Assembly (NCBI GenBank): GCA_025464975.1
Contig: JAODMT010000024.1
Location: 1 to 64,000 of the forward strand
From: Microbacteriaceae bacterium
GTDB lineage: Bacteria; Actinomycetota; Actinomycetes; Actinomycetales; Microbacteriaceae
Length of the DNA stretch: 64,000 bases
Direction: 5' to 3'
Below, piece after piece: positions 1-64,000 of the stretch (its first letter is position 1; each line of letters opens with the position of its first letter). A model generated the notes under the pieces. That model did not search any database and was not told the origin of the DNA. It saw nothing but the letters and a program-made list of their open reading frames with translations. The position numbers and the translations under genes are program-made.

Positions 1-434
1 GTGAGGGTGATCGTGGCGACGAGGTCATCCCGAAGGCGCACTGTTGCCTCGTGCTGCCCGGTGGCCTTGATCGGCGACGAGATCTCGATCTTGCGCTTGT
101 CGACCGAACCGAGTCCCGCTGCGGCGACGGCCTCGGCGACATCCGTCGTCTTGACCGAGCCGAAGAGACGCCCGCCTTCGCCGGCCTTGACGGTCAGCTT
201 CACGGTCGTTGCCTCGAGCTTCGCCTTGAGGTCCTGCGCCTCTTCGATCGTGGCGTGCTCGCGGGCGACGCGGGCGGCCTTGATCGATTCGACCTGCTTC
301 TCGCCACCGCGGGTCCACGCGACAGCGAAGCCCTGGGGGATGAGGTAGTTGCGGCCGTATCCGGTCTTGACGTCGACGACGTCCCCCGGTGCTCCGAGGC
401 CGGTGACCTCGTGCGTGAGAATCAACTTAGACAT
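1..434 (-). CDS. rplI: 50S ribosomal protein L9 (bL9), C-terminus cut by window edge
   Basis: Component of the large ribosomal subunit that binds 23S rRNA near the L1 stalk. Translating the minus strand from the ATG at 434 gives 144 residues beginning [14 protein letters not shown], with the family signature [11 protein letters not shown] at about residues 27-37, a charged central helix, and the start of the C-terminal domain. The family is about 150 residues, so only the last few residues lie beyond base 1. It follows rpsR by 11 bases and closes the visible rpsF-ssb-rpsR-rplI operon, an arrangement conserved in actinobacteria. Identification is secure; only the 3' end is missing. Confidence 0.96.
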
Positions 435-445
435 ATCGCGAGCCC

Positions 446-709
446 CTAACGGCCTGAGCCGGCGTAGGGAAGCAGTGCCATCTCACGCGCGTTCTTGACT
501 GCGCGGGCGATGAGACGCTGCTCCTGAACGGAGACACCGGTGATGCGGCGAGCACGGATTTTTCCCCGCTCGGAAATGAACTTGCGGAGGGTGGCGACGT
601 CCTTGTAGTCGATGACACCGACGCGAATGGACTTCGCCGGGGCGGCGTTCTTGCCGCCCTTGATCGTGCGGAGAGGCTTACGGCGATCGCCGCTGCTCTT
701 TCCAGCCAT
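446..709 (-). CDS. rpsR: 30S ribosomal protein S18 (bS18)
   Basis: Small-subunit protein that pairs with S6 on the platform of the 30S subunit. The 87-residue product has a basic N-terminal tail followed by the diagnostic IDYKD segment and the conserved KFISERGKI and RARRITG stretches, ending in LPYAGSGR. Length is slightly above the usual 75-85 residues because of the N-terminal tail. It lies between ssb and rplI in the same orientation, and its partner S6 is encoded in the same operon. No CxxC zinc motif is visible, so this is the zinc-independent form. Confidence 0.97.
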
Positions 710-822
710 GGTTTCCTGCTTTCTGAAGAAGTGTGTTGAGGCGGGCCGCGGAAGCGACCAGGTCCCACTACCGAATTCGCTCGATTCGAGATCGTGGCGC
801 GCCGGTTGGCGGGATCAGAGAC

Positions 823-1326
823 CTAGAACGGCGTCTCGTCGTTGTAGCTGCCTGGCGTGTTCCAGACGTCGCCGCCGCTCGCGTCGGCCGGGGCGGAAGC
901 TGCCCACGGCTCGTCTGCGACCTGCGGGCGGGCGCCTGCGCCGGATCCACCCTCACGGGAGGATGAGGTGCGGGTGACCTGCGCGGTAGCGTAACGAAGG
1001 CTCGGACCGATCTCGTCGATCTCGAGCTCGAAGCTTGTGCGCTTCTCGCCCTCCTTGGTCTCGTACGAACGCTGCCTGAGTCGACCCGTGGCGATGACGC
1101 GCGACCCCTTGGTGAGGGACCCCGCTACATGCTCGGCGAACTCACGCCAGACGCTCGCCCGGAGGAAGAGTGCCTCGCCATCTTTCCAGTCGTTGCTCGC
1201 CCTGTCGAAGCTGCGCGGCGTGGAAGCGATGGTGAAGTTGGCAACCGCCAGCCCGTTCTGCGTGTAACGCAATTCGGGGTCGCTCGTGAGGTTTCCCACC
1301 ACGGTGATTACGGTCTCGCCGGCCAT
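823..1326 (-). CDS. ssb: Single-stranded DNA-binding protein
   Basis: Binds single-stranded DNA during replication, recombination and repair. The 167-residue protein has the N-terminal OB fold ([19 protein letters not shown] at the start, about residues 1-115), a Gly/Ala/Ser-rich flexible linker, and an acidic C-terminal tip ending DETPF, the segment by which SSB recruits partner proteins. It starts 3 bases from the end of rpsF and sits between the genes for S6 and S18, the usual place for the essential actinobacterial SSB. The start ATG at 1326 agrees with the family N-terminus. Confidence 0.96.
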
Positions 1327-1329
1327 GGG

Positions 1330-1794
1330 CTACTCAGCGCTCGCGGGAGCCTCGGCGGGCGCCGACGGGGCGGCCGGTGTTGCGGTCGTCGCCGGTGCGG
1401 CTGCGACCTCCGCTGCCTTCGCTGCCGAGCCGGCCTTGGCCGGTGCGGCAGCCTTGCGGGCTGCCTTCTCGGCTGAGAGCTTCGCGGCCTCGGCAACCTG
1501 AGCGATTGCCTCCTCGGCGCGGAGCACCTTGGTACGCATGACGGCTTCGCTGAGCTTCAGCTGGCGGTCAAGCTCGACTGTCGCGTCGGGGTTTGCGGTC
1601 AAGGCGACGACGGCGTAAATGCCCTCTGTCTTCTTGTTGATTTCGTAGGCAAGGCGACGGCGGCCCCAGATGTCGACCTTGTCGATCGAACCACCATCAT
1701 TGCGGATGACGTTGAGGAACTTATCGAGGCTCGGAGCCACGGTGCGCTCATCGATCTCTGGATCGAGAATTACCATTAGTTCGTACTGATGCAT
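1330..1794 (-). CDS. rpsF: 30S ribosomal protein S6 (bS6) with Ala/Pro-rich tail
   Basis: Small-subunit protein that forms a heterodimer with S18. The first ~95 residues are a normal S6 domain ([18 protein letters not shown] at the start; [19 protein letters not shown] in the middle). Residues about 100-154 form a low-complexity tail of Ala, Lys, Pro and Glu, making the protein longer than the usual 95-100 residues; such tails are common in actinobacterial S6. A strong ribosome binding site, AAAGGAGGTG on the minus strand at about 1802-1811, precedes the ATG at 1794. It is the first gene of the rpsF-ssb-rpsR-rplI operon. Confidence 0.97.
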
Positions 1795-1942
1795 AACTAA
1801 CCCACCTCCTTTGGACTAGAACGGCCACAGACGATCTGTGGCAGGAGGGTATATCGGCATCGTTGCTTCGCACCGACGGCGCGTAAGACAACCTGCCTAG
1901 TGTAGTCAGTTGCATCACTCTCGATCAAGGAGCTCTACAAAC

Positions 1943-3013
1943 ATGTCCCTCAAAGTCGCCATCGCCGGAGTCGGAAACTGTGCGAACGCACTCATTCAGG
2001 GCGTCACCTTCTATGCCGAAGCCGACGACTCTCAGGTCGTTCCCGGACTCATGCACACTCGCTTCGGCGCTTATGCAATCGGCGACATCGAGTTCGTCGC
2101 CGCGTTCGACGTCGATGCCGAGAAGGTCGGCGTCGACCTCGCGGAGGCCATGTGGGCGAGCGAGAACAACACGCTTCGCTTTGCCGACGTGGCCGAGACC
2201 GGGGTCATTGTGCAGCGCGGCCCCACCCTCGATGGGCTCGGGGAGTACTACCGGGACACGATCGAGGAGTCGTCCGCCGCCGCCGTGGACGTCGCGCGGG
2301 TACTGCGCGAATCCGGGGCAGACGTGCTCGTCTGCTACCTGCCGGTTGGCTCGGAGGATGGTGCGAAGTTCTATGCGCAGGCCGCTCTCGATTCCGGCGT
2401 CGCGTTCGTGAACGCCCTCCCCGTCTTTATCGCCAGCGATCCCGTCTGGGCGCAGAAATTCGTCGAGGCCGGCATCCCGATCGTCGGCGACGACATCAAG
2501 AGCCAGGTCGGCGCGACGATCACGCACCGGGTGCTCGCGCGCCTGTTCGAGGAGCGAGGGATCGTGCTGGACCGCACCTACCAGCTCAATGTCGGCGGAA
2601 ACATGGACTTCAAGAACATGCTGGAGCGCCGGCGGCTCGAGTCAAAGAAGATCTCCAAGACCCAGGCGGTCACGAGCAACATCGATGTGTCGCTGCCGGC
2701 CCGCGACGTGCACATCGGCCCCAGCGACCACATCCCGTGGTTGGACGATCGCAAGCTCGCCTTTGTGCGTCTCGAGGGACACGGCTTCGGCAACGCCCCG
2801 ACATCCCTCGAATACAAGCTCGAGGTCTGGGATTCGCCGAACTCGGCCGGAGTGGTGATCGACGCAATTCGCGCGGCGAAGATCGCCCTCGACGCCGGCA
2901 TCGGCGGACCGATCGAGTCCGCATCCGCCTACTTCATGAAGTCGCCGGCGATCCAGTACCCCGACCCGGTGGCTCGTGAACTGCTCGAGCAGTTCATCCG
3001 CGACCACTCCTGA
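1943..3013 (+). CDS. ino1: myo-Inositol-1-phosphate synthase (actinobacterial type)
   Basis: NAD-dependent conversion of glucose 6-phosphate to inositol 1-phosphate, the first step towards phosphatidylinositol, and mycothiol in actinobacteria. The product starts [20 protein letters not shown], a Rossmann NAD-binding motif, followed by the family segments [12 protein letters not shown]-like and [14 protein letters not shown], with LNVGGNMDF in the active-site region. The ATG at 1943 is preferred over an upstream GTG at 1910 because AAGGAG lies just upstream (about 1926-1931) and the protein then begins directly at the Rossmann strand, giving 356 residues. It is divergent from rpsF and convergent with pcnA. 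Confidence 0.93.
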
Positions 3014-3020
3014 GTCGGAT

Positions 3021-3047
3021 GACCGGCCCGACTCAGTCGGGTCGGTC
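3021..3047. terminator. Hairpin between convergent ino1 and pcnA
   Basis: GACCGGCCCGA at 3021-3031 pairs with TCGGGTCGGTC at 3037-3047 around a 5-base loop (11 base pairs, one G-T). It lies just after the ino1 stop and overlaps the last codons of pcnA, so it may end transcription in both directions. There is no clear T-run, so this is a structural inference. Confidence 0.45.
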
Positions 3048-4496
3048 GGCGTCCCCGGGGCGCTGCCCGGCCATTTTCGAGTCGTGCCAGGCGCGCAATC
3101 GCTCGGTGGCCGTCTCTGTGCCGAGCGGACCCTCCTCGAGCCGCAGCTCGAGCAGGAAGCGGTATGCCTCGCCGACCTCACGCCCGGGTGTGAGCCCGAG
3201 GATCGCCATGATCTGTTCCCCGTCGAGATCGGGTCGGATCGCGGCAAGCTCCTCCTCGGCTCCCAGGGCGGCGATTCGATCCTCGAGGTCGTCGTAGGCA
3301 AATGACAATCGGTCGGCCTTGCGCCGATTTCGGGTGGTCACGTCGGCGCGGGTGAGAATGTGCAGCCGCTCGAGCAGCGGCCCGGCATCACGCACGTAGC
3401 GCCGCACCGCTGAGTCGCTCCAGGCACCCTCCGTGTAGCCGAAGAATCGAAGGTGCAGCTCGATGAGCCGGGAGACATCGGCAACGGTTTCGTTGTCGTA
3501 GCGCAGCTCCTTGAGCCGCCGCTTCGCGAGCTTCGCTCCGACCACGTCGTGGTGGTGGAAGGTGACCACGCCGCCGGACTCCGTGCGCTTGGTTGCCGGC
3601 TTTCCGATGTCGTGAAGCAGGGCTGCGAGGCGCAGGGTCAGATCGGGCTGGCCTCCGGGATGCCTCGATTTCTCCAGATCGATGGCCTGGTCCAGCACCG
3701 TCAGGCTGTGCTCGTACACGTCCTTGTGGTGAAAGTGTTCGTCGATCTGCAGCTTGAGCGCCGGAAGCTCCGGTAGCACGATCGCGGCGATGCCGGTGTC
3801 TACGAGCACCTCGAGTCCCGCCCGCGGGGCGGCGCTCTTCAGAAGTTTCGACAGTTCATCGTTTACCCGCTCCATCGAAATCATCGAGATTCGGTCGGCG
3901 AGCGCGTGCATCGCTGCAAGGGCGCCCGTTTCCAGGGTAAACCCCAGTTGGGAGGTGAACCGCGCGGCGCGCATCATTCGGAGCGGGTCGTCGCCGAACG
4001 ATACCTCCGCGTGGCCGGGGGTGGACAGTCGCCTCGCAACGAGATCGTCCATGCCACCCGAGGGGTCGACCAGCACCTGTGCCGGCAACCGGAGCGCCAT
4101 CGCATTCACGGTGAAGTCCCGCCGCGTGAGGTCGCCCTCCAGCGTCTGACCGAACTCGACGACAGGTTTGCGGGTCTCACCGTCGTACGCATCGGTGCGG
4201 TACGTGGTGATTTCCACCGTATGGCCGTCGACGCGTGCGCCGATCGTGCCGAAGGCGCGCCCGATGTCCCAGTGCGCGTCGGCTACCGGCTTGACGATGG
4301 CGAGAGTCTCGTCGGGGGTGGCGTTCGTGGTGAAGTCAAGGTCGTTCATCTCCCTGCCCAGAAACGCGTCGCGTACCGAACCGCCGACGAGAGCGAATTC
4401 GAATCCCGCCGCCGCAAAGGCAGCGGAGAGCCGGGAGATGTGGGGGGAGGTGGCCAGGTCCGACAGTCGCTGAATTGCCGAAGCGACGCTTTCCAT
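3033..4496 (-). CDS. pcnA: CCA tRNA nucleotidyltransferase
   Basis: Adds or repairs the 3' CCA end of tRNAs. The 487-residue protein has a class II nucleotidyltransferase head with LVGGSVRDAFLG at about 37-46 and the metal-binding DLD at residues 52-54, the RRDFTVNAMA motif near 125-134, and an HD domain with LLHDIGKPATK (H295, D296). The added HD domain is usual for actinobacterial forms. It faces the DUF6049 gene and murJ across an 83-base divergent region, the same neighbourhood as in mycobacteria. Start at the ATG at 4496 gives the expected N-terminus. Confidence 0.95.
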   Translation of the reverse strand: MESVASAIQRLSDLATSPHISRLSAAFAAAGFEFALVGGSVRDAFLGREMNDLDFTTNATPDETLAIVKPVADAHWDIGRAFGTIGARVDGHTVEITTYRTDAYDGETRKPVVEFGQTLEGDLTRRDFTVNAMALRLPAQVLVDPSGGMDDLVARRLSTPGHAEVSFGDDPLRMMRAARFTSQLGFTLETGALAAMHALADRISMISMERVNDELSKLLKSAAPRAGLEVLVDTGIAAIVLPELPALKLQIDEHFHHKDVYEHSLTVLDQAIDLEKSRHPGGQPDLTLRLAALLHDIGKPATKRTESGGVVTFHHHDVVGAKLAKRRLKELRYDNETVADVSRLIELHLRFFGYTEGAWSDSAVRRYVRDAGPLLERLHILTRADVTTRNRRKADRLSFAYDDLEDRIAALGAEEELAAIRPDLDGEQIMAILGLTPGREVGEAYRFLLELRLEEGPLGTETATERLRAWHDSKMAGQRPGDADRPD

Positions 4497-4579
4497 GCCG
4501 TCAAGACTACCGGCGGCTCCGCCGCCTCAGCCGCCGCGGAGTGCCTAGACCCTAGAATCACTGGAGGACGGTCGAGGTA

Positions 4580-6790
4580 ATGACTTCGCCGCGTCTGACG
4601 CCTATGAGACTCCTCACATCCCTTATCGCGCTGGCTATGGCCACCGGTGCCCTCGCGCTGCCCGGTGTCGGCGCGTCGCAAGGCGCTGCCGCCGCGACGG
4701 TCGCCGCCGCCACAGAGACGGCCAACTCGACCGTCATGTTCGCGCCGGCTTCGTCCGGAGTTCTCGCCCCTGGGTCGCCCCTCGAGCTCACGGGGACCAT
4801 CTCCAATTCGACGAAGGTAGCGATTCCGGCCGGAACGGCGACGGTGTACCTCAATCGCACGCCGCTGGCCTCTCGATCAGAGCTATCCACGTGGCTCAAT
4901 CCCGCTTCAACCTCGGCCTCCGATCGGCTGGGCACAGTTGTGCTCGAAAGTCCAACGCCGCAGGTCGACGCCGGGCGCACGGTCTCCGTGCAACTCACCG
5001 TCCCGGCGTCGTCCATCAATTTCGGCACTCAGGCCGGAGTGTGGGGCGCCCGCACCCTCGCGGTGAGGGTCACCGCCGGCGGCTCGGAGTTGGGCCAGTC
5101 GCGCGGCTCGGTCGTCTGGAATCCGGGCGGCGGCGTGCCGCGAACCGGACTTGCGATCGCCATGCCACTCACCGTTCCGCAAAGCTCCGACGCGTTGATC
5201 TCGTCCGACCTGTTGGCCAATTACACGAGCCCCGGCGGTCTGCTGTCCCGGCAATTGGACAACGTCGACGGCACCGCGGTCGCAATCGGCGTCGATCCCC
5301 GGATTGTCGCGTCGATTCGCATCCTCGGCCCGACGGCCCCGCCGTCGGCTATTGCCTGGCTCGCTCGACTCGCCGGGCTGACCAACGACACCTTCGCACT
5401 CAGCTACGCGGACTCAGACCTCGCGGCGGTCAGCCAGGCCAAGCCGGAAAATCCCGGACCCCGCGTTCTGCAGCCGACGAGCTTTCCCATCGACCCGCAA
5501 CTGTTCCCCTCGGCCGCCCCGACTCCGTCGGAGTCGCCGACGGGCGAGACCCCCACGCCGACCCCGAGCCCGCAACCGACTCAGCCGACGGTGCCGGATG
5601 CACAGTCGTTGCAAGCTCTCCCGTACACCATCCATTCGGTGGCCTGGCCGGCCGATGACACTGTCGTCGAATCGGATCTCGACAACTTCCAAACGGGCGG
5701 ACTCACCACAACAATCCTCAGTTCCGGCAATGTCGGGTACAGCGGTCTGAATTACACCCCGAGCGCTCCGGTCATGGTGGGAAAGCATCCGGCGCTTATC
5801 TCGGATGCCTCAATCTCCTCCTATTTGCAGGCAGCTGTCTCGGCCACGACCGCGGCATCCTGGGCCAACGCGATGTCGGACCTCTCAAGCACGCTCGCCG
5901 TCACCTCGGCGGAACGACCGACCGACTCTCGCACCCTGTTCGCCACGCTCGATCGAAGCACGCCCGGCGCGGACGTGCGGATGAGTGAAACGCTTGGGGC
6001 TCTGGCCGCCCTCCCCTGGGCCGGACCGGCCAGCCTGAAGGAGCTCGCCACCGCCCCGGCCACCACGGCCACGCAAGCGTCGGTCGTTCCGAAGCCGGAA
6101 TCGGCAGCACGGATCGGCACGGTGGGAGACCTTTTGAACGCCGAGGCACGGGCGGGAAGCTTTTCGTCGGTGCTGTCAGACCCGACCCAGATCACCGGAG
6201 AGCGCCGACTCACCCTGCTCGCCATTCTCGCCAACTCGTGGGCTAATGACACGACCTGGAGCGCGGCCACCAAGAAGTACCTCGCCACCTCCAGCAACCT
6301 GCTCAATTCGGTGTCGCTCGCCAAGAGCAGTTCCGCAATCATCACGGCAACGAACAGCAATCTTCCCATCACGGTGAGCAACCAGCTCGACTGGCCGGTG
6401 ACCGTCTACGTGACGGTTCGGTCCCCCACGGGCATCCTCTCCATCGCCAACGAGCGCGTGGAACTCACGATCGAGGCGCAGTCGCAGGCGAAGGCGAACG
6501 TTCCGGCCCGATCGAACGCAAACGGTAACGCGACACTCCGGGTCTCGCTCTCGAGCGCTACCAACGTGTCGATTGCTGGCCCCGTCCCCCTCAACGTGGA
6601 TGTGCAAGCCGGCTGGGAGACCGCCTTCACCGCCGTGGTTGCGGTGCTGTTGATCGGCGTCTTCGCCTTCGGCATCTACCGCAACATCGCACGGCGTCGC
6701 AAGGCGAAGAAGGCACGGGATGGCACCGCGCCGGACCCGGATCCGTTGGACCCGGCCCTCGAGGCGACGCCGGAAGCGCGGAAATCGTGA
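4580..6790 (+). CDS. DUF6049 family secreted, membrane-anchored protein
   Basis: Function unknown. The 736-residue product has a signal peptide (RLLTSLIALAMATGALALP, residues about 10-28, then an Ala-rich cleavage region), a large extracellular part, a Pro/Thr/Ser-rich linker at about residues 310-345, and one transmembrane helix near residues 683-705 followed by a basic cytoplasmic tail RRRKAKKAR. This layout and its position directly before murJ (stop overlaps the murJ start) match the actinobacterial family adjacent to MurJ, so a role in cell-envelope assembly is likely by context only. A second in-frame ATG at 4604 is an alternative start. Confidence 0.8.
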   Translation: MTSPRLTPMRLLTSLIALAMATGALALPGVGASQGAAAATVAAATETANSTVMFAPASSGVLAPGSPLELTGTISNSTKVAIPAGTATVYLNRTPLASRSELSTWLNPASTSASDRLGTVVLESPTPQVDAGRTVSVQLTVPASSINFGTQAGVWGARTLAVRVTAGGSELGQSRGSVVWNPGGGVPRTGLAIAMPLTVPQSSDALISSDLLANYTSPGGLLSRQLDNVDGTAVAIGVDPRIVASIRILGPTAPPSAIAWLARLAGLTNDTFALSYADSDLAAVSQAKPENPGPRVLQPTSFPIDPQLFPSAAPTPSESPTGETPTPTPSPQPTQPTVPDAQSLQALPYTIHSVAWPADDTVVESDLDNFQTGGLTTTILSSGNVGYSGLNYTPSAPVMVGKHPALISDASISSYLQAAVSATTAASWANAMSDLSSTLAVTSAERPTDSRTLFATLDRSTPGADVRMSETLGALAALPWAGPASLKELATAPATTATQASVVPKPESAARIGTVGDLLNAEARAGSFSSVLSDPTQITGERRLTLLAILANSWANDTTWSAATKKYLATSSNLLNSVSLAKSSSAIITATNSNLPITVSNQLDWPVTVYVTVRSPTGILSIANERVELTIEAQSQAKANVPARSNANGNATLRVSLSSATNVSIAGPVPLNVDVQAGWETAFTAVVAVLLIGVFAFGIYRNIARRRKAKKARDGTAPDPDPLDPALEATPEARKS

Positions 6791-8490
6791 CCGACTCCCC
6801 CGGACTTCAGGGGAACCAGGACCTTCCCCCCGAGCAGGATCTGGTCGACGACGCCATCGCCTCGAGCGGGACGGGCCGTGCGAGCGCGATTCTCGCCGCT
6901 GGCACGATCGTGTCTCGGGTACTCGGGTTCGCGCGGGGGGTGGTTCTTGCGCTGGCGATCGGCCAGGTCTCGAGCGCGAGCGCCAACGCATTCGGCGTGG
7001 CAAATCAGCTTCCTAACAATCTGTACGCGCTCGTTGCCGGTGGCGTTCTCAGCGCGGTGCTCGTGCCGCAGATCGTCAAGGCGGGCCTGCACTCCGACGG
7101 CGGCGAGAAATTCATCAATCGGGTGGTCACCCTCGGCATCGTCGTGTTCGCGGTCGTCACCGTGGCCGCGACCCTCGCCGCACCGGCACTCATTGCCCTC
7201 TACACCCGTCAGGCTGGCGGCGGGCAGGCCGGATTCAGCGCGCAAACCATCCAGCTCGCGACGGTTTTCGCCTATTGGTGTCTCCCGCAAATCTTCTTCT
7301 ACGCCCTGTACAGCCTGTTGAGCGAGGTGCTCAACGCCCGTCGGATCTTCGGCCCGTTCACCTGGGCGCCGGTGCTCAACAACGTCGTCTCGATCGCGGG
7401 AATCGTCGTGTTCATGCTCCTGTTCGGCGGCGCCTCGCAGAACAGTAGCGTCGCACTGTGGGACTCTGGCCGAATCGTGCTGCTCGGCGCCACAACGACG
7501 CTGAGCGTCGCGGCTCAGGCTCTCGTGCTGTTCCTGTTCTGGAAACGGGCCGGCTTGCGTTTCCGTCCGGACTTCCGCTGGCGCGGCGTGGGGCTCGGCG
7601 CCACGGGACGGGCGGCCGGGTGGCTCTTCGGGATGGTGCTGGTCACGCAGGTTGCGGGCGTGTTCCAGACCCAGGTTTCCACGCTGTCGCCCACCGCGGG
7701 AGTAGCGGCCCTTCAGAACTCGTGGCTCATCTTCATGCTTCCGCATTCCGTTGTGGCGGTCTCCATTGCCACCGCGTATTTCACCCGGATGAGCGGCCAT
7801 GCCAGTCGTGGGGACCTCGATGCCGTTCGCAACGACCTGTCGTCATCCCTCCGCTCGATCGGACTGCTGATCGTCTTCGGCGCCGTGGCCCTCGCCGTCG
7901 TCGCCTTCCCGTTCGCTCGGGTGTACGAGAGCAAGTTCTCCCATGCGACCGCCATGGCCGCCGTCATCCTCGCGTTCCTTCCGGGCCTGATTCTGTTCAG
8001 CATGCTGTTCGTGATTCAGCGGGTGTTCTATGCGCTCGGCGACACACGCACACCGTTCTTCATGCAGTGCATCCAGGCCGTCCTCTTCATTGTCGGGGCG
8101 CTTCTGTGCACCACCCTTCCTCACGACTGGATCGGCGTCGGCGTCGCCGCCGTAACCTCCATAGCCGGTAGCGCCCAGGCCGTCGTCGCCATCGTGCTCG
8201 TTCGCCGCCGGCTCGGGGGAATGGATGGTCGGCTGCTCGTCGTTCGCCACCTGCAGTACCTCGGTCTCGCGCTGGTCAGCGGCGCCGTCGGCGTCGCCGT
8301 CGTGCTGCTGCTCGGCGGCTTCCGGGCCGACGGGTTCGCGCAGTCCAGCCTCCTCGCGGCGCTGCTCACGATAGTCGCCGCCGGCACGGTGATGGCGGCA
8401 GCGTATTTCGGCCTGCTCACCCTGTTCCGCAACCCGGAGCTGGCCGCCGTGACGGGCACGCTCTCGGCTCGTTTCCGCCGCGCCGGCTGA
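6787..8490 (+). CDS. murJ: Lipid II flippase MurJ/MviN family
   Basis: Polytopic membrane protein of the MOP superfamily thought to move lipid II to the outer face of the membrane for peptidoglycan synthesis. The 567-residue product has an extended N-terminus, then the family start ILAAGTIVSRVLGFARGVVL, the ANQLPNNLYALVAGGVLSAV segment and about 14 hydrophobic helices. The GTG start overlaps the DUF6049 stop by four bases, indicating translational coupling. Mycobacterial MurJ homologues carry an extra C-terminal pseudokinase; this one does not, ending soon after the last helix. Confidence 0.93.
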   Translation: MTDSPGLQGNQDLPPEQDLVDDAIASSGTGRASAILAAGTIVSRVLGFARGVVLALAIGQVSSASANAFGVANQLPNNLYALVAGGVLSAVLVPQIVKAGLHSDGGEKFINRVVTLGIVVFAVVTVAATLAAPALIALYTRQAGGGQAGFSAQTIQLATVFAYWCLPQIFFYALYSLLSEVLNARRIFGPFTWAPVLNNVVSIAGIVVFMLLFGGASQNSSVALWDSGRIVLLGATTTLSVAAQALVLFLFWKRAGLRFRPDFRWRGVGLGATGRAAGWLFGMVLVTQVAGVFQTQVSTLSPTAGVAALQNSWLIFMLPHSVVAVSIATAYFTRMSGHASRGDLDAVRNDLSSSLRSIGLLIVFGAVALAVVAFPFARVYESKFSHATAMAAVILAFLPGLILFSMLFVIQRVFYALGDTRTPFFMQCIQAVLFIVGALLCTTLPHDWIGVGVAAVTSIAGSAQAVVAIVLVRRRLGGMDGRLLVVRHLQYLGLALVSGAVGVAVVLLLGGFRADGFAQSSLLAALLTIVAAGTVMAAAYFGLLTLFRNPELAAVTGTLSARFRRAG

Positions 8491-8534
8491 CCACACGCGA
8501 AAGCAGTGCGCGCGCTCGAGCGGCCCGGAGTTCC

Positions 8535-8560
8535 GGAATAGTGTGTCCCTAGGATGTGTT
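8535..8560 (+). promoter_or_regulatory. SigR/SigH-type promoter upstream of trxB
   Basis: GGAAT at 8535-8539 is followed after exactly 18 bases by GTT at 8558-8560. GGAAT-N18-GTT is the known consensus of the actinobacterial disulfide-stress sigma factors SigR (Streptomyces) and SigH (Mycobacterium), whose regulons include trxBA. It lies 57 bases before the trxB start. The motif is seen directly; use by a SigR-like factor is inferred. Confidence 0.7.
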
Positions 8561-8616
8561 GTATCCCCCTGTGGGCCGTGGATTCGGCCCGCACACCAGC
8601 CAAGGAGATATTCCAG

Positions 8617-9594
8617 TTGCGCCAGACCATCATTATCGGCTCGGGTCCTGCCGGCTACACGGCCGCCATCTACGCGGCCCGCGCGAACCTTGAGCCGCTG
8701 CTCATCGCAAGCTCCGTCGAGGCGGGCGGTGAGCTGATGAAGACGACAGAGGTAGAGAACTATCCCGGCTTCCCCGAGGGCATTCAGGGCCCCGACCTCA
8801 TGATGGCGTTCCAGGCGCAGGCCGAACGGTTCGGCACGACGGTTGTGCTGGACGATGTGACCGCACTCGACCTGACCGGCGAGGTGAAGCGGGTCACTCT
8901 CGGCAACGGGGACGTGCACGAGGCGCTGTCCGTAGTCTTCGCCACCGGATCGGCGTACCGCAAGCTCGGCCTCGAAGAGGAGGAGCGCCTGAGCGGCCAC
9001 GGAGTGTCCTGGTGTGCGACCTGTGACGGTTTCTTCTTTCGCAAGAAGACCATTGCCGTCGTCGGCGGCGGCGACTCTGCCATGGAAGAGGCGACCTTCC
9101 TCACGAAGTTTGCCGACAAGGTGTACATCATCCATCGAAACGACACGCTGCGCGCCTCCAAGACGATGCAGGACCGCGCGTTCGAAAACCCGAAGATCGA
9201 GTTCCTGTTCAATCAGACCGTCGAGCACATCTATGGCGACGAGATGGTGACCGGCCTCGGACTGCGGAACACCGTAGACGGAACCGAGCGCACGCTTGAT
9301 GTGAGTGGATTGTTCGTGGCAATCGGGGCCGACCCTCGCACCCACCTCGTTCACGGCGTTCTCGACATCAACCCGGACGGCACCATCGTCGTTGAGGGTC
9401 GCAGCTCCCGCACCAACCTCCCCGGCGTGTTCGCCGCGGGAGACGTGCTCGACCCGACCTACCGGCAGGCGGTGACGGCCGCCGCCTCCGGCACCGTCGC
9501 GGCTCTCGACGCCGAGCACTATCTCGCGTCGCTCCCCAAAGACCTCCTGGCGACGGCGATCGGGGAAGCCACGCCCGATGCCGTCCCGGCCTAA
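8617..9594 (+). CDS. trxB: Thioredoxin-disulfide reductase
   Basis: FAD enzyme that reduces thioredoxin with NADPH. Starting at the TTG at 8617 the product is 325 residues with an FAD Rossmann motif IIGSGPAGY at about 6-14, the redox-active CATC at residues 133-136, and the NADPH motif VVGGGDSAMEEA after it. TTG is chosen because AAGGAG at 8602-8607 sits 9 bases upstream and the protein then begins at the first Rossmann strand; an upstream ATG at 8554 would add a non-conserved 21-residue leader. It is followed by trxA after 31 bases, forming the thioredoxin operon. Confidence 0.96.
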   Translation: MRQTIIIGSGPAGYTAAIYAARANLEPLLIASSVEAGGELMKTTEVENYPGFPEGIQGPDLMMAFQAQAERFGTTVVLDDVTALDLTGEVKRVTLGNGDVHEALSVVFATGSAYRKLGLEEEERLSGHGVSWCATCDGFFFRKKTIAVVGGGDSAMEEATFLTKFADKVYIIHRNDTLRASKTMQDRAFENPKIEFLFNQTVEHIYGDEMVTGLGLRNTVDGTERTLDVSGLFVAIGADPRTHLVHGVLDINPDGTIVVEGRSSRTNLPGVFAAGDVLDPTYRQAVTAAASGTVAALDAEHYLASLPKDLLATAIGEATPDAVPA

Positions 9595-9625
9595 CGCTCA
9601 CGACTCCAACGAAAGAGAGAATTTA

Positions 9626-9952
9626 ATGTCAAACGCCAAAGATGTAACCGACGCGAGCTTCCAGGCCGACGTCCTGGACTCTGAAAAGCTCGTCCTTGTC
9701 GACTTCTGGGCCGAGTGGTGTGGCCCGTGTCGTGCGGTCAGCCCGATCCTCGACCAGATCGCCTCCGAGCACTCCGACAAGATCCAGCTCGTCAAGGTCA
9801 ACGTTGACGACAACATGGAGATCGCCGCAAAATACCAGATCACCTCGATCCCGGCGATGAAGCTGTTCAAGGCCGGAGAGGTCGTCAAGACCGTTATCGG
9901 GGCAAAGCCGAAGCCGGCGCTCGAATCCGACTTCGCCGAGTGGCTCAAGTAA
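9626..9952 (+). CDS. trxA: Thioredoxin
   Basis: Small cytoplasmic thiol-disulfide reductant. The 108-residue product carries the canonical WCGPC active site (C32, C35), the conserved VDFWAEWCGPC lead-in and the cis-proline loop SIPAM. The ATG at 9626 has AAAGAGAGA upstream and gives standard thioredoxin length; an earlier in-frame start at 9578 would overlap trxB and add a non-family extension. Co-transcribed with trxB, so it is probably under the same SigR-type promoter, and it is followed by a strong terminator. Confidence 0.97.
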   Translation: MSNAKDVTDASFQADVLDSEKLVLVDFWAEWCGPCRAVSPILDQIASEHSDKIQLVKVNVDDNMEIAAKYQITSIPAMKLFKAGEVVKTVIGAKPKPALESDFAEWLK

Positions 9953-9980
9953 CGAGGCAATACCTGGCCACAGAACCACG

Positions 9981-10018
9981 CAAGAGGGCCGCCCACCGCT
10001 AGGTGAGCGGCCCTCTTG
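9981..10018. terminator. Strong hairpin terminator after trxA
   Basis: CAAGAGGGCCGC at 9981-9992 is perfectly complementary to GCGGCCCTCTTG at 10007-10018, a 12-bp stem; the loop can add a CACC/GGTG pairing. It lies 29 bases after the trxA stop. A short T-rich stretch follows poorly, so it may be a T-run-independent terminator of the type common in high-GC actinobacteria. Confidence 0.8.
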
Positions 10019-10071
10019 GGTACCGCGGCTATTCTTGAGTCTTCACCTCATCGCTCGACCCTGGAACAGCC

Positions 10072-11400
10072 ATGACAAACGCCGGAACACCGTCTCGCCC
10101 CGACTCTGGGACAAATCTCGACCCCTGGTACGACCTCTATGCCGATCGCACCGCCGGATTGAGCGCATCTGAGGTCCGAGCGCTCTTCGCGGTCGCCTCC
10201 CGTCCGGAGGTCGTCTCCCTCGCCGGAGGCATGCCATTCGTCAGTGGGCTGCCCACCGAGCTAGTCGCGGGCGCGTTCGAGCGGATGATGCGGGACAGCG
10301 GCCCGCAGGCGCTCCAATACGGCTCGGGGCAAGGCGTACCGGCCCTTCGCGAACAGATTCTCGAAGTGATGGCGCTCGAGGGGATTCGAGCGAGCGTCGA
10401 CGACGTCGTCGTGACGACCGGATCCCAACATGCGCTCGAGCTCGTCACCAAGCTCTTTCTCAACCCCGGCGACGTCGTGCTGGCCGAGGGTCCGAGCTAC
10501 GTGACGGCGATGGTGGTCTTCAACTCCTTTCAGGCCGACATCAATCACGTCCCCATGGACGAGTTCGGGCTGATTCCCCAGGCGCTCCGGGAGGCAATCG
10601 CCCGCATCAAAGCGGCCGGCAAGACCATCAAGTTCCTGTACACAATCCCGTCATTCAGCAACCCGGCCGGAGTCACCCTCACCTGGGAGCGTCGCCTCGA
10701 GGTTCTCGAGATCTGTCGCGACAACGAGATTCTCGTCCTCGAGGACAACCCGTACGGCCTGCTGTACTTCGACTCGCCGCCGCCCCACGCAATGAGATCG
10801 GTCGACGAAGACGGCGTCATCTACCTCGGAACCTTTTCGAAGACGCTCGCCCCCGGGTTCCGGGTCGGCTGGGCCCTCGCGCCGCACGCCATTCGGGAGA
10901 AGCTCATTCTCGCGAACGAGGCCGCGGTGCTGTCCCCGAGCTCATTCAGTCAACTCATGATCTCCGAATATCTCGCGGCCGCGGACTGGAAGGGACAGAT
11001 CGACACCTTCCGGGGTATTTACCAGGAGCGTCGGGACGCAATGCTCTCCGCCCTCGCCGAATTTCTCCCCCAATTGCGGTGGACGGTTCCGGGCGGCGGC
11101 TTCTACGTGTGGGCGACACTGCCAGACAACATGGATTCGAAGGCCATGCTGCCCAGGGCGGTCAGGGAACTCGTCGCCTACACGCCGGGGACGGCGTTCT
11201 ATGCCGATGGAAGTGGACGAAACAACATCCGCCTGTCGTTCTGCTACCCGACTCCGGAATTCATCCGGGAGGGCATCCGTCGGCTGTCCACGGTAATCAA
11301 CGGCGAAATCGACCTCTTGAACACCTTCTCGCAGACGACGCCACTCGCGACCGTCCCACTCAAACAGGGCGTCGCAAGCCCGCCATCCAACATCGGTTGA
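10072..11400 (+). CDS. PLP-dependent aminotransferase, class I/II (2-aminoadipate transaminase-like)
   Basis: Fold-type I aminotransferase. The 442-residue protein shows the PLP-binding lysine at about K257 in YLGTFSKTLAPGFRVGW, the NPAGVT substrate loop and the LEDNPYGLL aspartate segment, features of the LysN/2-aminoadipate and MocR-type aminotransferase branch. It has no N-terminal GntR HTH domain, so it is an enzyme and not a MocR regulator. The physiological amino donor cannot be read from sequence. The ddl-like gene begins 8 bases after its stop, suggesting an operon. The ATG at 10072 has only a weak ribosome binding site. Confidence 0.85.
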   Translation: MTNAGTPSRPDSGTNLDPWYDLYADRTAGLSASEVRALFAVASRPEVVSLAGGMPFVSGLPTELVAGAFERMMRDSGPQALQYGSGQGVPALREQILEVMALEGIRASVDDVVVTTGSQHALELVTKLFLNPGDVVLAEGPSYVTAMVVFNSFQADINHVPMDEFGLIPQALREAIARIKAAGKTIKFLYTIPSFSNPAGVTLTWERRLEVLEICRDNEILVLEDNPYGLLYFDSPPPHAMRSVDEDGVIYLGTFSKTLAPGFRVGWALAPHAIREKLILANEAAVLSPSSFSQLMISEYLAAADWKGQIDTFRGIYQERRDAMLSALAEFLPQLRWTVPGGGFYVWATLPDNMDSKAMLPRAVRELVAYTPGTAFYADGSGRNNIRLSFCYPTPEFIREGIRRLSTVINGEIDLLNTFSQTTPLATVPLKQGVASPPSNIG

Positions 11401-11408
11401 GCCACATC

Positions 11409-12371
11409 GTGACCAATAATCCCACCCGAACCGTCGTCGTCCTCGCCGGCGGAATCTCCCACGAGCGCGACGTGTCACTTCGGTCCGGCCGCCAGGTGGC
11501 AGACCGACTCCAGGAACACGGAATCACGGTCATTTTGCGTGACCCGGATGCCTCGCTGCTCTCCTACCTCGCCGCGTCGCCTCCCGACGTGGTTTGGCCG
11601 GCGCTGCATGGTGCAAGCGGAGAGGACGGGGCGCTTCGCGCGCTTCTCGAGTTCGTCGGAGTCCCCTACGTCGGTTCCCAGCCGGGCTCCGCTCGGCTCG
11701 CCTGGGACAAACCGACCGCCAAGTCGCTCGTGGAGCGCTCTGGGGTGCCAACCCCGTCGTCGATCGCGCTATCCCGGGATGCCTTCCGTGAGCTCGGCGC
11801 GTCAAGCGTTCTGGACTGCGTAACCTCGAGGCTGCCGGTCCCCCTCGTCGTCAAGCCCGCTCAGGGAGGATCGGCCCAAGGGGTGACCCTCGTCGATGAT
11901 CGCGCCGACCTGCCGCGGGCGATGGTCGATGCCTACACGTATTGCGACGTCGCGCTTGTGGAACAACGCGTAGTCGGCACCGAAATCGCGGTCGGCATCA
12001 TCGACACCGGCGATGGCCCAGTGGCGCTCCCCGCGGTGGAAATCCAGCCGCTCTCCGGCGTCTACAGCTTCGAGGCCCGCTACAACGCCGGTGAGACTCG
12101 GTTTTACACACCCGCTCGACTGAGCCCCGAGGTGAGCGCGGCCGCTGCCGACGTCGCCCTCCGCGCCCATCGCGCACTGGGGTTGCGTCACCTCTCCCGG
12201 GTCGACCTCATCGTCGATTCCTCCGGCACCGCGTGGTTTCTGGAGGCCAACGTGTTGCCCGGGCTCACCGAAACCTCGCTGCTCCCCCTCGCGCTCGAGA
12301 GCGCCGGACACGACCTCGGCTGGGTCTACTCTGCCCTTGCAGAAGCGGCCATCCGCGAAGCGAACGCCTGA
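11409..12371 (+). CDS. D-alanine--D-alanine ligase-like ATP-grasp protein
   Basis: ATP-grasp ligase of the Ddl family. From the GTG at 11409 the 320-residue product begins near the conserved GGISHERDVSLRSG motif, then has LHGASGEDGALRALLE, the ATP-binding KPAQGGSAQGV, and a C-terminal LEANVLPGLTETSLLP that matches the Ddl ExNxxPGxT pattern. It lies between an aminotransferase and parB, a position seen in related actinobacteria, apart from the mur cluster where the housekeeping ddl normally sits. It could be a second Ddl or a ligase for another D-amino-acid or amide substrate; family assignment is firm, substrate is not. Confidence 0.8.
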   Translation: MTNNPTRTVVVLAGGISHERDVSLRSGRQVADRLQEHGITVILRDPDASLLSYLAASPPDVVWPALHGASGEDGALRALLEFVGVPYVGSQPGSARLAWDKPTAKSLVERSGVPTPSSIALSRDAFRELGASSVLDCVTSRLPVPLVVKPAQGGSAQGVTLVDDRADLPRAMVDAYTYCDVALVEQRVVGTEIAVGIIDTGDGPVALPAVEIQPLSGVYSFEARYNAGETRFYTPARLSPEVSAAAADVALRAHRALGLRHLSRVDLIVDSSGTAWFLEANVLPGLTETSLLPLALESAGHDLGWVYSALAEAAIREANA

Positions 12372-12451
12372 ATCGGTTCGTCTTAGCGATCCCGCGCATA
12401 CCCTCCGGCAAAAAGGAATCCCGCGGCTCGCCGCGCGGAGACGGATTTACA

Positions 12452-12520
12452 AAATAGGCGTCCCATCAGGCCTTTACGCGAAACTTCCGCGTGGGTGTCG
12501 GCCTGAAGGAACGCCTATTT
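12452..12520. terminator. Large three-part inverted repeat between convergent ddl-like gene and parB
   Basis: Three nested pairings share one centre: AAATAGGCGT (12452-12461) with ACGCCTATTT (12511-12520), CAGGCC (12467-12472) with GGCCTG (12500-12505), and ACGCG (12476-12480) with CGCGT (12488-12492). A minus-strand transcript would end the stem in a run of four U. The position between converging genes fits a bidirectional terminator. Confidence 0.65.
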
Positions 12521-12542
12521 CGCTTCCTGAAGTCGGCGGCGC

Positions 12543-13541
12543 CTAGCCGAATCCCGGCTCGTTTAGCTCGGCCAGGATGCGATTGAGGTCGGCGACCGTG
12601 GCGAAATCGATGACTATCGTTCCCTTGCTCGAACCGAGGTTAACCTTGACCCGGGTGTTGAGCCGATCTCCCAGTCGTTCCGCAATCTCGTCGAGCTGCC
12701 CCTGACGGCGACCCGCGCTCGGGCGCGGCGCTCGGCCGACCTTCGTCGAGACGAGCACGGCAGCGGCCTCGGCTGCCCGCACGGACAGGTCCTCGTTGAC
12801 GATCTTGTCCGCGAGGCGCTCCATCGTCGCCTCGTCGCCGGCAGAAAGGATCGCCCTCGCGTGTCCGGCGCTGAGTACCCCGGCGGCCACGCGGTTCTGA
12901 ACCGCGGTTGGCAGTCGCAGCAAGCGAATGGTGTTCGTGATCTGTGGGCGGGATCGCCCAATCCGAGCGGCGAGCTCGTCCTGGGTGATCCCGAAGTCGG
13001 CGAGCAATTGCTGATACGCCGACGCCTCTTCGAGTGGGTTGAGGTTCGCGCGATGGAGGTTTTCGAGCAGGGCATCGCGCAGCATCGCATCGTCCGCCGT
13101 GCTCTTCACGACAGCGGGGATGCTCTCGAGCCCGAGAAGCTTGCTCGCCCGCAAACGGCGCTCGCCCATGACGAGTTCGTATTGCGGCTCACCGGATCGC
13201 GATCCGACTATCGGACGCACCACGATCGGCTGAAGCACTCCGACCTCGCGAATCGAGGCGACCAGCTCCTCCAGCTCCTCCTGCACGAAGGAGGTCCGAG
13301 GCTGAGACGCATTGGGGATGATCTCATTCACCGGCAGGTTGGCGAGCCGAGCACCGGGAACCGCCGCGAGACCGGGAGTCACAACGTGTCCGCTGGCCAG
13401 TTGCTCAGCACTGAGCTCAACCGTCGTGGTCTTGGCACTCGTCGGGAAGAACACATCAACCGGTCTGGCCGGGCTACCCTCGTCGGTCGGGATCAGCGAT
13501 CCGATTCCCCTGCCAAGGCCTGTTCTCTTCGGTCCAGCCAT
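12543..13541 (-). CDS. parB: Chromosome partitioning protein ParB
   Basis: CTP-dependent DNA clamp that loads at parS and spreads to organise the origin region. The 332-residue protein has a variable N-terminus, the ParB/Srx domain with GERRLRASK at about 126-134, an HTH at about 184-207 (GITQDELAARIGRSRPQITNTIRLLRL region), and a C-terminal dimerisation segment. It overlaps the parA stop, and two parS sites lie within 2.3 kb. Convergent with the ddl-like gene. Start ATG at 13541 agrees with actinobacterial ParB N-termini (RTGLGRGIGSLIP). Confidence 0.95.
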   Translation of the reverse strand: MAGPKRTGLGRGIGSLIPTDEGSPARPVDVFFPTSAKTTTVELSAEQLASGHVVTPGLAAVPGARLANLPVNEIIPNASQPRTSFVQEELEELVASIREVGVLQPIVVRPIVGSRSGEPQYELVMGERRLRASKLLGLESIPAVVKSTADDAMLRDALLENLHRANLNPLEEASAYQQLLADFGITQDELAARIGRSRPQITNTIRLLRLPTAVQNRVAAGVLSAGHARAILSAGDEATMERLADKIVNEDLSVRAAEAAAVLVSTKVGRAPRPSAGRRQGQLDEIAERLGDRLNTRVKVNLGSSKGTIVIDFATVADLNRILAELNEPGFG

Positions 13542-14956
13542 TATTTCGGTGCTCCCCTGTGTGCGATTTCAGCGGCTGCCTCGAGATAAGAAAGCGAGCC
13601 GGGCGAATAGGTGTCGTAACTGATCACGGTCTGTCCGTAGCTCGGAGCCTCCGAGATGCGAACGGAACGAGGAATGAGGCTCGAGAGGACCTTGTCCGGG
13701 AAGTGGCCACGAACGTCCTGCGCCACCTGGTTGGCCAGGTTCGTGCGCGCGTCATACATCGTGAGCAGAATCGTTGACACGGTGAGCTCCGGATTGAGGT
13801 GCCGCTCGATCAGCTGGATGTTGGTGAGCAGTTGGCTCAGGCCCTCGAGCGCGTAGTACTCGCATTGAATCGGAATGAGCACCTCTCGGGCCGCGACGAA
13901 GGCATTGATCGTCAGAAGGCCGAGGGACGGAGGGCAATCGATGAAAACGTAGTGAAACGGATCCTCGCTCTCCCTCAGGAAGCTTTCGAGCGAGGTCCGC
14001 AGGCGCTGTTCGCGGGCAACCATCGAGACCAGCTCGATTTCGGCTCCGGCAAGATGAATCGTGGCCGGCACGCAGTAGAGCGCATCGAATTCCGGGCTCT
14101 TCTGAATCACGTTTCGTATCGGCTCGTCGTTGATGACCACGTCGTAAACGCTGATCGTGTCCGATCGGTGCTCGATGCCGAGCGCCGTGGACGCGTTTCC
14201 CTGCGGATCGAGGTCGATAACAAGCACTCTCGCCCCGTTCCGAGCCAGCGCCGCGGCCAGATTGACCGTGGTCGTCGTCTTACCGACGCCGCCCTTTTGG
14301 TTGGCGACGGTGAAGACTCGTGTCTTGGCCGGTAGCGGAAGCTGCTCGGCGGCGAGTGCCTGCTTTCTCCGGGTGATTTCGGAGAGTTCCCGCGCCAGCG
14401 GGGTTTCCCCGAGGGACAGGGACCCGGATGAGCCCGCCGGGACCGCCGTAGCGGACTCCACTCCGACCGCGAGTGCCACGGCGAGTGCTTCCGTCGCGTC
14501 CTCCGCCGTCGCGTCCTCCGCCGTCGCATCCACTGCCGCCGCGTCGGAAGTCGGCTCTGCGGCGCTGGCGTGTTCGGTGACAGTGTCTTCGTCGCCGTCA
14601 TAGGCTTCGCTGCCCCCGACGCCCTCGGCCGGCCCAACGTGAGTCTCGGGCGCTGGTTCCCCGTCACCGATTGGCTGCGGTTCAGTCTGGCGTTCGGTCT
14701 CCGATTCGGTCTCTGGTTGAGCAGAGGAAATCAAATCCGTTGCCGTAGAGGTCTCGAGCGACTTGTTTGCGTCGGTATCCGATTGGCGTTCTCCCGCCGA
14801 ATGACCGTTCGAAGCGGCTGTCGTGATGGCCTCGCCGGCCGTCGCATCCTGCGCGAGCTCGTCCTCGCGCATTGCCTCGAATATTTCGGCCGCGTAGTCC
14901 GCCTTCGCGGCCTCGGGCGGATGTTTCACGTGAAACCTTTTCAATCGGAACTGCAA
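13541..14956 (-). CDS. parA: Chromosome partitioning ATPase ParA with long acidic N-terminal extension
   Basis: Walker ATPase that moves ParB-parS complexes. The ATPase domain begins only at about residue 212 (RVFTVANQKGGVGKTTTTVN; deviant Walker A KGGVGKT) and continues with IDLDPQGNAS and IDCPPSLG. The preceding ~210 residues are acidic, Ala/Thr/Glu-rich and probably disordered. The TTG at 14956 has AGGAGG upstream but with only 4 bases of spacing, so the true start is uncertain; an ATG at 14872 still leaves a ~183-residue extension. The beginning of the frame includes a parS site (coding FHVKH). It overlaps parB by one base and follows rsmG. Confidence 0.9.
   Translation of the reverse strand: MQFRLKRFHVKHPPEAAKADYAAEIFEAMREDELAQDATAGEAITTAASNGHSAGERQSDTDANKSLETSTATDLISSAQPETESETERQTEPQPIGDGEPAPETHVGPAEGVGGSEAYDGDEDTVTEHASAAEPTSDAAAVDATAEDATAEDATEALAVALAVGVESATAVPAGSSGSLSLGETPLARELSEITRRKQALAAEQLPLPAKTRVFTVANQKGGVGKTTTTVNLAAALARNGARVLVIDLDPQGNASTALGIEHRSDTISVYDVVINDEPIRNVIQKSPEFDALYCVPATIHLAGAEIELVSMVAREQRLRTSLESFLRESEDPFHYVFIDCPPSLGLLTINAFVAAREVLIPIQCEYYALEGLSQLLTNIQLIERHLNPELTVSTILLTMYDARTNLANQVAQDVRGHFPDKVLSSLIPRSVRISEAPSYGQTVISYDTYSPGSLSYLEAAAEIAHRGAPK
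14491..14535. repeat. 15-bp tandem repeat inside parA extension
   Basis: Two exact copies of CCGTCGCGTCCTCCG (14491-14505 and 14506-14520) and a third degenerate copy (14521-14535). On the coding strand they specify the repeated peptide DATAE in the ParA N-terminal extension, so the extension probably varies in length by slippage. Confidence 0.8.
14922..14937. promoter_or_regulatory. parS site at the 5' end of parA
   Basis: TGTTTCACGTGAAACC matches the universal parS consensus TGTTTCACGTGAAACA at 15 of 16 positions. It lies inside the predicted parA reading frame (residues 8-13) if translation starts at 14956. ParB binding here can nucleate the partition complex and may also modulate parA expression. 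Confidence 0.9.
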
Positions 14957-15088
14957 ATTTCCTCCTGCGCGAGCGCGGTGGCCGACCTGGCCCCGCTTCG
15001 GTCGGATCGTCTGAGATCCAAAGACTCAATGAGACGGGGCAGCGTGAGAGTGAACGACTGGGCGGCCACGTCAGGTCCCCACCCGAGC

Positions 15089-15733
15089 TCAGTCAACTGT
15101 AGCTCGAAAGACCCTTGTCACCTCGGTGGCCACTCCGTCGCCGACCGTGACAACTTCAACATTCGTGAGACGCGCCTTGCGGATGACCTTCGCGGCGGAT
15201 TCGATTTCCGCGTCCACACTCGACCCCTTGAGAAACAGCAGTTCGCCGCCGGAGCGCACAAGAGGCACGGTGAGTGGGATCAGCTTTGACAGGGCGCTGA
15301 CGGCACGAGCGGTCACCTGGTCCAGCCACGGCGACAGTTTGACCTCTTCCGCCCGTCCCCGCACGACCTCGACGTTATCGAGCCCGAGATCCGCGGTCTC
15401 GCGGATCAGCCACTCGACCCGTCGTTCCATCGGCTCGATCAGGACGAGTCGAACGTCCGGCCTGGAGATGGCGAGCACCAGCCCTGGCAATCCGGCCCCA
15501 CTGCCAACGTCCCCGACCCTCCCCGGGCGCAAGAGCGGAGCGAGAAGCGCACTGTTGATTATGTGCCGGGTCCACAACCTCGGCATCTCCAGCGGACCGA
15601 TCAGCCCGAGCCGTTCCCCTTCGCGCGCGAGGTCGGCGGTGTATTGCCGGGCGAGCTCTAGGCGGTCGCCAAACAACGACTGCGCAATCTGCGGTTCTGG
15701 CTCGACTTCAGGCGTGGCGAATTGGTCAGGCAC
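15089..15733 (-). CDS. rsmG: 16S rRNA (guanine527-N7) methyltransferase RsmG
   Basis: SAM-dependent methyltransferase that modifies G527 of 16S rRNA. The 214-residue protein shows the RsmG signatures RLWTRHIINSALLAPLL and the SAM motif DVGSGAGLPGL, with later TARAVSALSKL. Loss in other bacteria gives low-level streptomycin resistance. It starts at a GTG at 15733, six bases from a parS site, and lies between khpB/jag and parA as in most actinobacteria. Confidence 0.94.
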   Translation of the reverse strand: MPDQFATPEVEPEPQIAQSLFGDRLELARQYTADLAREGERLGLIGPLEMPRLWTRHIINSALLAPLLRPGRVGDVGSGAGLPGLVLAISRPDVRLVLIEPMERRVEWLIRETADLGLDNVEVVRGRAEEVKLSPWLDQVTARAVSALSKLIPLTVPLVRSGGELLFLKGSSVDAEIESAAKVIRKARLTNVEVVTVGDGVATEVTRVFRATVD

Positions 15734-15738
15734 GGTGA

Positions 15739-15754
15739 TGTTTCACGTGAAACT
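15739..15754. promoter_or_regulatory. parS site between khpB/jag and rsmG
   Basis: TGTTTCACGTGAAACT matches the parS consensus at 15 of 16 positions. It overlaps the stop codon of khpB/jag and lies six bases upstream of the rsmG start. With the site at 14922 it forms a pair 817 bases apart near oriC. Confidence 0.9.
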
Positions 15755-16316
15755 ACGCCCGGGTGATGACGGTGTGGCGGTCTGAGCCTTCGCCCTCGGA
15801 CCGCGACACCAGGCCCTTGCCCGCAACGAGGTCGTGCACGAGCTTGCGCTCGTAGGAAGACATCGGCGGCAACGCGGCGGACTGAGCGCCGCCGTCGATC
15901 CGCTCGGCCGCCCGATCCACAAGGTGAGCAAGCTCGGCCTCACGAACCTGGCGCGACCCACCAACGTCGAGGATCAGCCGCGAGAATACGCCGGTCTTGG
16001 CCTGAACCGCGATTCGCGTCAGCTCCTGCAGAGCGTTGACCGTCTCGGGCTTGGAAAGCAGCCGTAGGTTGCTGTCCTGGCTGGAGTTCACGGAAAGGTA
16101 GGCGCGTCCGTCGCGGGCATCAATATCGATGTCTCCGTCAAGATCGGTGATATCCAGCAGCTCTTCGATGTAGTCGGCGGCGATGTCGCCTTCCTCCTCG
16201 AGCTGGCTCACCGAACGGGAGGAGTCCGCGGAGGGGCCGGAAGTAGCAACGACTCCCGCTTCGCCCTCAACGGCGAGGTCCACATCAGTGGCGAGGTCCG
16301 GGGTGGTTTCTTCCAT
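15753..16316 (-). CDS. jag: RNA-binding protein KhpB/Jag (KH-R3H)
   Basis: RNA-binding protein of the KhpB/Jag/SpoIIIJ-associated family. The 187-residue product has an acidic N-terminal region, a KH-like domain (DYIEELLDITDLDGDIDIDA region, residues about 45-110) and a C-terminal R3H domain containing LPPMSSYERKLVHDLV. It sits directly downstream of yidC, the usual pairing. The ATG at 16316 starts the acidic leader; no Jag-N domain is present, as is normal in actinobacteria. Confidence 0.9.
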   Translation of the reverse strand: MEETTPDLATDVDLAVEGEAGVVATSGPSADSSRSVSQLEEEGDIAADYIEELLDITDLDGDIDIDARDGRAYLSVNSSQDSNLRLLSKPETVNALQELTRIAVQAKTGVFSRLILDVGGSRQVREAELAHLVDRAAERIDGGAQSAALPPMSSYERKLVHDLVAGKGLVSRSEGEGSDRHTVITRA

Positions 16317-16387
16317 GGTGTGTCTCTTTCTTGAGCGAGCGAGTTCTTCGGCGAGCGAATTCTTCAGCGAGGGAGCGGGGGAGCGTG

Positions 16388-17344
16388 TTACTTCTTATTG
16401 CCGGTCTTTTTCGCCCGGTTCTTGTTCACCGGCTGCACTCGCTGCGTGGAGCGCGGCTCCTCGACGGCGAGCGGCTGCGTTCCCTCAATGATCGAGAACC
16501 CGCGACGCTGCGCCTTCTTGGCCATTCGTGCTTCCCTCGCGAGGGCGGCCTCGCTTCCGGGGGTCGGCATGTTGCGGATGACAAGGAACTGCTGGCCCAT
16601 GGTCCAGAAGTTCGACACGAGCCAATAGAACATCACGCCGAGCGGGAAGGTGTATCCAGAAAACGCGAAGACAAGGGGCAGCAGGTACAACAGGATGCGC
16701 TGCTGCTTGAACATTGGGCTGGCCTTCATCTCAGCCGACTGGTTCTTCGACATGATCTGAAGCTGGGTGATGAATTGCGACCCCGTCATGAGCACGATCA
16801 TCACGATCGCGATGACGATTACGTACCCGTTGCCAGCCGCAGTGCTGATCGCGAGGTGAAGCGGTGCGACGCCAAACAGCGAGGAATGACCGAAGGACTG
16901 CGACAGCGCCTTGTTTAGGAGGCCAACACCGACGAGGCCGGTCTGGGCGTTGTGCAACACCGAGAACAGGCTGAAGAAGATCGGCATCTGAAGCAGAAGT
17001 GGAAGACACGAACTCAGCGGGTTGGTCCCGGTCTTCTTGTACAGCTCCATGGTTTCGCGGGACATGGCCTCGCGGGAGAACTGGTCTTTCTTTCCCTTGT
17101 ACTTGTCCTGAATCTTCTTGAGCTGCGGCGCCACCTCGAGCATTCGGCGCTGGCTCCTGATCTGTCGGACAAAGATCGGAATCAGCGCGGCACGGATGAC
17201 CAGAACCAGTCCGACGATAGACAAAACCCAGGTCAGGCCGGCATTTGGGTCTAAACCAAGGAACGACCAAAATTCGTGGAAGGCGACGAGGATGAGCTCG
17301 ACGACCCACTTGATCGGCCAGAGGACGGTTCCGATGGGATCCAT
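16388..17344 (-). CDS. yidC: Membrane protein insertase YidC
   Basis: Inserts and folds inner-membrane proteins alone or with SecYEG. Starting at the ATG at 17344 the product is 318 residues, with a first helix near residues 8-45, the cytoplasmic loop KKIQDKYKGKKDQFSREA, the conserved NPLSSCLPLLLQMPIFFSLF segment and further helices, ending in a basic tail RAKKTGNKK. The upstream in-frame start at 17428 is rejected because it overlaps yidD and adds a non-family leader; AAAGGTGA lies just before 17344. Lies between yidD and khpB/jag. Confidence 0.94.
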   Translation of the reverse strand: MDPIGTVLWPIKWVVELILVAFHEFWSFLGLDPNAGLTWVLSIVGLVLVIRAALIPIFVRQIRSQRRMLEVAPQLKKIQDKYKGKKDQFSREAMSRETMELYKKTGTNPLSSCLPLLLQMPIFFSLFSVLHNAQTGLVGVGLLNKALSQSFGHSSLFGVAPLHLAISTAAGNGYVIVIAIVMIVLMTGSQFITQLQIMSKNQSAEMKASPMFKQQRILLYLLPLVFAFSGYTFPLGVMFYWLVSNFWTMGQQFLVIRNMPTPGSEAALAREARMAKKAQRRGFSIIEGTQPLAVEEPRSTQRVQPVNKNRAKKTGNKK

Positions 17345-17351
17345 GCTTAGG

Positions 17352-17660
17352 TCACCTTTCCGTGGCCATTGATACAACAAAACCAAATCGCGTAATCGCG
17401 TACTTGCTGACGACGCGGGGTGGGACATCGTCCACGCCGCCGGCGGCCCACGGGTGGCAGCGAGCGATGCGCCTAGCCCCCATCCAGGATCCGCGAATCA
17501 CGCCGTACTGCTGAATTGCCTGCAGTGTGTATGAAGAGCAAGAGGGGTAATACCGGCACACATCGCCGTAGAGGGGTGAAATCACCGCGCGATAGCACCG
17601 CAGCACCAAAACCAACAGGTTTCGGGGCAAGAGCAACAGGAATGCAAGCACGGAATTCAC
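17352..17660 (-). CDS. yidD: Membrane protein insertion efficiency factor YidD
   Basis: Small membrane-associated protein that assists YidC-dependent insertion. The 102-residue product has an N-terminal hydrophobic helix and the hallmark segment CRYYPSCSSYTLQAIQQYG with conserved cysteines, followed by RIARCHPW. It overlaps the rnpA stop by four bases and precedes yidC by seven bases, so rpmH-rnpA-yidD-yidC form one compact unit. The tail beyond the HPW motif (about 30 residues) is longer than in E. coli. Confidence 0.93.
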   Translation of the reverse strand: MNSVLAFLLLLPRNLLVLVLRCYRAVISPLYGDVCRYYPSCSSYTLQAIQQYGVIRGSWMGARRIARCHPWAAGGVDDVPPRVVSKYAITRFGFVVSMATER

Positions 17661-17998
17661 GCTAGTCTCACGCCCTCGCTTAAAACGTCGGAGATCTCAG
17701 TTCGCAGGGTAGCCCAGTTCGCCTGCGCCGCGCCTGGCAAAGCACGAATGACGATCTCGGTCCCCGGCTCAAGCGACGGTAGGGCCGCGTGACTCAACGA
17801 CTTGAGTCGTCGCCTGACAAGATTTCGGGATACGGCAATGCCTACGGTCTTTGGAACGATGAATCCGAAGCGCACGGGGCTTGTTTTGTTGGAGCGAAGC
17901 ACGTAAACGACCGTGTGAGGGGTCACGACACGACGACCACGGCGCACGAGGCGACGATAGTCATCTGCCCGGACAAGCCGGTTGGGCTTCGCCAACAC
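17657..17998 (-). CDS. rnpA: Ribonuclease P protein component
   Basis: Protein cofactor of RNase P, which removes 5' leaders from pre-tRNAs. The 113-residue basic protein has the family pattern RLVRADDYRRLVRRGRR at the start, RFGFIVPKTVG, and the RNR signature AVSRNLVRRRLKSL at about residues 53-67. GTG start at 17998, nine bases after rpmH. Position between rpmH and yidD is conserved across bacteria. Confidence 0.95.
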   Translation of the reverse strand: MLAKPNRLVRADDYRRLVRRGRRVVTPHTVVYVLRSNKTSPVRFGFIVPKTVGIAVSRNLVRRRLKSLSHAALPSLEPGTEIVIRALPGAAQANWATLRTEISDVLSEGVRLA

Positions 17999-18007
17999 CC
18001 GGGATTG

Positions 18008-18145
18008 CTACGCCGAGAGTTCGGTGCGCCCCTTGCGGCGACGCGCACCAAGGATGGCGCGGCCGGCGCGAGTGCGCATTCTCAAGCGGAATCCGTGCAC
18101 CTTAGCGCGGCGACGGTTGTTGGGCTGAAAAGTTCTCTTGCTCAT
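18008..18145 (-). CDS. rpmH: 50S ribosomal protein L34 (bL34)
   Basis: Large-subunit ribosomal protein. Translating the minus strand from the ATG at 18145 gives 45 residues, [19 protein letters not shown] then [26 protein letters not shown], a full match to the very conserved L34 family (44-46 residues). It is the first gene of the rpmH-rnpA-yidD-yidC-jag-rsmG-parA-parB stretch and is divergent from dnaA. Confidence 0.97.
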
Positions 18146-18301
18146 GATTCATTTCTCTTGCGTGTCAGGACTCCGCGAGGCCAGCCCAATAAAGAGAGCA
18201 CCGGAAGCCAAGGAAGTGAAGGTAAGCCATCAGGCTGAAGTCAACTGATTAAAAATACGGTCTTAACCGGCTGCGGTCAAACTCTGGGGAGAAGTTCCGC
18301 A

Positions 18302-18396
18302 TTATCCACAGAGTCTACTTCTCAGCATGGCAACGACATGCCCTCACAAACTAAGGTAGGTCAGACTGCACAGACGGTGGATAACCTTGTGAATAA
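18302..18396. promoter_or_regulatory. DnaA boxes in the rpmH-dnaA intergenic region
   Basis: A perfect DnaA box TTATCCACA lies at 18302-18310; GGTGGATAA at 18376-18384 and TGTGAATAA at 18388-18396 each differ by one base from TGTGGATAA. They sit within the 276-base region between rpmH and dnaA, close upstream of the dnaA start, where autoregulation by DnaA is usual. No confident -35/-10 pair was picked out. Confidence 0.7.
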
Positions 18397-18421
18397 CTAA
18401 CCCGATCACATTGAGGGGACC

Positions 18422-19849
18422 ATGACCGAGATCGCGGATTCGACCCAACACATCTGGAAATCCGTGCTGGCCAGCCTGCGGGATGACGAGCGAATAACCC
18501 CTCAGCTGCAGGGGTTCCTCAGCTTGGTCGAACCGAAGGGAGTCATGGCCGGCACACTGTATCTCGAGGTGCCCAACGACCTCACGCGAGGCATGCTGGA
18601 ACAACGGATCCGTCTCCCGCTCCTGAATGCCATCACCGGGCTTGACGATGAACAGTCCGTGAGCAATTTCGCGATCGTTGTGAACCCGGAAATCGTGCAT
18701 GATGCGCTCCAGCCGAACCAGTCTCGAGTGGAGCAGCCCTATATCGAGCAACCTGTCCCGGTCTCCCCGCCCACGGACGGAATCTCCGTTGGGTCACGAC
18801 GAGCCGATTCCAGGCTGAACCCCAAGTACAACTTCGACAACTTCGTCATCGGCGGATCCAATCGATTCGCCCACGCGGCGGCCGTTGCCGTCGCCGAGGC
18901 GCCGGCAAAGGCATACAACCCGCTCTTCATTTACGGCGACTCCGGCCTCGGCAAGACCCACCTTCTTCATGCCATCGGCCACTACGCCGAGAGCCTCTAC
19001 CCCGGCATCCGCGTCCGATACGTGAGTTCCGAGGAATTCACCAACGACTTCATCAACTCGATCGCCAACAACCGGGCGTCCGTTTTCCAATCTCGCTATC
19101 GGGAAATCGACATCCTGCTCATCGACGACATCCAGTTCCTCCAGAGGGCGGTCGAGACTCAGGAGGCGTTCTTCCACACCTTCAATACGCTGCACGACCA
19201 CAACAAGCAGGTCGTGATCACGAGCGATCTGCCCCCGAAGGCTCTCACCGGCTTCGAGGACAGGATGCGGTCCCGGTTTGAGTGGGGACTCATCACCGAC
19301 GTGCAGGCGCCGGACCTCGAAACTCGAATAGCGATTCTTCGCAAGAAGGCACAAAGCGAGAAACTGCAGGTCAGCGCCGAGATTCTCGAATATATGGCCA
19401 CCAAAGTCTCATCGAACATCCGGGAACTGGAGGGAACTCTCATCCGGGTGACTGCCTTCGCCAGCCTCAACCGGACTCCCGTCGATATGGCTCTTGTTCA
19501 GACGGTCCTCAAAGACCTCATCACTCTCGACGATGACAACGTCATCGCGCCGGTGGACATCATCAATCACACCGCCGAGTACTTCAAGCTCACGGTGGAT
19601 GACTTGTACGGGTCGTCCCGGTCCCAGGCTGTCGCCACCGCTCGCCAGATCGCGATGTACCTGTGCCGGGAAATGACGAATCTCTCGCTGCCGAAAATTG
19701 GTCAGCTATTCGGCAACCGAGACCACACAACCGTCATGTACGCCAACAAGAAGATCAGCGAGCTCATGAAGGAACGCCGGTCCATCTACAACCAGGTGAC
19801 GGAATTGACGAGCCGGATCAAGCAAAACCACCGCTACAACTCCCTCTAG
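18422..19849 (+). CDS. dnaA: Chromosomal replication initiator DnaA
   Basis: AAA+ initiator that binds DnaA boxes and opens oriC. The 475-residue protein has domain I (residues 1-90), a short linker, then NPKYNFDNFVIGGSNRFAHAA, Walker A GDSGLGKT at 172-179, Walker B ILLIDDIQFL, and the C-terminal DNA-binding signature RDHTTVMYANKKI. The ATG at 18422 is preceded by TTGAGGGG. Upstream are DnaA boxes and downstream is oriC, so gene and origin are arranged as in other actinobacteria. Confidence 0.98.
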   Translation: MTEIADSTQHIWKSVLASLRDDERITPQLQGFLSLVEPKGVMAGTLYLEVPNDLTRGMLEQRIRLPLLNAITGLDDEQSVSNFAIVVNPEIVHDALQPNQSRVEQPYIEQPVPVSPPTDGISVGSRRADSRLNPKYNFDNFVIGGSNRFAHAAAVAVAEAPAKAYNPLFIYGDSGLGKTHLLHAIGHYAESLYPGIRVRYVSSEEFTNDFINSIANNRASVFQSRYREIDILLIDDIQFLQRAVETQEAFFHTFNTLHDHNKQVVITSDLPPKALTGFEDRMRSRFEWGLITDVQAPDLETRIAILRKKAQSEKLQVSAEILEYMATKVSSNIRELEGTLIRVTAFASLNRTPVDMALVQTVLKDLITLDDDNVIAPVDIINHTAEYFKLTVDDLYGSSRSQAVATARQIAMYLCREMTNLSLPKIGQLFGNRDHTTVMYANKKISELMKERRSIYNQVTELTSRIKQNHRYNSL

Positions 19850-20215
19850 CACGCATATCCCACAGTGTGAATAACTTGTGGATAACTGTGGGAAACGCCG
19901 GTGACCGTTGTGCGAATCTCCTTCCCACCTGTGGAAACTGCTCCGACAGAACCGGTTACCTGTCTAGTTTGTCCTCCGTCTAAATCACAGGAATCCCACA
20001 ACTCACACGCGTGTAGTTCCCCGTCGTTTGCTGCCTCAGATCGAGTTGTGCACAGTTTCCACAGCGGTTAAGAGTGTTAATCCTTAAATAATTGAAATTT
20101 GATGAAGATAACCCTTGCCGCAGCGCCGAACTACAGCCATCTGGAGCCTGTGTCAGTATTAACCGCCGGTCCCACGTTCCATCTCGGTTCGCCAAGTCCA
20201 CAGCAAGGGGTGTTC
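19850..20215. other. oriC: origin of chromosomal replication
   Basis: Gene-free 366 bases between dnaA and dnaN. Contains a perfect DnaA box TGTGGATAA at 19877-19885, a one-mismatch box TGTGAATAA at 19866-19874, further weaker box-like words (for example around 19933 and 20056), and an A/T-rich stretch at about 20066-20107 (GTTAATCCTTAAATAATTG and neighbours) that stands out against the high-GC background and could be the unwinding element. Position and content together make this the chromosomal origin. Confidence 0.9.
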
Positions 20216-21364
20216 ATGAAGTTTCAGGTGAATCGCGACGTTTTCAGTGAGGCAGTTTCTTTCGCGGTCAAGCTCCTCCCGCAACGGACGACGCTTCCGA
20301 TTCTCAGCGGAGTCCTGATCGAGACCACCGACACCGGGCTCACCCTGTCGTCCTTCGACTATGAAGTCTCCGCTCAGACCGAGATTTCCGCGGAAGTCGA
20401 GGAAGAGGGCAAGATTCTGGTGTCCGGGCGCCTCCTGGCCGACATCGCGAGCCGCCTGCCGAATGCGCCGGTCCAGTTCTCGACGGAGGAGGGCCGGATC
20501 GCGGTCAGTTGCGGGTCCGCGAAATTCACCCTGTTGAGCATGCCGGTAGAGGAATATCCGACTTTGCCTCAGATCTCGGCCGAATCGGGACTTCTTCCGG
20601 CCGAATCCTTCGCGACCGCCGTGGCGCAAGTCGCGGTTGCCGCGTCGCGAGATGACGTCACCCCGGTGATCACTGGCGTGCAACTCGAGGTCTCCGACAA
20701 CAACCTCACCCTCGTCGCCACCGACCGCTACCGGGTCGCGGTGCGAGCGATCGAGTGGGATTCCGGAGAGGTCGCCTCGACCGAGACCCTCACGGCCCTC
20801 GTTCCAGCTCGGACCCTCCAGGAGATCGGCAAGACTTTCGGCCACAGCGGCACGATATCCGTGGCGATCACCAACACCGACGATCGTGAACTCATCGCGT
20901 TCCGAGCGGACAGGAAGACCGTCACCTCGCTGCTGATCAAGGGGAATTTCCCTCCGGTGAAGCGGCTGTTCCCCGAGTCCGTTGACAACTATGCGGTCAT
21001 CAACACCGCGGAACTCATCGAGGCGGTGCGCCGGGTGTCACTCGTTCTCGAGCGGGAGGCTGCGCTGCGCTTCACCTTCACGGTCGACGGGGTCACGCTC
21101 GAAGCGATCGGATCGGAGCAGGCCCAGGCGTCTGAGACGATCGACGCTCACCTCAACGGCGGCGACACGGTGGTGTCGCTCAAGCCGGCGTTTCTCCTCG
21201 ACGGGCTCGGCGCGGTCCATTCCGAATTCGTACGGATCTCGTTCACCAAGACGGAGAATCCGAACAAGCCCGGCCCGGTCCTCATCACGAGCCAGTCGTC
21301 CAAGGACCAGCCGGGCGCCGATAATTACAAGTATCTGCTGCAGCCCAACCTGCTGCTGCGTTAA
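20216..21364 (+). CDS. dnaN: DNA polymerase III subunit beta (sliding clamp)
   Basis: Ring-shaped processivity clamp. From the ATG at 20216 (AAGGGG at 20205-20210 upstream) the product is 382 residues starting MKFQVNRDVFSEAVSFAVK, with LPQRTTLPILSGVLIE, the YKYLLQP-type C-terminus and three repeated clamp domains of about 125 residues each. A longer frame open from 20099 enters oriC and is rejected as non-coding. First gene downstream of oriC and probably co-transcribed with gnd and recF. Confidence 0.97.
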   Translation: MKFQVNRDVFSEAVSFAVKLLPQRTTLPILSGVLIETTDTGLTLSSFDYEVSAQTEISAEVEEEGKILVSGRLLADIASRLPNAPVQFSTEEGRIAVSCGSAKFTLLSMPVEEYPTLPQISAESGLLPAESFATAVAQVAVAASRDDVTPVITGVQLEVSDNNLTLVATDRYRVAVRAIEWDSGEVASTETLTALVPARTLQEIGKTFGHSGTISVAITNTDDRELIAFRADRKTVTSLLIKGNFPPVKRLFPESVDNYAVINTAELIEAVRRVSLVLEREAALRFTFTVDGVTLEAIGSEQAQASETIDAHLNGGDTVVSLKPAFLLDGLGAVHSEFVRISFTKTENPNKPGPVLITSQSSKDQPGADNYKYLLQPNLLLR

Positions 21365-21406
21365 TCCGGCTTACAGCCGTTGACGTCACTCGAGGAAAGT
21401 ATAGAA

Positions 21407-22297
21407 ATGCAAATCGGACTCGTTGGTCTCGGAAAAATGGGCAACAACATGCGCGAGCGTCTGCGCAAGAACGGGATCGATGTGGTCGGCTACGACCGCA
21501 ATCCCGCGGTGTCAGACGTCGCGAGCCTGGCCGAGCTGGCCACGGCGCTTACCGCTCCCCGAATTGTCTGGGTCATGGTTCCGGCCGGAGACATCACAAG
21601 CTCGGTGGTCACCGAGCTTGCCGGGGAACTCGAACCCGGTGACCTCATCATCGATGGTGGCAACTCCCGCTTCACCGAAGACCTGAAGCATGCGGCCCAG
21701 GTCGGGGAAAAGGGAATCAATTTCGTTGACGCCGGCGTCTCCGGCGGCGTCTGGGGCCTCAACAACGGCTACGGCCTCATGGTCGGCGGCGACAAGGCGA
21801 ACATCGACCTCGCGATGCCGATTTTCGACGCGCTTCGCCCCGATGGACCGCGCGACGAGGGATTCGTGCATGCCGGCGAGGTCGGCGCCGGACACTACGC
21901 GAAGATGGTGCACAACGGCATCGAATACGCGCTGATGCAGGCGTACGCAGAGGGTTATGAGCTGCTCGACAAGCGTGACGACATCATCAAAGACGTCACC
22001 GGCACGTTCAAGGCTTGGCAGCGTGGCACGGTCGTTCGCTCCTGGCTTCTCGAACTACTCGTTCGTGCGCTGGAAGAGGATCCCGAATTCAAGGACATCG
22101 CCGGATATGTCGAGGACTCGGGCGAGGGACGCTGGACCATCGAGGAGGCTCTGGCGAACGCGGTTCCGGTTCCGACGATCAGTGCGTCGATCTTCGCCAG
22201 GTTCGTGTCGCGCCAGCCAGAGGGTTCTCCCGCAATGAAGGCCGTTGCCGCGCTGCGCAACCAGTTCGGTGGACACTCGGTCAAAGCTGTCGACTGA
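21407..22297 (+). CDS. gnd: 6-phosphogluconate dehydrogenase, decarboxylating (short form)
   Basis: Oxidises 6-phosphogluconate to ribulose 5-phosphate and CO2 in the pentose phosphate pathway. The 296-residue product is the short, single-C-terminal-domain form: N-terminal NAD(P) motif GLVGLGKMGNNM, then FVDAGVSGGVWGLNNGYGLMVGG and the catalytic HYAKMVHNGIEYALMQAYAEG. AGGAAAG upstream of the ATG at 21407 supports this start. Location between dnaN and recF is a conserved actinobacterial feature. Confidence 0.94.
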   Translation: MQIGLVGLGKMGNNMRERLRKNGIDVVGYDRNPAVSDVASLAELATALTAPRIVWVMVPAGDITSSVVTELAGELEPGDLIIDGGNSRFTEDLKHAAQVGEKGINFVDAGVSGGVWGLNNGYGLMVGGDKANIDLAMPIFDALRPDGPRDEGFVHAGEVGAGHYAKMVHNGIEYALMQAYAEGYELLDKRDDIIKDVTGTFKAWQRGTVVRSWLLELLVRALEEDPEFKDIAGYVEDSGEGRWTIEEALANAVPVPTISASIFARFVSRQPEGSPAMKAVAALRNQFGGHSVKAVD

Positions 22298-22309
22298 TCT
22301 CGTGGCCGC

Positions 22310-23479
22310 GTGATCGTCACCCACCTGAGCCTTACCGACTTTCGGAATTACGCGACGGCGGAGGTAGCTCTCGTACCCGGCGCCAACCTGTTTGTCGGGA
22401 GCAACGGTCAGGGAAAAACCAACCTGGTCGAATCCCTCGCGTACCTGAGCACGCTGGGCTCACACCGGGTCTCGGTCGATCATGCGATGATCCGGCAGGG
22501 TGCTGACTCGGCGATCATCCGCGCCCGCCTCGAGCACGGGGGCCGTCAGATTCTGGCAGAGGTGCAACTCAACCGCTCGTCGGCCAACCGGGCTCAGGTC
22601 AACCGGTCGGTAATCAAGACCCGGGAATTGCCCCGGTATTTCTCCAGCGTTCTGTTCGCACCGGAAGATCTCTCGCTCATCCGCGGCGAGCCATCGGGGC
22701 GCCGCCGATTTCTCGACGAACTTCTCGTCTTGCGTTCGCCGCGCATCTCCGGGGTGCTCGCGGACTACGAACGAGTACTCAGGCAGCGCAACACCCTTCT
22801 CAAGTCGGCGCGGGCTTCCGGTCTGAAGGGAGCGCAGCTCGGCACCCTCGATGTCTGGGACGAGCGACTTGTCGCGCTCGGCGCGCAACTCATCGAGGCC
22901 CGAACGAACCTCGTGGCCGAGCTGGCTCCGGAGGTGGCGTCGGCGTACACCTCGGTCGCCGGCGAGGACCACGACGCGACTCTCGCCAATCAGCTCAGCA
23001 TTTATTCGGCCGGTTCCGCTTCCGACGAGGTTCCGGAGGACACGGCGGTACGGCGGGAGCGGATCGGGGCGGAAGAGGCCGCCGTCGGATACCGCGACGC
23101 TCTCGAGCGCCTGCGTCGCAGCGAACTCGACCGGGGAATGACCCTCGTCGGGCCGCATCGGGACGATCTGGTGCTCGAATTGAATGGGCTCCCGGCCCGT
23201 GGGTATGCCAGCCACGGCGAATCCTGGTCGTTCGCCCTCGCCCTCAAGCTCGCCTCGGCAACTCTGCTGCGCCGTGAGTCTTCCACGGGGGATCCGGTGC
23301 TGATGCTCGACGATGTCTTCGCGGAATTGGACGAATCCCGTCGGGCGCGACTCGCCGATGCGGTGAAAGACTTTGAGCAGGTGTTGATCACCGCGGCGGT
23401 CTTTGAAGACGTTCCCGGCGCCCTGACCGGCAACGCGATCCGGATCTCCGCCGGGACGATTGTGGAGGCTGCTTCGTGA
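22310..23479 (+). CDS. recF: DNA replication and repair protein RecF
   Basis: SMC-like ATPase that helps load RecA at gaps. The 389-residue protein has Walker A GSNGQGKTNLVESLAYLSTL near residues 26-45, the segment FAPEDLSLIRGEPSGRRRFLD, the ABC-type signature region and Walker B LMLDDVFAELD. GTG start at 22310, 12 bases after gnd. Its stop overlaps the DUF721 gene start by four bases. Confidence 0.96.
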   Translation: MIVTHLSLTDFRNYATAEVALVPGANLFVGSNGQGKTNLVESLAYLSTLGSHRVSVDHAMIRQGADSAIIRARLEHGGRQILAEVQLNRSSANRAQVNRSVIKTRELPRYFSSVLFAPEDLSLIRGEPSGRRRFLDELLVLRSPRISGVLADYERVLRQRNTLLKSARASGLKGAQLGTLDVWDERLVALGAQLIEARTNLVAELAPEVASAYTSVAGEDHDATLANQLSIYSAGSASDEVPEDTAVRRERIGAEEAAVGYRDALERLRRSELDRGMTLVGPHRDDLVLELNGLPARGYASHGESWSFALALKLASATLLRRESSTGDPVLMLDDVFAELDESRRARLADAVKDFEQVLITAAVFEDVPGALTGNAIRISAGTIVEAAS

Positions 23480-23982
23480 AGGAAATGTCGGACGAGCCAC
23501 TCGAGTCAGAGCCGGTGGCGGTCTACATGCGGTTTCGTCGAGTGTTCGGCGACGGAAAGTTCCGTTCGGCCGACTCGCGCAAGCGGGCGCATCGCGAGCC
23601 GGGGTCGACGGTTCCGTTCGGTGGCGGCCGTGATCCGGAGGGTCTCGGATCCGTGGTCTCCGCGTTGACGTCGAAGCTCGGTTGGGTCTCTCCGCTTGCG
23701 CAATCGGAACTGCTCGCGTCCTGGACCGAGATAGCCGGCCAGGAGACAGCCGAACACTCGACCCCGGTCGGCATTGAAGACGGCGTGCTGACGGTGCGGT
23801 GCGACTCGACGGCATGGGCGACGCAGCTTCGAATAATGCGCGGGCAGATCATCAACCAGATCATCGCGCGATACCCGGATGCCGCGATCGATTCCCTGCG
23901 CTTCGAGGGACCGAACGCCCCCTCATGGAAACGCGGCCCCAGATCAATCCCAGGGCGTGGTCCGCGCGATACTTACGGTTGA
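23476..23982 (+). CDS. DUF721 (DciA-like) family protein
   Basis: 168-residue protein of the DUF721 family that follows recF and precedes gyrB throughout actinobacteria. The domain is at about residues 50-150, including LGWVSPLAQSELLASWTEIAGQETAEHSTP and LTVRCDSTAWATQLRIM. DUF721 proteins include DciA, the ancestral loader of the DnaB helicase, so a role at replication initiation is likely by family and context. GTG start overlaps the recF stop (four bases), so it is translationally coupled. Confidence 0.88.
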   Translation: MKEMSDEPLESEPVAVYMRFRRVFGDGKFRSADSRKRAHREPGSTVPFGGGRDPEGLGSVVSALTSKLGWVSPLAQSELLASWTEIAGQETAEHSTPVGIEDGVLTVRCDSTAWATQLRIMRGQIINQIIARYPDAAIDSLRFEGPNAPSWKRGPRSIPGRGPRDTYG

Positions 23983-24053
23983 GTAGGCAAAAATCGTCGA
24001 CGGGAACAAGTAAAGTCCCCAGATCGCCGTCTTGCGCCCTTTGTCTCCGAACG

Positions 24054-26119
<2,066 letters not shown>

Positions 26120-26206
26120 TCGCGCACACCGATCAGAATCGAGAGGCCGCTCGCGGCCGTATCGAGATCTTCCGACGTACCACCTCAGAGACGGAATTGA
26201 GAACGC

Positions 26207-28789
26207 ATGGCTGACGAAGTAACCCCCGACGCTGAGCCGCAGATTGCCGGCAAGGAGATCGACCTGAGTCACGACAAGGTGACCCAGGTGGATCTGCAGC
26301 TCGAGATGCAGCGCTCCTACCTCGACTACGCAATGAGCGTCATCGTCGGTCGTGCGCTGCCCGAGGTTCGGGACGGTCTCAAGCCCGTCCACCGTCGCGT
26401 GATCTACGCCATGTACGACGGCGGATACCGGCCCGACAAGGGTTTCTCCAAGTGCACTCGCGTCATCGGTGACGTCATGGGCCAGTTCCACCCACACGGC
26501 GATTCATCCGTTTATGACGCGCTGGTGCGTCTCGTCCAGCCGTGGAGCCTCCGCTACCCGCTCGCCCTCGGGCAGGGAAACTTCGGGTCGCCCGGCAACG
26601 ATGGCGCCGCGGCGCACCGGTACACCGAGACCAAAATGGCCCCGCTCGCCATGGAGATGGTGCGGGACATCGAGGAAGAGACCGTCGACTTCCAGGACAA
26701 CTACGACGGCCGTACTCAGGAGCCGTTCGTTCTGCCGAGCCGCTTCCCCAACCTCCTCGTCAATGGCTCGGTCGGCATTGCCGTCGGAATGGCGACCAAC
26801 ATCCCGCCGCACAACCTTCGCGAGGTCGGCGAAGCCGCGCTGTGGCACCTGGCGAACCCGGATGCCAGCCAGGAGGAATTGGTCGAGGCGCTCATCCAGC
26901 GCATCAAGGGACCGGACTTCCCCACCGGGGCCCAGATTCTCGGGCTCAAGGGCATTCAGGACGCATACCGCACCGGCCGCGGATCGATCACCATGCGCGC
27001 GGTCGTCAACGTGGAGGAGTTGCAGGGGCGCACCTGCCTGGTCGTCACGGAACTCCCGTACCAGGTCAACCCCGACAACCTCGCGCTGAAGATCGCCGAA
27101 CTGGTCAAGGAAGGCAAGATCTCCGGCATCGCCGACATCCGGGACGAGACCTCCGGCCGTACCGGCCAGCGACTCGTCATCGTGCTCAAGCGTGACGCCG
27201 TTGCCAAGGTCGTGCTGAACAACCTGTACAAGCACACCCAATTGCAGGAGAACTTCGGCGCCAACATGCTGGCGATCGTCGACGGAATTCCGCGCACACT
27301 CGCTATCGACGGATTCATCACCGCCTGGGCGGACCACCAGATCGACGTCATCGTTCGGCGCACCAAATTCCGGTTGCGTCGAGCCGAGGAGCGCGCTCAC
27401 ATCCTGCGCGGCTATCTGAAGGCCCTCGACGCGCTCGATGAGGTCATTGCCCTCATCCGGCGCTCGGCGACCGTCGAGGATGCGCGCGATGGGCTGATTG
27501 CGCTGCTCGAGATCGACGAGCAGCAGGCCCGCGCCATCCTCGAGATGCAGCTTCGCCGGCTCGCCGCCCTCGAACGCCAGAAGATCGTCGAGGAGAACGA
27601 GCGCATCGAGCTCGAGATCGCCGCCTACCTGGCGATTCTCGACAGCCCACAGCGTCAGCGTGACATCGTGAGCGAAGAGCTCACCGAGCTCATCGCCAAG
27701 TACGGTGACGAGCGTCGCACCGAGATCATGTTCGGTTTCGACGGGGATATGAACGTGGAAGACCTCATCCCCGAAGAGGAGATGGTGATCACCGTCACGC
27801 GCGGCGGCTACATCAAGCGCACCCGAAGCGACAACTACCGCACACAGCACCGTGGCGGCAAGGGCGTCAAGGGCGCCCAGCTGCGGGCGGATGACGTCGT
27901 GGAGCACTTCTTCGTCACGACGACTCACCACTGGCTGCTGTTCTTCACCAACAAGGGGCGGGTCTACCGCGCCAAGGCCTACGAGGTGCAGGAGGGCGGT
28001 CGCGATACCAAGGGCCAGCACGTCGCGAACCTCCTTGCGCTTCAGGCGGACGAGGAGATCGCCCAGATTCTCGACATCCGGGACTATGCCGTCGCAAAGT
28101 ATCTTGCCCTCGCGACCCGCGGCGGTCTGGTGAAGAAGACGTTGCTCTCCGAGTACGACACCAACCGGTCAGGCGGAATCATCGCGATCAACCTCCGCGA
28201 AGAGGACGAGCTGGTTTCCGCGATGCTGGTCGAGGAGGACTCCGACCTGCTGTTGGTCTCCCGCAAGGGCATGTCCATTCGATTCACAGCATCCGATGAG
28301 GCCCTGCGCCCAATGGGGCGCGCCACCTCCGGGGTCATTGGAATGCACTTCCGCGACGAGGACACCCTGCTCGACGCGTCTGTCGTGTCGGACGAGGGTT
28401 ATGTGTTCATCGTTACCGAGGGTGGATATGCCAAGCGCACCTCGGTTGACCAGTACCGCGTCCAAAACCGCGGCGGGCTCGGCATCAAGGTGGCAAAGCT
28501 TGCCGAGTCCCGCGGGGATCTTGCTGGCGCGTTGATCGTCGGTGACGACGACGAGGTGCTTGTGGTTCTAGCCAGCGGCAAGGTGGTACGCTCGTCTGTC
28601 GCCGAGGTTCCGGCCAAGGGCCGGGACACCATGGGTGTTGTCTTCGCCCGCTTTGCGGAGGACGACAAGATCATTGAAGTCGCGAAAAACAGTGAACGCA
28701 ATCTGGAATCCGAAGGCCTGGATGCTCCCACCGCGGAGCCTGCGACCGAGGAAGCCCAGACTGGGAAGGACGAATCAGTAGATGAGTAG
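26207..28789 (+). CDS. gyrA: DNA gyrase subunit A
   Basis: DNA cleavage and rejoining subunit of gyrase. The 860-residue protein has the winged-helix/tower core with the catalytic tyrosine in [10 protein letters not shown] (Y139), the quinolone-resistance region around [14 protein letters not shown], and a C-terminal beta-pinwheel with GyrA-box-like motif [10 protein letters not shown]. Position 97-type residue in HGDSSVY is serine, the susceptible form. It overlaps the DUF3566 gene by eight bases. Confidence 0.98.
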
Positions 28790-29189
28790 CGTCGCCGAAA
28801 AGCTCCAGCGAAAATCGCAGCGAGCCACCGCAACCAAGCAGGTTCGCCTCAAGCTGGTCTACATCGACTTTTGGTCGGCGGTGAAGCTCTCCTTCCTGAT
28901 CGCGCTGACGCTCGGCATCATCATGATCGTTGCAAGCATGCTCGTCTGGGTCGTCCTCGACAGCACCGGCATTTTCGGAAAGTTGAACGTGCTGCTGCGC
29001 GACATCCTCAACGATCCCGCGTTCAGCGTGACCCAGAGCTTCTCGTTGGGCCAGGTCGGCCTGTTCGCGTTGGTCGTTGCGCTTTTGAACACCGTCGTCG
29101 GCACCGCTCTCGGTGCAATCACGGCGATGCTGTACAACTTCAGCGTGCGGCTTACCGGCGGCCTGCTCGTCGGTTTCACCAACAACTGA
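28782..29189 (+). CDS. DUF3566 transmembrane protein
   Basis: 135-residue membrane protein of unknown function found directly after gyrA across actinobacteria. After a basic N-terminus (about 20 residues) come two hydrophobic helices, near residues 33-58 and 86-110, with a conserved loop between them ([10 protein letters not shown]), and a short C-terminal helix ending GLLVGFTNN. The ATG overlaps the gyrA stop by eight bases, indicating co-translation. The mycobacterial equivalent sits between gyrA and tRNA-Ile, as here. Confidence 0.9.
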
Positions 29190-29293
29190 GGACGATTCGG
29201 CGTGCGAGGGCTGGTCACCGCGTGCACCCAACCGGGTGAGCGGTTCTCGATTCGGTGAAACACCGCAGGTGCGATACTCTCGTATCTGCCCAC

Positions 29294-29367
29294 GGGGATA
29301 TAGCTCAGGCGGTTAGAGCGCTTCGCTGATAACGAAGAGGTCCCAGGTTCAAGTCCTGGTATCCCCA
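29294..29367 (+). tRNA. tRNA-Ile (GAT anticodon)
   Basis: 74-base cloverleaf: acceptor GGGGATA pairs with TATCCCC, discriminator A at 29367, D-loop AGCTCAGGCGGTTAGAGC, anticodon stem CTTCG/CGAAG around TGATAAC with anticodon GAT, and T-arm CCAGGTTCAAGTCCTGG. CCA is not encoded. It follows gyrA-DUF3566, the conserved actinobacterial position. Confidence 0.97.
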
Positions 29368-29398
29368 CTCGGGATCCAATCAAGGATTCCCGTGGCGC

Positions 29399-29471
29399 GG
29401 GGACGTAGCTCAATTGGCAGAGCACCGCCTTTGCAAGGCGGGGGTTAGGGGTTCGATTCCCCTCGTCTCCA
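29399..29471 (+). tRNA. tRNA-Ala (TGC anticodon)
   Basis: 73-base cloverleaf 31 bases after tRNA-Ile: acceptor GGGGACG/CGTCTCC with one G-U pair, D-arm AGCTCAATTGGCAGAGC, anticodon stem CCGCC/GGCGG with loop TTTGCAA (anticodon TGC), T-arm AGGGGTTCGATTCCCCT, discriminator A at 29471. CCA is not encoded. Confidence 0.97.
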
Positions 29472-29540
29472 CATCAACCCCGGCCGCTCCGGAAGGCCTC
29501 GTGGTTCAGCGCTCCTGTGCGAGTCGCTACGGTATAACCC

Positions 29541-29969
29541 ATGGACCTCCGAGTGGCTAGCTACGGTGTCATCGTCGCGGATGGCCAGATTCTGCTCGCG
29601 CACTGGCGCCAGTCCGGACGCTCCGGCTGGACCCTCCCCGGAGGTGGCATAGACCCCGGAGAGGATCCCGCGGATGCTGCCCGCCGGGAAATCCTTGAGG
29701 AGACCGGATACACGGCCGTGCTTGGCCCGCTGCTTGGCGTGGACTCCCACGTCATCAGTGCGAAGGACCGCTTCTCCCCCGACCTACCCCCGCTGCACGC
29801 CCTGCGGATCATCTATTCGGCACGCATCGAATCCGGCGAGCTGCAGAACGAGATCGACGGAAGCACCGACCGGGCCCGCTGGGTGAAGCTCGGGGCCGTC
29901 AAATCACTCAAGCGCGTCGGGCTCGTCGACCTGGGGATCTCGCTCTATCGCGAGCTCGGAGAGAACTGA
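29541..29969 (+). CDS. NUDIX hydrolase
   Basis: Mg-dependent hydrolase of a nucleoside diphosphate linked to another moiety. The 142-residue product has a full Nudix box at about residues 36-58, GGGIDPGEDPADAARREIL then EETGY, with the catalytic REILEE helix. The substrate cannot be deduced. It stands alone after the tRNA pair and converges with the membrane protein gene at 29988. Start ATG at 29541 fits the first beta strand. Confidence 0.88.
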   Translation: MDLRVASYGVIVADGQILLAHWRQSGRSGWTLPGGGIDPGEDPADAARREILEETGYTAVLGPLLGVDSHVISAKDRFSPDLPPLHALRIIYSARIESGELQNEIDGSTDRARWVKLGAVKSLKRVGLVDLGISLYRELGEN

Positions 29970-29987
29970 GAGCGGGAACCGCCCGGA

Positions 29988-30590
29988 TCAGCCAACGTTC
30001 GAGTCACCCGCCGGCGGAGGGGTGGTCTCCGGCTTCACGGCCGCGACAACAATCTCGTCGGTTTCGTCGTCGCTGACCCACAGCTCGTCGTCGGCGCGCA
30101 GCGTCTGCCACGCGGCATACGCCACTCCGGCGGCGGCGACGATGGCAACTCCGACCAGAATGTAGCGACCGGGTCCGGCGCTCCTCGGTGGTTCGACCGC
30201 GACCTTCGGGGCTAGCCGACCACTGACCTCGCGAACCCGACCAAGCGCCTCACGAACCCGCGGATCCTTCGAGACTTCGAGCACGGCGAGGGCCGATGCG
30301 ATCGCGGATGACACGGCGGGAAGCACCTCGCGCTGCATCTTGTCCCGTGCCGTGTCGGCGACGGTGCGGCCGGCGGCAAGCCCGGTGGCTACCGCGGGGC
30401 GCACGTTGTGGTCGATGGCTTCGCGTACGCGCGGCGCGACTTCCTCTCGGCTTAGTTGCGCGGCCTGACGGCTTGCCTCCCGGACCACGTGTTGCGCGTG
30501 CTCGAGAACATCCTTTTGGTCGTCCCAGAGTTCGAATGCCGCCTCCCGAAGGCGCTTCAGTTCTTTCTCGCGCTTACGTGACAGAGCCAT
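29988..30590 (-). CDS. Conserved membrane protein, Ala/Arg-rich with one transmembrane helix
   Basis: I do not recognise a named family. The 200-residue product begins with a charged helical region (residues 1-60, KRLREAAFELWDDQKDV, likely coiled coil), a long amphipathic stretch rich in Ala, Val and Arg (60-140), one transmembrane helix near residues 145-165 (YILVGVAIVAAAGVAYAAW), and an acidic, proline-ending tail facing the other side. The layout resembles small YtxH-like envelope stress proteins, but that is only a similarity of shape. It is divergent from the cyclophilin gene. Coding character is good. Confidence 0.7.
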   Translation of the reverse strand: MALSRKREKELKRLREAAFELWDDQKDVLEHAQHVVREASRQAAQLSREEVAPRVREAIDHNVRPAVATGLAAGRTVADTARDKMQREVLPAVSSAIASALAVLEVSKDPRVREALGRVREVSGRLAPKVAVEPPRSAGPGRYILVGVAIVAAAGVAYAAWQTLRADDELWVSDDETDEIVVAAVKPETTPPPAGDSNVG

Positions 30591-30710
30591 GCGGAACCTC
30601 CAGTGGTCGGAACGGAGAATCCTTACATCTTTGCACGCACCTCTGGCCGCACAAAGCCCGTTGACTGAGTGAACCCCGAACGCTAGGTAATGCTGTGAAA
30701 GAATGGCTCT

Positions 30711-31250
30711 ATGTCAACGCACACCCACGTAGCCACCTTCCACACCACTTTGGGCGATATCAAGGTCAACCTCTTTGGAAACCACGCGCCGAAGACCGTG
30801 AACAACTTCGTCGGCCTCGCGACCGGGGAAATCGAGTGGACGCATCCCGCCACCGGAAAGGTGTCCACGGACAAGCTGTACGACGGCGTGGTGTTCCACC
30901 GGATCATTGACGACTTCATGATCCAGGGCGGCGACCCACTTGGCCAGGGAACCGGTGGACCCGGCTACCAGTTCGACGACGAAATCAGCCCGGAACTGAC
31001 CTTCACCAAGCCGTACCTCCTTGCGATGGCAAACGCGGGCACCCAGGGTGGCCGCGGCACCAACGGGTCGCAGTTCTTTATCACGACCGTTCCGACCACT
31101 TGGCTTCAGGGCAAGCACACCATCTTCGGCGAGGTAGCCGATGAGGCGTCGCGCGATGTGGTTAAGAAGATCGAGGCCGTCGAAAAGGACTCCCGCGATC
31201 GTCCCAAGCAAGACGTCACCATCAACTCCGTAACCATCGAAGAGGTCTGA
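30711..31250 (+). CDS. ppiA: Peptidyl-prolyl cis-trans isomerase, cyclophilin type
   Basis: Cytoplasmic proline isomerase that aids folding. The 179-residue protein has the cyclophilin core: FHTTLGDIKVNLFGNHAPKTVNNFVGL, the catalytic FHRIIDDFMIQGGDPLG, MANAG and NGSQFFITT. There is no signal peptide. It precedes the rhomboid protease gene by 16 bases; the pair is conserved downstream of gyrA in many actinobacteria. Confidence 0.95.
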   Translation: MSTHTHVATFHTTLGDIKVNLFGNHAPKTVNNFVGLATGEIEWTHPATGKVSTDKLYDGVVFHRIIDDFMIQGGDPLGQGTGGPGYQFDDEISPELTFTKPYLLAMANAGTQGGRGTNGSQFFITTVPTTWLQGKHTIFGEVADEASRDVVKKIEAVEKDSRDRPKQDVTINSVTIEEV

Positions 31251-31266
31251 CCCGCGTGATGCGACA

Positions 31267-32106
31267 GTGAGCCAGGGACCGACGGATTCAGCCAACTACT
31301 GTTACCGGCATCCTGATCGCCAGAGCTTCGTGCTCTGCCAGCGGTGTGGCAGGACGATTTGCCCGGAGTGCCAGACTCCGGCGGCCGTCGGTGTCCACTG
31401 CCCCGAGTGTGTGCGGGAAGCGCGGCAGAGCACGCCGAGAGCCCGACCGGCCGTGGTGACGGCACTGCGTCGCGCCGGGCGAAGCGATTCGCCCGTCGTG
31501 ACCTATGGCATCATCGCGCTCTGCACGCTCGTCTTCCTGTTGCAGCTGTTCACCGGGATCTTCGGTCCGATCTTCCAAGCGCTCGCGTTCCAGGGCGGTT
31601 TTGCCGCCACCGAACCGTGGCGAATGATCACGTCGATCTTCGTTCACCTGTCGATCCTGCACCTGCTGTTCAACATGTACTCGGTGTATGTGTTCGGGCC
31701 ACTGCTCGAGTCGATGCTTGGACGGTGGCGGTTCGCAGCCCTGTTCCTGCTCGCGGGATTCGGCGGCTCGGTGGCGGTGTTGCTGGTGGCGCCCACCATC
31801 GCCGTCGCAGGAGCATCGGGGGCAATCTTCGGGCTGCTCGGTGCCTTCTTCGTGATCCAACGACACCTGGGCGGCTCGAGTCGGCAGCTGATCGTCGTGA
31901 TCGTGCTCAACCTCGTGATCGGGTTCGTAGTTCCAGGGATCGCCTGGCAGGCGCACGTCGGCGGCCTGATTATTGGCGCGCTGGTCGGGTTCATCTTCGT
32001 ACGCACGCGCAATCGATCGCAGCGAACGGTTCAGTGGTTAGCCCTTGGCGGCACCGCAGCCGCCCTGATTGCGCTCACCGTGGCTGGCGTGGCCGGCGTG
32101 GCCTGA
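31267..32106 (+). CDS. Rhomboid family intramembrane serine protease with N-terminal zinc-binding motif
   Basis: Membrane protease that cuts within or near transmembrane segments. The 279-residue protein has six or seven hydrophobic helices with the catalytic serine in GASGAIFG (S184) and the catalytic histidine in AHVGGLIIG (H230). Before the first helix are eight Cys/His residues (CYRHPDR, CQRCGRTICPECQ, CPEC) that form a B-box-like zinc-binding motif, typical of actinobacterial rhomboids next to ppiA. GTG start 16 bases after ppiA. Substrate unknown. Confidence 0.92.
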   Translation: MSQGPTDSANYCYRHPDRQSFVLCQRCGRTICPECQTPAAVGVHCPECVREARQSTPRARPAVVTALRRAGRSDSPVVTYGIIALCTLVFLLQLFTGIFGPIFQALAFQGGFAATEPWRMITSIFVHLSILHLLFNMYSVYVFGPLLESMLGRWRFAALFLLAGFGGSVAVLLVAPTIAVAGASGAIFGLLGAFFVIQRHLGGSSRQLIVVIVLNLVIGFVVPGIAWQAHVGGLIIGALVGFIFVRTRNRSQRTVQWLALGGTAAALIALTVAGVAGVA

Positions 32107-32114
32107 CCGGAAAG

Positions 32115-32159
32115 TTATCCACAGGCTTTCCACATGGGGATAATTACACCGGTGTAATT
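32115..32159. promoter_or_regulatory. DnaA box and 18-bp perfect palindrome between convergent rhomboid and crgA genes
   Basis: TTATCCACA at 32115-32123 is a perfect DnaA box; TGGGGATAA at 32135-32143 is one mismatch away in the opposite orientation. Overlapping it, AATTACACCGGTGTAATT at 32142-32159 is an 18-bp perfect palindrome without a loop. The region separates the 3' ends of two converging genes, so it is not a promoter; it may be a terminator, a protein-binding site or a DnaA-titration site. Confidence 0.55.
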
Positions 32160-32181
32160 GCCCCCAGCAGGGGATGCGGGC

Positions 32182-32427
32182 TCAGCGCCATCGGGTGGTC
32201 ATGAGGAATCCGATGAACAGGATTCCGAACCCGACCAGAATGTTCCACTGGCCAAGCTGAGGAACGGGCAGCGCGTTCTGGCTCACGTAGAACACGATGA
32301 TCCAAGCTAGACCGATCAGCATCAGGCCGAACATGATCGGCTTGAACCACACGGGATTGGGTGCGTCGTCCCCGGTCCGGTTCTCCTGAGGGGCAAGGGC
32401 TTTCGTGCGCGGGTTCGATCTAGCCAT
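32182..32427 (-). CDS. crgA: Cell division protein CrgA
   Basis: Small membrane protein of the actinobacterial divisome that interacts with FtsZ-associated and peptidoglycan-synthesis proteins. The 81-residue product has a polar N-terminal part with the family NPVWFKPIMFGLMLIGLAWIIVF start of helix one (about 27-48), then a second helix near 60-78 ending FLMTTRWR, which is the usual CrgA terminus. The location beside the pkn-pbpA-rodA cluster matches mycobacteria and streptomycetes. Confidence 0.92.
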   Translation of the reverse strand: MARSNPRTKALAPQENRTGDDAPNPVWFKPIMFGLMLIGLAWIIVFYVSQNALPVPQLGQWNILVGFGILFIGFLMTTRWR

Positions 32428-32606
32428 GCCGGAATTGTAGCGTGAAAGCCAGTGCGGCTCCCGGGCGGCGCCCTTCCCGGACGGCCGGCCGCTGATGTCC
32501 CCTGGGAAGACGCGCGAAATTGACGCGGCGCACGCACGGCGAAGCGGAGACGGATGCCCGGGCTATCCGGGCCCGCCTCTAGGGTCGAACGCCTAGAATC
32601 AGGTTC

Positions 32607-33383
32607 ATGATGGCTATGCGGCGGAACCAAATGGTGCCCGCCGCATCGGGGCCGCGTCGGGTCAGCGTGGTGGGGGTCATCGGCGAACTGCTCATCACCG
32701 GCGGAGTCCTCGTCTTCCTCTTCCTCGGCTGGCAGCTCTGGCTCAACGATCTCGTCGTGGGGGCAGGACAGAACTCCGCCGGGGTTACTCTTTCGCACAA
32801 TTTGCGCGGCTCAGCACCCCTCCACGCTCCGGCCACCGCGCCGCCAACGACCAAGATCAGCTTCGGGGATCCGGTGGTAGCTGTTGCGCCGGGCGATGCT
32901 ATCCAATTCGCCGTCATGTATGTGCCTCGGTTCGGTTCCGACTACGCCCGGCCCATTTCCGAGGGTGTCGGGACCACCAAAGTGCTCAACAAGAACGGCA
33001 TCGGGCACTATCCCGGAACTCAGATGCCCGGCGCCGTCGGCAATTTCGCCGTGGCGGCCCATCGCACAACGTACGGCGCCCCATTCAAGCCCCTCGCGAC
33101 GCTGCAAATCGGGGACAAGATCTACGTGCAAACCAAGGACGGGTATTTCACCTATGACTTCCGGGGACTCGAGTACGTGAAGCCGACGGGTGTCGGGGTG
33201 CTCGAGCCGGTCCCTGAATTCCCGGGGGTGCCCGCGACCGACCGCGTGCTGACAATGACGAGTTGCAATCCCATGTTCTCGGCGCAGGAGCGGATCATCG
33301 CCTATGCGGTGCTGGAGTCCTGGCAGCCGACCTCGGCTGGAGCACCGGCGGCGATTAGTGCCACCGTTGCGGCGAAAGGATAG
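32607..33383 (+). CDS. Class E sortase
   Basis: Membrane-anchored transpeptidase that attaches surface proteins to the cell wall. The 258-residue product has an N-terminal signal anchor (residues about 20-46), then the sortase barrel with catalytic H152 in AVAAHRTTYGAPF, C220 in LTMTSCNP and R229 in QERIIAY. The TLTTCxP-type signature and location before pabA identify class E, common in actinobacteria. Start could also be the ATG at 32616. No LPxTG/LAxTG-bearing substrate gene is visible in this window. Confidence 0.92.
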   Translation: MMAMRRNQMVPAASGPRRVSVVGVIGELLITGGVLVFLFLGWQLWLNDLVVGAGQNSAGVTLSHNLRGSAPLHAPATAPPTTKISFGDPVVAVAPGDAIQFAVMYVPRFGSDYARPISEGVGTTKVLNKNGIGHYPGTQMPGAVGNFAVAAHRTTYGAPFKPLATLQIGDKIYVQTKDGYFTYDFRGLEYVKPTGVGVLEPVPEFPGVPATDRVLTMTSCNPMFSAQERIIAYAVLESWQPTSAGAPAAISATVAAKG

Positions 33384-33391
33384 GTGGCAGA

Positions 33392-33550
33392 ATGTACGGA
33401 GCATTGTGGCGCGTTCTTCCAGGGCCGGTGTGGGTGCGCGTCCTATTGATGATCGCGCTGTTTCTCGTAATTCTCACGGTGCTCGTTTTGTTCGTGTTCC
33501 CGTGGCTCAATACTTTTGTTAACGTCAACGATGTGACGGTGGGAACATGA
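33392..33550 (+). CDS. Small membrane protein (52 aa) between sortase E and pabA
   Basis: ATG at 33392 to TGA at 33550 encodes 52 residues, MYGALWRVLPGPVWVRVLLM followed by a strongly hydrophobic helix (about 17-40) and a short outside tail ending VNDVTVGT. It has GGTGGC upstream and its stop overlaps the ATG of the next gene in an ATGA arrangement, which supports real translation. The aromatic/basic PGPxWVR entry to the helix is typical of a conserved short actinobacterial membrane protein. Function unknown. Confidence 0.75.
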   Translation: MYGALWRVLPGPVWVRVLLMIALFLVILTVLVLFVFPWLNTFVNVNDVTVGT

Positions 33551-34185
33551 CTCGAATACTCGTCATCGATAATTACGACAGCTTCGTCTACACGCTAAAT
33601 GGCTATCTGCAGCAGCTCGGGGCGACGACCGAGGTGATGCGCAACGACGCCTTCCCGGCCGCCGAGGCGAGTTCGCGGATCGCTGAGTACGACGGCGTGC
33701 TGCTCTCTCCCGGGCCTGGGACTCCAGCCGCGGCCGGCGTCTCCATTCCCGTCGTGACCGCCGCATTGGAATCCGGTCTGCCGTTGCTCGGCGTCTGCCT
33801 CGGACACCAGGCCATAGCCGAGGCACTGGGCGCAACCGTTACCCACGCCGACGAGCTCATGCACGGCAAGACCTCATTGATCCGGCACGACGACAGCGAC
33901 TTCTATCGGGGCGTTCCGCAGCCGTTCCGAGCCACCCGGTATCACTCCCTCGCTGTCGTGGACGAGACGGTACCGGCGGAGCTTGTGGTCACCTCGCGAA
34001 CCGAAGGCGGGGTGATCATGGGGGTGCGGCACGACTCAGCCCCCATCTTCGGTGTGCAATTTCACCCAGAGTCGGTTCTCACCGAGGGTGGCTACAGCAT
34101 GATCGCCAACTGGCTCGCAGTCGCGGGATTGCCGTCCGCTCAGGATGCCGCGCGCGGCCTCAGCCCGCTAGTCAACCTCAACTGA
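33547..34185 (+). CDS. pabA: Aminodeoxychorismate/anthranilate synthase glutamine amidotransferase subunit
   Basis: Class I glutamine amidotransferase that supplies ammonia to chorismate-using enzymes. The 212-residue product starts TRILVIDNYDSFVYTLNGYLQQLG and has the nucleophile C84 in GVCLGHQAIAEALG and the His-Glu pair in GVQFHPESVLTEGG. No partner (pabB or trpE) is nearby, which is usual for this locus; whether it serves folate or tryptophan synthesis cannot be read here. Four-base overlap with the small membrane gene; converges with pknB. Confidence 0.9.
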   Translation: MTRILVIDNYDSFVYTLNGYLQQLGATTEVMRNDAFPAAEASSRIAEYDGVLLSPGPGTPAAAGVSIPVVTAALESGLPLLGVCLGHQAIAEALGATVTHADELMHGKTSLIRHDDSDFYRGVPQPFRATRYHSLAVVDETVPAELVVTSRTEGGVIMGVRHDSAPIFGVQFHPESVLTEGGYSMIANWLAVAGLPSAQDAARGLSPLVNLN

Positions 34186-34280
34186 ATTCGCCCATCGGAA
34201 AACCCTCCCCCGCGACGCGCCTGGGGCGCCTGTGGTGCTCCTGGAGCCCGCGAAGCACACGGTAGACATTTGCCGGGCCG

Positions 34281-35972
34281 TCAGCCGCCGCTGCAGTAGG
34301 TAATGGTGATTGCGGAGTTCTGCGGTTGATCCCCGGTCAATGACTGGTCCGTCACGTTGAGTCCGCTGCAATTGGGGTTTGGAACGGCGTTGATGTTCAG
34401 TTGAAGCGCGTTGAGCTTCTGGTTGGCGGTGGCGATGTCGAGCCCGGCCACGGCGGGGATGTTGACGAGACCGTCGGAGACTACGAGATTCACCCGGTCT
34501 CCCTGTTGCGCCGCGGCACCCGGGGCTGGGTCGCTGCTGATCACAATTCCTGCGCCGATGGTCGGAGAATGGTCGGAACTGGTGGTTCCGTAGGCCAGAT
34601 TGGCCGCCTTGATCGCCGCCTTCGCCGCCTCCTCGGTCAGTCCAGAGAGGCTTGGGACGGTCGCGGCTGCCTTGCCCGATGACACGTACACCAGCACGGT
34701 TGAGCCTCGTGAGACCTTCGCGCCGGAGCCCGGGTCCGTAGTGATGATGTCGCCCTTTGTCACTTTGCCACTCGACTCGGTGACGGGGGATACCTTGAGC
34801 TTGAGGTCTGTGAGGTCCCGCGCTCCGCTGTCGTAGGGCTTCCCGCTCACATTCGGGACCTGCACGGAGAGGTCGTTGCCGATGGTCGCGGGGGGAAGGT
34901 TGACGACCCAAAAGACGACACCGATCAGGATGGCCGCGATCGCCATGATGCCGACCCAGATCCAGGCGACCGGTGGCCTCGACTGCGTGCGCACTGCGCG
35001 GTCGTCGTAGGTAGCCGACAACTGGCTCAGCGCGGTGTCGGAAGCGGCGGGCGAGTTGGGATTGATCCCGAACAGCGTGGTGTTGAAATTGCTGACCGGC
35101 GTACGACGCACCGGAACGGCGCCAGCCATCGCGGTCTCGAGGTCCTGGCGGAACTCCGCGGCAGTCTGGAACCGCTCAAACTTGTCTTTGGCCAGGGCGT
35201 GGAGCACGACGGCATCGAGCGCGGGAGAAACCCGCGGGTTGAGGGTGCTCGGCGCGGCGGCGGCCTCGCTGATGTGCTGGTAGGCAACGGCGGCGGCTCG
35301 GTCGCCACGGAACGGTGGGCGACCGGTGAGAAGCTCGAAGAGCACGACGCCGGCGGAATAGAGGTCCGTTCGGGCATCGACCGTCTCGCCTCTGGCCTGT
35401 TCCGGGGAGAAGTACTGTGCCGTTCCGAGCACCGCACTTGTGTCGGCCACCGTCGCGGAATTATCGGAGACGGCGCGGGCGATCCCGAAGTCCATTACCT
35501 TGACTTGGCCGTTTTGGGTGACCATGACGTTGCCCGGCTTGACATCGCGGTGAACCAACAGGGCGCGGTGACTGTATTCGAGTGCGGTCAGAATGCCGGA
35601 CATGATCCGCACTGCTTCGCTCGGTTGTAGCGGCCCCTCGGCAATGATGTCCGTGAGGAGTCGCCCGTCCACGAATTCCATGACGATGAACGGGGCCTGC
35701 GATTCCTGACCGTTCGGTTCGCGTATTGTTTCCTCGCCGGCGTCGAAGACGCGGACGATGGTCGGGTGCGCCATGCGGGCGGCCTTTTGCGCCTCCTCGC
35801 GGAAGAGCAGGCGAAACCGCGGATCCGTTGCGAGCGCGGGCTTCAGCAACTTGATCGCCACGCGGCGGCCGAGTCGAATGTCCCTCCCGACGTGGACGTC
35901 GGACATGCCTCCGCGACCGATCAGCGCGCCAACCTCATACCTCCCGGCGAGCAGACGAGTACCTTCAGTCAC
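34281..35972 (-). CDS. pknB: Ser/Thr protein kinase PknB with three PASTA domains
   Basis: Membrane receptor kinase that senses muropeptides or lipid II and regulates growth and division. Kinase domain residues 10-275 with ATP lysine K41, catalytic HRD (D143) and DFG (D161); transmembrane helix about 336-357; extracellular PASTA repeats at about 369-433, 437-502 and 503-563. Mycobacterial PknB has four PASTA repeats, so this one is shorter. GTG start at 35972. Last gene of the fhaA-to-pknB operon, 71 bases after pknA. The final PASTA carries two cysteines that could form a disulfide. Confidence 0.94.
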   Translation of the reverse strand: MTEGTRLLAGRYEVGALIGRGGMSDVHVGRDIRLGRRVAIKLLKPALATDPRFRLLFREEAQKAARMAHPTIVRVFDAGEETIREPNGQESQAPFIVMEFVDGRLLTDIIAEGPLQPSEAVRIMSGILTALEYSHRALLVHRDVKPGNVMVTQNGQVKVMDFGIARAVSDNSATVADTSAVLGTAQYFSPEQARGETVDARTDLYSAGVVLFELLTGRPPFRGDRAAAVAYQHISEAAAAPSTLNPRVSPALDAVVLHALAKDKFERFQTAAEFRQDLETAMAGAVPVRRTPVSNFNTTLFGINPNSPAASDTALSQLSATYDDRAVRTQSRPPVAWIWVGIMAIAAILIGVVFWVVNLPPATIGNDLSVQVPNVSGKPYDSGARDLTDLKLKVSPVTESSGKVTKGDIITTDPGSGAKVSRGSTVLVYVSSGKAAATVPSLSGLTEEAAKAAIKAANLAYGTTSSDHSPTIGAGIVISSDPAPGAAAQQGDRVNLVVSDGLVNIPAVAGLDIATANQKLNALQLNINAVPNPNCSGLNVTDQSLTGDQPQNSAITITYCSGG

Positions 35973-36043
35973 GAATTAGTCTCCTGTGGATGCGGGCGCA
36001 AAGTCTCTGTCAGTGTAATGCGTGCGCGATGGAGGATCGCCGT

Positions 36044-37738
36044 CTACGGCGTCGGAGGGACCGTGCCGGTAACGGTCAGCGCGTTCGAAGCCGGGGAAAC
36101 ATTGTTCGTGCCGGTGCACTGGGCGACGTAGGACAGCGTATTCGGCCCCGGCGTCAAAGAGATTGTCCATTGCAGCGTCGTCACACTGGGGCCGACCGGG
36201 TTCGGCGGCGTCACGGTCGATCCATCACTCGGCGTGAAGGTGAAGAACTGCAGCGTCGATCCGCTCGGGCACCCGGTGTAGGCCGGAATGGTTACGGTGA
36301 CAGTCTTACCCACGGCGGTCGAAGCATCCGGCGTGGTTGGTGCCGCAGGCTGGCTCGGTGGTGTTGGCGGAACGTTGCCGTAGAACCTCACGGTGATGAC
36401 GTCGTTCTTGTGCACGTTCCCGGTCGGGTTCACGAAATAGGCCGTGCCGACCTTGTCGGCCGACGGCGCTGGGCTGGCGTCCGGAACCATGTTCGCGCCG
36501 AGACCGAGCTGGTCGAGAGCAGTCTGCACCTGGGGCATTGTCTGCCCGATGAACTCATTGGGCGTGATGTTGACGATGTTGCTGGTCGGAGAGGGACTCG
36601 GCGACGGCGAGGAAGCGGTCGGCGACGCGGAGATGGACGGCGAGGCGCTCGCGGACTGCCCGACCCTCGACGTCGGATTTCCGACGAGCGCGATGATCGT
36701 TCCGATTATCACAACCAGGAAGATGGCGATGAGGGCGACGAGAGGCCAGGTCCACCGATTCCGGCGCTTGGTCCCAATCGGTGCCGTGGTCGACGCGCTC
36801 TCGGTGGCAACCGCCGTTGTCAGCAGGCGGGTCGCTTGGGTCGCCTGGTTTTCGCGCTGAAGAGCCGGAAGCGTGCCGGCGGCCATGATGCCGGGGACGG
36901 CGGCCGCGGCTGCTACGACGTCTCCGCGTCGAAGAGCCTGCGCCGCGCGGGCAAGATGAGCGGCAGAAGCGGGACGGTCGGCCGGGTTCTTGGCGATGCA
37001 CGCGAGCACGAGGTTTCGTACCGGCTCAGAGATGGTAGAAGGCAACTCCGGCGGCGTCTCGTTGATCTGCGCCATCGCTATCGCCACTTGCGACTCGCCC
37101 GTGAACGGACGGCGCCCCGCGAGAGCCTCGTAGGCGACGATTCCTAGCGAATAGATGTCCGTAGTCGGCGAGGCGGGGTGCCCGCTCGCCTGCTCCGGCG
37201 AGAGGTATTGCACCGTCCCCATCACCTGTCCGGTGGCGGTTAGCGGAACCTGGTCGGCAATCCGAGCGATGCCGAAGTCGGTGATCTTGACCCGGCCCTC
37301 CGGGGTGATCAGCAGATTGCCCGGCTTGATGTCCCGGTGCACCAGTCCGGCCGAGTGGGCGGCGTGAAGGGCCGAGGACGTCTGGGCGACGATGTCGAGC
37401 ACCCGGTCGGCCGGGAGCACACGATCGCGCTCGAGGATGGTCGACAACGCTTCGCCGGGGACGAGCTCCATGACGAGGTAGGCGCTGCCCTCTTCCTCGC
37501 CGTAATCGAACACGTTGGCAATTCCCTCGTGATTCACGAGGGCCGCATGCCTCGCTTCGGCGCGAAAGCGCTCGAGGAAGCCCGGGTCGCCGAGGTACTC
37601 GTCCTTCAAGATCTTAATGGCAACCGTACGACCGATGACCAGGTCGGTCGCTTGCCAAACTTCGCCCATGCCACCGATGGCAACGCGACTAGAGAGCTGG
37701 TACCGTCCGCCGAAAGTGAGGCCACTAGTGGGTCTCAT
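36044..37738 (-). CDS. pknA: Ser/Thr protein kinase PknA with extracellular PASTA-like region
   Basis: Kinase that pairs with PknB in control of cell shape and division. Kinase domain residues 11-270 with K42, HRD D136 and DFG D154; transmembrane helix about 329-353; a Ser/Pro linker (360-386); one PASTA-like repeat at about 387-455 ([20 protein letters not shown]); and a beta-rich 90-residue C-terminal domain after a Pro-rich spacer. Mycobacterium tuberculosis PknA lacks PASTA repeats, so the extracellular part is a lineage feature. Overlaps pbpA by four bases. Confidence 0.92.
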
Positions 37739-39171
37739 TTGTTAAGCACCGCCTCTATGACCTTCTTTGCGATTGGCGCCGCGACCGTATTGCCGAAGCT
37801 CGTACCGTTCTCTACCACAACCGCAACCGCAACCTGGGGGTTGTTGGCGGGGGCGAATCCGGTGAACCAGAGAGTGAACGGCTTCCCATTGCCGTTCTGC
37901 GCTGTTCCGGTCTTGCCCGCAACATCGACTCCGCTAATTCTTGCACCATTGGCGGCCCCGTTGTTCACGTTGTTGACCATGAGCTGCGTCATCGTCGCGC
38001 TCGTCGCCTGGGTTATCGGCTGCGCGAAAATTTTCTGCTGGAACGGCTGGATGACGGTGAGGTCCGGCGCGGTGATGTCCTTGATGAGCGTCGGCTGCAT
38101 CTCAGTGCCGCCGTTGGCGATGGCCGCCGAGGTCATTGCCACCTGCAGGGGGGTGACGCGGTCGTCGAATTGACCGAACGACGACAGTTCCACCTGCGCC
38201 TCGTTGCCGACGTTGTAGATGCTCGGCGTGACCGGCATCGGCACGGAGAGCTTCTGACCGAAGCCGTAGGCCTTCGCGTACTTCGCGATCTCGGTGCCGC
38301 CGAGGGCGGCACCGAGCTGCGCCATCGGAATGTTGCAGCTCAACCGCAAGGCGTCGGCAATTGACACGGTTGCCCCACCGCCGCAGTTACCGCCTTCGGC
38401 GTTGTTGATCTGGGTGTTGGTACCGGTCAGGGTGAAGGTCAGCGGGTTCGGAAAGACGCTGTCCGGGGTGAACTTGCCGCTATCGAGGGCGGCCGAGGTG
38501 AGTACAAGCTTGAATACCGATCCCGGGTAGTACAGGTTGCCAGAGATGGCCCGATTGATGAGCGGATTCGTCGGATCGGCGAGCAACTGCTTATAGGCGG
38601 CGATGACGTCGTTGGTGTTGTGCGACGCGAGCTGGGTCGGATCGTACCCGGGCTTGGACACCATGGCGAGAATCGCGCCGGTCTTCGGATCGAGGGCCAC
38701 GACGGCGCCGGTGTTGTTCCCGAGGGCATCCGAGGCGACCTGCTGAATGGCCGGGTTGATTGTGAGCGACACGGCGGCTCCCTTCGGCGTTTGGCCGGTG
38801 AGAATCGACTTGACCTTGGTGAAGAACTGATCGTTGGACGTTCCGCTGAGGTAGCTGTTCATAGCGCCCTCTACCCCGGTGTTGCCCTGGTTGAGGGTGA
38901 AGTATCCGGTGACCGGCGAATACAGGTCCGGCGAGCTGTAGACCCGCTGGTACTTGTACTTGTCGTTCGATGGAACGGACTCGGCAATCGCTTGGCCGTT
39001 GACCAGGATCGGTCCGCGCTCGGCGGAGTAGCTCGCGTTAAGTGTTCGCACATTGCGTCCGTCGGCGTTGAGCGAGTCGGCCTGGAACACCGTGATGATC
39101 GTTGTGGACGTGAACAGAGCGAGGAACATGAGGAGCACGGCAATGGTCACGCGCTTGATTTGGCGGCTCAT
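37735..39171 (-). CDS. pbpA: Peptidoglycan transpeptidase PbpA (class B penicillin-binding protein)
   Basis: Cross-links peptidoglycan together with the SEDS protein encoded just before it. The 478-residue protein has an N-terminal signal anchor (residues 9-30) and the three active-site motifs SVFK (S218), SCN (278-280) and KTG (420-422). The N-terminal dimerisation part is short, as in mycobacterial PbpA. It overlaps rodA and pknA by four bases each, so expression is coupled with kinase control. Confidence 0.95.
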
Positions 39172-40607
39172 CGGTCGGCGATCAATCCTGGTTGGGTGCG
39201 GACACTGTCGGACAGTCGAAGTAACAGGGCGGCGATGATCCAGTTGGCGACGAGTGACGAACCACCTGCCGCCAGGAATGGTGTCGTCAGGCCGGTGAGG
39301 GGGATCACCCGGGTGACGCCCCCGATAACGATGAACACCTGCAGTGCAATGGCGAAAGACAGCCCGACGCCGAGCAGACGGCCGAAGTCATCCTGCCCTG
39401 CGAAGCCGATGCGTAGTCCACGGGAGATGAACAGCATGTAGAGGGCGAGAATGGCGAACAGGCCGGCAAGGCCAAGCTCTTCCCCGAGGCTCGCGATTAT
39501 GTAGTCACTCTCGGCCAGCGGCACGATATTCGGGCTTCCCTGCCCGAGACCGGTTCCGATGAGTCCGCCGTGGGCGAAGCCGAAGAGTCCCTGCACGAGC
39601 TGGTAGCTGCCACCGATCGCGTCGTAGACCTTGGGGTTGAAGGGGTCGAGCCACGACGCAAATCGGCCCTGAACGTAGCTGAGCGCGCTTCCGGCGATGA
39701 GCGCTCCTCCCACGAAGAGCAGGAGCCCGAGGATCACCCAGCTCAGCCGCCCGGTGGCTACGTAGATCATTACGAGGAACAGGCCAAAAAAGAGCAGCGC
39801 GGTGCCGAGGTCGTGTTGGAACACGAGGACGGCCATGGCGGCGAGCCAGATCACCAGGATCGGCCCGAGATCGCGCACTCGCGGAAACCGCATCCCCAAG
39901 AACTTCTTGCCAACCATGGACAGGCTCTCGCGCGCCGTCACCAGATACCCGGCAAAGAAAACGGCGAGGGCAATCTTTGCAAGTTCCCCCGGCTGGAAGT
40001 TAAAGCTTCCGATGCTGATCCAGAGCCGCGCGCCGTTCACGGTCGCGCCGATCCCCGGAAGCATCGGCAGTAGCAGCAACACGATGCCCACGAACATGGC
40101 GATGTAGCGATAACGCTGGAGCACGCGATGGTTGCGAAGAAGCACGAGTACCGCGAGGGCGATGACCATCGCCATAGCCGTCCAGGCGATCTGGCGCACG
40201 CCCGAGGCGCCCCAACCGGTGTTGTGGTTGGCGATGTCCAGGCGGTAGATCTCCGCGATGCCGAGGCCGTTCAGCACAAGGATGACCGGAAGGATGAGCG
40301 GGTCTGCCTCGGGCGCGACAAATCGCATTGCAACGTGCATTGCAAGGGCGAGCACGCCGAGGCTTGTGCCAAGCAGCAGAACCGTGCCCTCGATGTGCCC
40401 TAGCGCTCCGAGTTCGACAAGCGCGATGGCGGCTCCAACAATTCCGCAGGCGACGATCACCAGCAGAAGTTCGAGGTTGCGCCGCTTCGCCGGCACCCTC
40501 AGCCTGAGGCGGATGGTTTCGGTGAAAGTTGAGCGCGCGGCTTCGCCGGTCGCCGTTGAGCTCGGCCGACCGATCGGGGCTGTTGCGTCGGAACTACTTA
40601 CCTGCAT
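39168..40607 (-). CDS. rodA: SEDS family peptidoglycan glycosyltransferase RodA/FtsW
   Basis: Polytopic glycosyltransferase that polymerises lipid II. The 479-residue product has about ten to twelve hydrophobic helices after an N-terminal cytoplasmic part, with the family segments NGARLWI, the catalytic-region WLDPF and GLGQGSPNIVPLAESDYIIASLGEELG, and the C-terminal PLTGLTTPFLAAGGSSLVANW signature. Its start overlaps the pstP gene by 14 bases and its stop overlaps pbpA by four bases. It is the elongation-type SEDS partner of PbpA; FtsW proper would be in the dcw cluster. Confidence 0.95.
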   Translation of the reverse strand: MQVSSSDATAPIGRPSSTATGEAARSTFTETIRLRLRVPAKRRNLELLLVIVACGIVGAAIALVELGALGHIEGTVLLLGTSLGVLALAMHVAMRFVAPEADPLILPVILVLNGLGIAEIYRLDIANHNTGWGASGVRQIAWTAMAMVIALAVLVLLRNHRVLQRYRYIAMFVGIVLLLLPMLPGIGATVNGARLWISIGSFNFQPGELAKIALAVFFAGYLVTARESLSMVGKKFLGMRFPRVRDLGPILVIWLAAMAVLVFQHDLGTALLFFGLFLVMIYVATGRLSWVILGLLLFVGGALIAGSALSYVQGRFASWLDPFNPKVYDAIGGSYQLVQGLFGFAHGGLIGTGLGQGSPNIVPLAESDYIIASLGEELGLAGLFAILALYMLFISRGLRIGFAGQDDFGRLLGVGLSFAIALQVFIVIGGVTRVIPLTGLTTPFLAAGGSSLVANWIIAALLLRLSDSVRTQPGLIADR

Positions 40608-41835
40608 CTGCCAGTCGCTTGATGATCGCCCTCGCGTCGGAAAGGTCTTGTGCGCTAATCGTGTCCGTAACAGTCTTTCGCATGTAGGTCGGGAGATCGT
40701 TGAGCTTCACGCTGGTCTCGGTGTAGACGCTGTGTAGGGAGATCGGCCCGATATCCTGCTGCACCCCCTGGTAGATGGCAACGGTGGAACCGTTCGCGCC
40801 GACGTAGTAGAGCGACTGCGTCCAGCGGTAGCCGAGGAGGAGGGCAACGACTATTCCCACAATGATCACGATGATGCCTACCAGCCAGGTGATCCGCCGC
40901 CTCCGAGCGCGACGGCGGTCTTCGAGAATGAGTTCGTCGAGGTATTCGTCCGACTCCGGTTCGAAGTGGCTGTCTTCGTGCTGGGTCGACTTGAGTGGGT
41001 GAAGGAGAAGGCTCGGAAGTCGCAGCGGACGTCGGCCGGACTCTCCCTCAAACGTGAGCGGAAGCGCGGCAGAGCCGACGACGATTGCCGGATTCGATCC
41101 GGATTCGCCGGTCTCGTCGATGTCGACAATCACGGCCGTGACGTTGTCCGGCGCCCCCTGGTCCAGGCTGTCCCTCAGTAGCCGCTCGGCGGCGGCGTTC
41201 ACGTCGGGGATCGTTCTGAGGGCGTGTTCGATCTTGTCGTCGGAGACGTAGCTGGACAGGCCGTCGGAGCAGAGCAGCCAGCGATCCCCCGGCTGCACAT
41301 CGAGAACAGTTGTATCGATGTCGGGAGCGGCGTCAACATCGCCAAGCACGCGCATGAGCACCGAACGACGCGGATGCACGGCCGCCTCCTCCTGCGTGAT
41401 GCGGCCGCTGTCGACGAGTCGCTGAACGAAGGTGTGGTCGGCGGTGATCTGCTTGAGCTTTCCGTCGCGCAGAAGGTAAATGCGGGAGTCGCCGATGTGG
41501 GCGAGCGCAATCTGGCTACCGCTGCGCAGGATGGCGCTGACGGTCGTTCCCATTCCGGTGAGTTCCGGATGCTCAAACACCGTCTCGGCCAGCAGAGAGT
41601 TTGCGGCCATGAGGGCGGACTGCAGGGCGAACTCGGCATCTGCGGCCGAGGCGTACTGCCGGTCGGCATCCATGACGCGCTTCAGCGCGATGGCCGAGGC
41701 AACGTCGCCGCCGGCGTGGCCGCCCATACCATCGGCCACAACGAACAGATGGGAGCCCGCGTAGCCGGAATCCTGATTGTTCGCCCGGATTTTGCCGACG
41801 TGAGAAACGGCCGTGCTCTTGCCCGATGTGGCCAT
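40594..41835 (-). CDS. pstP: PP2C-family Ser/Thr phosphatase PstP
   Basis: Dephosphorylates targets of PknA and PknB. Residues 1-235 form the PP2C domain: SHVGKIRANNQDSGY, metal-binding VVADGMGGHAGGDVAS (D35), ALAHIGDSRIYLLRDG, LCSDGLSSYVSDD and GAPDNVTAVIVDID. A linker follows, one transmembrane helix near residue 315-335, and a short extracellular region. This architecture equals mycobacterial PstP. Lies between fhaB (gap four bases) and rodA. Confidence 0.95.
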   Translation of the reverse strand: MATSGKSTAVSHVGKIRANNQDSGYAGSHLFVVADGMGGHAGGDVASAIALKRVMDADRQYASAADAEFALQSALMAANSLLAETVFEHPELTGMGTTVSAILRSGSQIALAHIGDSRIYLLRDGKLKQITADHTFVQRLVDSGRITQEEAAVHPRRSVLMRVLGDVDAAPDIDTTVLDVQPGDRWLLCSDGLSSYVSDDKIEHALRTIPDVNAAAERLLRDSLDQGAPDNVTAVIVDIDETGESGSNPAIVVGSAALPLTFEGESGRRPLRLPSLLLHPLKSTQHEDSHFEPESDEYLDELILEDRRRARRRRITWLVGIIVIIVGIVVALLLGYRWTQSLYYVGANGSTVAIYQGVQQDIGPISLHSVYTETSVKLNDLPTYMRKTVTDTISAQDLSDARAIIKRLADAGK

Positions 41836-41839
41836 GCAC

Positions 41840-42421
41840 CTACCGCCGAAGTTCGAAACTGGTCGTGCCGATCCTGACCGGAGTATTCAGGGGAATCGGG
41901 GTGGGAAGACTGACACGCTTTCCGTCGAGGAAAGTGCCGTTGGTCGAGTCTAGGTCCTGGATGACCCACTCCCCGCTCCAGAGCATGAGTCGCGCGTGAT
42001 GGGTTGACGTGTAGTCGTCTCGGATTACCAGGCCGCTCGCACTCGAGCGCCCGATAGTAAGTGGTTCCTTCGAGAGCTCAATCTCCAGGCCCTCTTTGGG
42101 TCCGGAGGTGATCACGAGTCGCGTCGGCGCACCGGTTCCATCCGTTCCACGCGAGGGTGAGATGAGTTGGGTGAACGACGACCCGCCCCCGGGCGGTGGA
42201 GAAGCGGGCGCAACAGGTGGCATGACCGGCGGCGCAACGGGCGGTGCGACGGGCGGCGCGACGGCGGAGGCGACGAATGGCTGGTTCCCCTGCTCCCCCG
42301 AAGTCCGGCGGACCCGAGAACCGAACAGATCGGACCTCAACGCGTAAACGACCCCGAAAATGAACGCCCAGAGAACCAAAAGGAAGCCGAAGCGAAGAAG
42401 CAGGTAGGTGAGTTCGCTCAT
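41840..42421 (-). CDS. fhaB: FHA domain protein FhaB (FipA-like)
   Basis: Phosphothreonine-binding protein acting with PknA/PknB and the divisome. The 193-residue product has an N-terminal transmembrane helix (residues 6-26), a Pro/Val repeat linker (about 55-80, units of PPVA), a threonine-containing segment before the FHA domain, and an FHA domain at about 107-190 with LTIGRSSASGLVIRDDYTSTHHARL and DLDSTNGTFLDGKRV. It overlaps fhaA by four bases and precedes pstP. Confidence 0.93.
   Translation of the reverse strand: MSELTYLLLRFGFLLVLWAFIFGVVYALRSDLFGSRVRRTSGEQGNQPFVASAVAPPVAPPVAPPVMPPVAPASPPPGGGSSFTQLISPSRGTDGTGAPTRLVITSGPKEGLEIELSKEPLTIGRSSASGLVIRDDYTSTHHARLMLWSGEWVIQDLDSTNGTFLDGKRVSLPTPIPLNTPVRIGTTSFELRR
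42213..42260. repeat. 12-bp tandem repeats in fhaB
   Basis: Four imperfect 12-base units of the form ACSGGCGGYGCR (42213-42224, 42225-42236, 42237-42248, 42249-42260), the third and fourth differing at one position. On the coding strand they give repeated APPV/MPPV in the linker between membrane helix and FHA domain. Confidence 0.75.
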
Positions 42422-43143
42422 CGCCGATTTCCGAGGCCGTCGTCGGGCGCGCGCGGATTGAAGGGTTGATCAACCGACGCGGATTGGGCGAGCACCCGGA
42501 ATACGATACGGGTTCTCCCGATGTCGATGACGGAATCGGGTGGGAGCGGCGCGCGTTTGACCGGTGCGCCATCGAGTTTTGAGCCGTTGGTCGACCCGAG
42601 ATCGTTCACTTCGGCCCGTGTGCCGTCCCAGAGAATCTCGACATGCTTGCGGGAGGTGCCGGCGTCGTCGACCGTAATGTCCGCGTCGCTGCCGCGGCCG
42701 ATGATGGTGCGCGACTTGACGATCGGGTAGCGCTTGCCCGCTACATCCAGAACCGGAGTCCACGCCACAGTGCCCTTGACGCTCACTGAGTCGATGGCGA
42801 GCATGCCCTGCATCAGCGACGGATCCTCGGTCAGGTTGATGCTGATGCCGCCGGAGAACTGGTAGTGCTGGGCGGTGGCGTGCTGCTGCACCAACTGGGT
42901 CAACTCGTCGATGAGGGTGGGGCCGATCGAGGTCATCCGCTGATAGTCGACCCCATTGAGTCGCACGGTGAAGCGGTTGGGAACGAGGATTCGGTCCCGT
43001 GCCACGACCGCGGCCTGGGTGTCGAGCTCGCGTCGGAGGGCGGATGTAATCTCGATTGGTTGCAGGCCAGATTTGAAGGTCTTGGCGAATGCGCCGTTGA
43101 CAACGCGCTCCAAGCCCTTCTCAAAACTGTCCAACAGGCCCAA
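42418..43143 (-). CDS. fhaA: FhaA: DUF3662 and FHA domain protein
   Basis: Regulator of peptidoglycan synthesis that binds the phosphorylated pseudokinase partner in mycobacteria. The 241-residue product has the DUF3662 domain at residues 1-120 (MGLLDSFEKGLERVVNGAFAK, VPNRFTVRL) and an FHA domain at about 140-228 (IGRGSDADITVDDAGTSRKHVEI, LGSTNGSKLDG). The linker is much shorter than in M. tuberculosis FhaA (527 residues). First gene of the operon fhaA-fhaB-pstP-rodA-pbpA-pknA-pknB; the 147 bases to tRNA-Leu must contain its promoter. Confidence 0.94.
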   Translation of the reverse strand: MGLLDSFEKGLERVVNGAFAKTFKSGLQPIEITSALRRELDTQAAVVARDRILVPNRFTVRLNGVDYQRMTSIGPTLIDELTQLVQQHATAQHYQFSGGISINLTEDPSLMQGMLAIDSVSVKGTVAWTPVLDVAGKRYPIVKSRTIIGRGSDADITVDDAGTSRKHVEILWDGTRAEVNDLGSTNGSKLDGAPVKRAPLPPDSVIDIGRTRIVFRVLAQSASVDQPFNPRAPDDGLGNRR

Positions 43144-43290
43144 TGGTCTCCCTCGTCGCCTCGCGCTTACAACAAGGTAGATGTTAGCCGCAAGGTCTGT
43201 GACGCGAGCGCGCGCAACGATTTACCGCCCCTCGCGGCCGACTACAACGAGCGGAGGGCGCCCCCGGGCTGTGGTAATCTCGCTAAGTCT

Positions 43291-43374
43291 GCGCGAGTGG
43301 CGAAATTGGCAGACGCGCACGGTTCAGGTCCGTGTGCCCGTGAGGGCATGGGGGTTCAAGTCCCCCCTCGCGCA
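43291..43374 (+). tRNA. tRNA-Leu (CAG anticodon)
   Basis: 84-base class II tRNA: acceptor GCGCGAG/CTCGCGC, discriminator A at 43374, D-arm TGGCGAAATTGGCAGACGC, anticodon stem CACGG/CCGTG around TTCAGGT (anticodon CAG), long variable arm TGCCCGTGAGGGCA, and T-arm GGGGGTTCAAGTCCCCC. It marks the edge between the conserved kinase operon and the accessory region, so it is a plausible integration site. Confidence 0.97.
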
Positions 43375-43436
43375 CGAAGGCTGTTTCATCAAATTCAGCG
43401 ATGGGTTTCATTAAATAGGCCGAAATGAATACGGCG

Positions 43437-43482
43437 GGGCCGGTTTGGCAGAAATGTCGGACCGGCCCTTCGCCATTTCTGC
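43437..43482. repeat. Two overlapping, mutually exclusive inverted repeats
   Basis: GGGCCGGT (43437-43444) pairs with ACCGGCCC (43461-43468), and GCAGAAATG (43448-43456) pairs with CATTTCTGC (43474-43482). The two stems interleave, so only one can form at a time. They lie 120-165 bases beyond the end of the transposase gene and could be a terminator/attenuator or a transposase-binding end. Confidence 0.6.
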
Positions 43483-43537
43483 GCGATAGTGCTTGTGATC
43501 CTGTTCCGGGGGCCGGATTTGGCCCTTAAACGCCAAT

Positions 43538-43559
43538 CAGCCTGCTTTTAGGCAGGCTG
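43538..43559. terminator. Hairpin downstream of the transposase gene
   Basis: CAGCCTGC (43538-43545) and GCAGGCTG (43552-43559) form a perfect 8-bp stem with a 6-base loop, 43 bases after the transposase stop. Reading the minus strand there is no T-run after the stem, so termination is plausible but not proven. Confidence 0.55.
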
Positions 43560-43601
43560 AAGCTTTCGGTACGCGGGGGTTGTCGTGGAGCGGAGCGGTG
43601 C

Positions 43602-45359
43602 TTAGCGGGGCGGCGCAAGAGCTGCGGGCGAGCTGACCGGGGTGAGCGGCACTCCGGCCGCGGTCTTGCGCCGGCGTTGCCGAGGGATGGGACCGCCAAG
43701 GTCGCGTTCGGCGAGTTTGGCGAAGAAGTCATGAATCTTGCGCAGGTTAGAGGACACCGCTGCGAGGGTTGCGACGAGGTAGTTGAATGCGAATCCGCGG
43801 CCGGACCGGGATTCGGTGTGGCCGAGCTTTTCTTGGTTCTTGCCTTTGAGGGTCTTGTTGGAGGACTCGACGAGGCTCCGCATGCCGTAGATGGCCTTGT
43901 GTTCGGGCGACTTGTATGCGAATTTCTGCCAGTGCTTGATGGCGAGTGCTTGTGCCTTCGAGGACCGGCCCTTCGACAATCCCGCATCGATGGGGATTGT
44001 GATGGTTGCGGCTGTTTTCGGTTTGGCAACGCGTTTGCCGGTAGCGCGGTCGACCGCCATGTAGCCCGGTGTTGGGTAGATGAACCGCTGGTAGCCGTCC
44101 TTGTCGGGCTTCCCCTTGGGAGTGAGGCGGTACGCGCGTCGGGCGGCCAGTAGGGACAGGTACTTTGCTTTGTCGATGAGGCGTTTCGTTTTCCCGGTGT
44201 CGGGGTCTTTGACTCGGGTGCGGTAGCTGATAGTGGCGCCGATGAGGTCTTCGGGCATCCAGGTGACGTACCAGTTGCCCTCGACGAGGATGAGGTCCTC
44301 GTGACTGCTCTGCAATCCCAGGTTGGTCTTCTTGTAGTCGATGACGAGTTCGCAGCCGAGGAGTCGCAGGGGGATGTGGAAGTCGTTCACATCACCGTTG
44401 TTGTAGGCGCGGTCGCAAAGCACGAGCGCACCTGCGAAGCCGAGACGTTGGTGTGACTGGATGAGCTTGAGGCCGTGTCCTCTCAGTTCTCCTGGTCGGT
44501 GAAACCCGACGGCGGTGATGAGCGAGGGAAAGAGTAGCGACTCAAATGGTTTGTTCCAGACGAGTACGAGGGTTTCGAACTCGTAGCCGGCCTTGTCGGT
44601 TTTGGCACCCTGTCCGTCGTGGCTGCCCTGACGGCGGTAGCGACCGGAGAAGGGGTCGGCGTTTCCGCGCGTCCGGGTGAGGTCTTTCGGATTGGGCCGT
44701 CCAGTGGTTTCGATGAGCGTTGCGTCCATGGCCCCATTTCCGTGGGACCTGTCGAGAAACTCTTTCGGGAGCATGCGAACAGAAGTGTGGAGGAGCTGTT
44801 CGCAGACCCAGTCGAGGCGCTTCAGCTTCACCTCAGCATTCTTTAGGCCCTTCTCGCTGTTGGCTTTCGCCATGAGTTTGGCGTACTGCTTCTGATTGAG
44901 CTTCTTGTTGCGGGGGGATGGGAAGGGGTCGATGTACTTCATCATTCTGTCGACGTTGCTCCAAAGGCGCTTGTACCAGTCCATCCGGTCACCGGGGTTG
45001 TCATTGATACCGAGGAGGTCGAAGTGCTTGGCCCTGAAGCGGACGTCAAGCGTCCTGGCGATGGCGTTGTAGTTCACGCCGTGACCGGTTTGCACATGCA
45101 GCAGGAAGAGAATGAGAATGGCCCGGAAGGGGATGTCGGCCTTCCGGCCCGCCGCCGACTTCACCTTCAGGGCACGCCATTCCTCTAGTTGGGGTACCAC
45201 CCCGGACGTGTCGACAATTCGTGCGGCCATATTCAAGTAAGCAATCGAGGCGGGACCACGGCTGCGTTTGCGGTCGAAGTCATCGTGCCCCATCCCGAAC
45301 GTGGATTGCATGCGCGATTCGAGCAGGTCGAGGGCTTCCTCCGGACTGCTGTTCGTCAT
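43602..45359 (-). CDS. DDE transposase coupled to a tyrosine recombinase
   Basis: Probable DNA transposase. From the ATG at 45359 the product is 585 residues. The DDE triad can be read as D212 (MDATLIETTG), D316 (LCDRAYNNGDV) and E498 (SLVESSNKTLKG), the spacing and YRE-like context of IS4/IS1182-related RNase-H transposases; the N-terminal part (residues 1-200) has an Arg/Lys-rich helical region likely to bind DNA ends. It ends in a Pro/Ala tail. The start overlaps the recombinase stop in an ATGA arrangement, so the two are co-translated, which is unusual for an IS. No frameshift is visible. The exact IS family is not assigned. Confidence 0.75.
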   Translation of the reverse strand: MTNSSPEEALDLLESRMQSTFGMGHDDFDRKRSRGPASIAYLNMAARIVDTSGVVPQLEEWRALKVKSAAGRKADIPFRAILILFLLHVQTGHGVNYNAIARTLDVRFRAKHFDLLGINDNPGDRMDWYKRLWSNVDRMMKYIDPFPSPRNKKLNQKQYAKLMAKANSEKGLKNAEVKLKRLDWVCEQLLHTSVRMLPKEFLDRSHGNGAMDATLIETTGRPNPKDLTRTRGNADPFSGRYRRQGSHDGQGAKTDKAGYEFETLVLVWNKPFESLLFPSLITAVGFHRPGELRGHGLKLIQSHQRLGFAGALVLCDRAYNNGDVNDFHIPLRLLGCELVIDYKKTNLGLQSSHEDLILVEGNWYVTWMPEDLIGATISYRTRVKDPDTGKTKRLIDKAKYLSLLAARRAYRLTPKGKPDKDGYQRFIYPTPGYMAVDRATGKRVAKPKTAATITIPIDAGLSKGRSSKAQALAIKHWQKFAYKSPEHKAIYGMRSLVESSNKTLKGKNQEKLGHTESRSGRGFAFNYLVATLAAVSSNLRKIHDFFAKLAERDLGGPIPRQRRRKTAAGVPLTPVSSPAALAPPR

Positions 45360-46525
45360 TCGCTGTCCTCCCCGCGGAGGGCGGCGCGGAAGCTGGCGCG
45401 GTCGACGGTGTTGACGAATTCGAGGTACCGAGGGAGGTTTTCGAACTTGTCGAACCCGGCTGCGCGGAGGAGTTCCTTCATTCGGGTGCCGGTTTGGAGA
45501 TGGGTGACAATCCAGGTGGCTCGCAAGCGGTCGCTGCGCGGGAAGGTGCCGACGGTGTGTGCGGTGAAGCTGCTGAGCAGGTTGCTGCCATTGGTCCGGT
45601 TCGGTTTGCCCCAGAGTGGGAACTCGGTCGGGGACGCCTCCAGCGCAGGGACCATCCATTCTTCCCAGTTCCGGAGCAGAGGGACTTCTCGCGGGTTGGT
45701 CCCGCGGACGGTGATGACGACGCCGTCGGCGTCGACCGTCACGTCATCGGCGAAGACCTGAGCAATGTCGCTCGAGCGCAATCCGGCGCCGGCGCAGAAA
45801 ATCAACATCAACATTGCTTTGCGGCGCTTCTCGGCACTGACCTGCCCGACCGCCCACAAGCGGAACCCCGCCATCTCGGAGGCGGTGTACGGGCTCGCGA
45901 TGCGTTTCCGGCTCAACGGAGTAAGAGCGTCGGCATGTTCCTCGGGGGCGACTACCTCCGAGATTCGCATCAGGATGGCTCGGTAGTTGCGGCGAGTGCC
46001 TTCACCACGACCGCGGGTCCGCTGCGTGCTGTACATATCGATTGCTTGGCGGCTGAAGATGACATCGGCCTGCAGCGGCCAGCCCTGCTCCCTGACACAC
46101 CAGACCACGAAGGGGCCGGCGACAGACAGCAGCCGTTCGCCTGTATAGGCGGTGGCGGGGGCGGCGAGCATGCATGCGTCCCGGGCGAACGCTTCAAGCT
46201 CAGGGCGTTCTGCATCCAACCCCCGGGGCTGATACTTGGCCATCGCTGCGCTCACCTCCTTCGTCAAGCGGCACCCGTCGAGCACGGCGGTCACGACCGG
46301 CGAACCGCTGGCAAAGGTTCCTAGCGCCGGAGCGAGGACTTCGATGCGCTTTCTGGCCCAACTCGTGTCGCCGTAGCGAAGCTGAGTGTCGGCGGACTCC
46401 CGCCGCGGGGAGGCGACTCGCTCAGCCGCGAGGGCAGCGATGTCGGTGCTTCTGCTGAGCCGCGGCGTCTGGATGATTGGTTGCGTGTTGTTCTGCACAA
46501 CCTCTCTATGCGCGGACAGGCGCAT
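45356..46525 (-). CDS. Tyrosine recombinase-like protein with altered catalytic histidines
   Basis: 389-residue protein with a phage-integrase fold. Residues about 110-195 look like a core-binding domain (helical, TRRNYRAILMRISE). The catalytic domain has box I arginine in CAGAGLRSSDIAQ (R250), a beta-hairpin VRGTNPREVPLL, and box II RLRATWIVTHLQTGTRMKELLRAAGFDKFENLPRYLEF with R335 and tyrosine Y367. The usual first histidine of HxxR is D332 and the GH histidine is F358, so activity may be altered. It is divergent from the small HTH gene and overlaps the transposase gene start by four bases. Confidence 0.72.
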   Translation of the reverse strand: MRLSAHREVVQNNTQPIIQTPRLSRSTDIAALAAERVASPRRESADTQLRYGDTSWARKRIEVLAPALGTFASGSPVVTAVLDGCRLTKEVSAAMAKYQPRGLDAERPELEAFARDACMLAAPATAYTGERLLSVAGPFVVWCVREQGWPLQADVIFSRQAIDMYSTQRTRGRGEGTRRNYRAILMRISEVVAPEEHADALTPLSRKRIASPYTASEMAGFRLWAVGQVSAEKRRKAMLMLIFCAGAGLRSSDIAQVFADDVTVDADGVVITVRGTNPREVPLLRNWEEWMVPALEASPTEFPLWGKPNRTNGSNLLSSFTAHTVGTFPRSDRLRATWIVTHLQTGTRMKELLRAAGFDKFENLPRYLEFVNTVDRASFRAALRGEDSE

Positions 46526-46563
46526 TTGCAGGACGGCGAAAGAGGACTAAATCCGTGAACGTC

Positions 46564-46573
46564 GGTTATAACC
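46564..46573. promoter_or_regulatory. Palindrome in the recombinase/HTH divergent promoter region
   Basis: GGTTATAACC is a perfect 10-bp palindrome in the 112-base gap between the recombinase and HTH genes. It could be the operator of the HTH protein; its centre also resembles a -10 element. Inferred from position only. Confidence 0.4.
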
Positions 46574-46637
46574 CTAGGCTGGTGGAGTTTACGCTGGTCT
46601 AGAGGCTCAAAAGTCGGCCTGTTGATAGGAGTGATCC

Positions 46638-47027
46638 GTGACGGTAGGTTCAGATCCGAGGGCGTTCCGCTTCGAGCCACGTTCGCTTGTCGCCGAGCCG
46701 AAGCAGTTCGGGAAGACGAGTCTCCCCCTTGTGCCGGCGACCGATGTAGATTCCGGGGACCCGCGGTTCCTGGCCGCGCAGCTGCAACACCGGGTCGCAA
46801 ACGCGGCCCGGGAGGCGATGCTTGCCAATGGGCACTCCTTGGAAAGCTATGCGAAGCTGATGCAGGCTCCGGGTATGGCCTACGACAGGCTCGTGAGAAT
46901 CCAGCGAGGCGAAACATTGATGCAACTAGCTGACCTGGTCAATTGGGCTCAACACTTCGACAACATCAAGCCGCTTCTTGCCGATACTCGAACTTGGCCG
47001 GACGTTGCCAACCGGTTGGCGGACTAA
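46638..47027 (+). CDS. Small helix-turn-helix protein, likely cassette regulator
   Basis: 129-residue protein starting at a GTG with TAGGAG upstream (46626-46631). Residues about 45-115 have an XRE-like helical pattern: QLQHRVANAAREAMLANGHSLESYAKLMQ, then a turn and YDRLVRIQRGETLMQLADLVNWAQHF, where RLVRIQRGE resembles the recognition-helix segment of Cro/C1 proteins. The N-terminal 40 residues are basic and Pro-rich. It is transcribed away from the recombinase-transposase pair and is therefore a candidate repressor of it. No close family is recognised. Confidence 0.62.
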   Translation: MTVGSDPRAFRFEPRSLVAEPKQFGKTSLPLVPATDVDSGDPRFLAAQLQHRVANAAREAMLANGHSLESYAKLMQAPGMAYDRLVRIQRGETLMQLADLVNWAQHFDNIKPLLADTRTWPDVANRLAD

Positions 47028-47344
47028 TTGACCTGTGCTCCTACTACCTGGGCCTGAGGTTTTAGCCGCCAGCACGTGGCAAATCACGCTTGGAACGGTG
47101 CCGGGTGGAATTGATCTTGCTTTGGCGGCGGCAACAGCGTGACGGAGCCCGGGAATCAGATCTTTGAAGAGATTCTCCGAATCTCCGTAACCACGGCGGA
47201 CCATGAGGGCAGATGGCCCGTGCGTCTGCACGTTCGTGTGGGTGAACCCGACGCGCTTCGTGACCAAGCGATCACCTGTCGACGGCAAGGGCGGCACCGA
47301 CGCGTCGTGCTTGGCGGTGTTGTCATTGTGCCCACCGCTCATGA
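47028..47344. other. Gap without a recognisable gene
   Basis: The 317 bases between the HTH gene and the next gene hold only short, poorly supported open frames on both strands. No repeat, tRNA or ribosome binding site with a good frame was found. It may contain one end of the recombinase-transposase cassette, but no inverted copy of the 43.4-kb sequence is visible. Confidence 0.6.
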
Positions 47345-48040
47345 TTACCGACCCGTTGGATCAATATCGGCGGTGCCCGCTTGGGCCGATGTCAGTCTGA
47401 CAAGGAGGAGCGCGCGGGTTGTTCTGATGGTGCTGGCCACTGTGACCCGGGGATCGCCGAGGGGTTCAAGGTAGAACAGGGCGGGTTTCCCGAGGGCGAG
47501 TTGGGCGATTTCGAGGAGCTTGATGAGCTGGCCGTCGCCGCGAAGCTGGCTGGCTGGCACCGTGGCGTGGGTTTGCGCGAGCCGGCCGGGGTGCCGGCGT
47601 ATCTCCATCTGGTCGATGTCCACCTCGTAGGTGGTGCCGCTGCGGGTGAGAATCCCGATTTTCCCGTCGCTGGGTTTGGGAGTGCGGCTGCGGTCGAATT
47701 CGATGCTGGGGGATTCGGCGCCGAATGCACGACGCAGAGTTTCGAGCGAGGCGAGGTAGGCCTGCATGTCCGCGGACGCCAGGGCTGCCGTGCGGGCTGA
47801 CACTCTGGTGCTGATTGTCCGCCGCCCGGGGAGGTCGAACCCGAACCGCAACCGGTAGCCACCGTTCGAGTCGAGGGTGACGACGACGATTCGGCGGATT
47901 GTCGCGGTGGTGTCGCCGGCCGCTTGGAACTCGATCTCGCCGGTCGCTTGCATCAGGGCAACCATCTGCGTCCGCGGGACCGGGGACCAGGCTGCGCCCG
48001 GAACTCGGGCCAGCATCATCAGGTCGGATTTCCGGCTCAT
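47345..48040 (-). CDS. Hypothetical protein sharing a TRSG domain with the gene at 48971
   Basis: 231 residues from the ATG at 48040, preceded by a good AAGGAG (48047-48053). I do not recognise the family. The N-terminal half is beta-rich and basic (RKSDLMMLARVPGAAWSPVPR; TIRRIVVVTLDSNGGYRLRFGF), and residues about 150-200 contain LTRSGTTYEVDIDQMEIRRHPG followed by LRGDGQLIKLLEIAQLALGKP, a pattern that recurs in the gene at 48971. It has no membrane segment. It is divergent from the helicase-associated-domain gene. A longer open frame to 48244 lacks a ribosome binding site. Confidence 0.65.
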   Translation of the reverse strand: MSRKSDLMMLARVPGAAWSPVPRTQMVALMQATGEIEFQAAGDTTATIRRIVVVTLDSNGGYRLRFGFDLPGRRTISTRVSARTAALASADMQAYLASLETLRRAFGAESPSIEFDRSRTPKPSDGKIGILTRSGTTYEVDIDQMEIRRHPGRLAQTHATVPASQLRGDGQLIKLLEIAQLALGKPALFYLEPLGDPRVTVASTIRTTRALLLVRLTSAQAGTADIDPTGR

Positions 48041-48246
48041 CGCGTCTCCTTCCGGTAGTTCTCCGCTTTCTGCGCCCCTTCTGGCGGCGGGCGGGTCGGT
48101 GTCGGCGACAGTACTGATCGGCTGGCCCGTGGTGTTCCCGTGCCGGAACGCTTCCGCCGGTTGGGCGCCGTGCCGCGCCGGGATTCGGTGATGCCGCGCA
48201 TAACCCTTTCGACACCCGCACGCCGGTGCGGGTCCGAAAGGCAACC

Positions 48247-48846
48247 GTGTTCATCCCGAAATATCTCCATGCCCTGAACGACGACTACCAGCAGCTGACC
48301 ACCCGCGATCCTGGATCGCTGACCGAGGACGAGGCCCGCTCGATCCGGTACTTCCGCACCGAACAGTCCATCGCGGCCGGGGGAACCCCGTCCACCGCCA
48401 CGTCGAGTCGCGTGCTCGGGTGGGTGACGTCGGTTCGAGCGGTGGACGACTTCATCGCGGCAGTGGGTCGCCTTCCGCGGGAGAACAACCGGGTTCGGCG
48501 GGCTGAGGTCTCTGCTGTGGAACGCGTGCTGGTGGAGTGGCTGCGCTACCAGCGCCGCCCGCGAACCCGGGAGACGCATTGCGACTACCAGCGCCGCCGG
48601 TTGGAGGCGTTCCCGGGTTTCTTGTGGGATCCGATCGCCGATCGCTGGTCAGAGACGTTTCGCGCTTACGAGCTGTTCCTGCACCAGCACCGTCGGGCGC
48701 CGTCGGTTCGTGCTGCCGATCCGGTTGAGCGGTCGCTTGCCGCCTGGGCGAGCAAGCAACGGCACTTGCGCCGGCGTGGGCAACTCGATCCGGCACGCGA
48801 ATCGGCGCTGACCAGGCTGCCGATCTGGGCCTGGGGTGCCCGGTAA
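48247..48846 (+). CDS. Orphan helicase-associated (HA) domain protein
   Basis: 199 residues from the GTG at 48247 (GAAAGG upstream; a GTG at 48226 is an alternative). Two tandem units near residues 85-130 and 140-199 follow the helicase-associated pattern: ERVLVEWLRYQRRPR and RRRLEAFPGFLWDP, then ERSLAAWASKQRHLRRRGQL and ALTRLPIWAWG. In large actinobacterial helicases such repeats lie at the C-terminus and are thought to bind nucleic acid; here they occur alone with no helicase domain. Possibly a stand-alone DNA-binding protein or a cut-down helicase tail. Confidence 0.68.
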   Translation: MFIPKYLHALNDDYQQLTTRDPGSLTEDEARSIRYFRTEQSIAAGGTPSTATSSRVLGWVTSVRAVDDFIAAVGRLPRENNRVRRAEVSAVERVLVEWLRYQRRPRTRETHCDYQRRRLEAFPGFLWDPIADRWSETFRAYELFLHQHRRAPSVRAADPVERSLAAWASKQRHLRRRGQLDPARESALTRLPIWAWGAR

Positions 48847-48970
48847 CCCGGCCCGGTTGCGGGCGATGGTTCCCGCAGTGCGTTCCGGCACGGGAACTTC
48901 CTGAGGTCGATCCCGGCTAGCGTCCGATCCACAGGGCCGGAGTCCAGTCCCGCCCGAAAGGAGGCACCTG

Positions 48971-49363
48971 ATGGCGGACACGAACCCAGCAGCCGAGCCG
49001 GTCGAGCACAGCTCCGGGGAGACTCGCGACCGGCTCACCGGCGACGAGGGTGGCCGGTGGCGGGTTGTCACCCGGTCGGGCAGCAACCATCTCTTCGACT
49101 TGGACGCCGGCACCGTGGAGCGTATTCCCGGTCCGAATGCGTCGACATCGATCAACGACACGTGCCGGCTGCTGCGCACCATCGAACGGTGTGAAGTGGG
49201 CAGTACCGGGGGATGGACGATGAAGTCAGTGGACTTCATGGTGGATTTTTATTGGCAGGTTTGCACTGTCATTGTTCGAATCGAACGCCTCTCCGACCCA
49301 GCTGAACCAGCTTTGCCACGACCTCCACTCGCCGATGCCGCGGTCAACTACACGGTCAAATGA
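48971..49363 (+). CDS. Hypothetical protein with the same TRSG domain as the gene at 47345
   Basis: 130-residue acidic protein with a strong ribosome binding site AAAGGAGG (48956-48963). Residues about 28-85 read WRVVTRSGSNHLFDLDAGTVERIPG and then INDTCRLLRTIERCEVGSTGGWTMKSVDF, matching the TRSG-DxD-RxPG pattern seen in the gene at 47345. The C-terminal tail after residue 100 is not conserved-looking and could be altered. Function unknown; the second copy within 2 kb suggests one functional module. Confidence 0.6.
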   Translation: MADTNPAAEPVEHSSGETRDRLTGDEGGRWRVVTRSGSNHLFDLDAGTVERIPGPNASTSINDTCRLLRTIERCEVGSTGGWTMKSVDFMVDFYWQVCTVIVRIERLSDPAEPALPRPPLADAAVNYTVK

Positions 49364-49418
49364 GATTCCACGAATCTCACATGAGTCTCCGCCCCTACTG
49401 CAGATAGGAGGAGGCCCG

Positions 49419-49595
49419 CTGAGGGATCCGGAAGCTTTCCAATACGAGGTGTTTTGGTCTGAGGAGGATCAGGCGTGGATCGGGATCGTGGACGAATTGC
49501 CGTCGCTTTCTTGGCTAGCGGACGATCGAGGCTCTGCCGCCGAAGGAATCCGACGGCTGGTCAGCCGCATCGAAGCGGACCGGCCAGAGAGCTAA
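49419..49595 (+). CDS. HicB-like small protein, possible CTG start
   Basis: A 58-residue frame in good HicB-type antitoxin form: FQYEVFWSEEDQAWIGIVDE, LPSLSWLADDRGSAAEGIRRLV, SRIEADRPES. A strong AGGAGGAGG precedes it at 49407-49414 and the only suitably spaced codon is CTG at 49419. No ATG, GTG or TTG lies in the right place, so either CTG is used or the original start was mutated. No HicA toxin gene is next to it. It may be a degraded antitoxin or an uncharacterised stand-alone HicB-like protein. Confidence 0.45.
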   Translation: MRDPEAFQYEVFWSEEDQAWIGIVDELPSLSWLADDRGSAAEGIRRLVSRIEADRPES

Positions 49596-49650
49596 AACCA
49601 TGGAACAACACATGGAAGGGAACCAATCGGGCGACGAAATTGTCCAAGGT

Positions 49651-50052
49651 CTATCCCGAGAACGAGTCGTCGTCGAGCATCGCCCGTACGGCGGCCGCTA
49701 CCTCGGCGAACCGTCCCTCGCGGAGCGCGTCTACCGCAGTGTCGTAGCCCAGCCAGGGGTTCGCTCCGATGAACCACACCCGCGCGACGTCGGCGCCGTG
49801 TTCGGTTGAGACCGCCGACCAGGTCTCGTATGCGACGCGCAGCCGAGTGGCCTGTTCCTCGGTTGGCGGGCTCGCGTCCGGGTTCTCCCATTCGCGAGAT
49901 GCGGTCGGGTCACTCTCGCCTGTGAGGGCGGCAACCAAGGTGGGGCCGAGGGCCGCGTTTAGCTCGCGCGTGATTTCAACGATGTTCATCGACGGTCGCG
50001 GTCGCTCTGCGAGGGTTGCGCGCCAAGTTTCGTCGGACGGGACGACGTCCAC
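49651..50052 (-). CDS. Xre/MbcA/ParS-type antitoxin
   Basis: 133 residues from the GTG at 50052 (or 112 from the ATG at 49989). The N-terminal half is a degenerate HTH region (NIVEITRELNAALGPTLVAALTG), the C-terminal half carries the toxin-binding domain of the MbcA/ParS antitoxins: VARVWFIGANPWLGYDTAVDALREG followed by FAEVAAAVRAML. In these systems the partner is a RES-domain toxin; none is visible on either side. The neighbouring gene upstream on the same strand (50062-50565) is unrelated to RES proteins as far as I can see, but sits where a partner could be. Confidence 0.72.
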   Translation of the reverse strand: MDVVPSDETWRATLAERPRPSMNIVEITRELNAALGPTLVAALTGESDPTASREWENPDASPPTEEQATRLRVAYETWSAVSTEHGADVARVWFIGANPWLGYDTAVDALREGRFAEVAAAVRAMLDDDSFSG

Positions 50053-50061
50053 CCAGCCCGC

Positions 50062-50565
50062 TCAACCGACTTCACCGATCTCAGGCTCTACCGTCAGAAA
50101 GTCGCACCACTTTCGTCGCGTCAGCTCCGTCTGTAGTTCTCGCATCAGCGGTGTGGACTCCAGCCACTCCCGAGCAGTCCCGCTTTACGAGCATTCCGGG
50201 AAGGCGTCGCGATAGGCGCGGGCCAGACGGGGGCCCTGGTCTATCAAGAACGCGATGACGTTGCGCAGGTAGTGGTCGGTGAAGTCTGTCCGATCGCAGA
50301 TCCGATGCGGCATGGCAAAAATGTCTACCCACCTCTCGGCTTGATCGAAAACGCGCACGTCAAGCATGCCGGGCGGCGTCGCCTCGAAAGCCGTGAACGG
50401 CGGCATCTCGCCGGCGGCGACTTGTGCCCACACGGCTGCAGCGCGGTGGATGCCCTCAAGCAGCACCTCTGGAGACACTGATCGTTCTTTCGAGCGGCGA
50501 ATGAGCTCAGAGCTGTCATACCCGGCCTGGCTCGTGGCCCAGCGAACCTCGTCCCAACGATCCAC
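50062..50565 (-). pseudogene. Hypothetical protein with an in-frame stop at codon 127
   Basis: From the GTG at 50565 (GGGGAA upstream) a 126-residue frame ends at a TAA at 50185-50187. The same frame continues for 40 more codons with protein-like content (AREWLESTPLMRELQTELT, RRKWCDFLTVEPEIGEVG) before a TGA at 50062, nine bases before the antitoxin start. The simplest reading is a nonsense mutation in a 167-residue gene that formed an operon with the antitoxin. No family is recognised; residues 70-110 are rich in aromatic and acidic residues. A two-gene alternative is that the truncated 126-residue form is functional. Confidence 0.5.
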
Positions 50566-51403
50566 CGATTCCCCACTTTCCCGCCCAAGTCATGCCAGTT
50601 GGCGACCTGATCTTCGCGACCGAAAGAGCGCGTGTTGTGCGATCACCCTAATTTCGCGAGCCCGTTTGTCTGTCCCGTGCGGGAAAGCAAGTGACTTTGC
50701 TCGGCGTGCATCCGTCGCATGTGAATTGCCATAGCTCATACGGGCCGGTGACTGACCAATGCCTTTCTCGAGCTGGTTGCGCTTCAGAGCATTGTGGGGA
50801 CGATTCGGCACCTGGGGACAAGATTGACGCCCGAAGCCGAGGCGTATCCAGACCGACTACCGGCGACCTGTGGGTCCAGCGACGCGAAACGCCTCGGTCG
50901 CGGCAGGATCGAGCCGCGTCTCGCCTTGCGTCTGGCTCAGAGCCAGCTCGGCGGAGGTAATTCGATGAGCCTGCCAGCACGGTCACACAACCGCCCTCCG
51001 TCCGGGGAGCACAAACCCAGCACAGAAGGGTGTGCGTTCAACGATGCGAGACGCGCATCCAGAGGGATTTTTCGTGAGGCCGCGGCCTTGTCCTGTGCCG
51101 CCCGAGTTCCTTGATCTGCTGCCGGACGCGAACGCTGGGCTATTGGACGGGCATATGTCTAAAGAATCTAAAAGTGCCCTAAACGGCTACCAGCGAACGA
51201 TCAGCCGGCGTCCGGCTTCAGCAACGAAAACGTAGAACTCACCCGGCACTGGTGGCGCCGTTTTGGGTCGGCGTTGACGCCCCGCGAGTCGTACAAATAT
51301 GCATCGCGAAGATTGTCAAAAATGTATCGTGAGGGAGGCGAAAAACGCATTGCGATGTGGCCAAGCGGCCGATCTCAAGAGAAATGTGAGTCAGCTTCGG
51401 TGT
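50566..51403. other. 838-base gap without a convincing gene
   Basis: Several short frames exist on both strands, the longest about 106 codons at 50794-51114, but none has a good ribosome binding site, a recognisable domain or consistent coding bias. The part from about 51150 to 51400 is more A/T-rich than the surroundings. Likely decayed DNA or a mobile-element scar. Confidence 0.6.
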
Positions 51404-51877
51404 TCACACGCCAAAGGTTCGGTGGTCCGCGATCAGTTTGAATAAGTGGTGGAGGTTGGTTCCCAGCCTGCGGTCACCATTGCTGCTTGCCATCGCGCGG
51501 AGGTGCCGGGTGTCGGTGGCCTCGAGAACGATTCCTGTTGCGGCGACAGCGACCGGAAGTCTCAGGGTCGCGCCGCAGGCAACCTCGGATGAGGCGAGCA
51601 CTCTGCCCGGCGATGCGCGGGTCTTGACAGCGATGTGAACGGTACCGGTGCCGGTGCACACAGCAAGCACGTCGTATTCACCGCTCGGGATGCCGGGCAG
51701 TTCGACGCTGGCGTGTGCGCTTCTTGACCCGCTATGAACCCTGAGATCTCCGCCAGCACTACCCTGCCCGTTGGGGTCGCTGAGCAGGGCGCTCATCCGA
51801 TCGGACCATTCATGGGTAGGCGCCGGTGCTGCCGTACAGCCAGCCAGGATCGAGATGCCCACGCCGACAATCATCAC
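51404..51877 (-). CDS. Hypothetical lipoprotein
   Basis: 157 residues from the GTG at 51877, with a short signal sequence MIVGVGISILAGC whose LAGC is a clear lipobox (cleavage before Cys14). The mature part has two beta-rich segments (HASVELPGIPSGEYDVLAVCTGTGTV region and LRLPVAVAATGIVLEA). No family is recognised. It stands alone in the accessory region between the gap above and an IS256 remnant; the signal peptide lacks the usual basic residues at its N-terminus, so the true start may be a few codons upstream. Confidence 0.6.
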   Translation of the reverse strand: MMIVGVGISILAGCTAAPAPTHEWSDRMSALLSDPNGQGSAGGDLRVHSGSRSAHASVELPGIPSGEYDVLAVCTGTGTVHIAVKTRASPGRVLASSEVACGATLRLPVAVAATGIVLEATDTRHLRAMASSNGDRRLGTNLHHLFKLIADHRTFGV

Positions 51878-51911
51878 GGCAACGACGACTTAGGGATTTG
51901 CGAAGGACTGA

Positions 51912-52142
51912 TCAGCGAAGCGCCTGGACCACCGTCGCCCACCACTCATCCGGCGATTTCAGTGCATCCAGGATCACCGGATGCTCGTCCGCGACAGGCG
52001 GCTCGAAGGCGGCGAGATGCGCTTCGAGCACTTCTTTGACGACATGGTGTCGAGAGCCAGCGGTGGCGTTTGCCTGCCGCCACTCGCGGACAAGCTCGAG
52101 CGGAGCATCCAGACAGGAATCGCGGGGATCCGGTCTCGTCCA
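51912..52142 (-). pseudogene. Truncated hypothetical gene fused out of frame to an IS256 remnant
   Basis: The C-terminal 70 or so codons, CLDAPLELVREWRQANATAG then HHVVKEVLEAHLAAF, ending DEWWATVVQALR, read like the tail of a soluble protein. The beginning is missing: upstream the frame runs out of phase into transposase DNA. Probably a gene truncated by IS insertion. Function not recognisable. Confidence 0.4.
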
Positions 52143-52317
52143 CGGCAACGGTGCGGCCAGCATCTTCGGTGATCTTCGAGATCGTGTCCTTGGAGACCTT
52201 CGCCCCATAAACCTCATCGAAGTGCGCAGCGATCTCCCCGGTCGTCAGGCCCCGGGGCTGAGTGAGAGCACGATCTGATCGATACCATCCAGACGCCGTT
52301 TCAGCTTATCGGCTAGA
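52143..52317 (-). pseudogene. IS256-family transposase remnant with frameshift
   Basis: Reading the minus strand with one frame change gives LADKLKRRLDGIDQIVLSLS, then GLTTGEIAAHFDEVYGAKVS and KDTISKITEDAGRTVAVDE, the conserved N-terminal region of IS256-type transposases (RGMTTREI..HLxEIYGxxVSxxTISxIT). The frame breaks inside a GGGG run near 52254. Only about 58 codons remain, so the copy is inactive; it ends within five bases of the AraC gene stop. Confidence 0.65.
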
Positions 52318-53353
52318 GGGATGCACGCCTGATCGTGTCTGATGGTTGCTCAGAGAAACGACGGCGGTAGTCGGTTGCGAAGCGTCCCAGGTGCCCGATT
52401 CCCCATTTCGCGGCGACCTCGGTAACGGTGACCGATCCGGGCTCGGCGTTGGAGAGCTCCGCGCGGGCACGTTCCAGTCGGAGTTCACGCAGATAGCCCA
52501 TCGGGGTGGTGCCAACCGATCGGCGGAACCCTTCTTGGAGGCTGCGAACGCTGACGGCGACCTCGCTCGCCAGGCCGGATACGGTCCAGGGGTGCTCGGG
52601 GTGCGCCCTGAGCAAATCGACTGCTTTCGCCACCGGCCGCGATCCGGCTGAGGCAACGGTGGAGTTGAGGGCCTCAGAGTAGTTGTGTGGTTGGGCAAGG
52701 AGCAGTGACCCCATCAGTACTTGCTCTAGCCGTTGTTCCGAAAGTGGATGTTTGAGCAGGCCCTGCTCGTCGTTCGATGCGAGATCGATGAGGTGAAGGG
52801 TCTGCAGCACGGCGCATCCTGCACTTGTCGTGAGGTCCAGCTCAGAGGAGAACTCCAACGGCTTGGTGACGGCGTGGCCGAGGTAATTCTCTAGTTCAAG
52901 ATTCAGCCCGGCGGCTGGAATCATGACCGACAATTGTGCGAATTCCGCGTCGCAATCCAAATCGGCCGGCAGGCCGGGCGTGAATACAGCGGCCGTACGC
53001 GGTGTCCCATATACCGGCGCACGGTGGCCCCCGCGCATCGTTGCCCGGCCTGCCAGTGGTATATCGACGTGGAAGTTGGTGGCGTGGGCGGTACGAATAC
53101 GCACGGCGTCACCGAAGCGGAGATACCCGAGCGTCACACGACCGACTTTGACGACGTTGAGAGACATGTTCAGCCTCGTCGCCGCCGACGCGTTCGGGAA
53201 GTCCAGCGGCAGGAACACGTCGCTCAATACCAGGCGTGCGTCATCGAGGTCGCTGCAGGACGCGACCGGGTGGCGCCGGAACGGCTCGGACGTTGCTAAT
53301 GGCACTCCGGGAGTATAGGCACGATTTTTGCGCATTCGTGGGGCTGTGGACAA
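52313..53353 (-). CDS. AraC-family transcriptional regulator
   Basis: 346 residues with an N-terminal AraC-binding-like sensor domain (about 30-200) and a C-terminal double HTH domain at about 245-345: HPWTVSGLASEVAVSVRSLQEGFRRSVGT and VTEVAAKWGIGHLGRFATDYRRRFSEQPS. The FATDYRRRFSE signature is typical. It follows the kinase gene in the same direction with a 66-base gap and may regulate the sugar-acid genes. GTG start at 53353; an ATG six codons later is equally possible. Its 3' end abuts an IS256 remnant but the HTH is complete. Confidence 0.88.
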   Translation of the reverse strand: MSTAPRMRKNRAYTPGVPLATSEPFRRHPVASCSDLDDARLVLSDVFLPLDFPNASAATRLNMSLNVVKVGRVTLGYLRFGDAVRIRTAHATNFHVDIPLAGRATMRGGHRAPVYGTPRTAAVFTPGLPADLDCDAEFAQLSVMIPAAGLNLELENYLGHAVTKPLEFSSELDLTTSAGCAVLQTLHLIDLASNDEQGLLKHPLSEQRLEQVLMGSLLLAQPHNYSEALNSTVASAGSRPVAKAVDLLRAHPEHPWTVSGLASEVAVSVRSLQEGFRRSVGTTPMGYLRELRLERARAELSNAEPGSVTVTEVAAKWGIGHLGRFATDYRRRFSEQPSDTIRRASL

Positions 53354-53419
53354 TCTGGCCTGCGCTTCCTTCGACTGCAGTTGGCTTTGGTGGTGGGGCG
53401 TGCCAGGTCAGCGCTGGCT

Positions 53420-54394
53420 TCAGCGGGAAACGGGCTCCGCCGATTCGATGCCAGCGAACTCAGAACGACTCGGAAGTCCTTCCCAGTCACCGGATACGAG
53501 GCACACATGCGCGCCAACCGTGACGGCAGTCAGAAGGCACGACGAGACGCTTTCTCCCAGCAGGAAGTCAGAGAGGAAACCCGCAACGAAGCCGTCGCCT
53601 GCCCCGACAGTGTCGACGGGCGTGATCGGAATCGCGTCTTGCGTGTATTCCAGCCCCGCGGACACCGCGACCGCACCTAGCGCTCCACGTTTTATGACCG
53701 CATGACCCGCTCCCAGTTCAGAGAGACGATGCGCGAGTTCGATTGGCCCCCACGCGGGGCCGACGACGATCTCTGCTTCATCCTCGCCGGCGAACACGAA
53801 GTCCGACCGCTCAATGATCCGTCGGTAGATCGGGGCCGCTTCATCATGTCTCCAGAGCCGCCCGCGGTAATTGAGGTCGAATGAGACCGCTACGCCCGCT
53901 TCGCGGGCGACCTCGATGGCGAAGAACGTTGCCTTCCGCGCGATCGGTGACAAGGCAGGAGTGATCCCGGTGATGTGCAGGATCGATGCCGATTTGATGA
54001 GCGCGGAGTCGATGTCGTCAGGGCATAACCGTGAGCCGGCATTTCCATTGCGGTAGTACCAGACCTTGGTTTCACGACTGTTTCGTCGTTCCTTGATCAT
54101 TAGGCCTGTGGGAGCCTCGCTATCCCGGATTGCGATCGCGGTCACGCCCTCCGCCTGAAGCTCTCGCAGGATGAGGTCTCCGAGCGAGTCGTCGCCAACG
54201 CGCCCCATCCAGGCGGCGTCCGTGCCGAGCCTGCGCAACGCGATCGCCACGTTGCTTTCGGAGCCGCCCATTCCCAGGGTCATTGATCGGCAATGCTGCA
54301 GTGGCCCTGCGGTGTCGGCACTCACGAGCGCCATGGTCTCACCTAACGTCACGACAGGCCCCGTCCTCAACGCAGCATTCGTGCCGAGTGTCAT
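53420..54394 (-). CDS. PfkB-family sugar kinase (2-keto-3-deoxygluconate kinase-like)
   Basis: ATP-dependent kinase, most likely making 2-keto-3-deoxy-6-phosphogluconate. The 324-residue product (ATG at 54394) has GETMALVS and GGSESNVAIALRRLG at the N-terminus, the KDG-kinase-like substrate region RNGNAGSRL, and the C-terminal ribokinase motif DTVGAGDGFVAGF with the catalytic aspartate. Its ATG overlaps the aldolase TGA in an ATGA arrangement, so the two are translationally coupled, supporting a shared pathway. A frame open to 54532 on this strand is upstream read-through, not the start. Confidence 0.87.
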   Translation of the reverse strand: MTLGTNAALRTGPVVTLGETMALVSADTAGPLQHCRSMTLGMGGSESNVAIALRRLGTDAAWMGRVGDDSLGDLILRELQAEGVTAIAIRDSEAPTGLMIKERRNSRETKVWYYRNGNAGSRLCPDDIDSALIKSASILHITGITPALSPIARKATFFAIEVAREAGVAVSFDLNYRGRLWRHDEAAPIYRRIIERSDFVFAGEDEAEIVVGPAWGPIELAHRLSELGAGHAVIKRGALGAVAVSAGLEYTQDAIPITPVDTVGAGDGFVAGFLSDFLLGESVSSCLLTAVTVGAHVCLVSGDWEGLPSRSEFAGIESAEPVSR

Positions 54395-55052
54395 TGTGCA
54401 CCCACCCACGCGGGCACGAAGGAGACCGCTCGCCTCGCACGGTCGGCGAGCTCGGCCAGGGAACCTCCGACGAAAGCGTCTCCCACAAGCGAACCGCCAA
54501 GACTCACGGCGAGCGCGCCCGCCTCGAACCACTCTGGTATCTCATCGATGCCGACGCCACCGGAAGGAACGAACTGAAGCGAAGGGAACGGGCCGCGGAG
54601 ATAGTTTGCGAATGTAACCCCGACAGTTGCAGCGGGGAATATCTTGACTGCTGCCGCCCCGGCGACCCACGATGAGTGGAGCTCGGTTGGGGTGAAACCC
54701 CCGGAGATCACCGGGATGCCTGCAGCTCGACCGCACGCGATGACCTCGAGATCCGAAGCCGGAGTCACGAGGTAGTGCGCACCAGCTTCGATCGCACGCC
54801 TGGCATCCGCTACTTGAACGATCGTCCCGACCCCGATGACGCAGCCATCGGGCGCTGGCCCAGCAGCGCTGGCAGTTTCTCCAGCGTGCCCGGAGTCGAG
54901 AGCGTGCGTTCGATCGAGTCGATGCCGTTGTTTACCAGGACATCGATGACGTCGCGATAGAGCGCCGCCTCTTCTGCCCGGAGCACGGCGATCAATGGAT
55001 GCTCGCGCACACGCGCCGATAGCTCGGAATTGAAAGACGGGGGCGATATCAC
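54391..55052 (-). pseudogene. eda: KDPG/KHG aldolase with a single-base frameshift
   Basis: Cleaves 2-keto-3-deoxy-6-phosphogluconate to pyruvate and glyceraldehyde 3-phosphate. The N-terminal part reads in one frame from the GTG at 55052 (HPLIAVLRAEEAALYRDVI, NNGIDSIERTLSTPGTLEKL, PALLGQRP) and the rest in another (DGCVIGVGTIVQVADARRAI, PVISGGFTPTEL, then AVKIFPAATVG with the Schiff-base lysine). Joining them needs one added base near 54850, where a run of three C in the coding strand would be four. Both halves are otherwise well conserved, so this is either a recent mutation or a sequencing error. Coupled to the kinase gene. Confidence 0.85.
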
Positions 55053-55087
55053 GGACGAATCCTCTGAATTTGGTGGCGTATTGGCGG

Positions 55088-55801
55088 CTAATTCGTGCTG
55101 AGCGGCGCGGACTCACGCAGATGAGGGATCAGATCCTCCCATGCCTTACCCGTCACATATGTGCTCTCCAGGCTGAACGAGCAATCGTTCGTGTCTCTCA
55201 GCGAGGTGGGGCCGGGGAAGCCGATTACCTCCCAGCCGATTCGGTCCCGATTGCCGCCGTAGAACGGATCGCCATAGAACCCTTGTCTGGTGTGTAATGC
55301 GAGCAGGTTGAAGAACGTCAGGCGGTGGTCGGACGCCGACTGCAGGATCGTCCCGATCGACTCTGCCCGCCCCGGCCCGAGCGGCTCGGGCTTCGGCGCG
55401 CCCGAGAGAGTGACAAGCACCGCGTCCTGCTTGGCCTCGTCGAGCTCGGTGAAGGGTGAGTCGAAAATCTCGTTCGAGAGCCGGTCGAGATCGCGGACTC
55501 CCTCGGAGTAGGCGCAGCGAAGGGCCTCCACCCGCCTCGTCCACGATTGCGCCGGATGGCCGTCGAGCTCGAGGAATCCCGAGCCGTCGGCGGCCGCATA
55601 GATGTATTCGATACCGGATAGATAACGATCGATGTAACGGACCACCGCGGCTTCACGCGCGCCGGGCTGGTGATCGGTCGGGATGATCCTGGCTGTAGCA
55701 TCCTCGATCGTTTGCCATTGGTGTTCGTCGAAGAACAGGCGTTCTGGGGCATCGACGGCGACGCGCGGCTGGATCACTCGCCAATGAGCTCTGCAGACCA
55801 T
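55088..55801 (-). CDS. Gluconate 2-dehydrogenase subunit 3-like protein
   Basis: 237-residue protein of the gluconate_2-dh3 family, the small partner of GMC-type membrane sugar dehydrogenases. Recognisable segments are FFDEHQWQTIEDATARIIPTD, VVRYIDRYLSG and HTRQGFYGDPFYGGNRDRIGWEVIGFPGP. No Tat signal is seen at this start, unlike many homologues, so an upstream start or cytoplasmic location is possible. AGGAGG precedes the ATG at 55801. It follows the GMC flavoprotein gene by 27 bases on the same strand, and the pair probably forms one enzyme. Confidence 0.88.
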   Translation of the reverse strand: MVCRAHWRVIQPRVAVDAPERLFFDEHQWQTIEDATARIIPTDHQPGAREAAVVRYIDRYLSGIEYIYAAADGSGFLELDGHPAQSWTRRVEALRCAYSEGVRDLDRLSNEIFDSPFTELDEAKQDAVLVTLSGAPKPEPLGPGRAESIGTILQSASDHRLTFFNLLALHTRQGFYGDPFYGGNRDRIGWEVIGFPGPTSLRDTNDCSFSLESTYVTGKAWEDLIPHLRESAPLSTN

Positions 55802-55828
55802 AAGAGATTGCCTCCTGTTGGGTTGGTG

Positions 55829-57499
55829 CTACTCCGCGCGGCCGCGGGCGTAGATGTTCGCGAGGTATTCGGATGCCCGCCACGCCTGCGCCATGATTGT
55901 CAGCGTCGGGTTGACTCCCGTGGAAGTCGGGAAGAACGATCCGTCCATGACGAAGAGGTTGTCGACATCATGCGCCTGGCACCATTCGTTAAGCACACTT
56001 GTCGACCAGTTGTCTCCCATGCGGGCCGTGCCGTGCTGGTGGAACGAGTTGCCGGTGCTCTTCTCCAAATGAGTCGGGAGCACGCGGTACGCTCCCGCGG
56101 CCTCGAGGATCTCCATGTTCTTGTTCGTCTGCCAGGTGGCTAGCCGGATGTCGTTCTCGTGCGGCTTGTGAGTGATCCGCGCAACGGGGAGGCCCCAGCC
56201 GTCGGTCACCTCGGGATCGAGGTCTACCTGGTTTGTTTCCTGGGGCATGTCGTGGAGGATCAGTTCTACAGCCATCGCGTGATTATAGAAATCGCGATCG
56301 GCATCCTTACCCGCCTGGCCCCACATTGGCCGACCGGGGTGTAGCCAGTTGATCGGCTGGGCGACGGTGCAGGACGCGATGACCGAGCCGCCGATGTGTC
56401 CTCGCGACTCGTCGGTCTCGTAGAACTCGAACGATCCGCCGTTCATCTGGTGGCCCGAGTATCCGTACAGGGGATCGTGTAAGTCCTTGTCGAAGAGGCC
56501 GACGGTCCACATGGTCTCGTGAAAGGTTGCATTCTTGCCGAGGTATCCACTGCTGTTGGCCAGGCCCTCCGGAAAGTATCTTGACTTGGACATGAGCATG
56601 AGACGGGCTGACTCGATCGCGCCCAAGCAGAGGACCACGGCCTTCGCCTCTTGCTCGAATTCGTTGCCTTCGGCGTCGACGTAGACGACACCCTTGGCCC
56701 TGCCTTCGCTTCCGACGGTGACTTCCCGCACGTAGCAGTCCGGTCGGAGTTCGAAACGACCAGTCGACAAGGCGTCCGGGATGAAGCTTGTGAGCGTCGT
56801 CGAGCGCATCAGCGTTGGATCGCCGAACTGATTCCAAAAACCGGTGTGGTTGGCCGGCTCGCGGCCTTTGTAGGAAGTGCTTGCAAGCGCGATCGGGAAC
56901 GGGTAGGCATTGATGCCGAGCCGTTCGCATCCTTCGTAGAATTTGGCGGCGAAAGCTGTCGGAGGCAGCGGAGGCATCGGATACTCCCTGCTGCGGGGAG
57001 GCTCGAATTTGTTGGACCGCGCCAGTCCTGCGCAACCGAATTCCCATTCGATCTTTGAGAGGTAAGGCTCTAGCTCGTCGTACGTGATGGGCCAGTCGAC
57101 AAGGCTCGCGCCCTCGATGTCACCGTGAAGAGAGCGCTGCTTGAAGTCTGACGGCATTGGTCGTGGAACCCAGCCAGCCCAATGGACGGTTCCGCCGCCA
57201 ACAAGCTGGGGGACGGGCGAGAACGAGGTGATCTCAGCCTTGCTGTTCAGGTCGTGGCGCACCGTGCGTGGGTTCAAGGCCGGGTCCGGCCCGAGGTAGT
57301 CACGGTTCAGGAACTTCAGCTCGTCGCCCGAGAAATGCGTCTGCGGAGATAGCCAGGGTCCACGGTCGAGTCCGACGACTGTCAGGCCGGCTTCGCTGAG
57401 AACTTTGGCGGCCGTTCCGCCGGAAGCACCCATTCCGACGATGACGACATCGACGACGTCGGGCTTCCTTTGGAGAGACTTCACATCTCTGTTAATCAT
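55829..57499 (-). CDS. GMC-family FAD oxidoreductase (gluconate/sugar dehydrogenase flavoprotein)
   Basis: FAD-dependent oxidation of a sugar or sugar acid at C-OH. The 556-residue protein has the N-terminal Rossmann motif VVIVGMGASGGTAAKVLSEAG (GMGASG at about 22-27), the GMC segment LVGGGTVHWAGWVPR, and the C-terminal HQHGTARMGDN and FFPTSTGVNPTLTIMAQAWR active-site region. This is the large-subunit type that pairs with gluconate_2-dh3. GAGGAG precedes the ATG at 57499. First gene of the minus-strand operon dehydrogenase-subunit3-aldolase-kinase; divergent from the IclR regulator. Confidence 0.9.
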   Translation of the reverse strand: MINRDVKSLQRKPDVVDVVIVGMGASGGTAAKVLSEAGLTVVGLDRGPWLSPQTHFSGDELKFLNRDYLGPDPALNPRTVRHDLNSKAEITSFSPVPQLVGGGTVHWAGWVPRPMPSDFKQRSLHGDIEGASLVDWPITYDELEPYLSKIEWEFGCAGLARSNKFEPPRSREYPMPPLPPTAFAAKFYEGCERLGINAYPFPIALASTSYKGREPANHTGFWNQFGDPTLMRSTTLTSFIPDALSTGRFELRPDCYVREVTVGSEGRAKGVVYVDAEGNEFEQEAKAVVLCLGAIESARLMLMSKSRYFPEGLANSSGYLGKNATFHETMWTVGLFDKDLHDPLYGYSGHQMNGGSFEFYETDESRGHIGGSVIASCTVAQPINWLHPGRPMWGQAGKDADRDFYNHAMAVELILHDMPQETNQVDLDPEVTDGWGLPVARITHKPHENDIRLATWQTNKNMEILEAAGAYRVLPTHLEKSTGNSFHQHGTARMGDNWSTSVLNEWCQAHDVDNLFVMDGSFFPTSTGVNPTLTIMAQAWRASEYLANIYARGRAE

Positions 57500-57594
57500 T
57501 GGGCTCTCCTCATCGAAAGGACGTCCGCTGTGACGCCCGGGCTCAGGTCACGCGTAGCGGCACCGACCAACGCGCGGGCTCCGCGCCGCGCTCG

Positions 57595-57628
57595 TTCAGT
57601 ATGCTGAAGAACAATCAACATGCTGAAT
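57595..57628. promoter_or_regulatory. Candidate IclR operator in the GMC/IclR divergent region
   Basis: TTCAGTATGCTGAA (57595-57608, inverted TTCAG/CTGAA) and AATCAACATGCTGAAT (57613-57628) share ATGCTGAA in direct orientation 19 bases apart, about two helical turns. They lie about 100 bases before both start codons, where an IclR dimer pair would bind to control both operons. Not tested against a consensus. Confidence 0.5.
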
Positions 57629-57718
57629 GCTAGGGATCCCGCAGTGACCTGTCAACTCTTTGGATACACTCGGTAATGCGGACGACCGGAGTAAGCACAG
57701 GTAGCGAGGGGTGGCGCT

Positions 57719-58516
57719 TTGAGCCTTGATCACGATCAGGACGATGCGTTCCCGCTGGTCAAATCGGCGAGTCGTGCGCTCGAGGTGCTCGAGGCGCTGG
57801 CGGTGTCGGAGCGCAAGCAGAGCCTTCCGGAATTGTCATCGCGCCTCTCGATCCCGAAGAGCAGCCTCCACGGAATCCTCAAGACAATGGTCCACCGCGG
57901 CTGGGTAGAGACCGACGAGTCGGGTCTTCGATTCGGTCTGGGCGTGCACGCCCTATTCGTCGGGACGGCGTATATCGACCGCGACGATGTGGTCGCCCGT
58001 GCCCAGCAGGTCCTGGATTGGCTGTCCGATCAACTTGGCGAGACGATCCATTTGGGCAGAATCGACGGCAGGGACGTCGTCTACCTCGCCAAGCGAGATT
58101 CAACGTATCCGATTCGCCTCTACTCCGCGATCGGCCGTCGACTCCCCCTTCATGCGACCGCTCTCGGCAAGGCCCTGCTCTCGCAGCGGAACCCGGAAAC
58201 GGTACGTGCGCTTCTGCCAACCGAGTTGCCGCAGCTCACCCCGAGCACGATCATTCGTTGGAGCGAGCTGGAGCGGGACCTCGAGCGGACCAGGCAGCGC
58301 GGATATTCGATCGACAACGAGGAAAACAGCATCGGCATCCGGTGCTTTGCCATTCCTCTCCCGAACCCGCGCAGTGGACGTGCACCTACCGATGCGCTCA
58401 GTATCTCGATCCCGATGGTCCGGCTAGATCAGGGGACGGAAGCGCATTGCGCTCGACTGCTGATGGAGGCACGAGACCGGTACGCGCACCCGGAGCGATA
58501 CGGTAACGGGCACTAG
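57719..58516 (+). CDS. IclR-family transcriptional regulator
   Basis: 265-residue regulator: N-terminal winged HTH at about residues 12-75 (SASRALEVLEALAVSERKQS, LPELSSRLSIPKSSLHGIL) and C-terminal effector-binding domain (about 85-255) with LGETIHLGRIDGRDVVYL, LPLHATALGKALLS and the family's EENSIGIRCFAIPL segment. Divergent from the GMC dehydrogenase operon and upstream of the ABC transporter, so it probably controls both; KdgR-type IclR proteins regulate sugar-acid use. TTG start at 57719 with GAGGGG upstream; no better start is seen. Confidence 0.9.
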   Translation: MSLDHDQDDAFPLVKSASRALEVLEALAVSERKQSLPELSSRLSIPKSSLHGILKTMVHRGWVETDESGLRFGLGVHALFVGTAYIDRDDVVARAQQVLDWLSDQLGETIHLGRIDGRDVVYLAKRDSTYPIRLYSAIGRRLPLHATALGKALLSQRNPETVRALLPTELPQLTPSTIIRWSELERDLERTRQRGYSIDNEENSIGIRCFAIPLPNPRSGRAPTDALSISIPMVRLDQGTEAHCARLLMEARDRYAHPERYGNGH

Positions 58517-58791
58517 CGGCTACCTCGCCAGCACCATCCGGGGACTCGTCCACCGCGACCTCGTCGATTGAGTGGGTGTCGCGCAATTCGGCTGAATGTT
58601 CGCGCGATCCGGATTTCGACTGCGGTGATGGTGCCGTTGAATTGCTTTTCAGGCCGCCCGGTGGACATTCATGAATGCGATCAGCGTTCACAAACATGAA
58701 TCCCTTCGCCAAGGCGGTTCTCGATGCTGCTCGCCCAGCGCCGGGCCACTAATAGCGCAAGTCGATGTGACGACAACCAACGGAGGTTGAA

Positions 58792-60369
58792 TTGGTACCC
58801 ACCCGAGTCCCGCTCGGCACCACTTCTGCCGAGGCCGGCATCCTTCTGGATGTGGCCGGAGTTTCGAAGAGCTACAGCGGTGTCGAAGCGCTCGCTCCGG
58901 TGAGCTTTACGCTCAAAGCGGGCGAAGTGCTCGGATTAGTCGGCGAGAACGGCGCTGGCAAGTCGACGCTTATCAGACTGCTGAGTGGCGCAGAGGCCAC
59001 TGACACCGGAGAGATTAGGTTGGCCGGCCGGCCGGTGTCGTTCCGAAATCCGAGCGAGGCCGCATCGGCAGGAATCGTGACGGTGTACCAGGAATTCAGC
59101 CTGTTTCCCACGCTCACTGTCGCCGAGAACATGCTTTTCGGCCAGTTTCCTAAGCATGCCGGTGTCGTCTCCTGGCCGGAAATGTACAAGCGTGCGGCCG
59201 AGTTCCTCGCTGAAGTTGGTTTGCACCTCGAACCCCGCAAGCGCGTCGATCGGTTAAGCGTTGCCGAGAAGCAGATGCTTGAAATCGCCCGTGCTTTGCA
59301 CCGCCATGCTCAGGTCCTGATCCTGGACGAGCCCACGGCAGTGTTGGGCGGCGATGACGTCGACACATTGCTCGAGATCATCAGGAAGCTTAAGGATCGC
59401 GGTATCGCCATCATCCTGGTCTCCCACCGTCTCAGCGAGATCCTCGAGGTGAGCGACTCGTATCTCGTTCTCAAGGACGGCAAGGCCGTCTCGCGGGGAC
59501 CGATCGGCGAGACCAGCTACCGTGATCTCGTTTCGAAGATGGTCGGCCGCGAATTTGCCACAACCTCGATCAGGTCCACCGATGACGAATGCAGGGGGGG
59601 CGAGCTTCTTCGAGTCGAGAACATCTCGAGCCGCGACAAGCTCCGCGACGTCAGCGTCACTGTGCACGCGGGCGAAGTTGTCGGCCTCGCCGGACTTCGT
59701 GGCGCTGGCCGCACGGAGCTAATGCGAGCCATCCTCGGTGTCGACGAAATCAGCGAAGGCAGAGTCCTGGTTCGAGGCATCGAGGCACGATTCCGGTCGG
59801 CGTCTGACGCCATCCGAGCGGGACTTGGCCTCGTGCCTGAGGAGAGGGCAACCCAGGGAGCCTTCCTTGACATGTCAATCGTCGACAACATTCCGCTTGT
59901 CCGCATGGCGACCAACCGCGAGAGTCTCAATCGCCGCCGGCGAGAGCTTAGACTCGCCGCCGATTACCGGGCGCAGTTGCGCGTTCGCACGGCGAGCCTT
60001 CGGCAGCGAGTGCGGAGCCTCTCTGGCGGAAACCAGCAGAAAGTCGTGCTCGCCAAGTGGCTTGAGAGCGGCGTTCAGACTCTCATGCTCGACGAGCCGA
60101 CTCGCGGCGTGGACATCGGAGCCAAGTTCGAGATCTACGAACTCATAGAACAACTTCGACGCGGGGGCAAGGGTCTCCTCGTCGCGTCGTCTGAGCTGCC
60201 GGAGCTGCTCCTCCTCTGCGATCGGGTCGTGGTCATGCACCACGGTGCGGTCGCGGGCGAGCTGTCCAGAAGCGAGCTGAGCGAGGAATCAATCATGAGC
60301 CTCGCGATGGGCGGCCACAACGAACCAAAAGCAACCATTGAAAACCACGAATCCCGGGGCACGCAATGA
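58792..60369 (+). CDS. Ribose-type sugar ABC transporter, ATP-binding protein
   Basis: Energises import of a sugar. The 525-residue protein has two fused ATPase halves of the RbsA/MglA type: first Walker A GENGAGKSTLIRLLSGA with VYQEFSLFPTLTVAENM and DEPTAVLGGDDV; second half with a degenerate GLRGAGRTELMRAI, then SLSGGNQQKVVLAKWL and DEPTRGVDIGAK. A degenerate first signature and intact second half are normal for this class. TTG start with GGAGG upstream. Its stop overlaps the permease ATG (ATGA), so the two are coupled. Confidence 0.93.
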   Translation: MVPTRVPLGTTSAEAGILLDVAGVSKSYSGVEALAPVSFTLKAGEVLGLVGENGAGKSTLIRLLSGAEATDTGEIRLAGRPVSFRNPSEAASAGIVTVYQEFSLFPTLTVAENMLFGQFPKHAGVVSWPEMYKRAAEFLAEVGLHLEPRKRVDRLSVAEKQMLEIARALHRHAQVLILDEPTAVLGGDDVDTLLEIIRKLKDRGIAIILVSHRLSEILEVSDSYLVLKDGKAVSRGPIGETSYRDLVSKMVGREFATTSIRSTDDECRGGELLRVENISSRDKLRDVSVTVHAGEVVGLAGLRGAGRTELMRAILGVDEISEGRVLVRGIEARFRSASDAIRAGLGLVPEERATQGAFLDMSIVDNIPLVRMATNRESLNRRRRELRLAADYRAQLRVRTASLRQRVRSLSGGNQQKVVLAKWLESGVQTLMLDEPTRGVDIGAKFEIYELIEQLRRGGKGLLVASSELPELLLLCDRVVVMHHGAVAGELSRSELSEESIMSLAMGGHNEPKATIENHESRGTQ

Positions 60370-61391
60370 CTACCACCAAGAACGCCGATCTGAGGGCTCC
60401 GTCCACCGATCCCTCGATCGGCACCGCCCAACGGTCGCGACAGGAGGCCGCCGTGGAAGGCAGACGTCTCATCCCCGTCATCGGGTTCGTCGTCGTGCTC
60501 ATCGTGCTGCTCGCCGTCTTCGTGCCGACGTTCTATAGCCCGATGAACATTGCCAACGTCGCCCGGCAGTCCGCGGCGGTGGGGGTAGTGGCGGTCGGGA
60601 TGACGTTCGTCATCATCACGGCGGGCATCGACTTGAGTGTCGGAGCAATCCTCGCCGCGACATCCGTGTTCTCGGGCATGCTGCTCATGGCGGGTATCCC
60701 GGCGTATGGGGTGATCCTGATCAGCCTCATCCTCGGTGCATTGCTCGGCTCCATGAACGCCTTCCTCGTCGCGAACGTGAAGATCCAGCCCTTCGTGGCC
60801 ACCCTGGCCACCTCGGCAGTGATCGGCGGCCTAGCGCTCCAATCCACGAACGGCACGCAGGTCCAGCTCGACCTTATCGGCGACGGAATGCTCGGATTCA
60901 TGGGAAGTGGTTCGGTCTTCGGCGTACCGGGCCCAGTAATCATTTTCCTAGCGACCGCTCTCATCGGCGGCGCGATCCTGCGCTACACGACGTTCGGTCG
61001 GTATGTCTACGCGATCGGCGGCAGCCAGGAGGCGGCGCGCCTCTCAGGCATTCGAGTCCGGCCCGTGCTTTTCGGGGTCTACGCCATCGCCGGTATTACC
61101 GCCGCCACCGCCGGCCTGATGTACACATCGAGGCTCAACGTCGGTGACCCGACCTCTGGCGGTCTGATCGCCTTAGACGCTATAGCTGCCGTCGTCATTG
61201 GCGGAACGAGCCTGTTCGGCGGCTCGGGACGAATCGTCGGAACTGTCCTGGGAGCCCTCCTGCTGGCAGTCCTGGCTAACGTGCTCGACCTTCTAGGGGT
61301 CTCCCCGTTCATGCAGCAGACCGTGAAGGGCGTCGTGATCGTCGTCGCGGTCGTCGTGACACTGCTGATGTCAAAGAAAAGCCGGTCATAA
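60366..61391 (+). CDS. Ribose-type sugar ABC transporter, permease
   Basis: 341-residue RbsC/XylH-type permease with a polar N-terminus (1-35) and about nine to ten hydrophobic helices. Family segments include MTFVIITAGIDLSVGAILA, FVATLATSAVIGGLAL, AIGGSQEAARLSGIRV (the EAA-like loop that contacts the ATPase) and GTSLFGGSGRIVGTVLGALLL. ATG overlaps the ATPase gene stop by four bases. Next gene is the binding protein after 60 bases. Confidence 0.93.
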   Translation: MTTTKNADLRAPSTDPSIGTAQRSRQEAAVEGRRLIPVIGFVVVLIVLLAVFVPTFYSPMNIANVARQSAAVGVVAVGMTFVIITAGIDLSVGAILAATSVFSGMLLMAGIPAYGVILISLILGALLGSMNAFLVANVKIQPFVATLATSAVIGGLALQSTNGTQVQLDLIGDGMLGFMGSGSVFGVPGPVIIFLATALIGGAILRYTTFGRYVYAIGGSQEAARLSGIRVRPVLFGVYAIAGITAATAGLMYTSRLNVGDPTSGGLIALDAIAAVVIGGTSLFGGSGRIVGTVLGALLLAVLANVLDLLGVSPFMQQTVKGVVIVVAVVVTLLMSKKSRS

Positions 61392-61451
61392 CCCCGGCGC
61401 GACCATCTACCGCACCGCCCATCAATCACACCATCCAATGGAGGACCTCAA

Positions 61452-62519
61452 GTGAAATCAGCACAGCAGACGCGCTCTGGCCGGATGCGGCGTGTGGCCG
61501 CTGCCGCAGCGTCGCTCGCATTCGTACTCATCTTTACTGCGTGCAGTGGTCAGACAGGCGGAGGGGCCGCAGCGGGTACCACCACCGGCGCCCCCGAGCC
61601 GGGCTTCTTCTGTAAGGCAGACTGCGCGACTGCGCTCAAGCTCAAGGCGAATCCTGCATCCGTCAAAGGAAAGGTCGGCCTGTCGCTGAACAGTACCGCC
61701 TTCTCCTATGGCGTCGCGATGCGCAACGAGGCCGAGGACCAAGTCAAGAAGTATTTCCCCGGAATCGACCTGACCGTTACTGACGGCCAGGGCAATGCGA
61801 CCAAGCAGAGTAACGATGTCGACAACCTGGTGGCACGCGGCATCAAAGTTCTGCTCATCAGTCCATACCAGGCTGACGCGCTCGTCCCTGCTATCAAGCG
61901 CGCGGAAGCAGCGGGGGTGAAGGTGATCACGGTGGACCGGGGTGCCAATACGACGGTCACGTCGTACATCGCACCGAACGACTTCGAGAACGGAAAGCTA
62001 GTCGGCGAGTACATCGCCAAGCAACTCAACGGCAAGGGCAAGATCGTCGAGATCACCGGGACTCCCGGAGCATCCCCGACTATCGCCCGCCACGACGGGT
62101 TCATGAAAGGCATCTCCGCCTACCCCGGCATCAAGGTGATCGCCAGCGAGAACGGCGACTACCTGCGCGCTCCAGCCCTGACCGCGATGGAGAACATTCT
62201 CCAGCGCTATGCCGCCGGCAGCTTCCAGGCAGTTTACGCGCAGGCCGACGACATGGCCTCGGGCGTAGTCCAAGCACTTCAGGAGTCCAATCGTCTGAAG
62301 GGCACCCTTGTCGGATCCATCAATGGGCAGCAGGTGGGACTCGACCTCGTCAAGAAGGGCGACCTGACGGCGACTGCGGTCTATGCGACGGTTGCTCGCG
62401 AGGGAATCCTCGCTGCCGCGAAGGTCCTCTCAGGTGAACCTCTGCCAAAGAACGTGTGGTTGACCAGCACTCTCGTCACCAGCGAGAACGTGTCCGACGT
62501 CATGGGCAAGACCTGGTAG
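61452..62519 (+). CDS. Sugar ABC transporter substrate-binding lipoprotein
   Basis: 355-residue periplasmic-binding-protein-like lipoprotein of the RbsB/LacI-fold class. Signal sequence with lipobox LIFTAC (Cys at about residue 31), then the two-lobed domain with VGLSLNSTAFSYGVAMRNEAEDQ, GQGNATKQSNDVDNLVARGI, LISPYQADALVPAIKRAEAAGVKVITVDR and DYLRAPALTAMENILQRY. Homologues bind monosaccharides or sugar derivatives; the ligand is unknown. GTG start with GGAGGA upstream. Confidence 0.92.
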   Translation: MKSAQQTRSGRMRRVAAAAASLAFVLIFTACSGQTGGGAAAGTTTGAPEPGFFCKADCATALKLKANPASVKGKVGLSLNSTAFSYGVAMRNEAEDQVKKYFPGIDLTVTDGQGNATKQSNDVDNLVARGIKVLLISPYQADALVPAIKRAEAAGVKVITVDRGANTTVTSYIAPNDFENGKLVGEYIAKQLNGKGKIVEITGTPGASPTIARHDGFMKGISAYPGIKVIASENGDYLRAPALTAMENILQRYAAGSFQAVYAQADDMASGVVQALQESNRLKGTLVGSINGQQVGLDLVKKGDLTATAVYATVAREGILAAAKVLSGEPLPKNVWLTSTLVTSENVSDVMGKTW

Positions 62520-62578
62520 CCGGCGAGACGCCCTCGCCTCTCGCCATAACTCGATACAACGAAATAGGAGAAACAGCA

Positions 62579-63274
62579 ATGCCTTTGGAAATCGACCTCG
62601 ACCAGCTGATGGACCGTTCCGTACGTCTGGCACCTGGCTTTGACCTGAGCCGCACGTGGCTGCACGTCACGGACATGCAGACGACATGCACCGACCCGAG
62701 CGCTAGTGGCTACATCCGCGGCGGAGGCGGCACCCCGAGCGGTGATGACTGCGTCACCGCATGTAACGACATCATCGACCGCGCACGTGAGCTCGCGATC
62801 CCGGTCTCGTGGTCGCGGTGGGGTGTTCGCGCGGATGGTCTCGATGCGGGTCTGTACAACGACAAGGTCCGCTTTTGGTACCCGAACGGCGGCTCCGACG
62901 GTAAGTTTGGCGACGCCGAGACGGAGATCGACCCTCGCATGCACTACCAGGAGGGCGAACCCGTGTTCGACCGCCCGAAGTTCAGCGTCTTCAATGGAAC
63001 GACGTTCGAGAACATGCTTACCGCGAACCGTATTGAGTACCTCATCCTGGTCGGACTGTCCACGTCGTACTGCATTCGCAATACGGCGATTGACGCCTGG
63101 AACCTTAACATCCGCTCGGTCGTCGTAGCGGATGCGACGGCAGCATACGACCACGATCCGGAGAACCCGGCTTATCGCGAAGCCCTCAAGAACATCCAGG
63201 GCACCTACGGCGATGTCGTCACGTCGCCGGAGCTGTTCGCGATGTTCGACAACGCCACGGCCAAGGCCGCATAG
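62579..63274 (+). CDS. Isochorismatase-family cysteine hydrolase
   Basis: 231-residue amidase/hydrolase with the catalytic triad D32 (HVTDMQTTC), K134 (FDRPKFSVF) and C165 (GLSTSYCIRNTAID). The ATG at 62579 has TAGGAG upstream. Family members hydrolyse carbamoyl or amide bonds (N-carbamoylsarcosine, nicotinamide, biuret and others). Its place inside a sugar transport and oxidation operon is unexpected and suggests that the imported compound carries an amide or carbamoyl group; that is inference. Confidence 0.87.
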   Translation: MPLEIDLDQLMDRSVRLAPGFDLSRTWLHVTDMQTTCTDPSASGYIRGGGGTPSGDDCVTACNDIIDRARELAIPVSWSRWGVRADGLDAGLYNDKVRFWYPNGGSDGKFGDAETEIDPRMHYQEGEPVFDRPKFSVFNGTTFENMLTANRIEYLILVGLSTSYCIRNTAIDAWNLNIRSVVVADATAAYDHDPENPAYREALKNIQGTYGDVVTSPELFAMFDNATAKAA

Positions 63275-63290
63275 GGCTCACGCACACCTG

Positions 63291-63355
63291 TGTCGGGGGA
63301 CTGATTCGTGGTCGGCCCCCGAGACAGTTCCACCGCGCTGGCCGGTCTTGCCAGC
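63291..63355 (+). promoter_or_regulatory. Two hairpins in the cysteine hydrolase/SMP-30 gap
   Basis: TGTCGGGGG (63291-63299) with CCCCCGAGACA (63316-63326, two-base bulge) and GCTGGC (63337-63342) with GCCAGC (63350-63355). They fill most of the 113-base gap and may partly terminate or process the transcript between the two genes. Confidence 0.4.
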
Positions 63356-63387
63356 GATCGAAACACTCAGAAAGACGTGCGCAAACG

Positions 63388-64000
63388 ATGAACACGACGG
63401 TTACGACATCCTTCGCGGGACCGCTTGTGGAGCGGGTCGCGACCGGCTTCGCCTTCACCGAGGGGCCTGTATGGGACAACCGTACCTCATCCCTGATCTT
63501 CTCCGATATTCCGAACAGCCGAATCCACCGTTGGGACGGCAGGGAGGTCACGACGTATCGCTCAGCGACTAACAAAGCGAACGGGCTGGCGATCGATTTG
63601 AGCGGGCGGCTGCTCGTCTGCGAGCACGCTACTAGCCGGGTCACGGCGACAGCCCCCGACGGCTCTATCGTCACCATCGCGTCGACGTATGCCGGCCGCC
63701 CCCTCAACAGCCCCAACGATATCGTGCAACGGGCGGATGGCACGATCTACTTCACCGACCCACCCTACGGACGGAACAATTCGTTCGTCGGAGTCAAACG
63801 TCCGCAGGACCTCGCATTCCAGGGGGTCTATCTCGTTCGTGAGGCCGCGGACGAACCGGAGCTTCTGTCAGACGACTTCGTCGCCCCCAACGGCCTGTGC
63901 TTCTCGCCCGACGAATCCCGTCTGTATGTGAACGATTCCGAGCAGCGTCACATCCGACGGTTCGATGTCGCCGCAAACGGCACCCTCACCGGGGGTGGCG
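63388..64000 (+). CDS. SMP-30/gluconolactonase/LRE family lactonase, C-terminus cut by window edge
   Basis: Beta-propeller lactonase expected to open the lactone made by the dehydrogenase. The visible 204 residues include the metal-binding-glutamate segment FTEGPVWDNRTSSLIFSDIP, ANGLAIDLSGRLLVCEH, LNSPNDIVQRADGTIYFTDPPYG and APNGLCFSPDESRLYVND, all matching the family. The ATG at 63388 has a weak upstream site. The family is about 290-310 residues, so roughly a third is missing beyond base 64000. Last visible gene of the transporter operon. Confidence 0.9.
   Translation, partial: MNTTVTTSFAGPLVERVATGFAFTEGPVWDNRTSSLIFSDIPNSRIHRWDGREVTTYRSATNKANGLAIDLSGRLLVCEHATSRVTATAPDGSIVTIASTYAGRPLNSPNDIVQRADGTIYFTDPPYGRNNSFVGVKRPQDLAFQGVYLVREAADEPELLSDDFVAPNGLCFSPDESRLYVNDSEQRHIRRFDVAANGTLTGGG

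Follow-up and report, generated by a model that had tools for sequence, protein, structure and literature searches.

Integrases usually receive the credit for tRNA-linked islands in Actinomycetota. Integrase-driven islands of this kind (ICEs, AICEs and tycheposons) take the tRNA 3' end as their place of insertion and grow there. Gamma-Mobile-Trio (GMT) elements form cargo islands that combine a tyrosine-recombinase-like (YR-like) protein with partner proteins, DDE_Tnp_1 transposases belong to IS4/IS5-like insertion sequences, and Tn7 generates a 5-bp target duplication. In the published account, Tn6022 is a Tn7-like DDE transposon with cargo, a target duplication and genes for TnsA, TnsB, TnsC, TniQ and TnsE; it targets comM through the selector TnsF, a derivative of a tyrosine recombinase without the catalytic site (PMC10293859). 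The same account describes Tsy, an element that splits comM, has active tyrosine recombinases as its driving enzymes and carries a TnsF-like protein, a recombinase, an HTH gene and cargo (PMC10293859).

Here we analyse a cassette from a Microbacteriaceae bacterium, within a 64,000-nucleotide stretch of contig JAODMT010000024.1 (the window). Judged from sequence comparison, the cassette is probably the transposition module of a family of cargo-carrying DDE transposons that home to tRNA and tmRNA 3' ends, with a degenerate recombinase selecting the target. The family is apparently undescribed: a literature search, with most subscription journals and bioRxiv outside its reach, returned no description of it.

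Gene content of the cassette and its relatives

The features of the locus are as follows.

43602..45359, minus strand: DDE-type transposase, 585 aa, with D212, D316 and E498
45356..46525, minus strand: YR-like protein, 389 aa, proposed target selector
46638..47027, plus strand: divergent 129-aa protein, probable HTH regulator
43291..43375, plus strand: tRNA-Leu(CAG), found with ARAGORN, presumed target; the DDE gene faces its 3' end
43373..43377, plus strand: CACGA, presumed 5-bp target duplication on the tRNA side, from alignment of the ends with those of delimited elements
43378..43427, plus strand: transposase-side element end, with the tandem motif TTTCATCAAAT (43384-43394) and TTTCATTAAAT (43406-43416), 22 bp apart

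The ORF coordinates bear out the three-gene layout described in an earlier note on this DNA, in which the DDE-type gene, the YR-like gene that overlaps it (ATGA at 45356-45359 is common to both ORFs) and a small divergent gene stand together. The three acidic residues of the DDE protein are present where that note placed them, and the divergent gene does have a ribosome binding site of its own, AGGAG, upstream of its GTG start.

Across the family, the DDE gene has a YR-like companion in 29 of 35 loci. In these 29 loci with adjacent ORFs the overlap is 4 bp in 20 (three of which have a TTG start) and 1 bp in two, which indicates that the gene arrangement is not due to chance. Rather than being rarely adjacent elsewhere, the two genes thus recur with the same overlap, and the ends of eight delimited elements (described below) enclose both genes instead of excluding that of the recombinase. 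The earlier suggestion of a distinct type of mobile element is upheld by this recurrence within delimited ends. In four Streptomyces plasmid records both main proteins are labelled only 'hypothetical protein', which makes elements of this kind easy to miss.

Conservation of the DDE protein is strong at the presumed active site, with D316 and E498 present in 24/24 relatives and D212 in 22/24. Pfam matches to DDE_Tnp_1 were obtained for three of 24 family members (E up to 0.1), the window protein not among them, and L123 was the single one above the cut-off (23.7 versus 23); none of the 24 matched the TnsB-type (rve) model. No search that we ran revealed any resemblance to the Tn6022 transposase. 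AlphaFold models were poor in both cases (mean pLDDT 42 and 40). The family shares weak similarity, in some members, with DDE_Tnp_1 insertion sequences, but differs from them in its passenger genes, conserved partner protein and tRNA targeting.

Profile comparison links the YR-like family to the XerC-like recombinase 4a8e (E 1.7e-11). Among 30 members, however, the box-I Arg is found in eight, the Tyr in 13 and the box-II His in none; the window protein keeps R250, R335 and Y367 and is without the box-II His and the box-III His/Trp. By these residues, conserved catalysis is lost in the family, though not in every member. The label 'tyrosine recombinase' is thus appropriate as a statement of homology but not of activity. 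GMT elements likewise combine a YR-like protein, partner proteins and cargo islands, but the GmtY model matches the window protein far below its NCBIfam cut-off (19.5 versus 340 bits), and no other Gmt model was among the matches of this protein.

Homologues of the divergent gene occur in 10 of the 35 loci scanned. The identification of the window gene as HTH-encoding has weak backing from an alignment of its family profile with the HTH_3 protein that Streptomyces elements have in this position (hhalign E 1.1e-4, probability 56%), but a Pfam search of the 129-aa window protein gave no match.

Insertion beside tRNA and tmRNA genes

Of 38 distinct chromosomal places, 35 have a tRNA or tmRNA gene whose 3' end is turned toward that of the DDE gene. 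The distance is 60-283 bp in all 31 loci measured and 195-258 bp in 25 of these, and about 1% of positions would be expected to qualify by chance (46 tRNAs in 3.22 Mb). The transposase-side end starts a few bp past the tRNA. The tRNA-Leu(CAG) of the window, absent from the earlier note, proved to be the key neighbour. Leu is over-represented among the targets (18/31), and this excess is not predicted for a pure T-arm reader. Seven of ten plasmid sites that lack a tRNA have a T-arm-like motif at the position of the tRNA T-loop and three are without it; the motif, picked after the sites were seen, occurs at 0.35% of random positions.

Element ends and target duplications

The tandem motif at the window's element end scores 10/11, a value reached by 0.09% of shuffles, and scores of at least 9/11 (0.9% of shuffles) are found at the element end in 17 of 35 loci. 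Far ends were located in eight of the 35 loci, the window's locus not among them. The eight elements so delimited span 5.5-11.7 kb (7.3 kb for L126), have inverted ends that match imperfectly, carry cargo that separates the module from the far end, and each have target duplications of 5-6 bp, in keeping with Tn7. Read gene by gene, the L074 element comprises five genes, for a methyltransferase, a 177-aa protein, an HTH protein, the YR-like protein and the DDE protein; the L073 counterpart of the 177-aa protein has no Pfam match.

Repeats adjoin a shared Streptomyces far end in five of seven loci, and three further subfamilies have repeats together with similar ends (14, 13 and 12 of 16). Against a null of 1190 mismatched pairings for the automatic end scan, L116 (14/16) and L113 (13/16) exceeded every pairing and L115 (12) tied with the best two. 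The score of 10 at L074, L107 and L126 was reached by 148/1190 pairings, and the delimitation of these three is based on shared far-end sequence, not on scan score; for L073 and L075, which the scan did not select, it is based on shared far-end sequence plus the 5-6-bp repeats. Candidates at L114 and L036 (scan score 11) were not accepted, and far-end searches at L129 and L125 found none.

One element interrupts a CRISPR spacer, is flanked left and right by TTGCA (13 + 24 = 32 + 5 bp), and so supplies an internal empty site. Together, this insertion and the short duplications point to DDE chemistry. Since the duplications are such as a DDE enzyme leaves, and since the family conserves the DDE triad but not the active site of the recombinase, joint action of two DNA-rearranging enzymes, as first proposed for the cassette, is not supported.

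In five delimited elements at tRNA sites, at most ~8 bp of tRNA-side sequence recurs at the far end. When the joined flanks of two delimited elements were searched for in their own genera (23 and 59 genomes including the source), matches covered the tRNA side to roughly the 5-bp repeat; a small number extended by up to some 20 bp more, none in another genome crossed the far flank, and no clean chromosomal empty site was recovered. Plasmid loci with a barstar gene were rejected as empty sites of L075, their common stretch lying only within the L075 cargo. Past the far end and repeated 5 bp of two delimited elements lies a second transposase-side end, as expected if new copies enter between the tRNA and older copies.

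The copy in the window

Searches for the far end of the window copy with the inverted motif, with a 5-bp repeat plus similar end and with Cryobacterium far-end sequence gave nothing convincing in C3 43.4-160 or 180 kb. The sole candidate, by position, is a junction near C3:88495, where CACCA stands immediately left of the transposase-side end of an older element (C3:88514, TTCAGCTTTTGAA twice, 22 bp apart), beside a DDE fragment. The 5 bp on the tRNA side are CACGA in the window and CACCA in the relative G010, whose DDE protein is 97% identical and whose copy lies at the same tRNA, so the window element is at least common by descent. Alignment of same-genus genomes with the window stops at the tRNA 3' end, core sequence is met again at C3:144.5-145.4 kb, and the place is therefore a hotspot with no clean empty site.

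There is close to an even chance that the window copy is an immobile remnant without a far end, the family otherwise being as proposed. Arguing for this are the similarity searches across C3 43.4-180 kb, which left the positional candidate only, and the element at the same tRNA in G010. Counter to this, none of the three ORFs is broken, and preservation of the transposase-side end is good. Related Microbacteriaceae copies also mostly lack detected far ends, so similarity may be too low for detection.

Discussion

The family resembles Tn6022 as a cargo-carrying DDE element with a target duplication and a proposed selector derived from a YR (PMC10293859). Unlike it, the family targets tRNA and tmRNA 3' ends rather than comM, and L074, the element read gene by gene, has no genes for TnsA, TnsB, TnsC, TniQ or TnsE. 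It shares with TnsF-type selectors a tyrosine-recombinase homologue whose active site is lost (not in every member), and with Tsy a YR-related protein, an HTH gene and cargo; it differs from Tsy in its DDE protein and in a YR active site that is not conserved.

We envisage that the DDE protein would bind the element ends and join them via cuts with a 5-bp stagger. In a TnsF-like role, the YR-like protein would bind the target T-arm, 15-17 bp from the joint, and recruit the transposase, apparently with neither TnsC nor TniQ taking part, and the divergent protein may repress the operon.

It seems unlikely that the DDE transposase alone recognises both the ends and the tRNA, with the YR-like protein shaping ends, excising, or resolving cointegrates or tandem copies. 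Sequence cannot assign target choice to either protein, and at L036 an intact-looking DDE ORF lies beside tRNA-Leu with no adjacent YR-like match, in line with a DDE protein acting alone; the tight coupling of the YR-like gene to the DDE gene (29/35 loci) speaks against this. Tandem copies do occur, but catalytic residues, which one would expect a resolvase to retain, are not conserved in the YR-like family.

Insertion at tRNA 3' ends and island growth are also features of integrase-driven islands, but in the present family the DDE gene is tRNA-proximal, the family's members do not conserve the R-H-R-(H/W)-Y active site (n=30) and, in the delimited elements, the tRNA end is not repeated as a long attachment site. 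An active YR-like integrase that places the element, with the DDE protein as accessory or passenger, is thus very improbable: tRNA 3' ends are classical integrase sites and two catalytic Arg and the Tyr survive in the window copy, but far ends repeat ~8 bp or less of the tRNA side instead of a long tRNA segment, C3 43.4-160 kb contains no second tRNA 3' end, the catalytic residues have eroded (Arg 8/30, His 0/30, Tyr 13/30) while those of the DDE protein are kept, and a CRISPR spacer was entered with a 5-bp duplication.

Returning to a DDE transposon guided by a degenerate recombinase, we raise tentatively, leaning slightly against it, the possibility that targeted transposition has been solved here independently, by direct coupling of an IS-like DDE transposase, with no AAA+ ATPase or TniQ, to a domesticated, dead YR that reads the T-arm common to tRNAs and tmRNA. 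Because the tRNA would stay intact and reusable as a target after each insertion, islands would stack and grow, with new elements between the tRNA and older ones.

If true, this would give a second example of a DDE transposon served by a dead tyrosine recombinase, and would suggest that targeted transposition can evolve by a general route. Should the two proteins be sufficient, they would constitute a small, ATPase-free system for site-directed integration with a near-universal target. On this reading, some of the tRNA-linked islands of Actinomycetota could have originated through DDE transposition.

Results

The window forms the start of contig C3 of its genome. The module in the window lies beside a tRNA gene, and its DNA is present as a single copy in a search of that genome. 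Its features are:

43291-43375, tRNA-Leu(CAG), with its end 227 bp from the stop of the DDE ORF
43602-45359, minus strand, DDE-type ORF of 585 aa
45356-46525, minus strand, tyrosine-recombinase-like (YR-like) ORF of 389 aa, with an ATGA common to it and the DDE ORF
46638-47027, plus strand, divergent ORF of 129 aa

None of the three proteins scored above the cut-offs of Pfam or NCBIfam, where the YR-like protein has weak integrase matches. PADLOC gave no match for module proteins, and their PHROGs matches all had E >0.05.

The position beside a tRNA recurs across the family. Among 38 distinct chromosomal places with a DDE gene (12 in genomes around the window's own, 4 new in close relatives and 22 new from the class profile, with pieces of one element counted as one place), 35 have the 3' end of a tRNA or tmRNA opposite the 3' end of the DDE gene, although not all places are independent because related species have sites in common. 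With 46 tRNAs in 3.22 Mb, the 700-bp stretches that follow a tRNA would cover ~1% of positions, and half of these positions would be correctly oriented. The three places without a facing tRNA or tmRNA comprise a fragment at C3:88.8 kb in the genome of the window itself, one in G373 with a contig end close by, and one in G203. In all 31 loci with enough flank (this set omits G010, G020, G045, G003:C137 and the three places just named) the tRNA-to-DDE distance is 60-283 bp, and in 25 it is 195-258 bp. The adjoining gene is Leu in 18, Ser in 4, Ala in 4, and Pro, Met, Val, Gly and tmRNA in one each.

Of 60 genomes around that of the window, 9 have DDE relatives, and of 394 genomes in its class, 23 match the family profile; both counts include the window's own genome. 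A search for close relatives added four Cryobacterium genomes. The family is found in 6 of 72,556 plasmid records, every one Streptomyces, and in none of 50,697 phage records. Named hosts are Actinomycetota throughout, with close relatives, plasmids and phages covered beyond the window's class.

The earlier note described the recombinase-like and transposase genes as an overlapping pair, and this pair recurs in the wider family. A YR-like ORF adjoins the DDE ORF in 29 of 35 loci scanned (L081 adds a fragment), and the pair overlaps by 4 bp in 20 of the 29 and by 1 bp in two. L036, L108, L109, L122 and L125 have no YR-like ORF alongside; L031, L032, L034, L119 and L120 have two. Homologues of the divergent gene are present in 10 of the 35 loci, and in Streptomyces plasmid elements its position is taken by an HTH gene (HTH_3 in L073). 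Between cargo and HTH gene, four Streptomyces elements (L073:6766-7299 and equivalents in L074, L075 and L129) encode a conserved protein of 177-200 aa, for which the L073 copy has no Pfam match. A decayed copy in Cryobacterium flavum (L081:9759-11757) has its DDE gene in two frames and its YR-like gene down to 82 aa.

At the transposase-side end, beside the DDE gene, many loci have a G-rich start directly after the tRNA, followed by an ~11-bp motif twice, ~22 bp apart. This tandem motif matches at 9/11 or better in 17 of 35 loci (0.9% of shuffles) and at 8 or better in 23 (8% of shuffles), where shuffles preserve base composition only. Streptomyces plasmids also have this kind of end where no tRNA adjoins. 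There it is a sharp homology boundary, and 14 of 17 other plasmid records with a match reaching this side break off there to within one base. At L129:8267-9802 an annotated transposase gene of the NF041680 family, on the opposite strand, contains the element end.

Both ends can be placed in plasmid NZ_CP108257.1, where a 5.5-kb element (L074) splits a type I-E CRISPR array inside a spacer (L074:4900-11100). The spacer remnants, 13 bp after the last left repeat and 24 bp before the first right repeat, sum to 37 = 32 + 5, and TTGCA stands on either side of the element. Because the part of the array read has a single 62-bp interval beside its 61-bp period, there is a slight chance that the duplication is 4 bp. 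The longest stretch common to the two sides is 10 bp, of which TCG is element end in other insertions. The far end, GGGGTGTTCACGAG, recurs with matching 5-6-bp repeats in L073, L075, L107 (tRNA-Ala) and L126 (tRNA-Ala), so that this type of end with repeats is found in 5 of 7 loci searched. Three further subfamilies have repeats next to similar ends: L116 (tRNA-Ser, 14/16), L113 (tRNA-Leu, 13/16) and L115 (tRNA-Ser, 12/16), against a best score of 12, occurring twice, in 1190 mismatched pairings. Delimited elements measure 5.5-11.7 kb; the remaining 27 of 35 loci, the window among them, yielded no acceptable far end. In the five delimited elements at tRNA sites, at most ~8 bp of the tRNA side reappears at the far end, and these are therefore not long integrase attachment sites.

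The far ends of L073, L075, L107 and L126 have a tandem pair like GATCGCTTCCC / GATCGTTTCCC, ~22 bp apart and ~50-60 bp inside. This pair differs from the transposase-side motif and is possibly a site for a second binding protein. On an S. goshikiensis plasmid, a 1.4-kb stretch (L131:2014-3440) with both element ends, one small annotated gene and mere scraps of the module is probably a non-autonomous relic.

Cargo by element
L074: RlmA-like methyltransferase
L075: Fic, SMI1/KNR4, barstar and DUF proteins
L113: RHS/phospholipase-like protein; second, unrelated DDE transposase
L115: type-ISP restriction-like protein; weak M78 peptidase match
L116: CHAT protein

In L113 and L126, a second transposase-side end, identical to the element's own at 39/40 and 36/40 positions, follows the far end and repeated 5 bp; none was seen in the other six delimited elements. 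In a Cryobacterium contig, far-end-like sequence is followed by CACTG and then by a transposase-side end whose DDE gene is truncated. These tandem ends, together with a further transposase-side end in the window's genome, fit the landing of new elements between the tRNA and older ones. The end in the window's genome, at C3:88.5 kb, has two motif copies that match exactly (11/11) at a spacing of 22 bp, and further family genes lie to the right of the window:

C3:69674-70696, plus strand, second YR-like ORF, 340 aa
C3:88516-89064, minus strand, part of another DDE gene from this family, adjoining that end

If stacking holds, 43378 to ~88495 (45 kb) is a candidate extent for the window's element. 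Core sequence of relatives picks up again at C3:144.5-145.4 kb. From the tRNA-Leu to sequence conserved in related genomes is ~101 kb (C3:43376 to ~144491), and other genomes of the genus have different inserts or almost none at this place.

Discussion

Duplications this short implicate the DDE protein as the enzyme that would carry out the chemistry. D316 and E498 are each present in 24 of 24 sequences and D212 in 22; L129 and L125 are the exceptions, and the L125 ORF is chimeric, with a part of Mutator type. The YR-like family profile matches the XerC-like 4a8e (E 1.7e-11). With boxes assigned as is established for tyrosine recombinases, 30 YR-like proteins retain box-I Arg in 8, box-II His in none, box-II Arg in 30, box-III His/Trp in none and Tyr in 13. 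Because this active site is not conserved, we propose that the YR-like protein would bind DNA instead of exchanging strands. The window copy retains both Arg and the Tyr and, taken alone, has residues compatible with activity.

Of 10 plasmid insertion sites that lack a tRNA, 7 have GG[AG]TT[CT], a motif picked after inspection of the sites, 15-17 bp outward of the joint, the position taken in a tRNA by the reverse complement of the T-loop; the motif occurs at 141/40000 random positions in the same loci (14-18 bp window). The site set omits L189 (alignment short of the end), L190 (end altered), and L192 and L196 (duplicates of L191). Recognition of the T-arm would account for the range of tRNA types and for the tmRNA, and the excess of Leu (18/31) suggests further contacts or shared descent.

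We found no earlier description of this tRNA-linked DDE/YR-like family in the literature searched. According to PMC10293859, TnsF, a tyrosine-recombinase derivative without a catalytic site, picks the target of the Tn7-like transposon Tn6022, and Tsy is a recombinase-driven relative. Unlike Tn6022, L074, the one element whose genes were inspected individually, lacks TnsC and TniQ, and the similarity of the family transposase to DDE_Tnp_1 is weak at most. Despite these differences, the tRNA-linked DDE family would work in the same way as Tn6022 with TnsF, the YR-like protein selecting the tRNA target.
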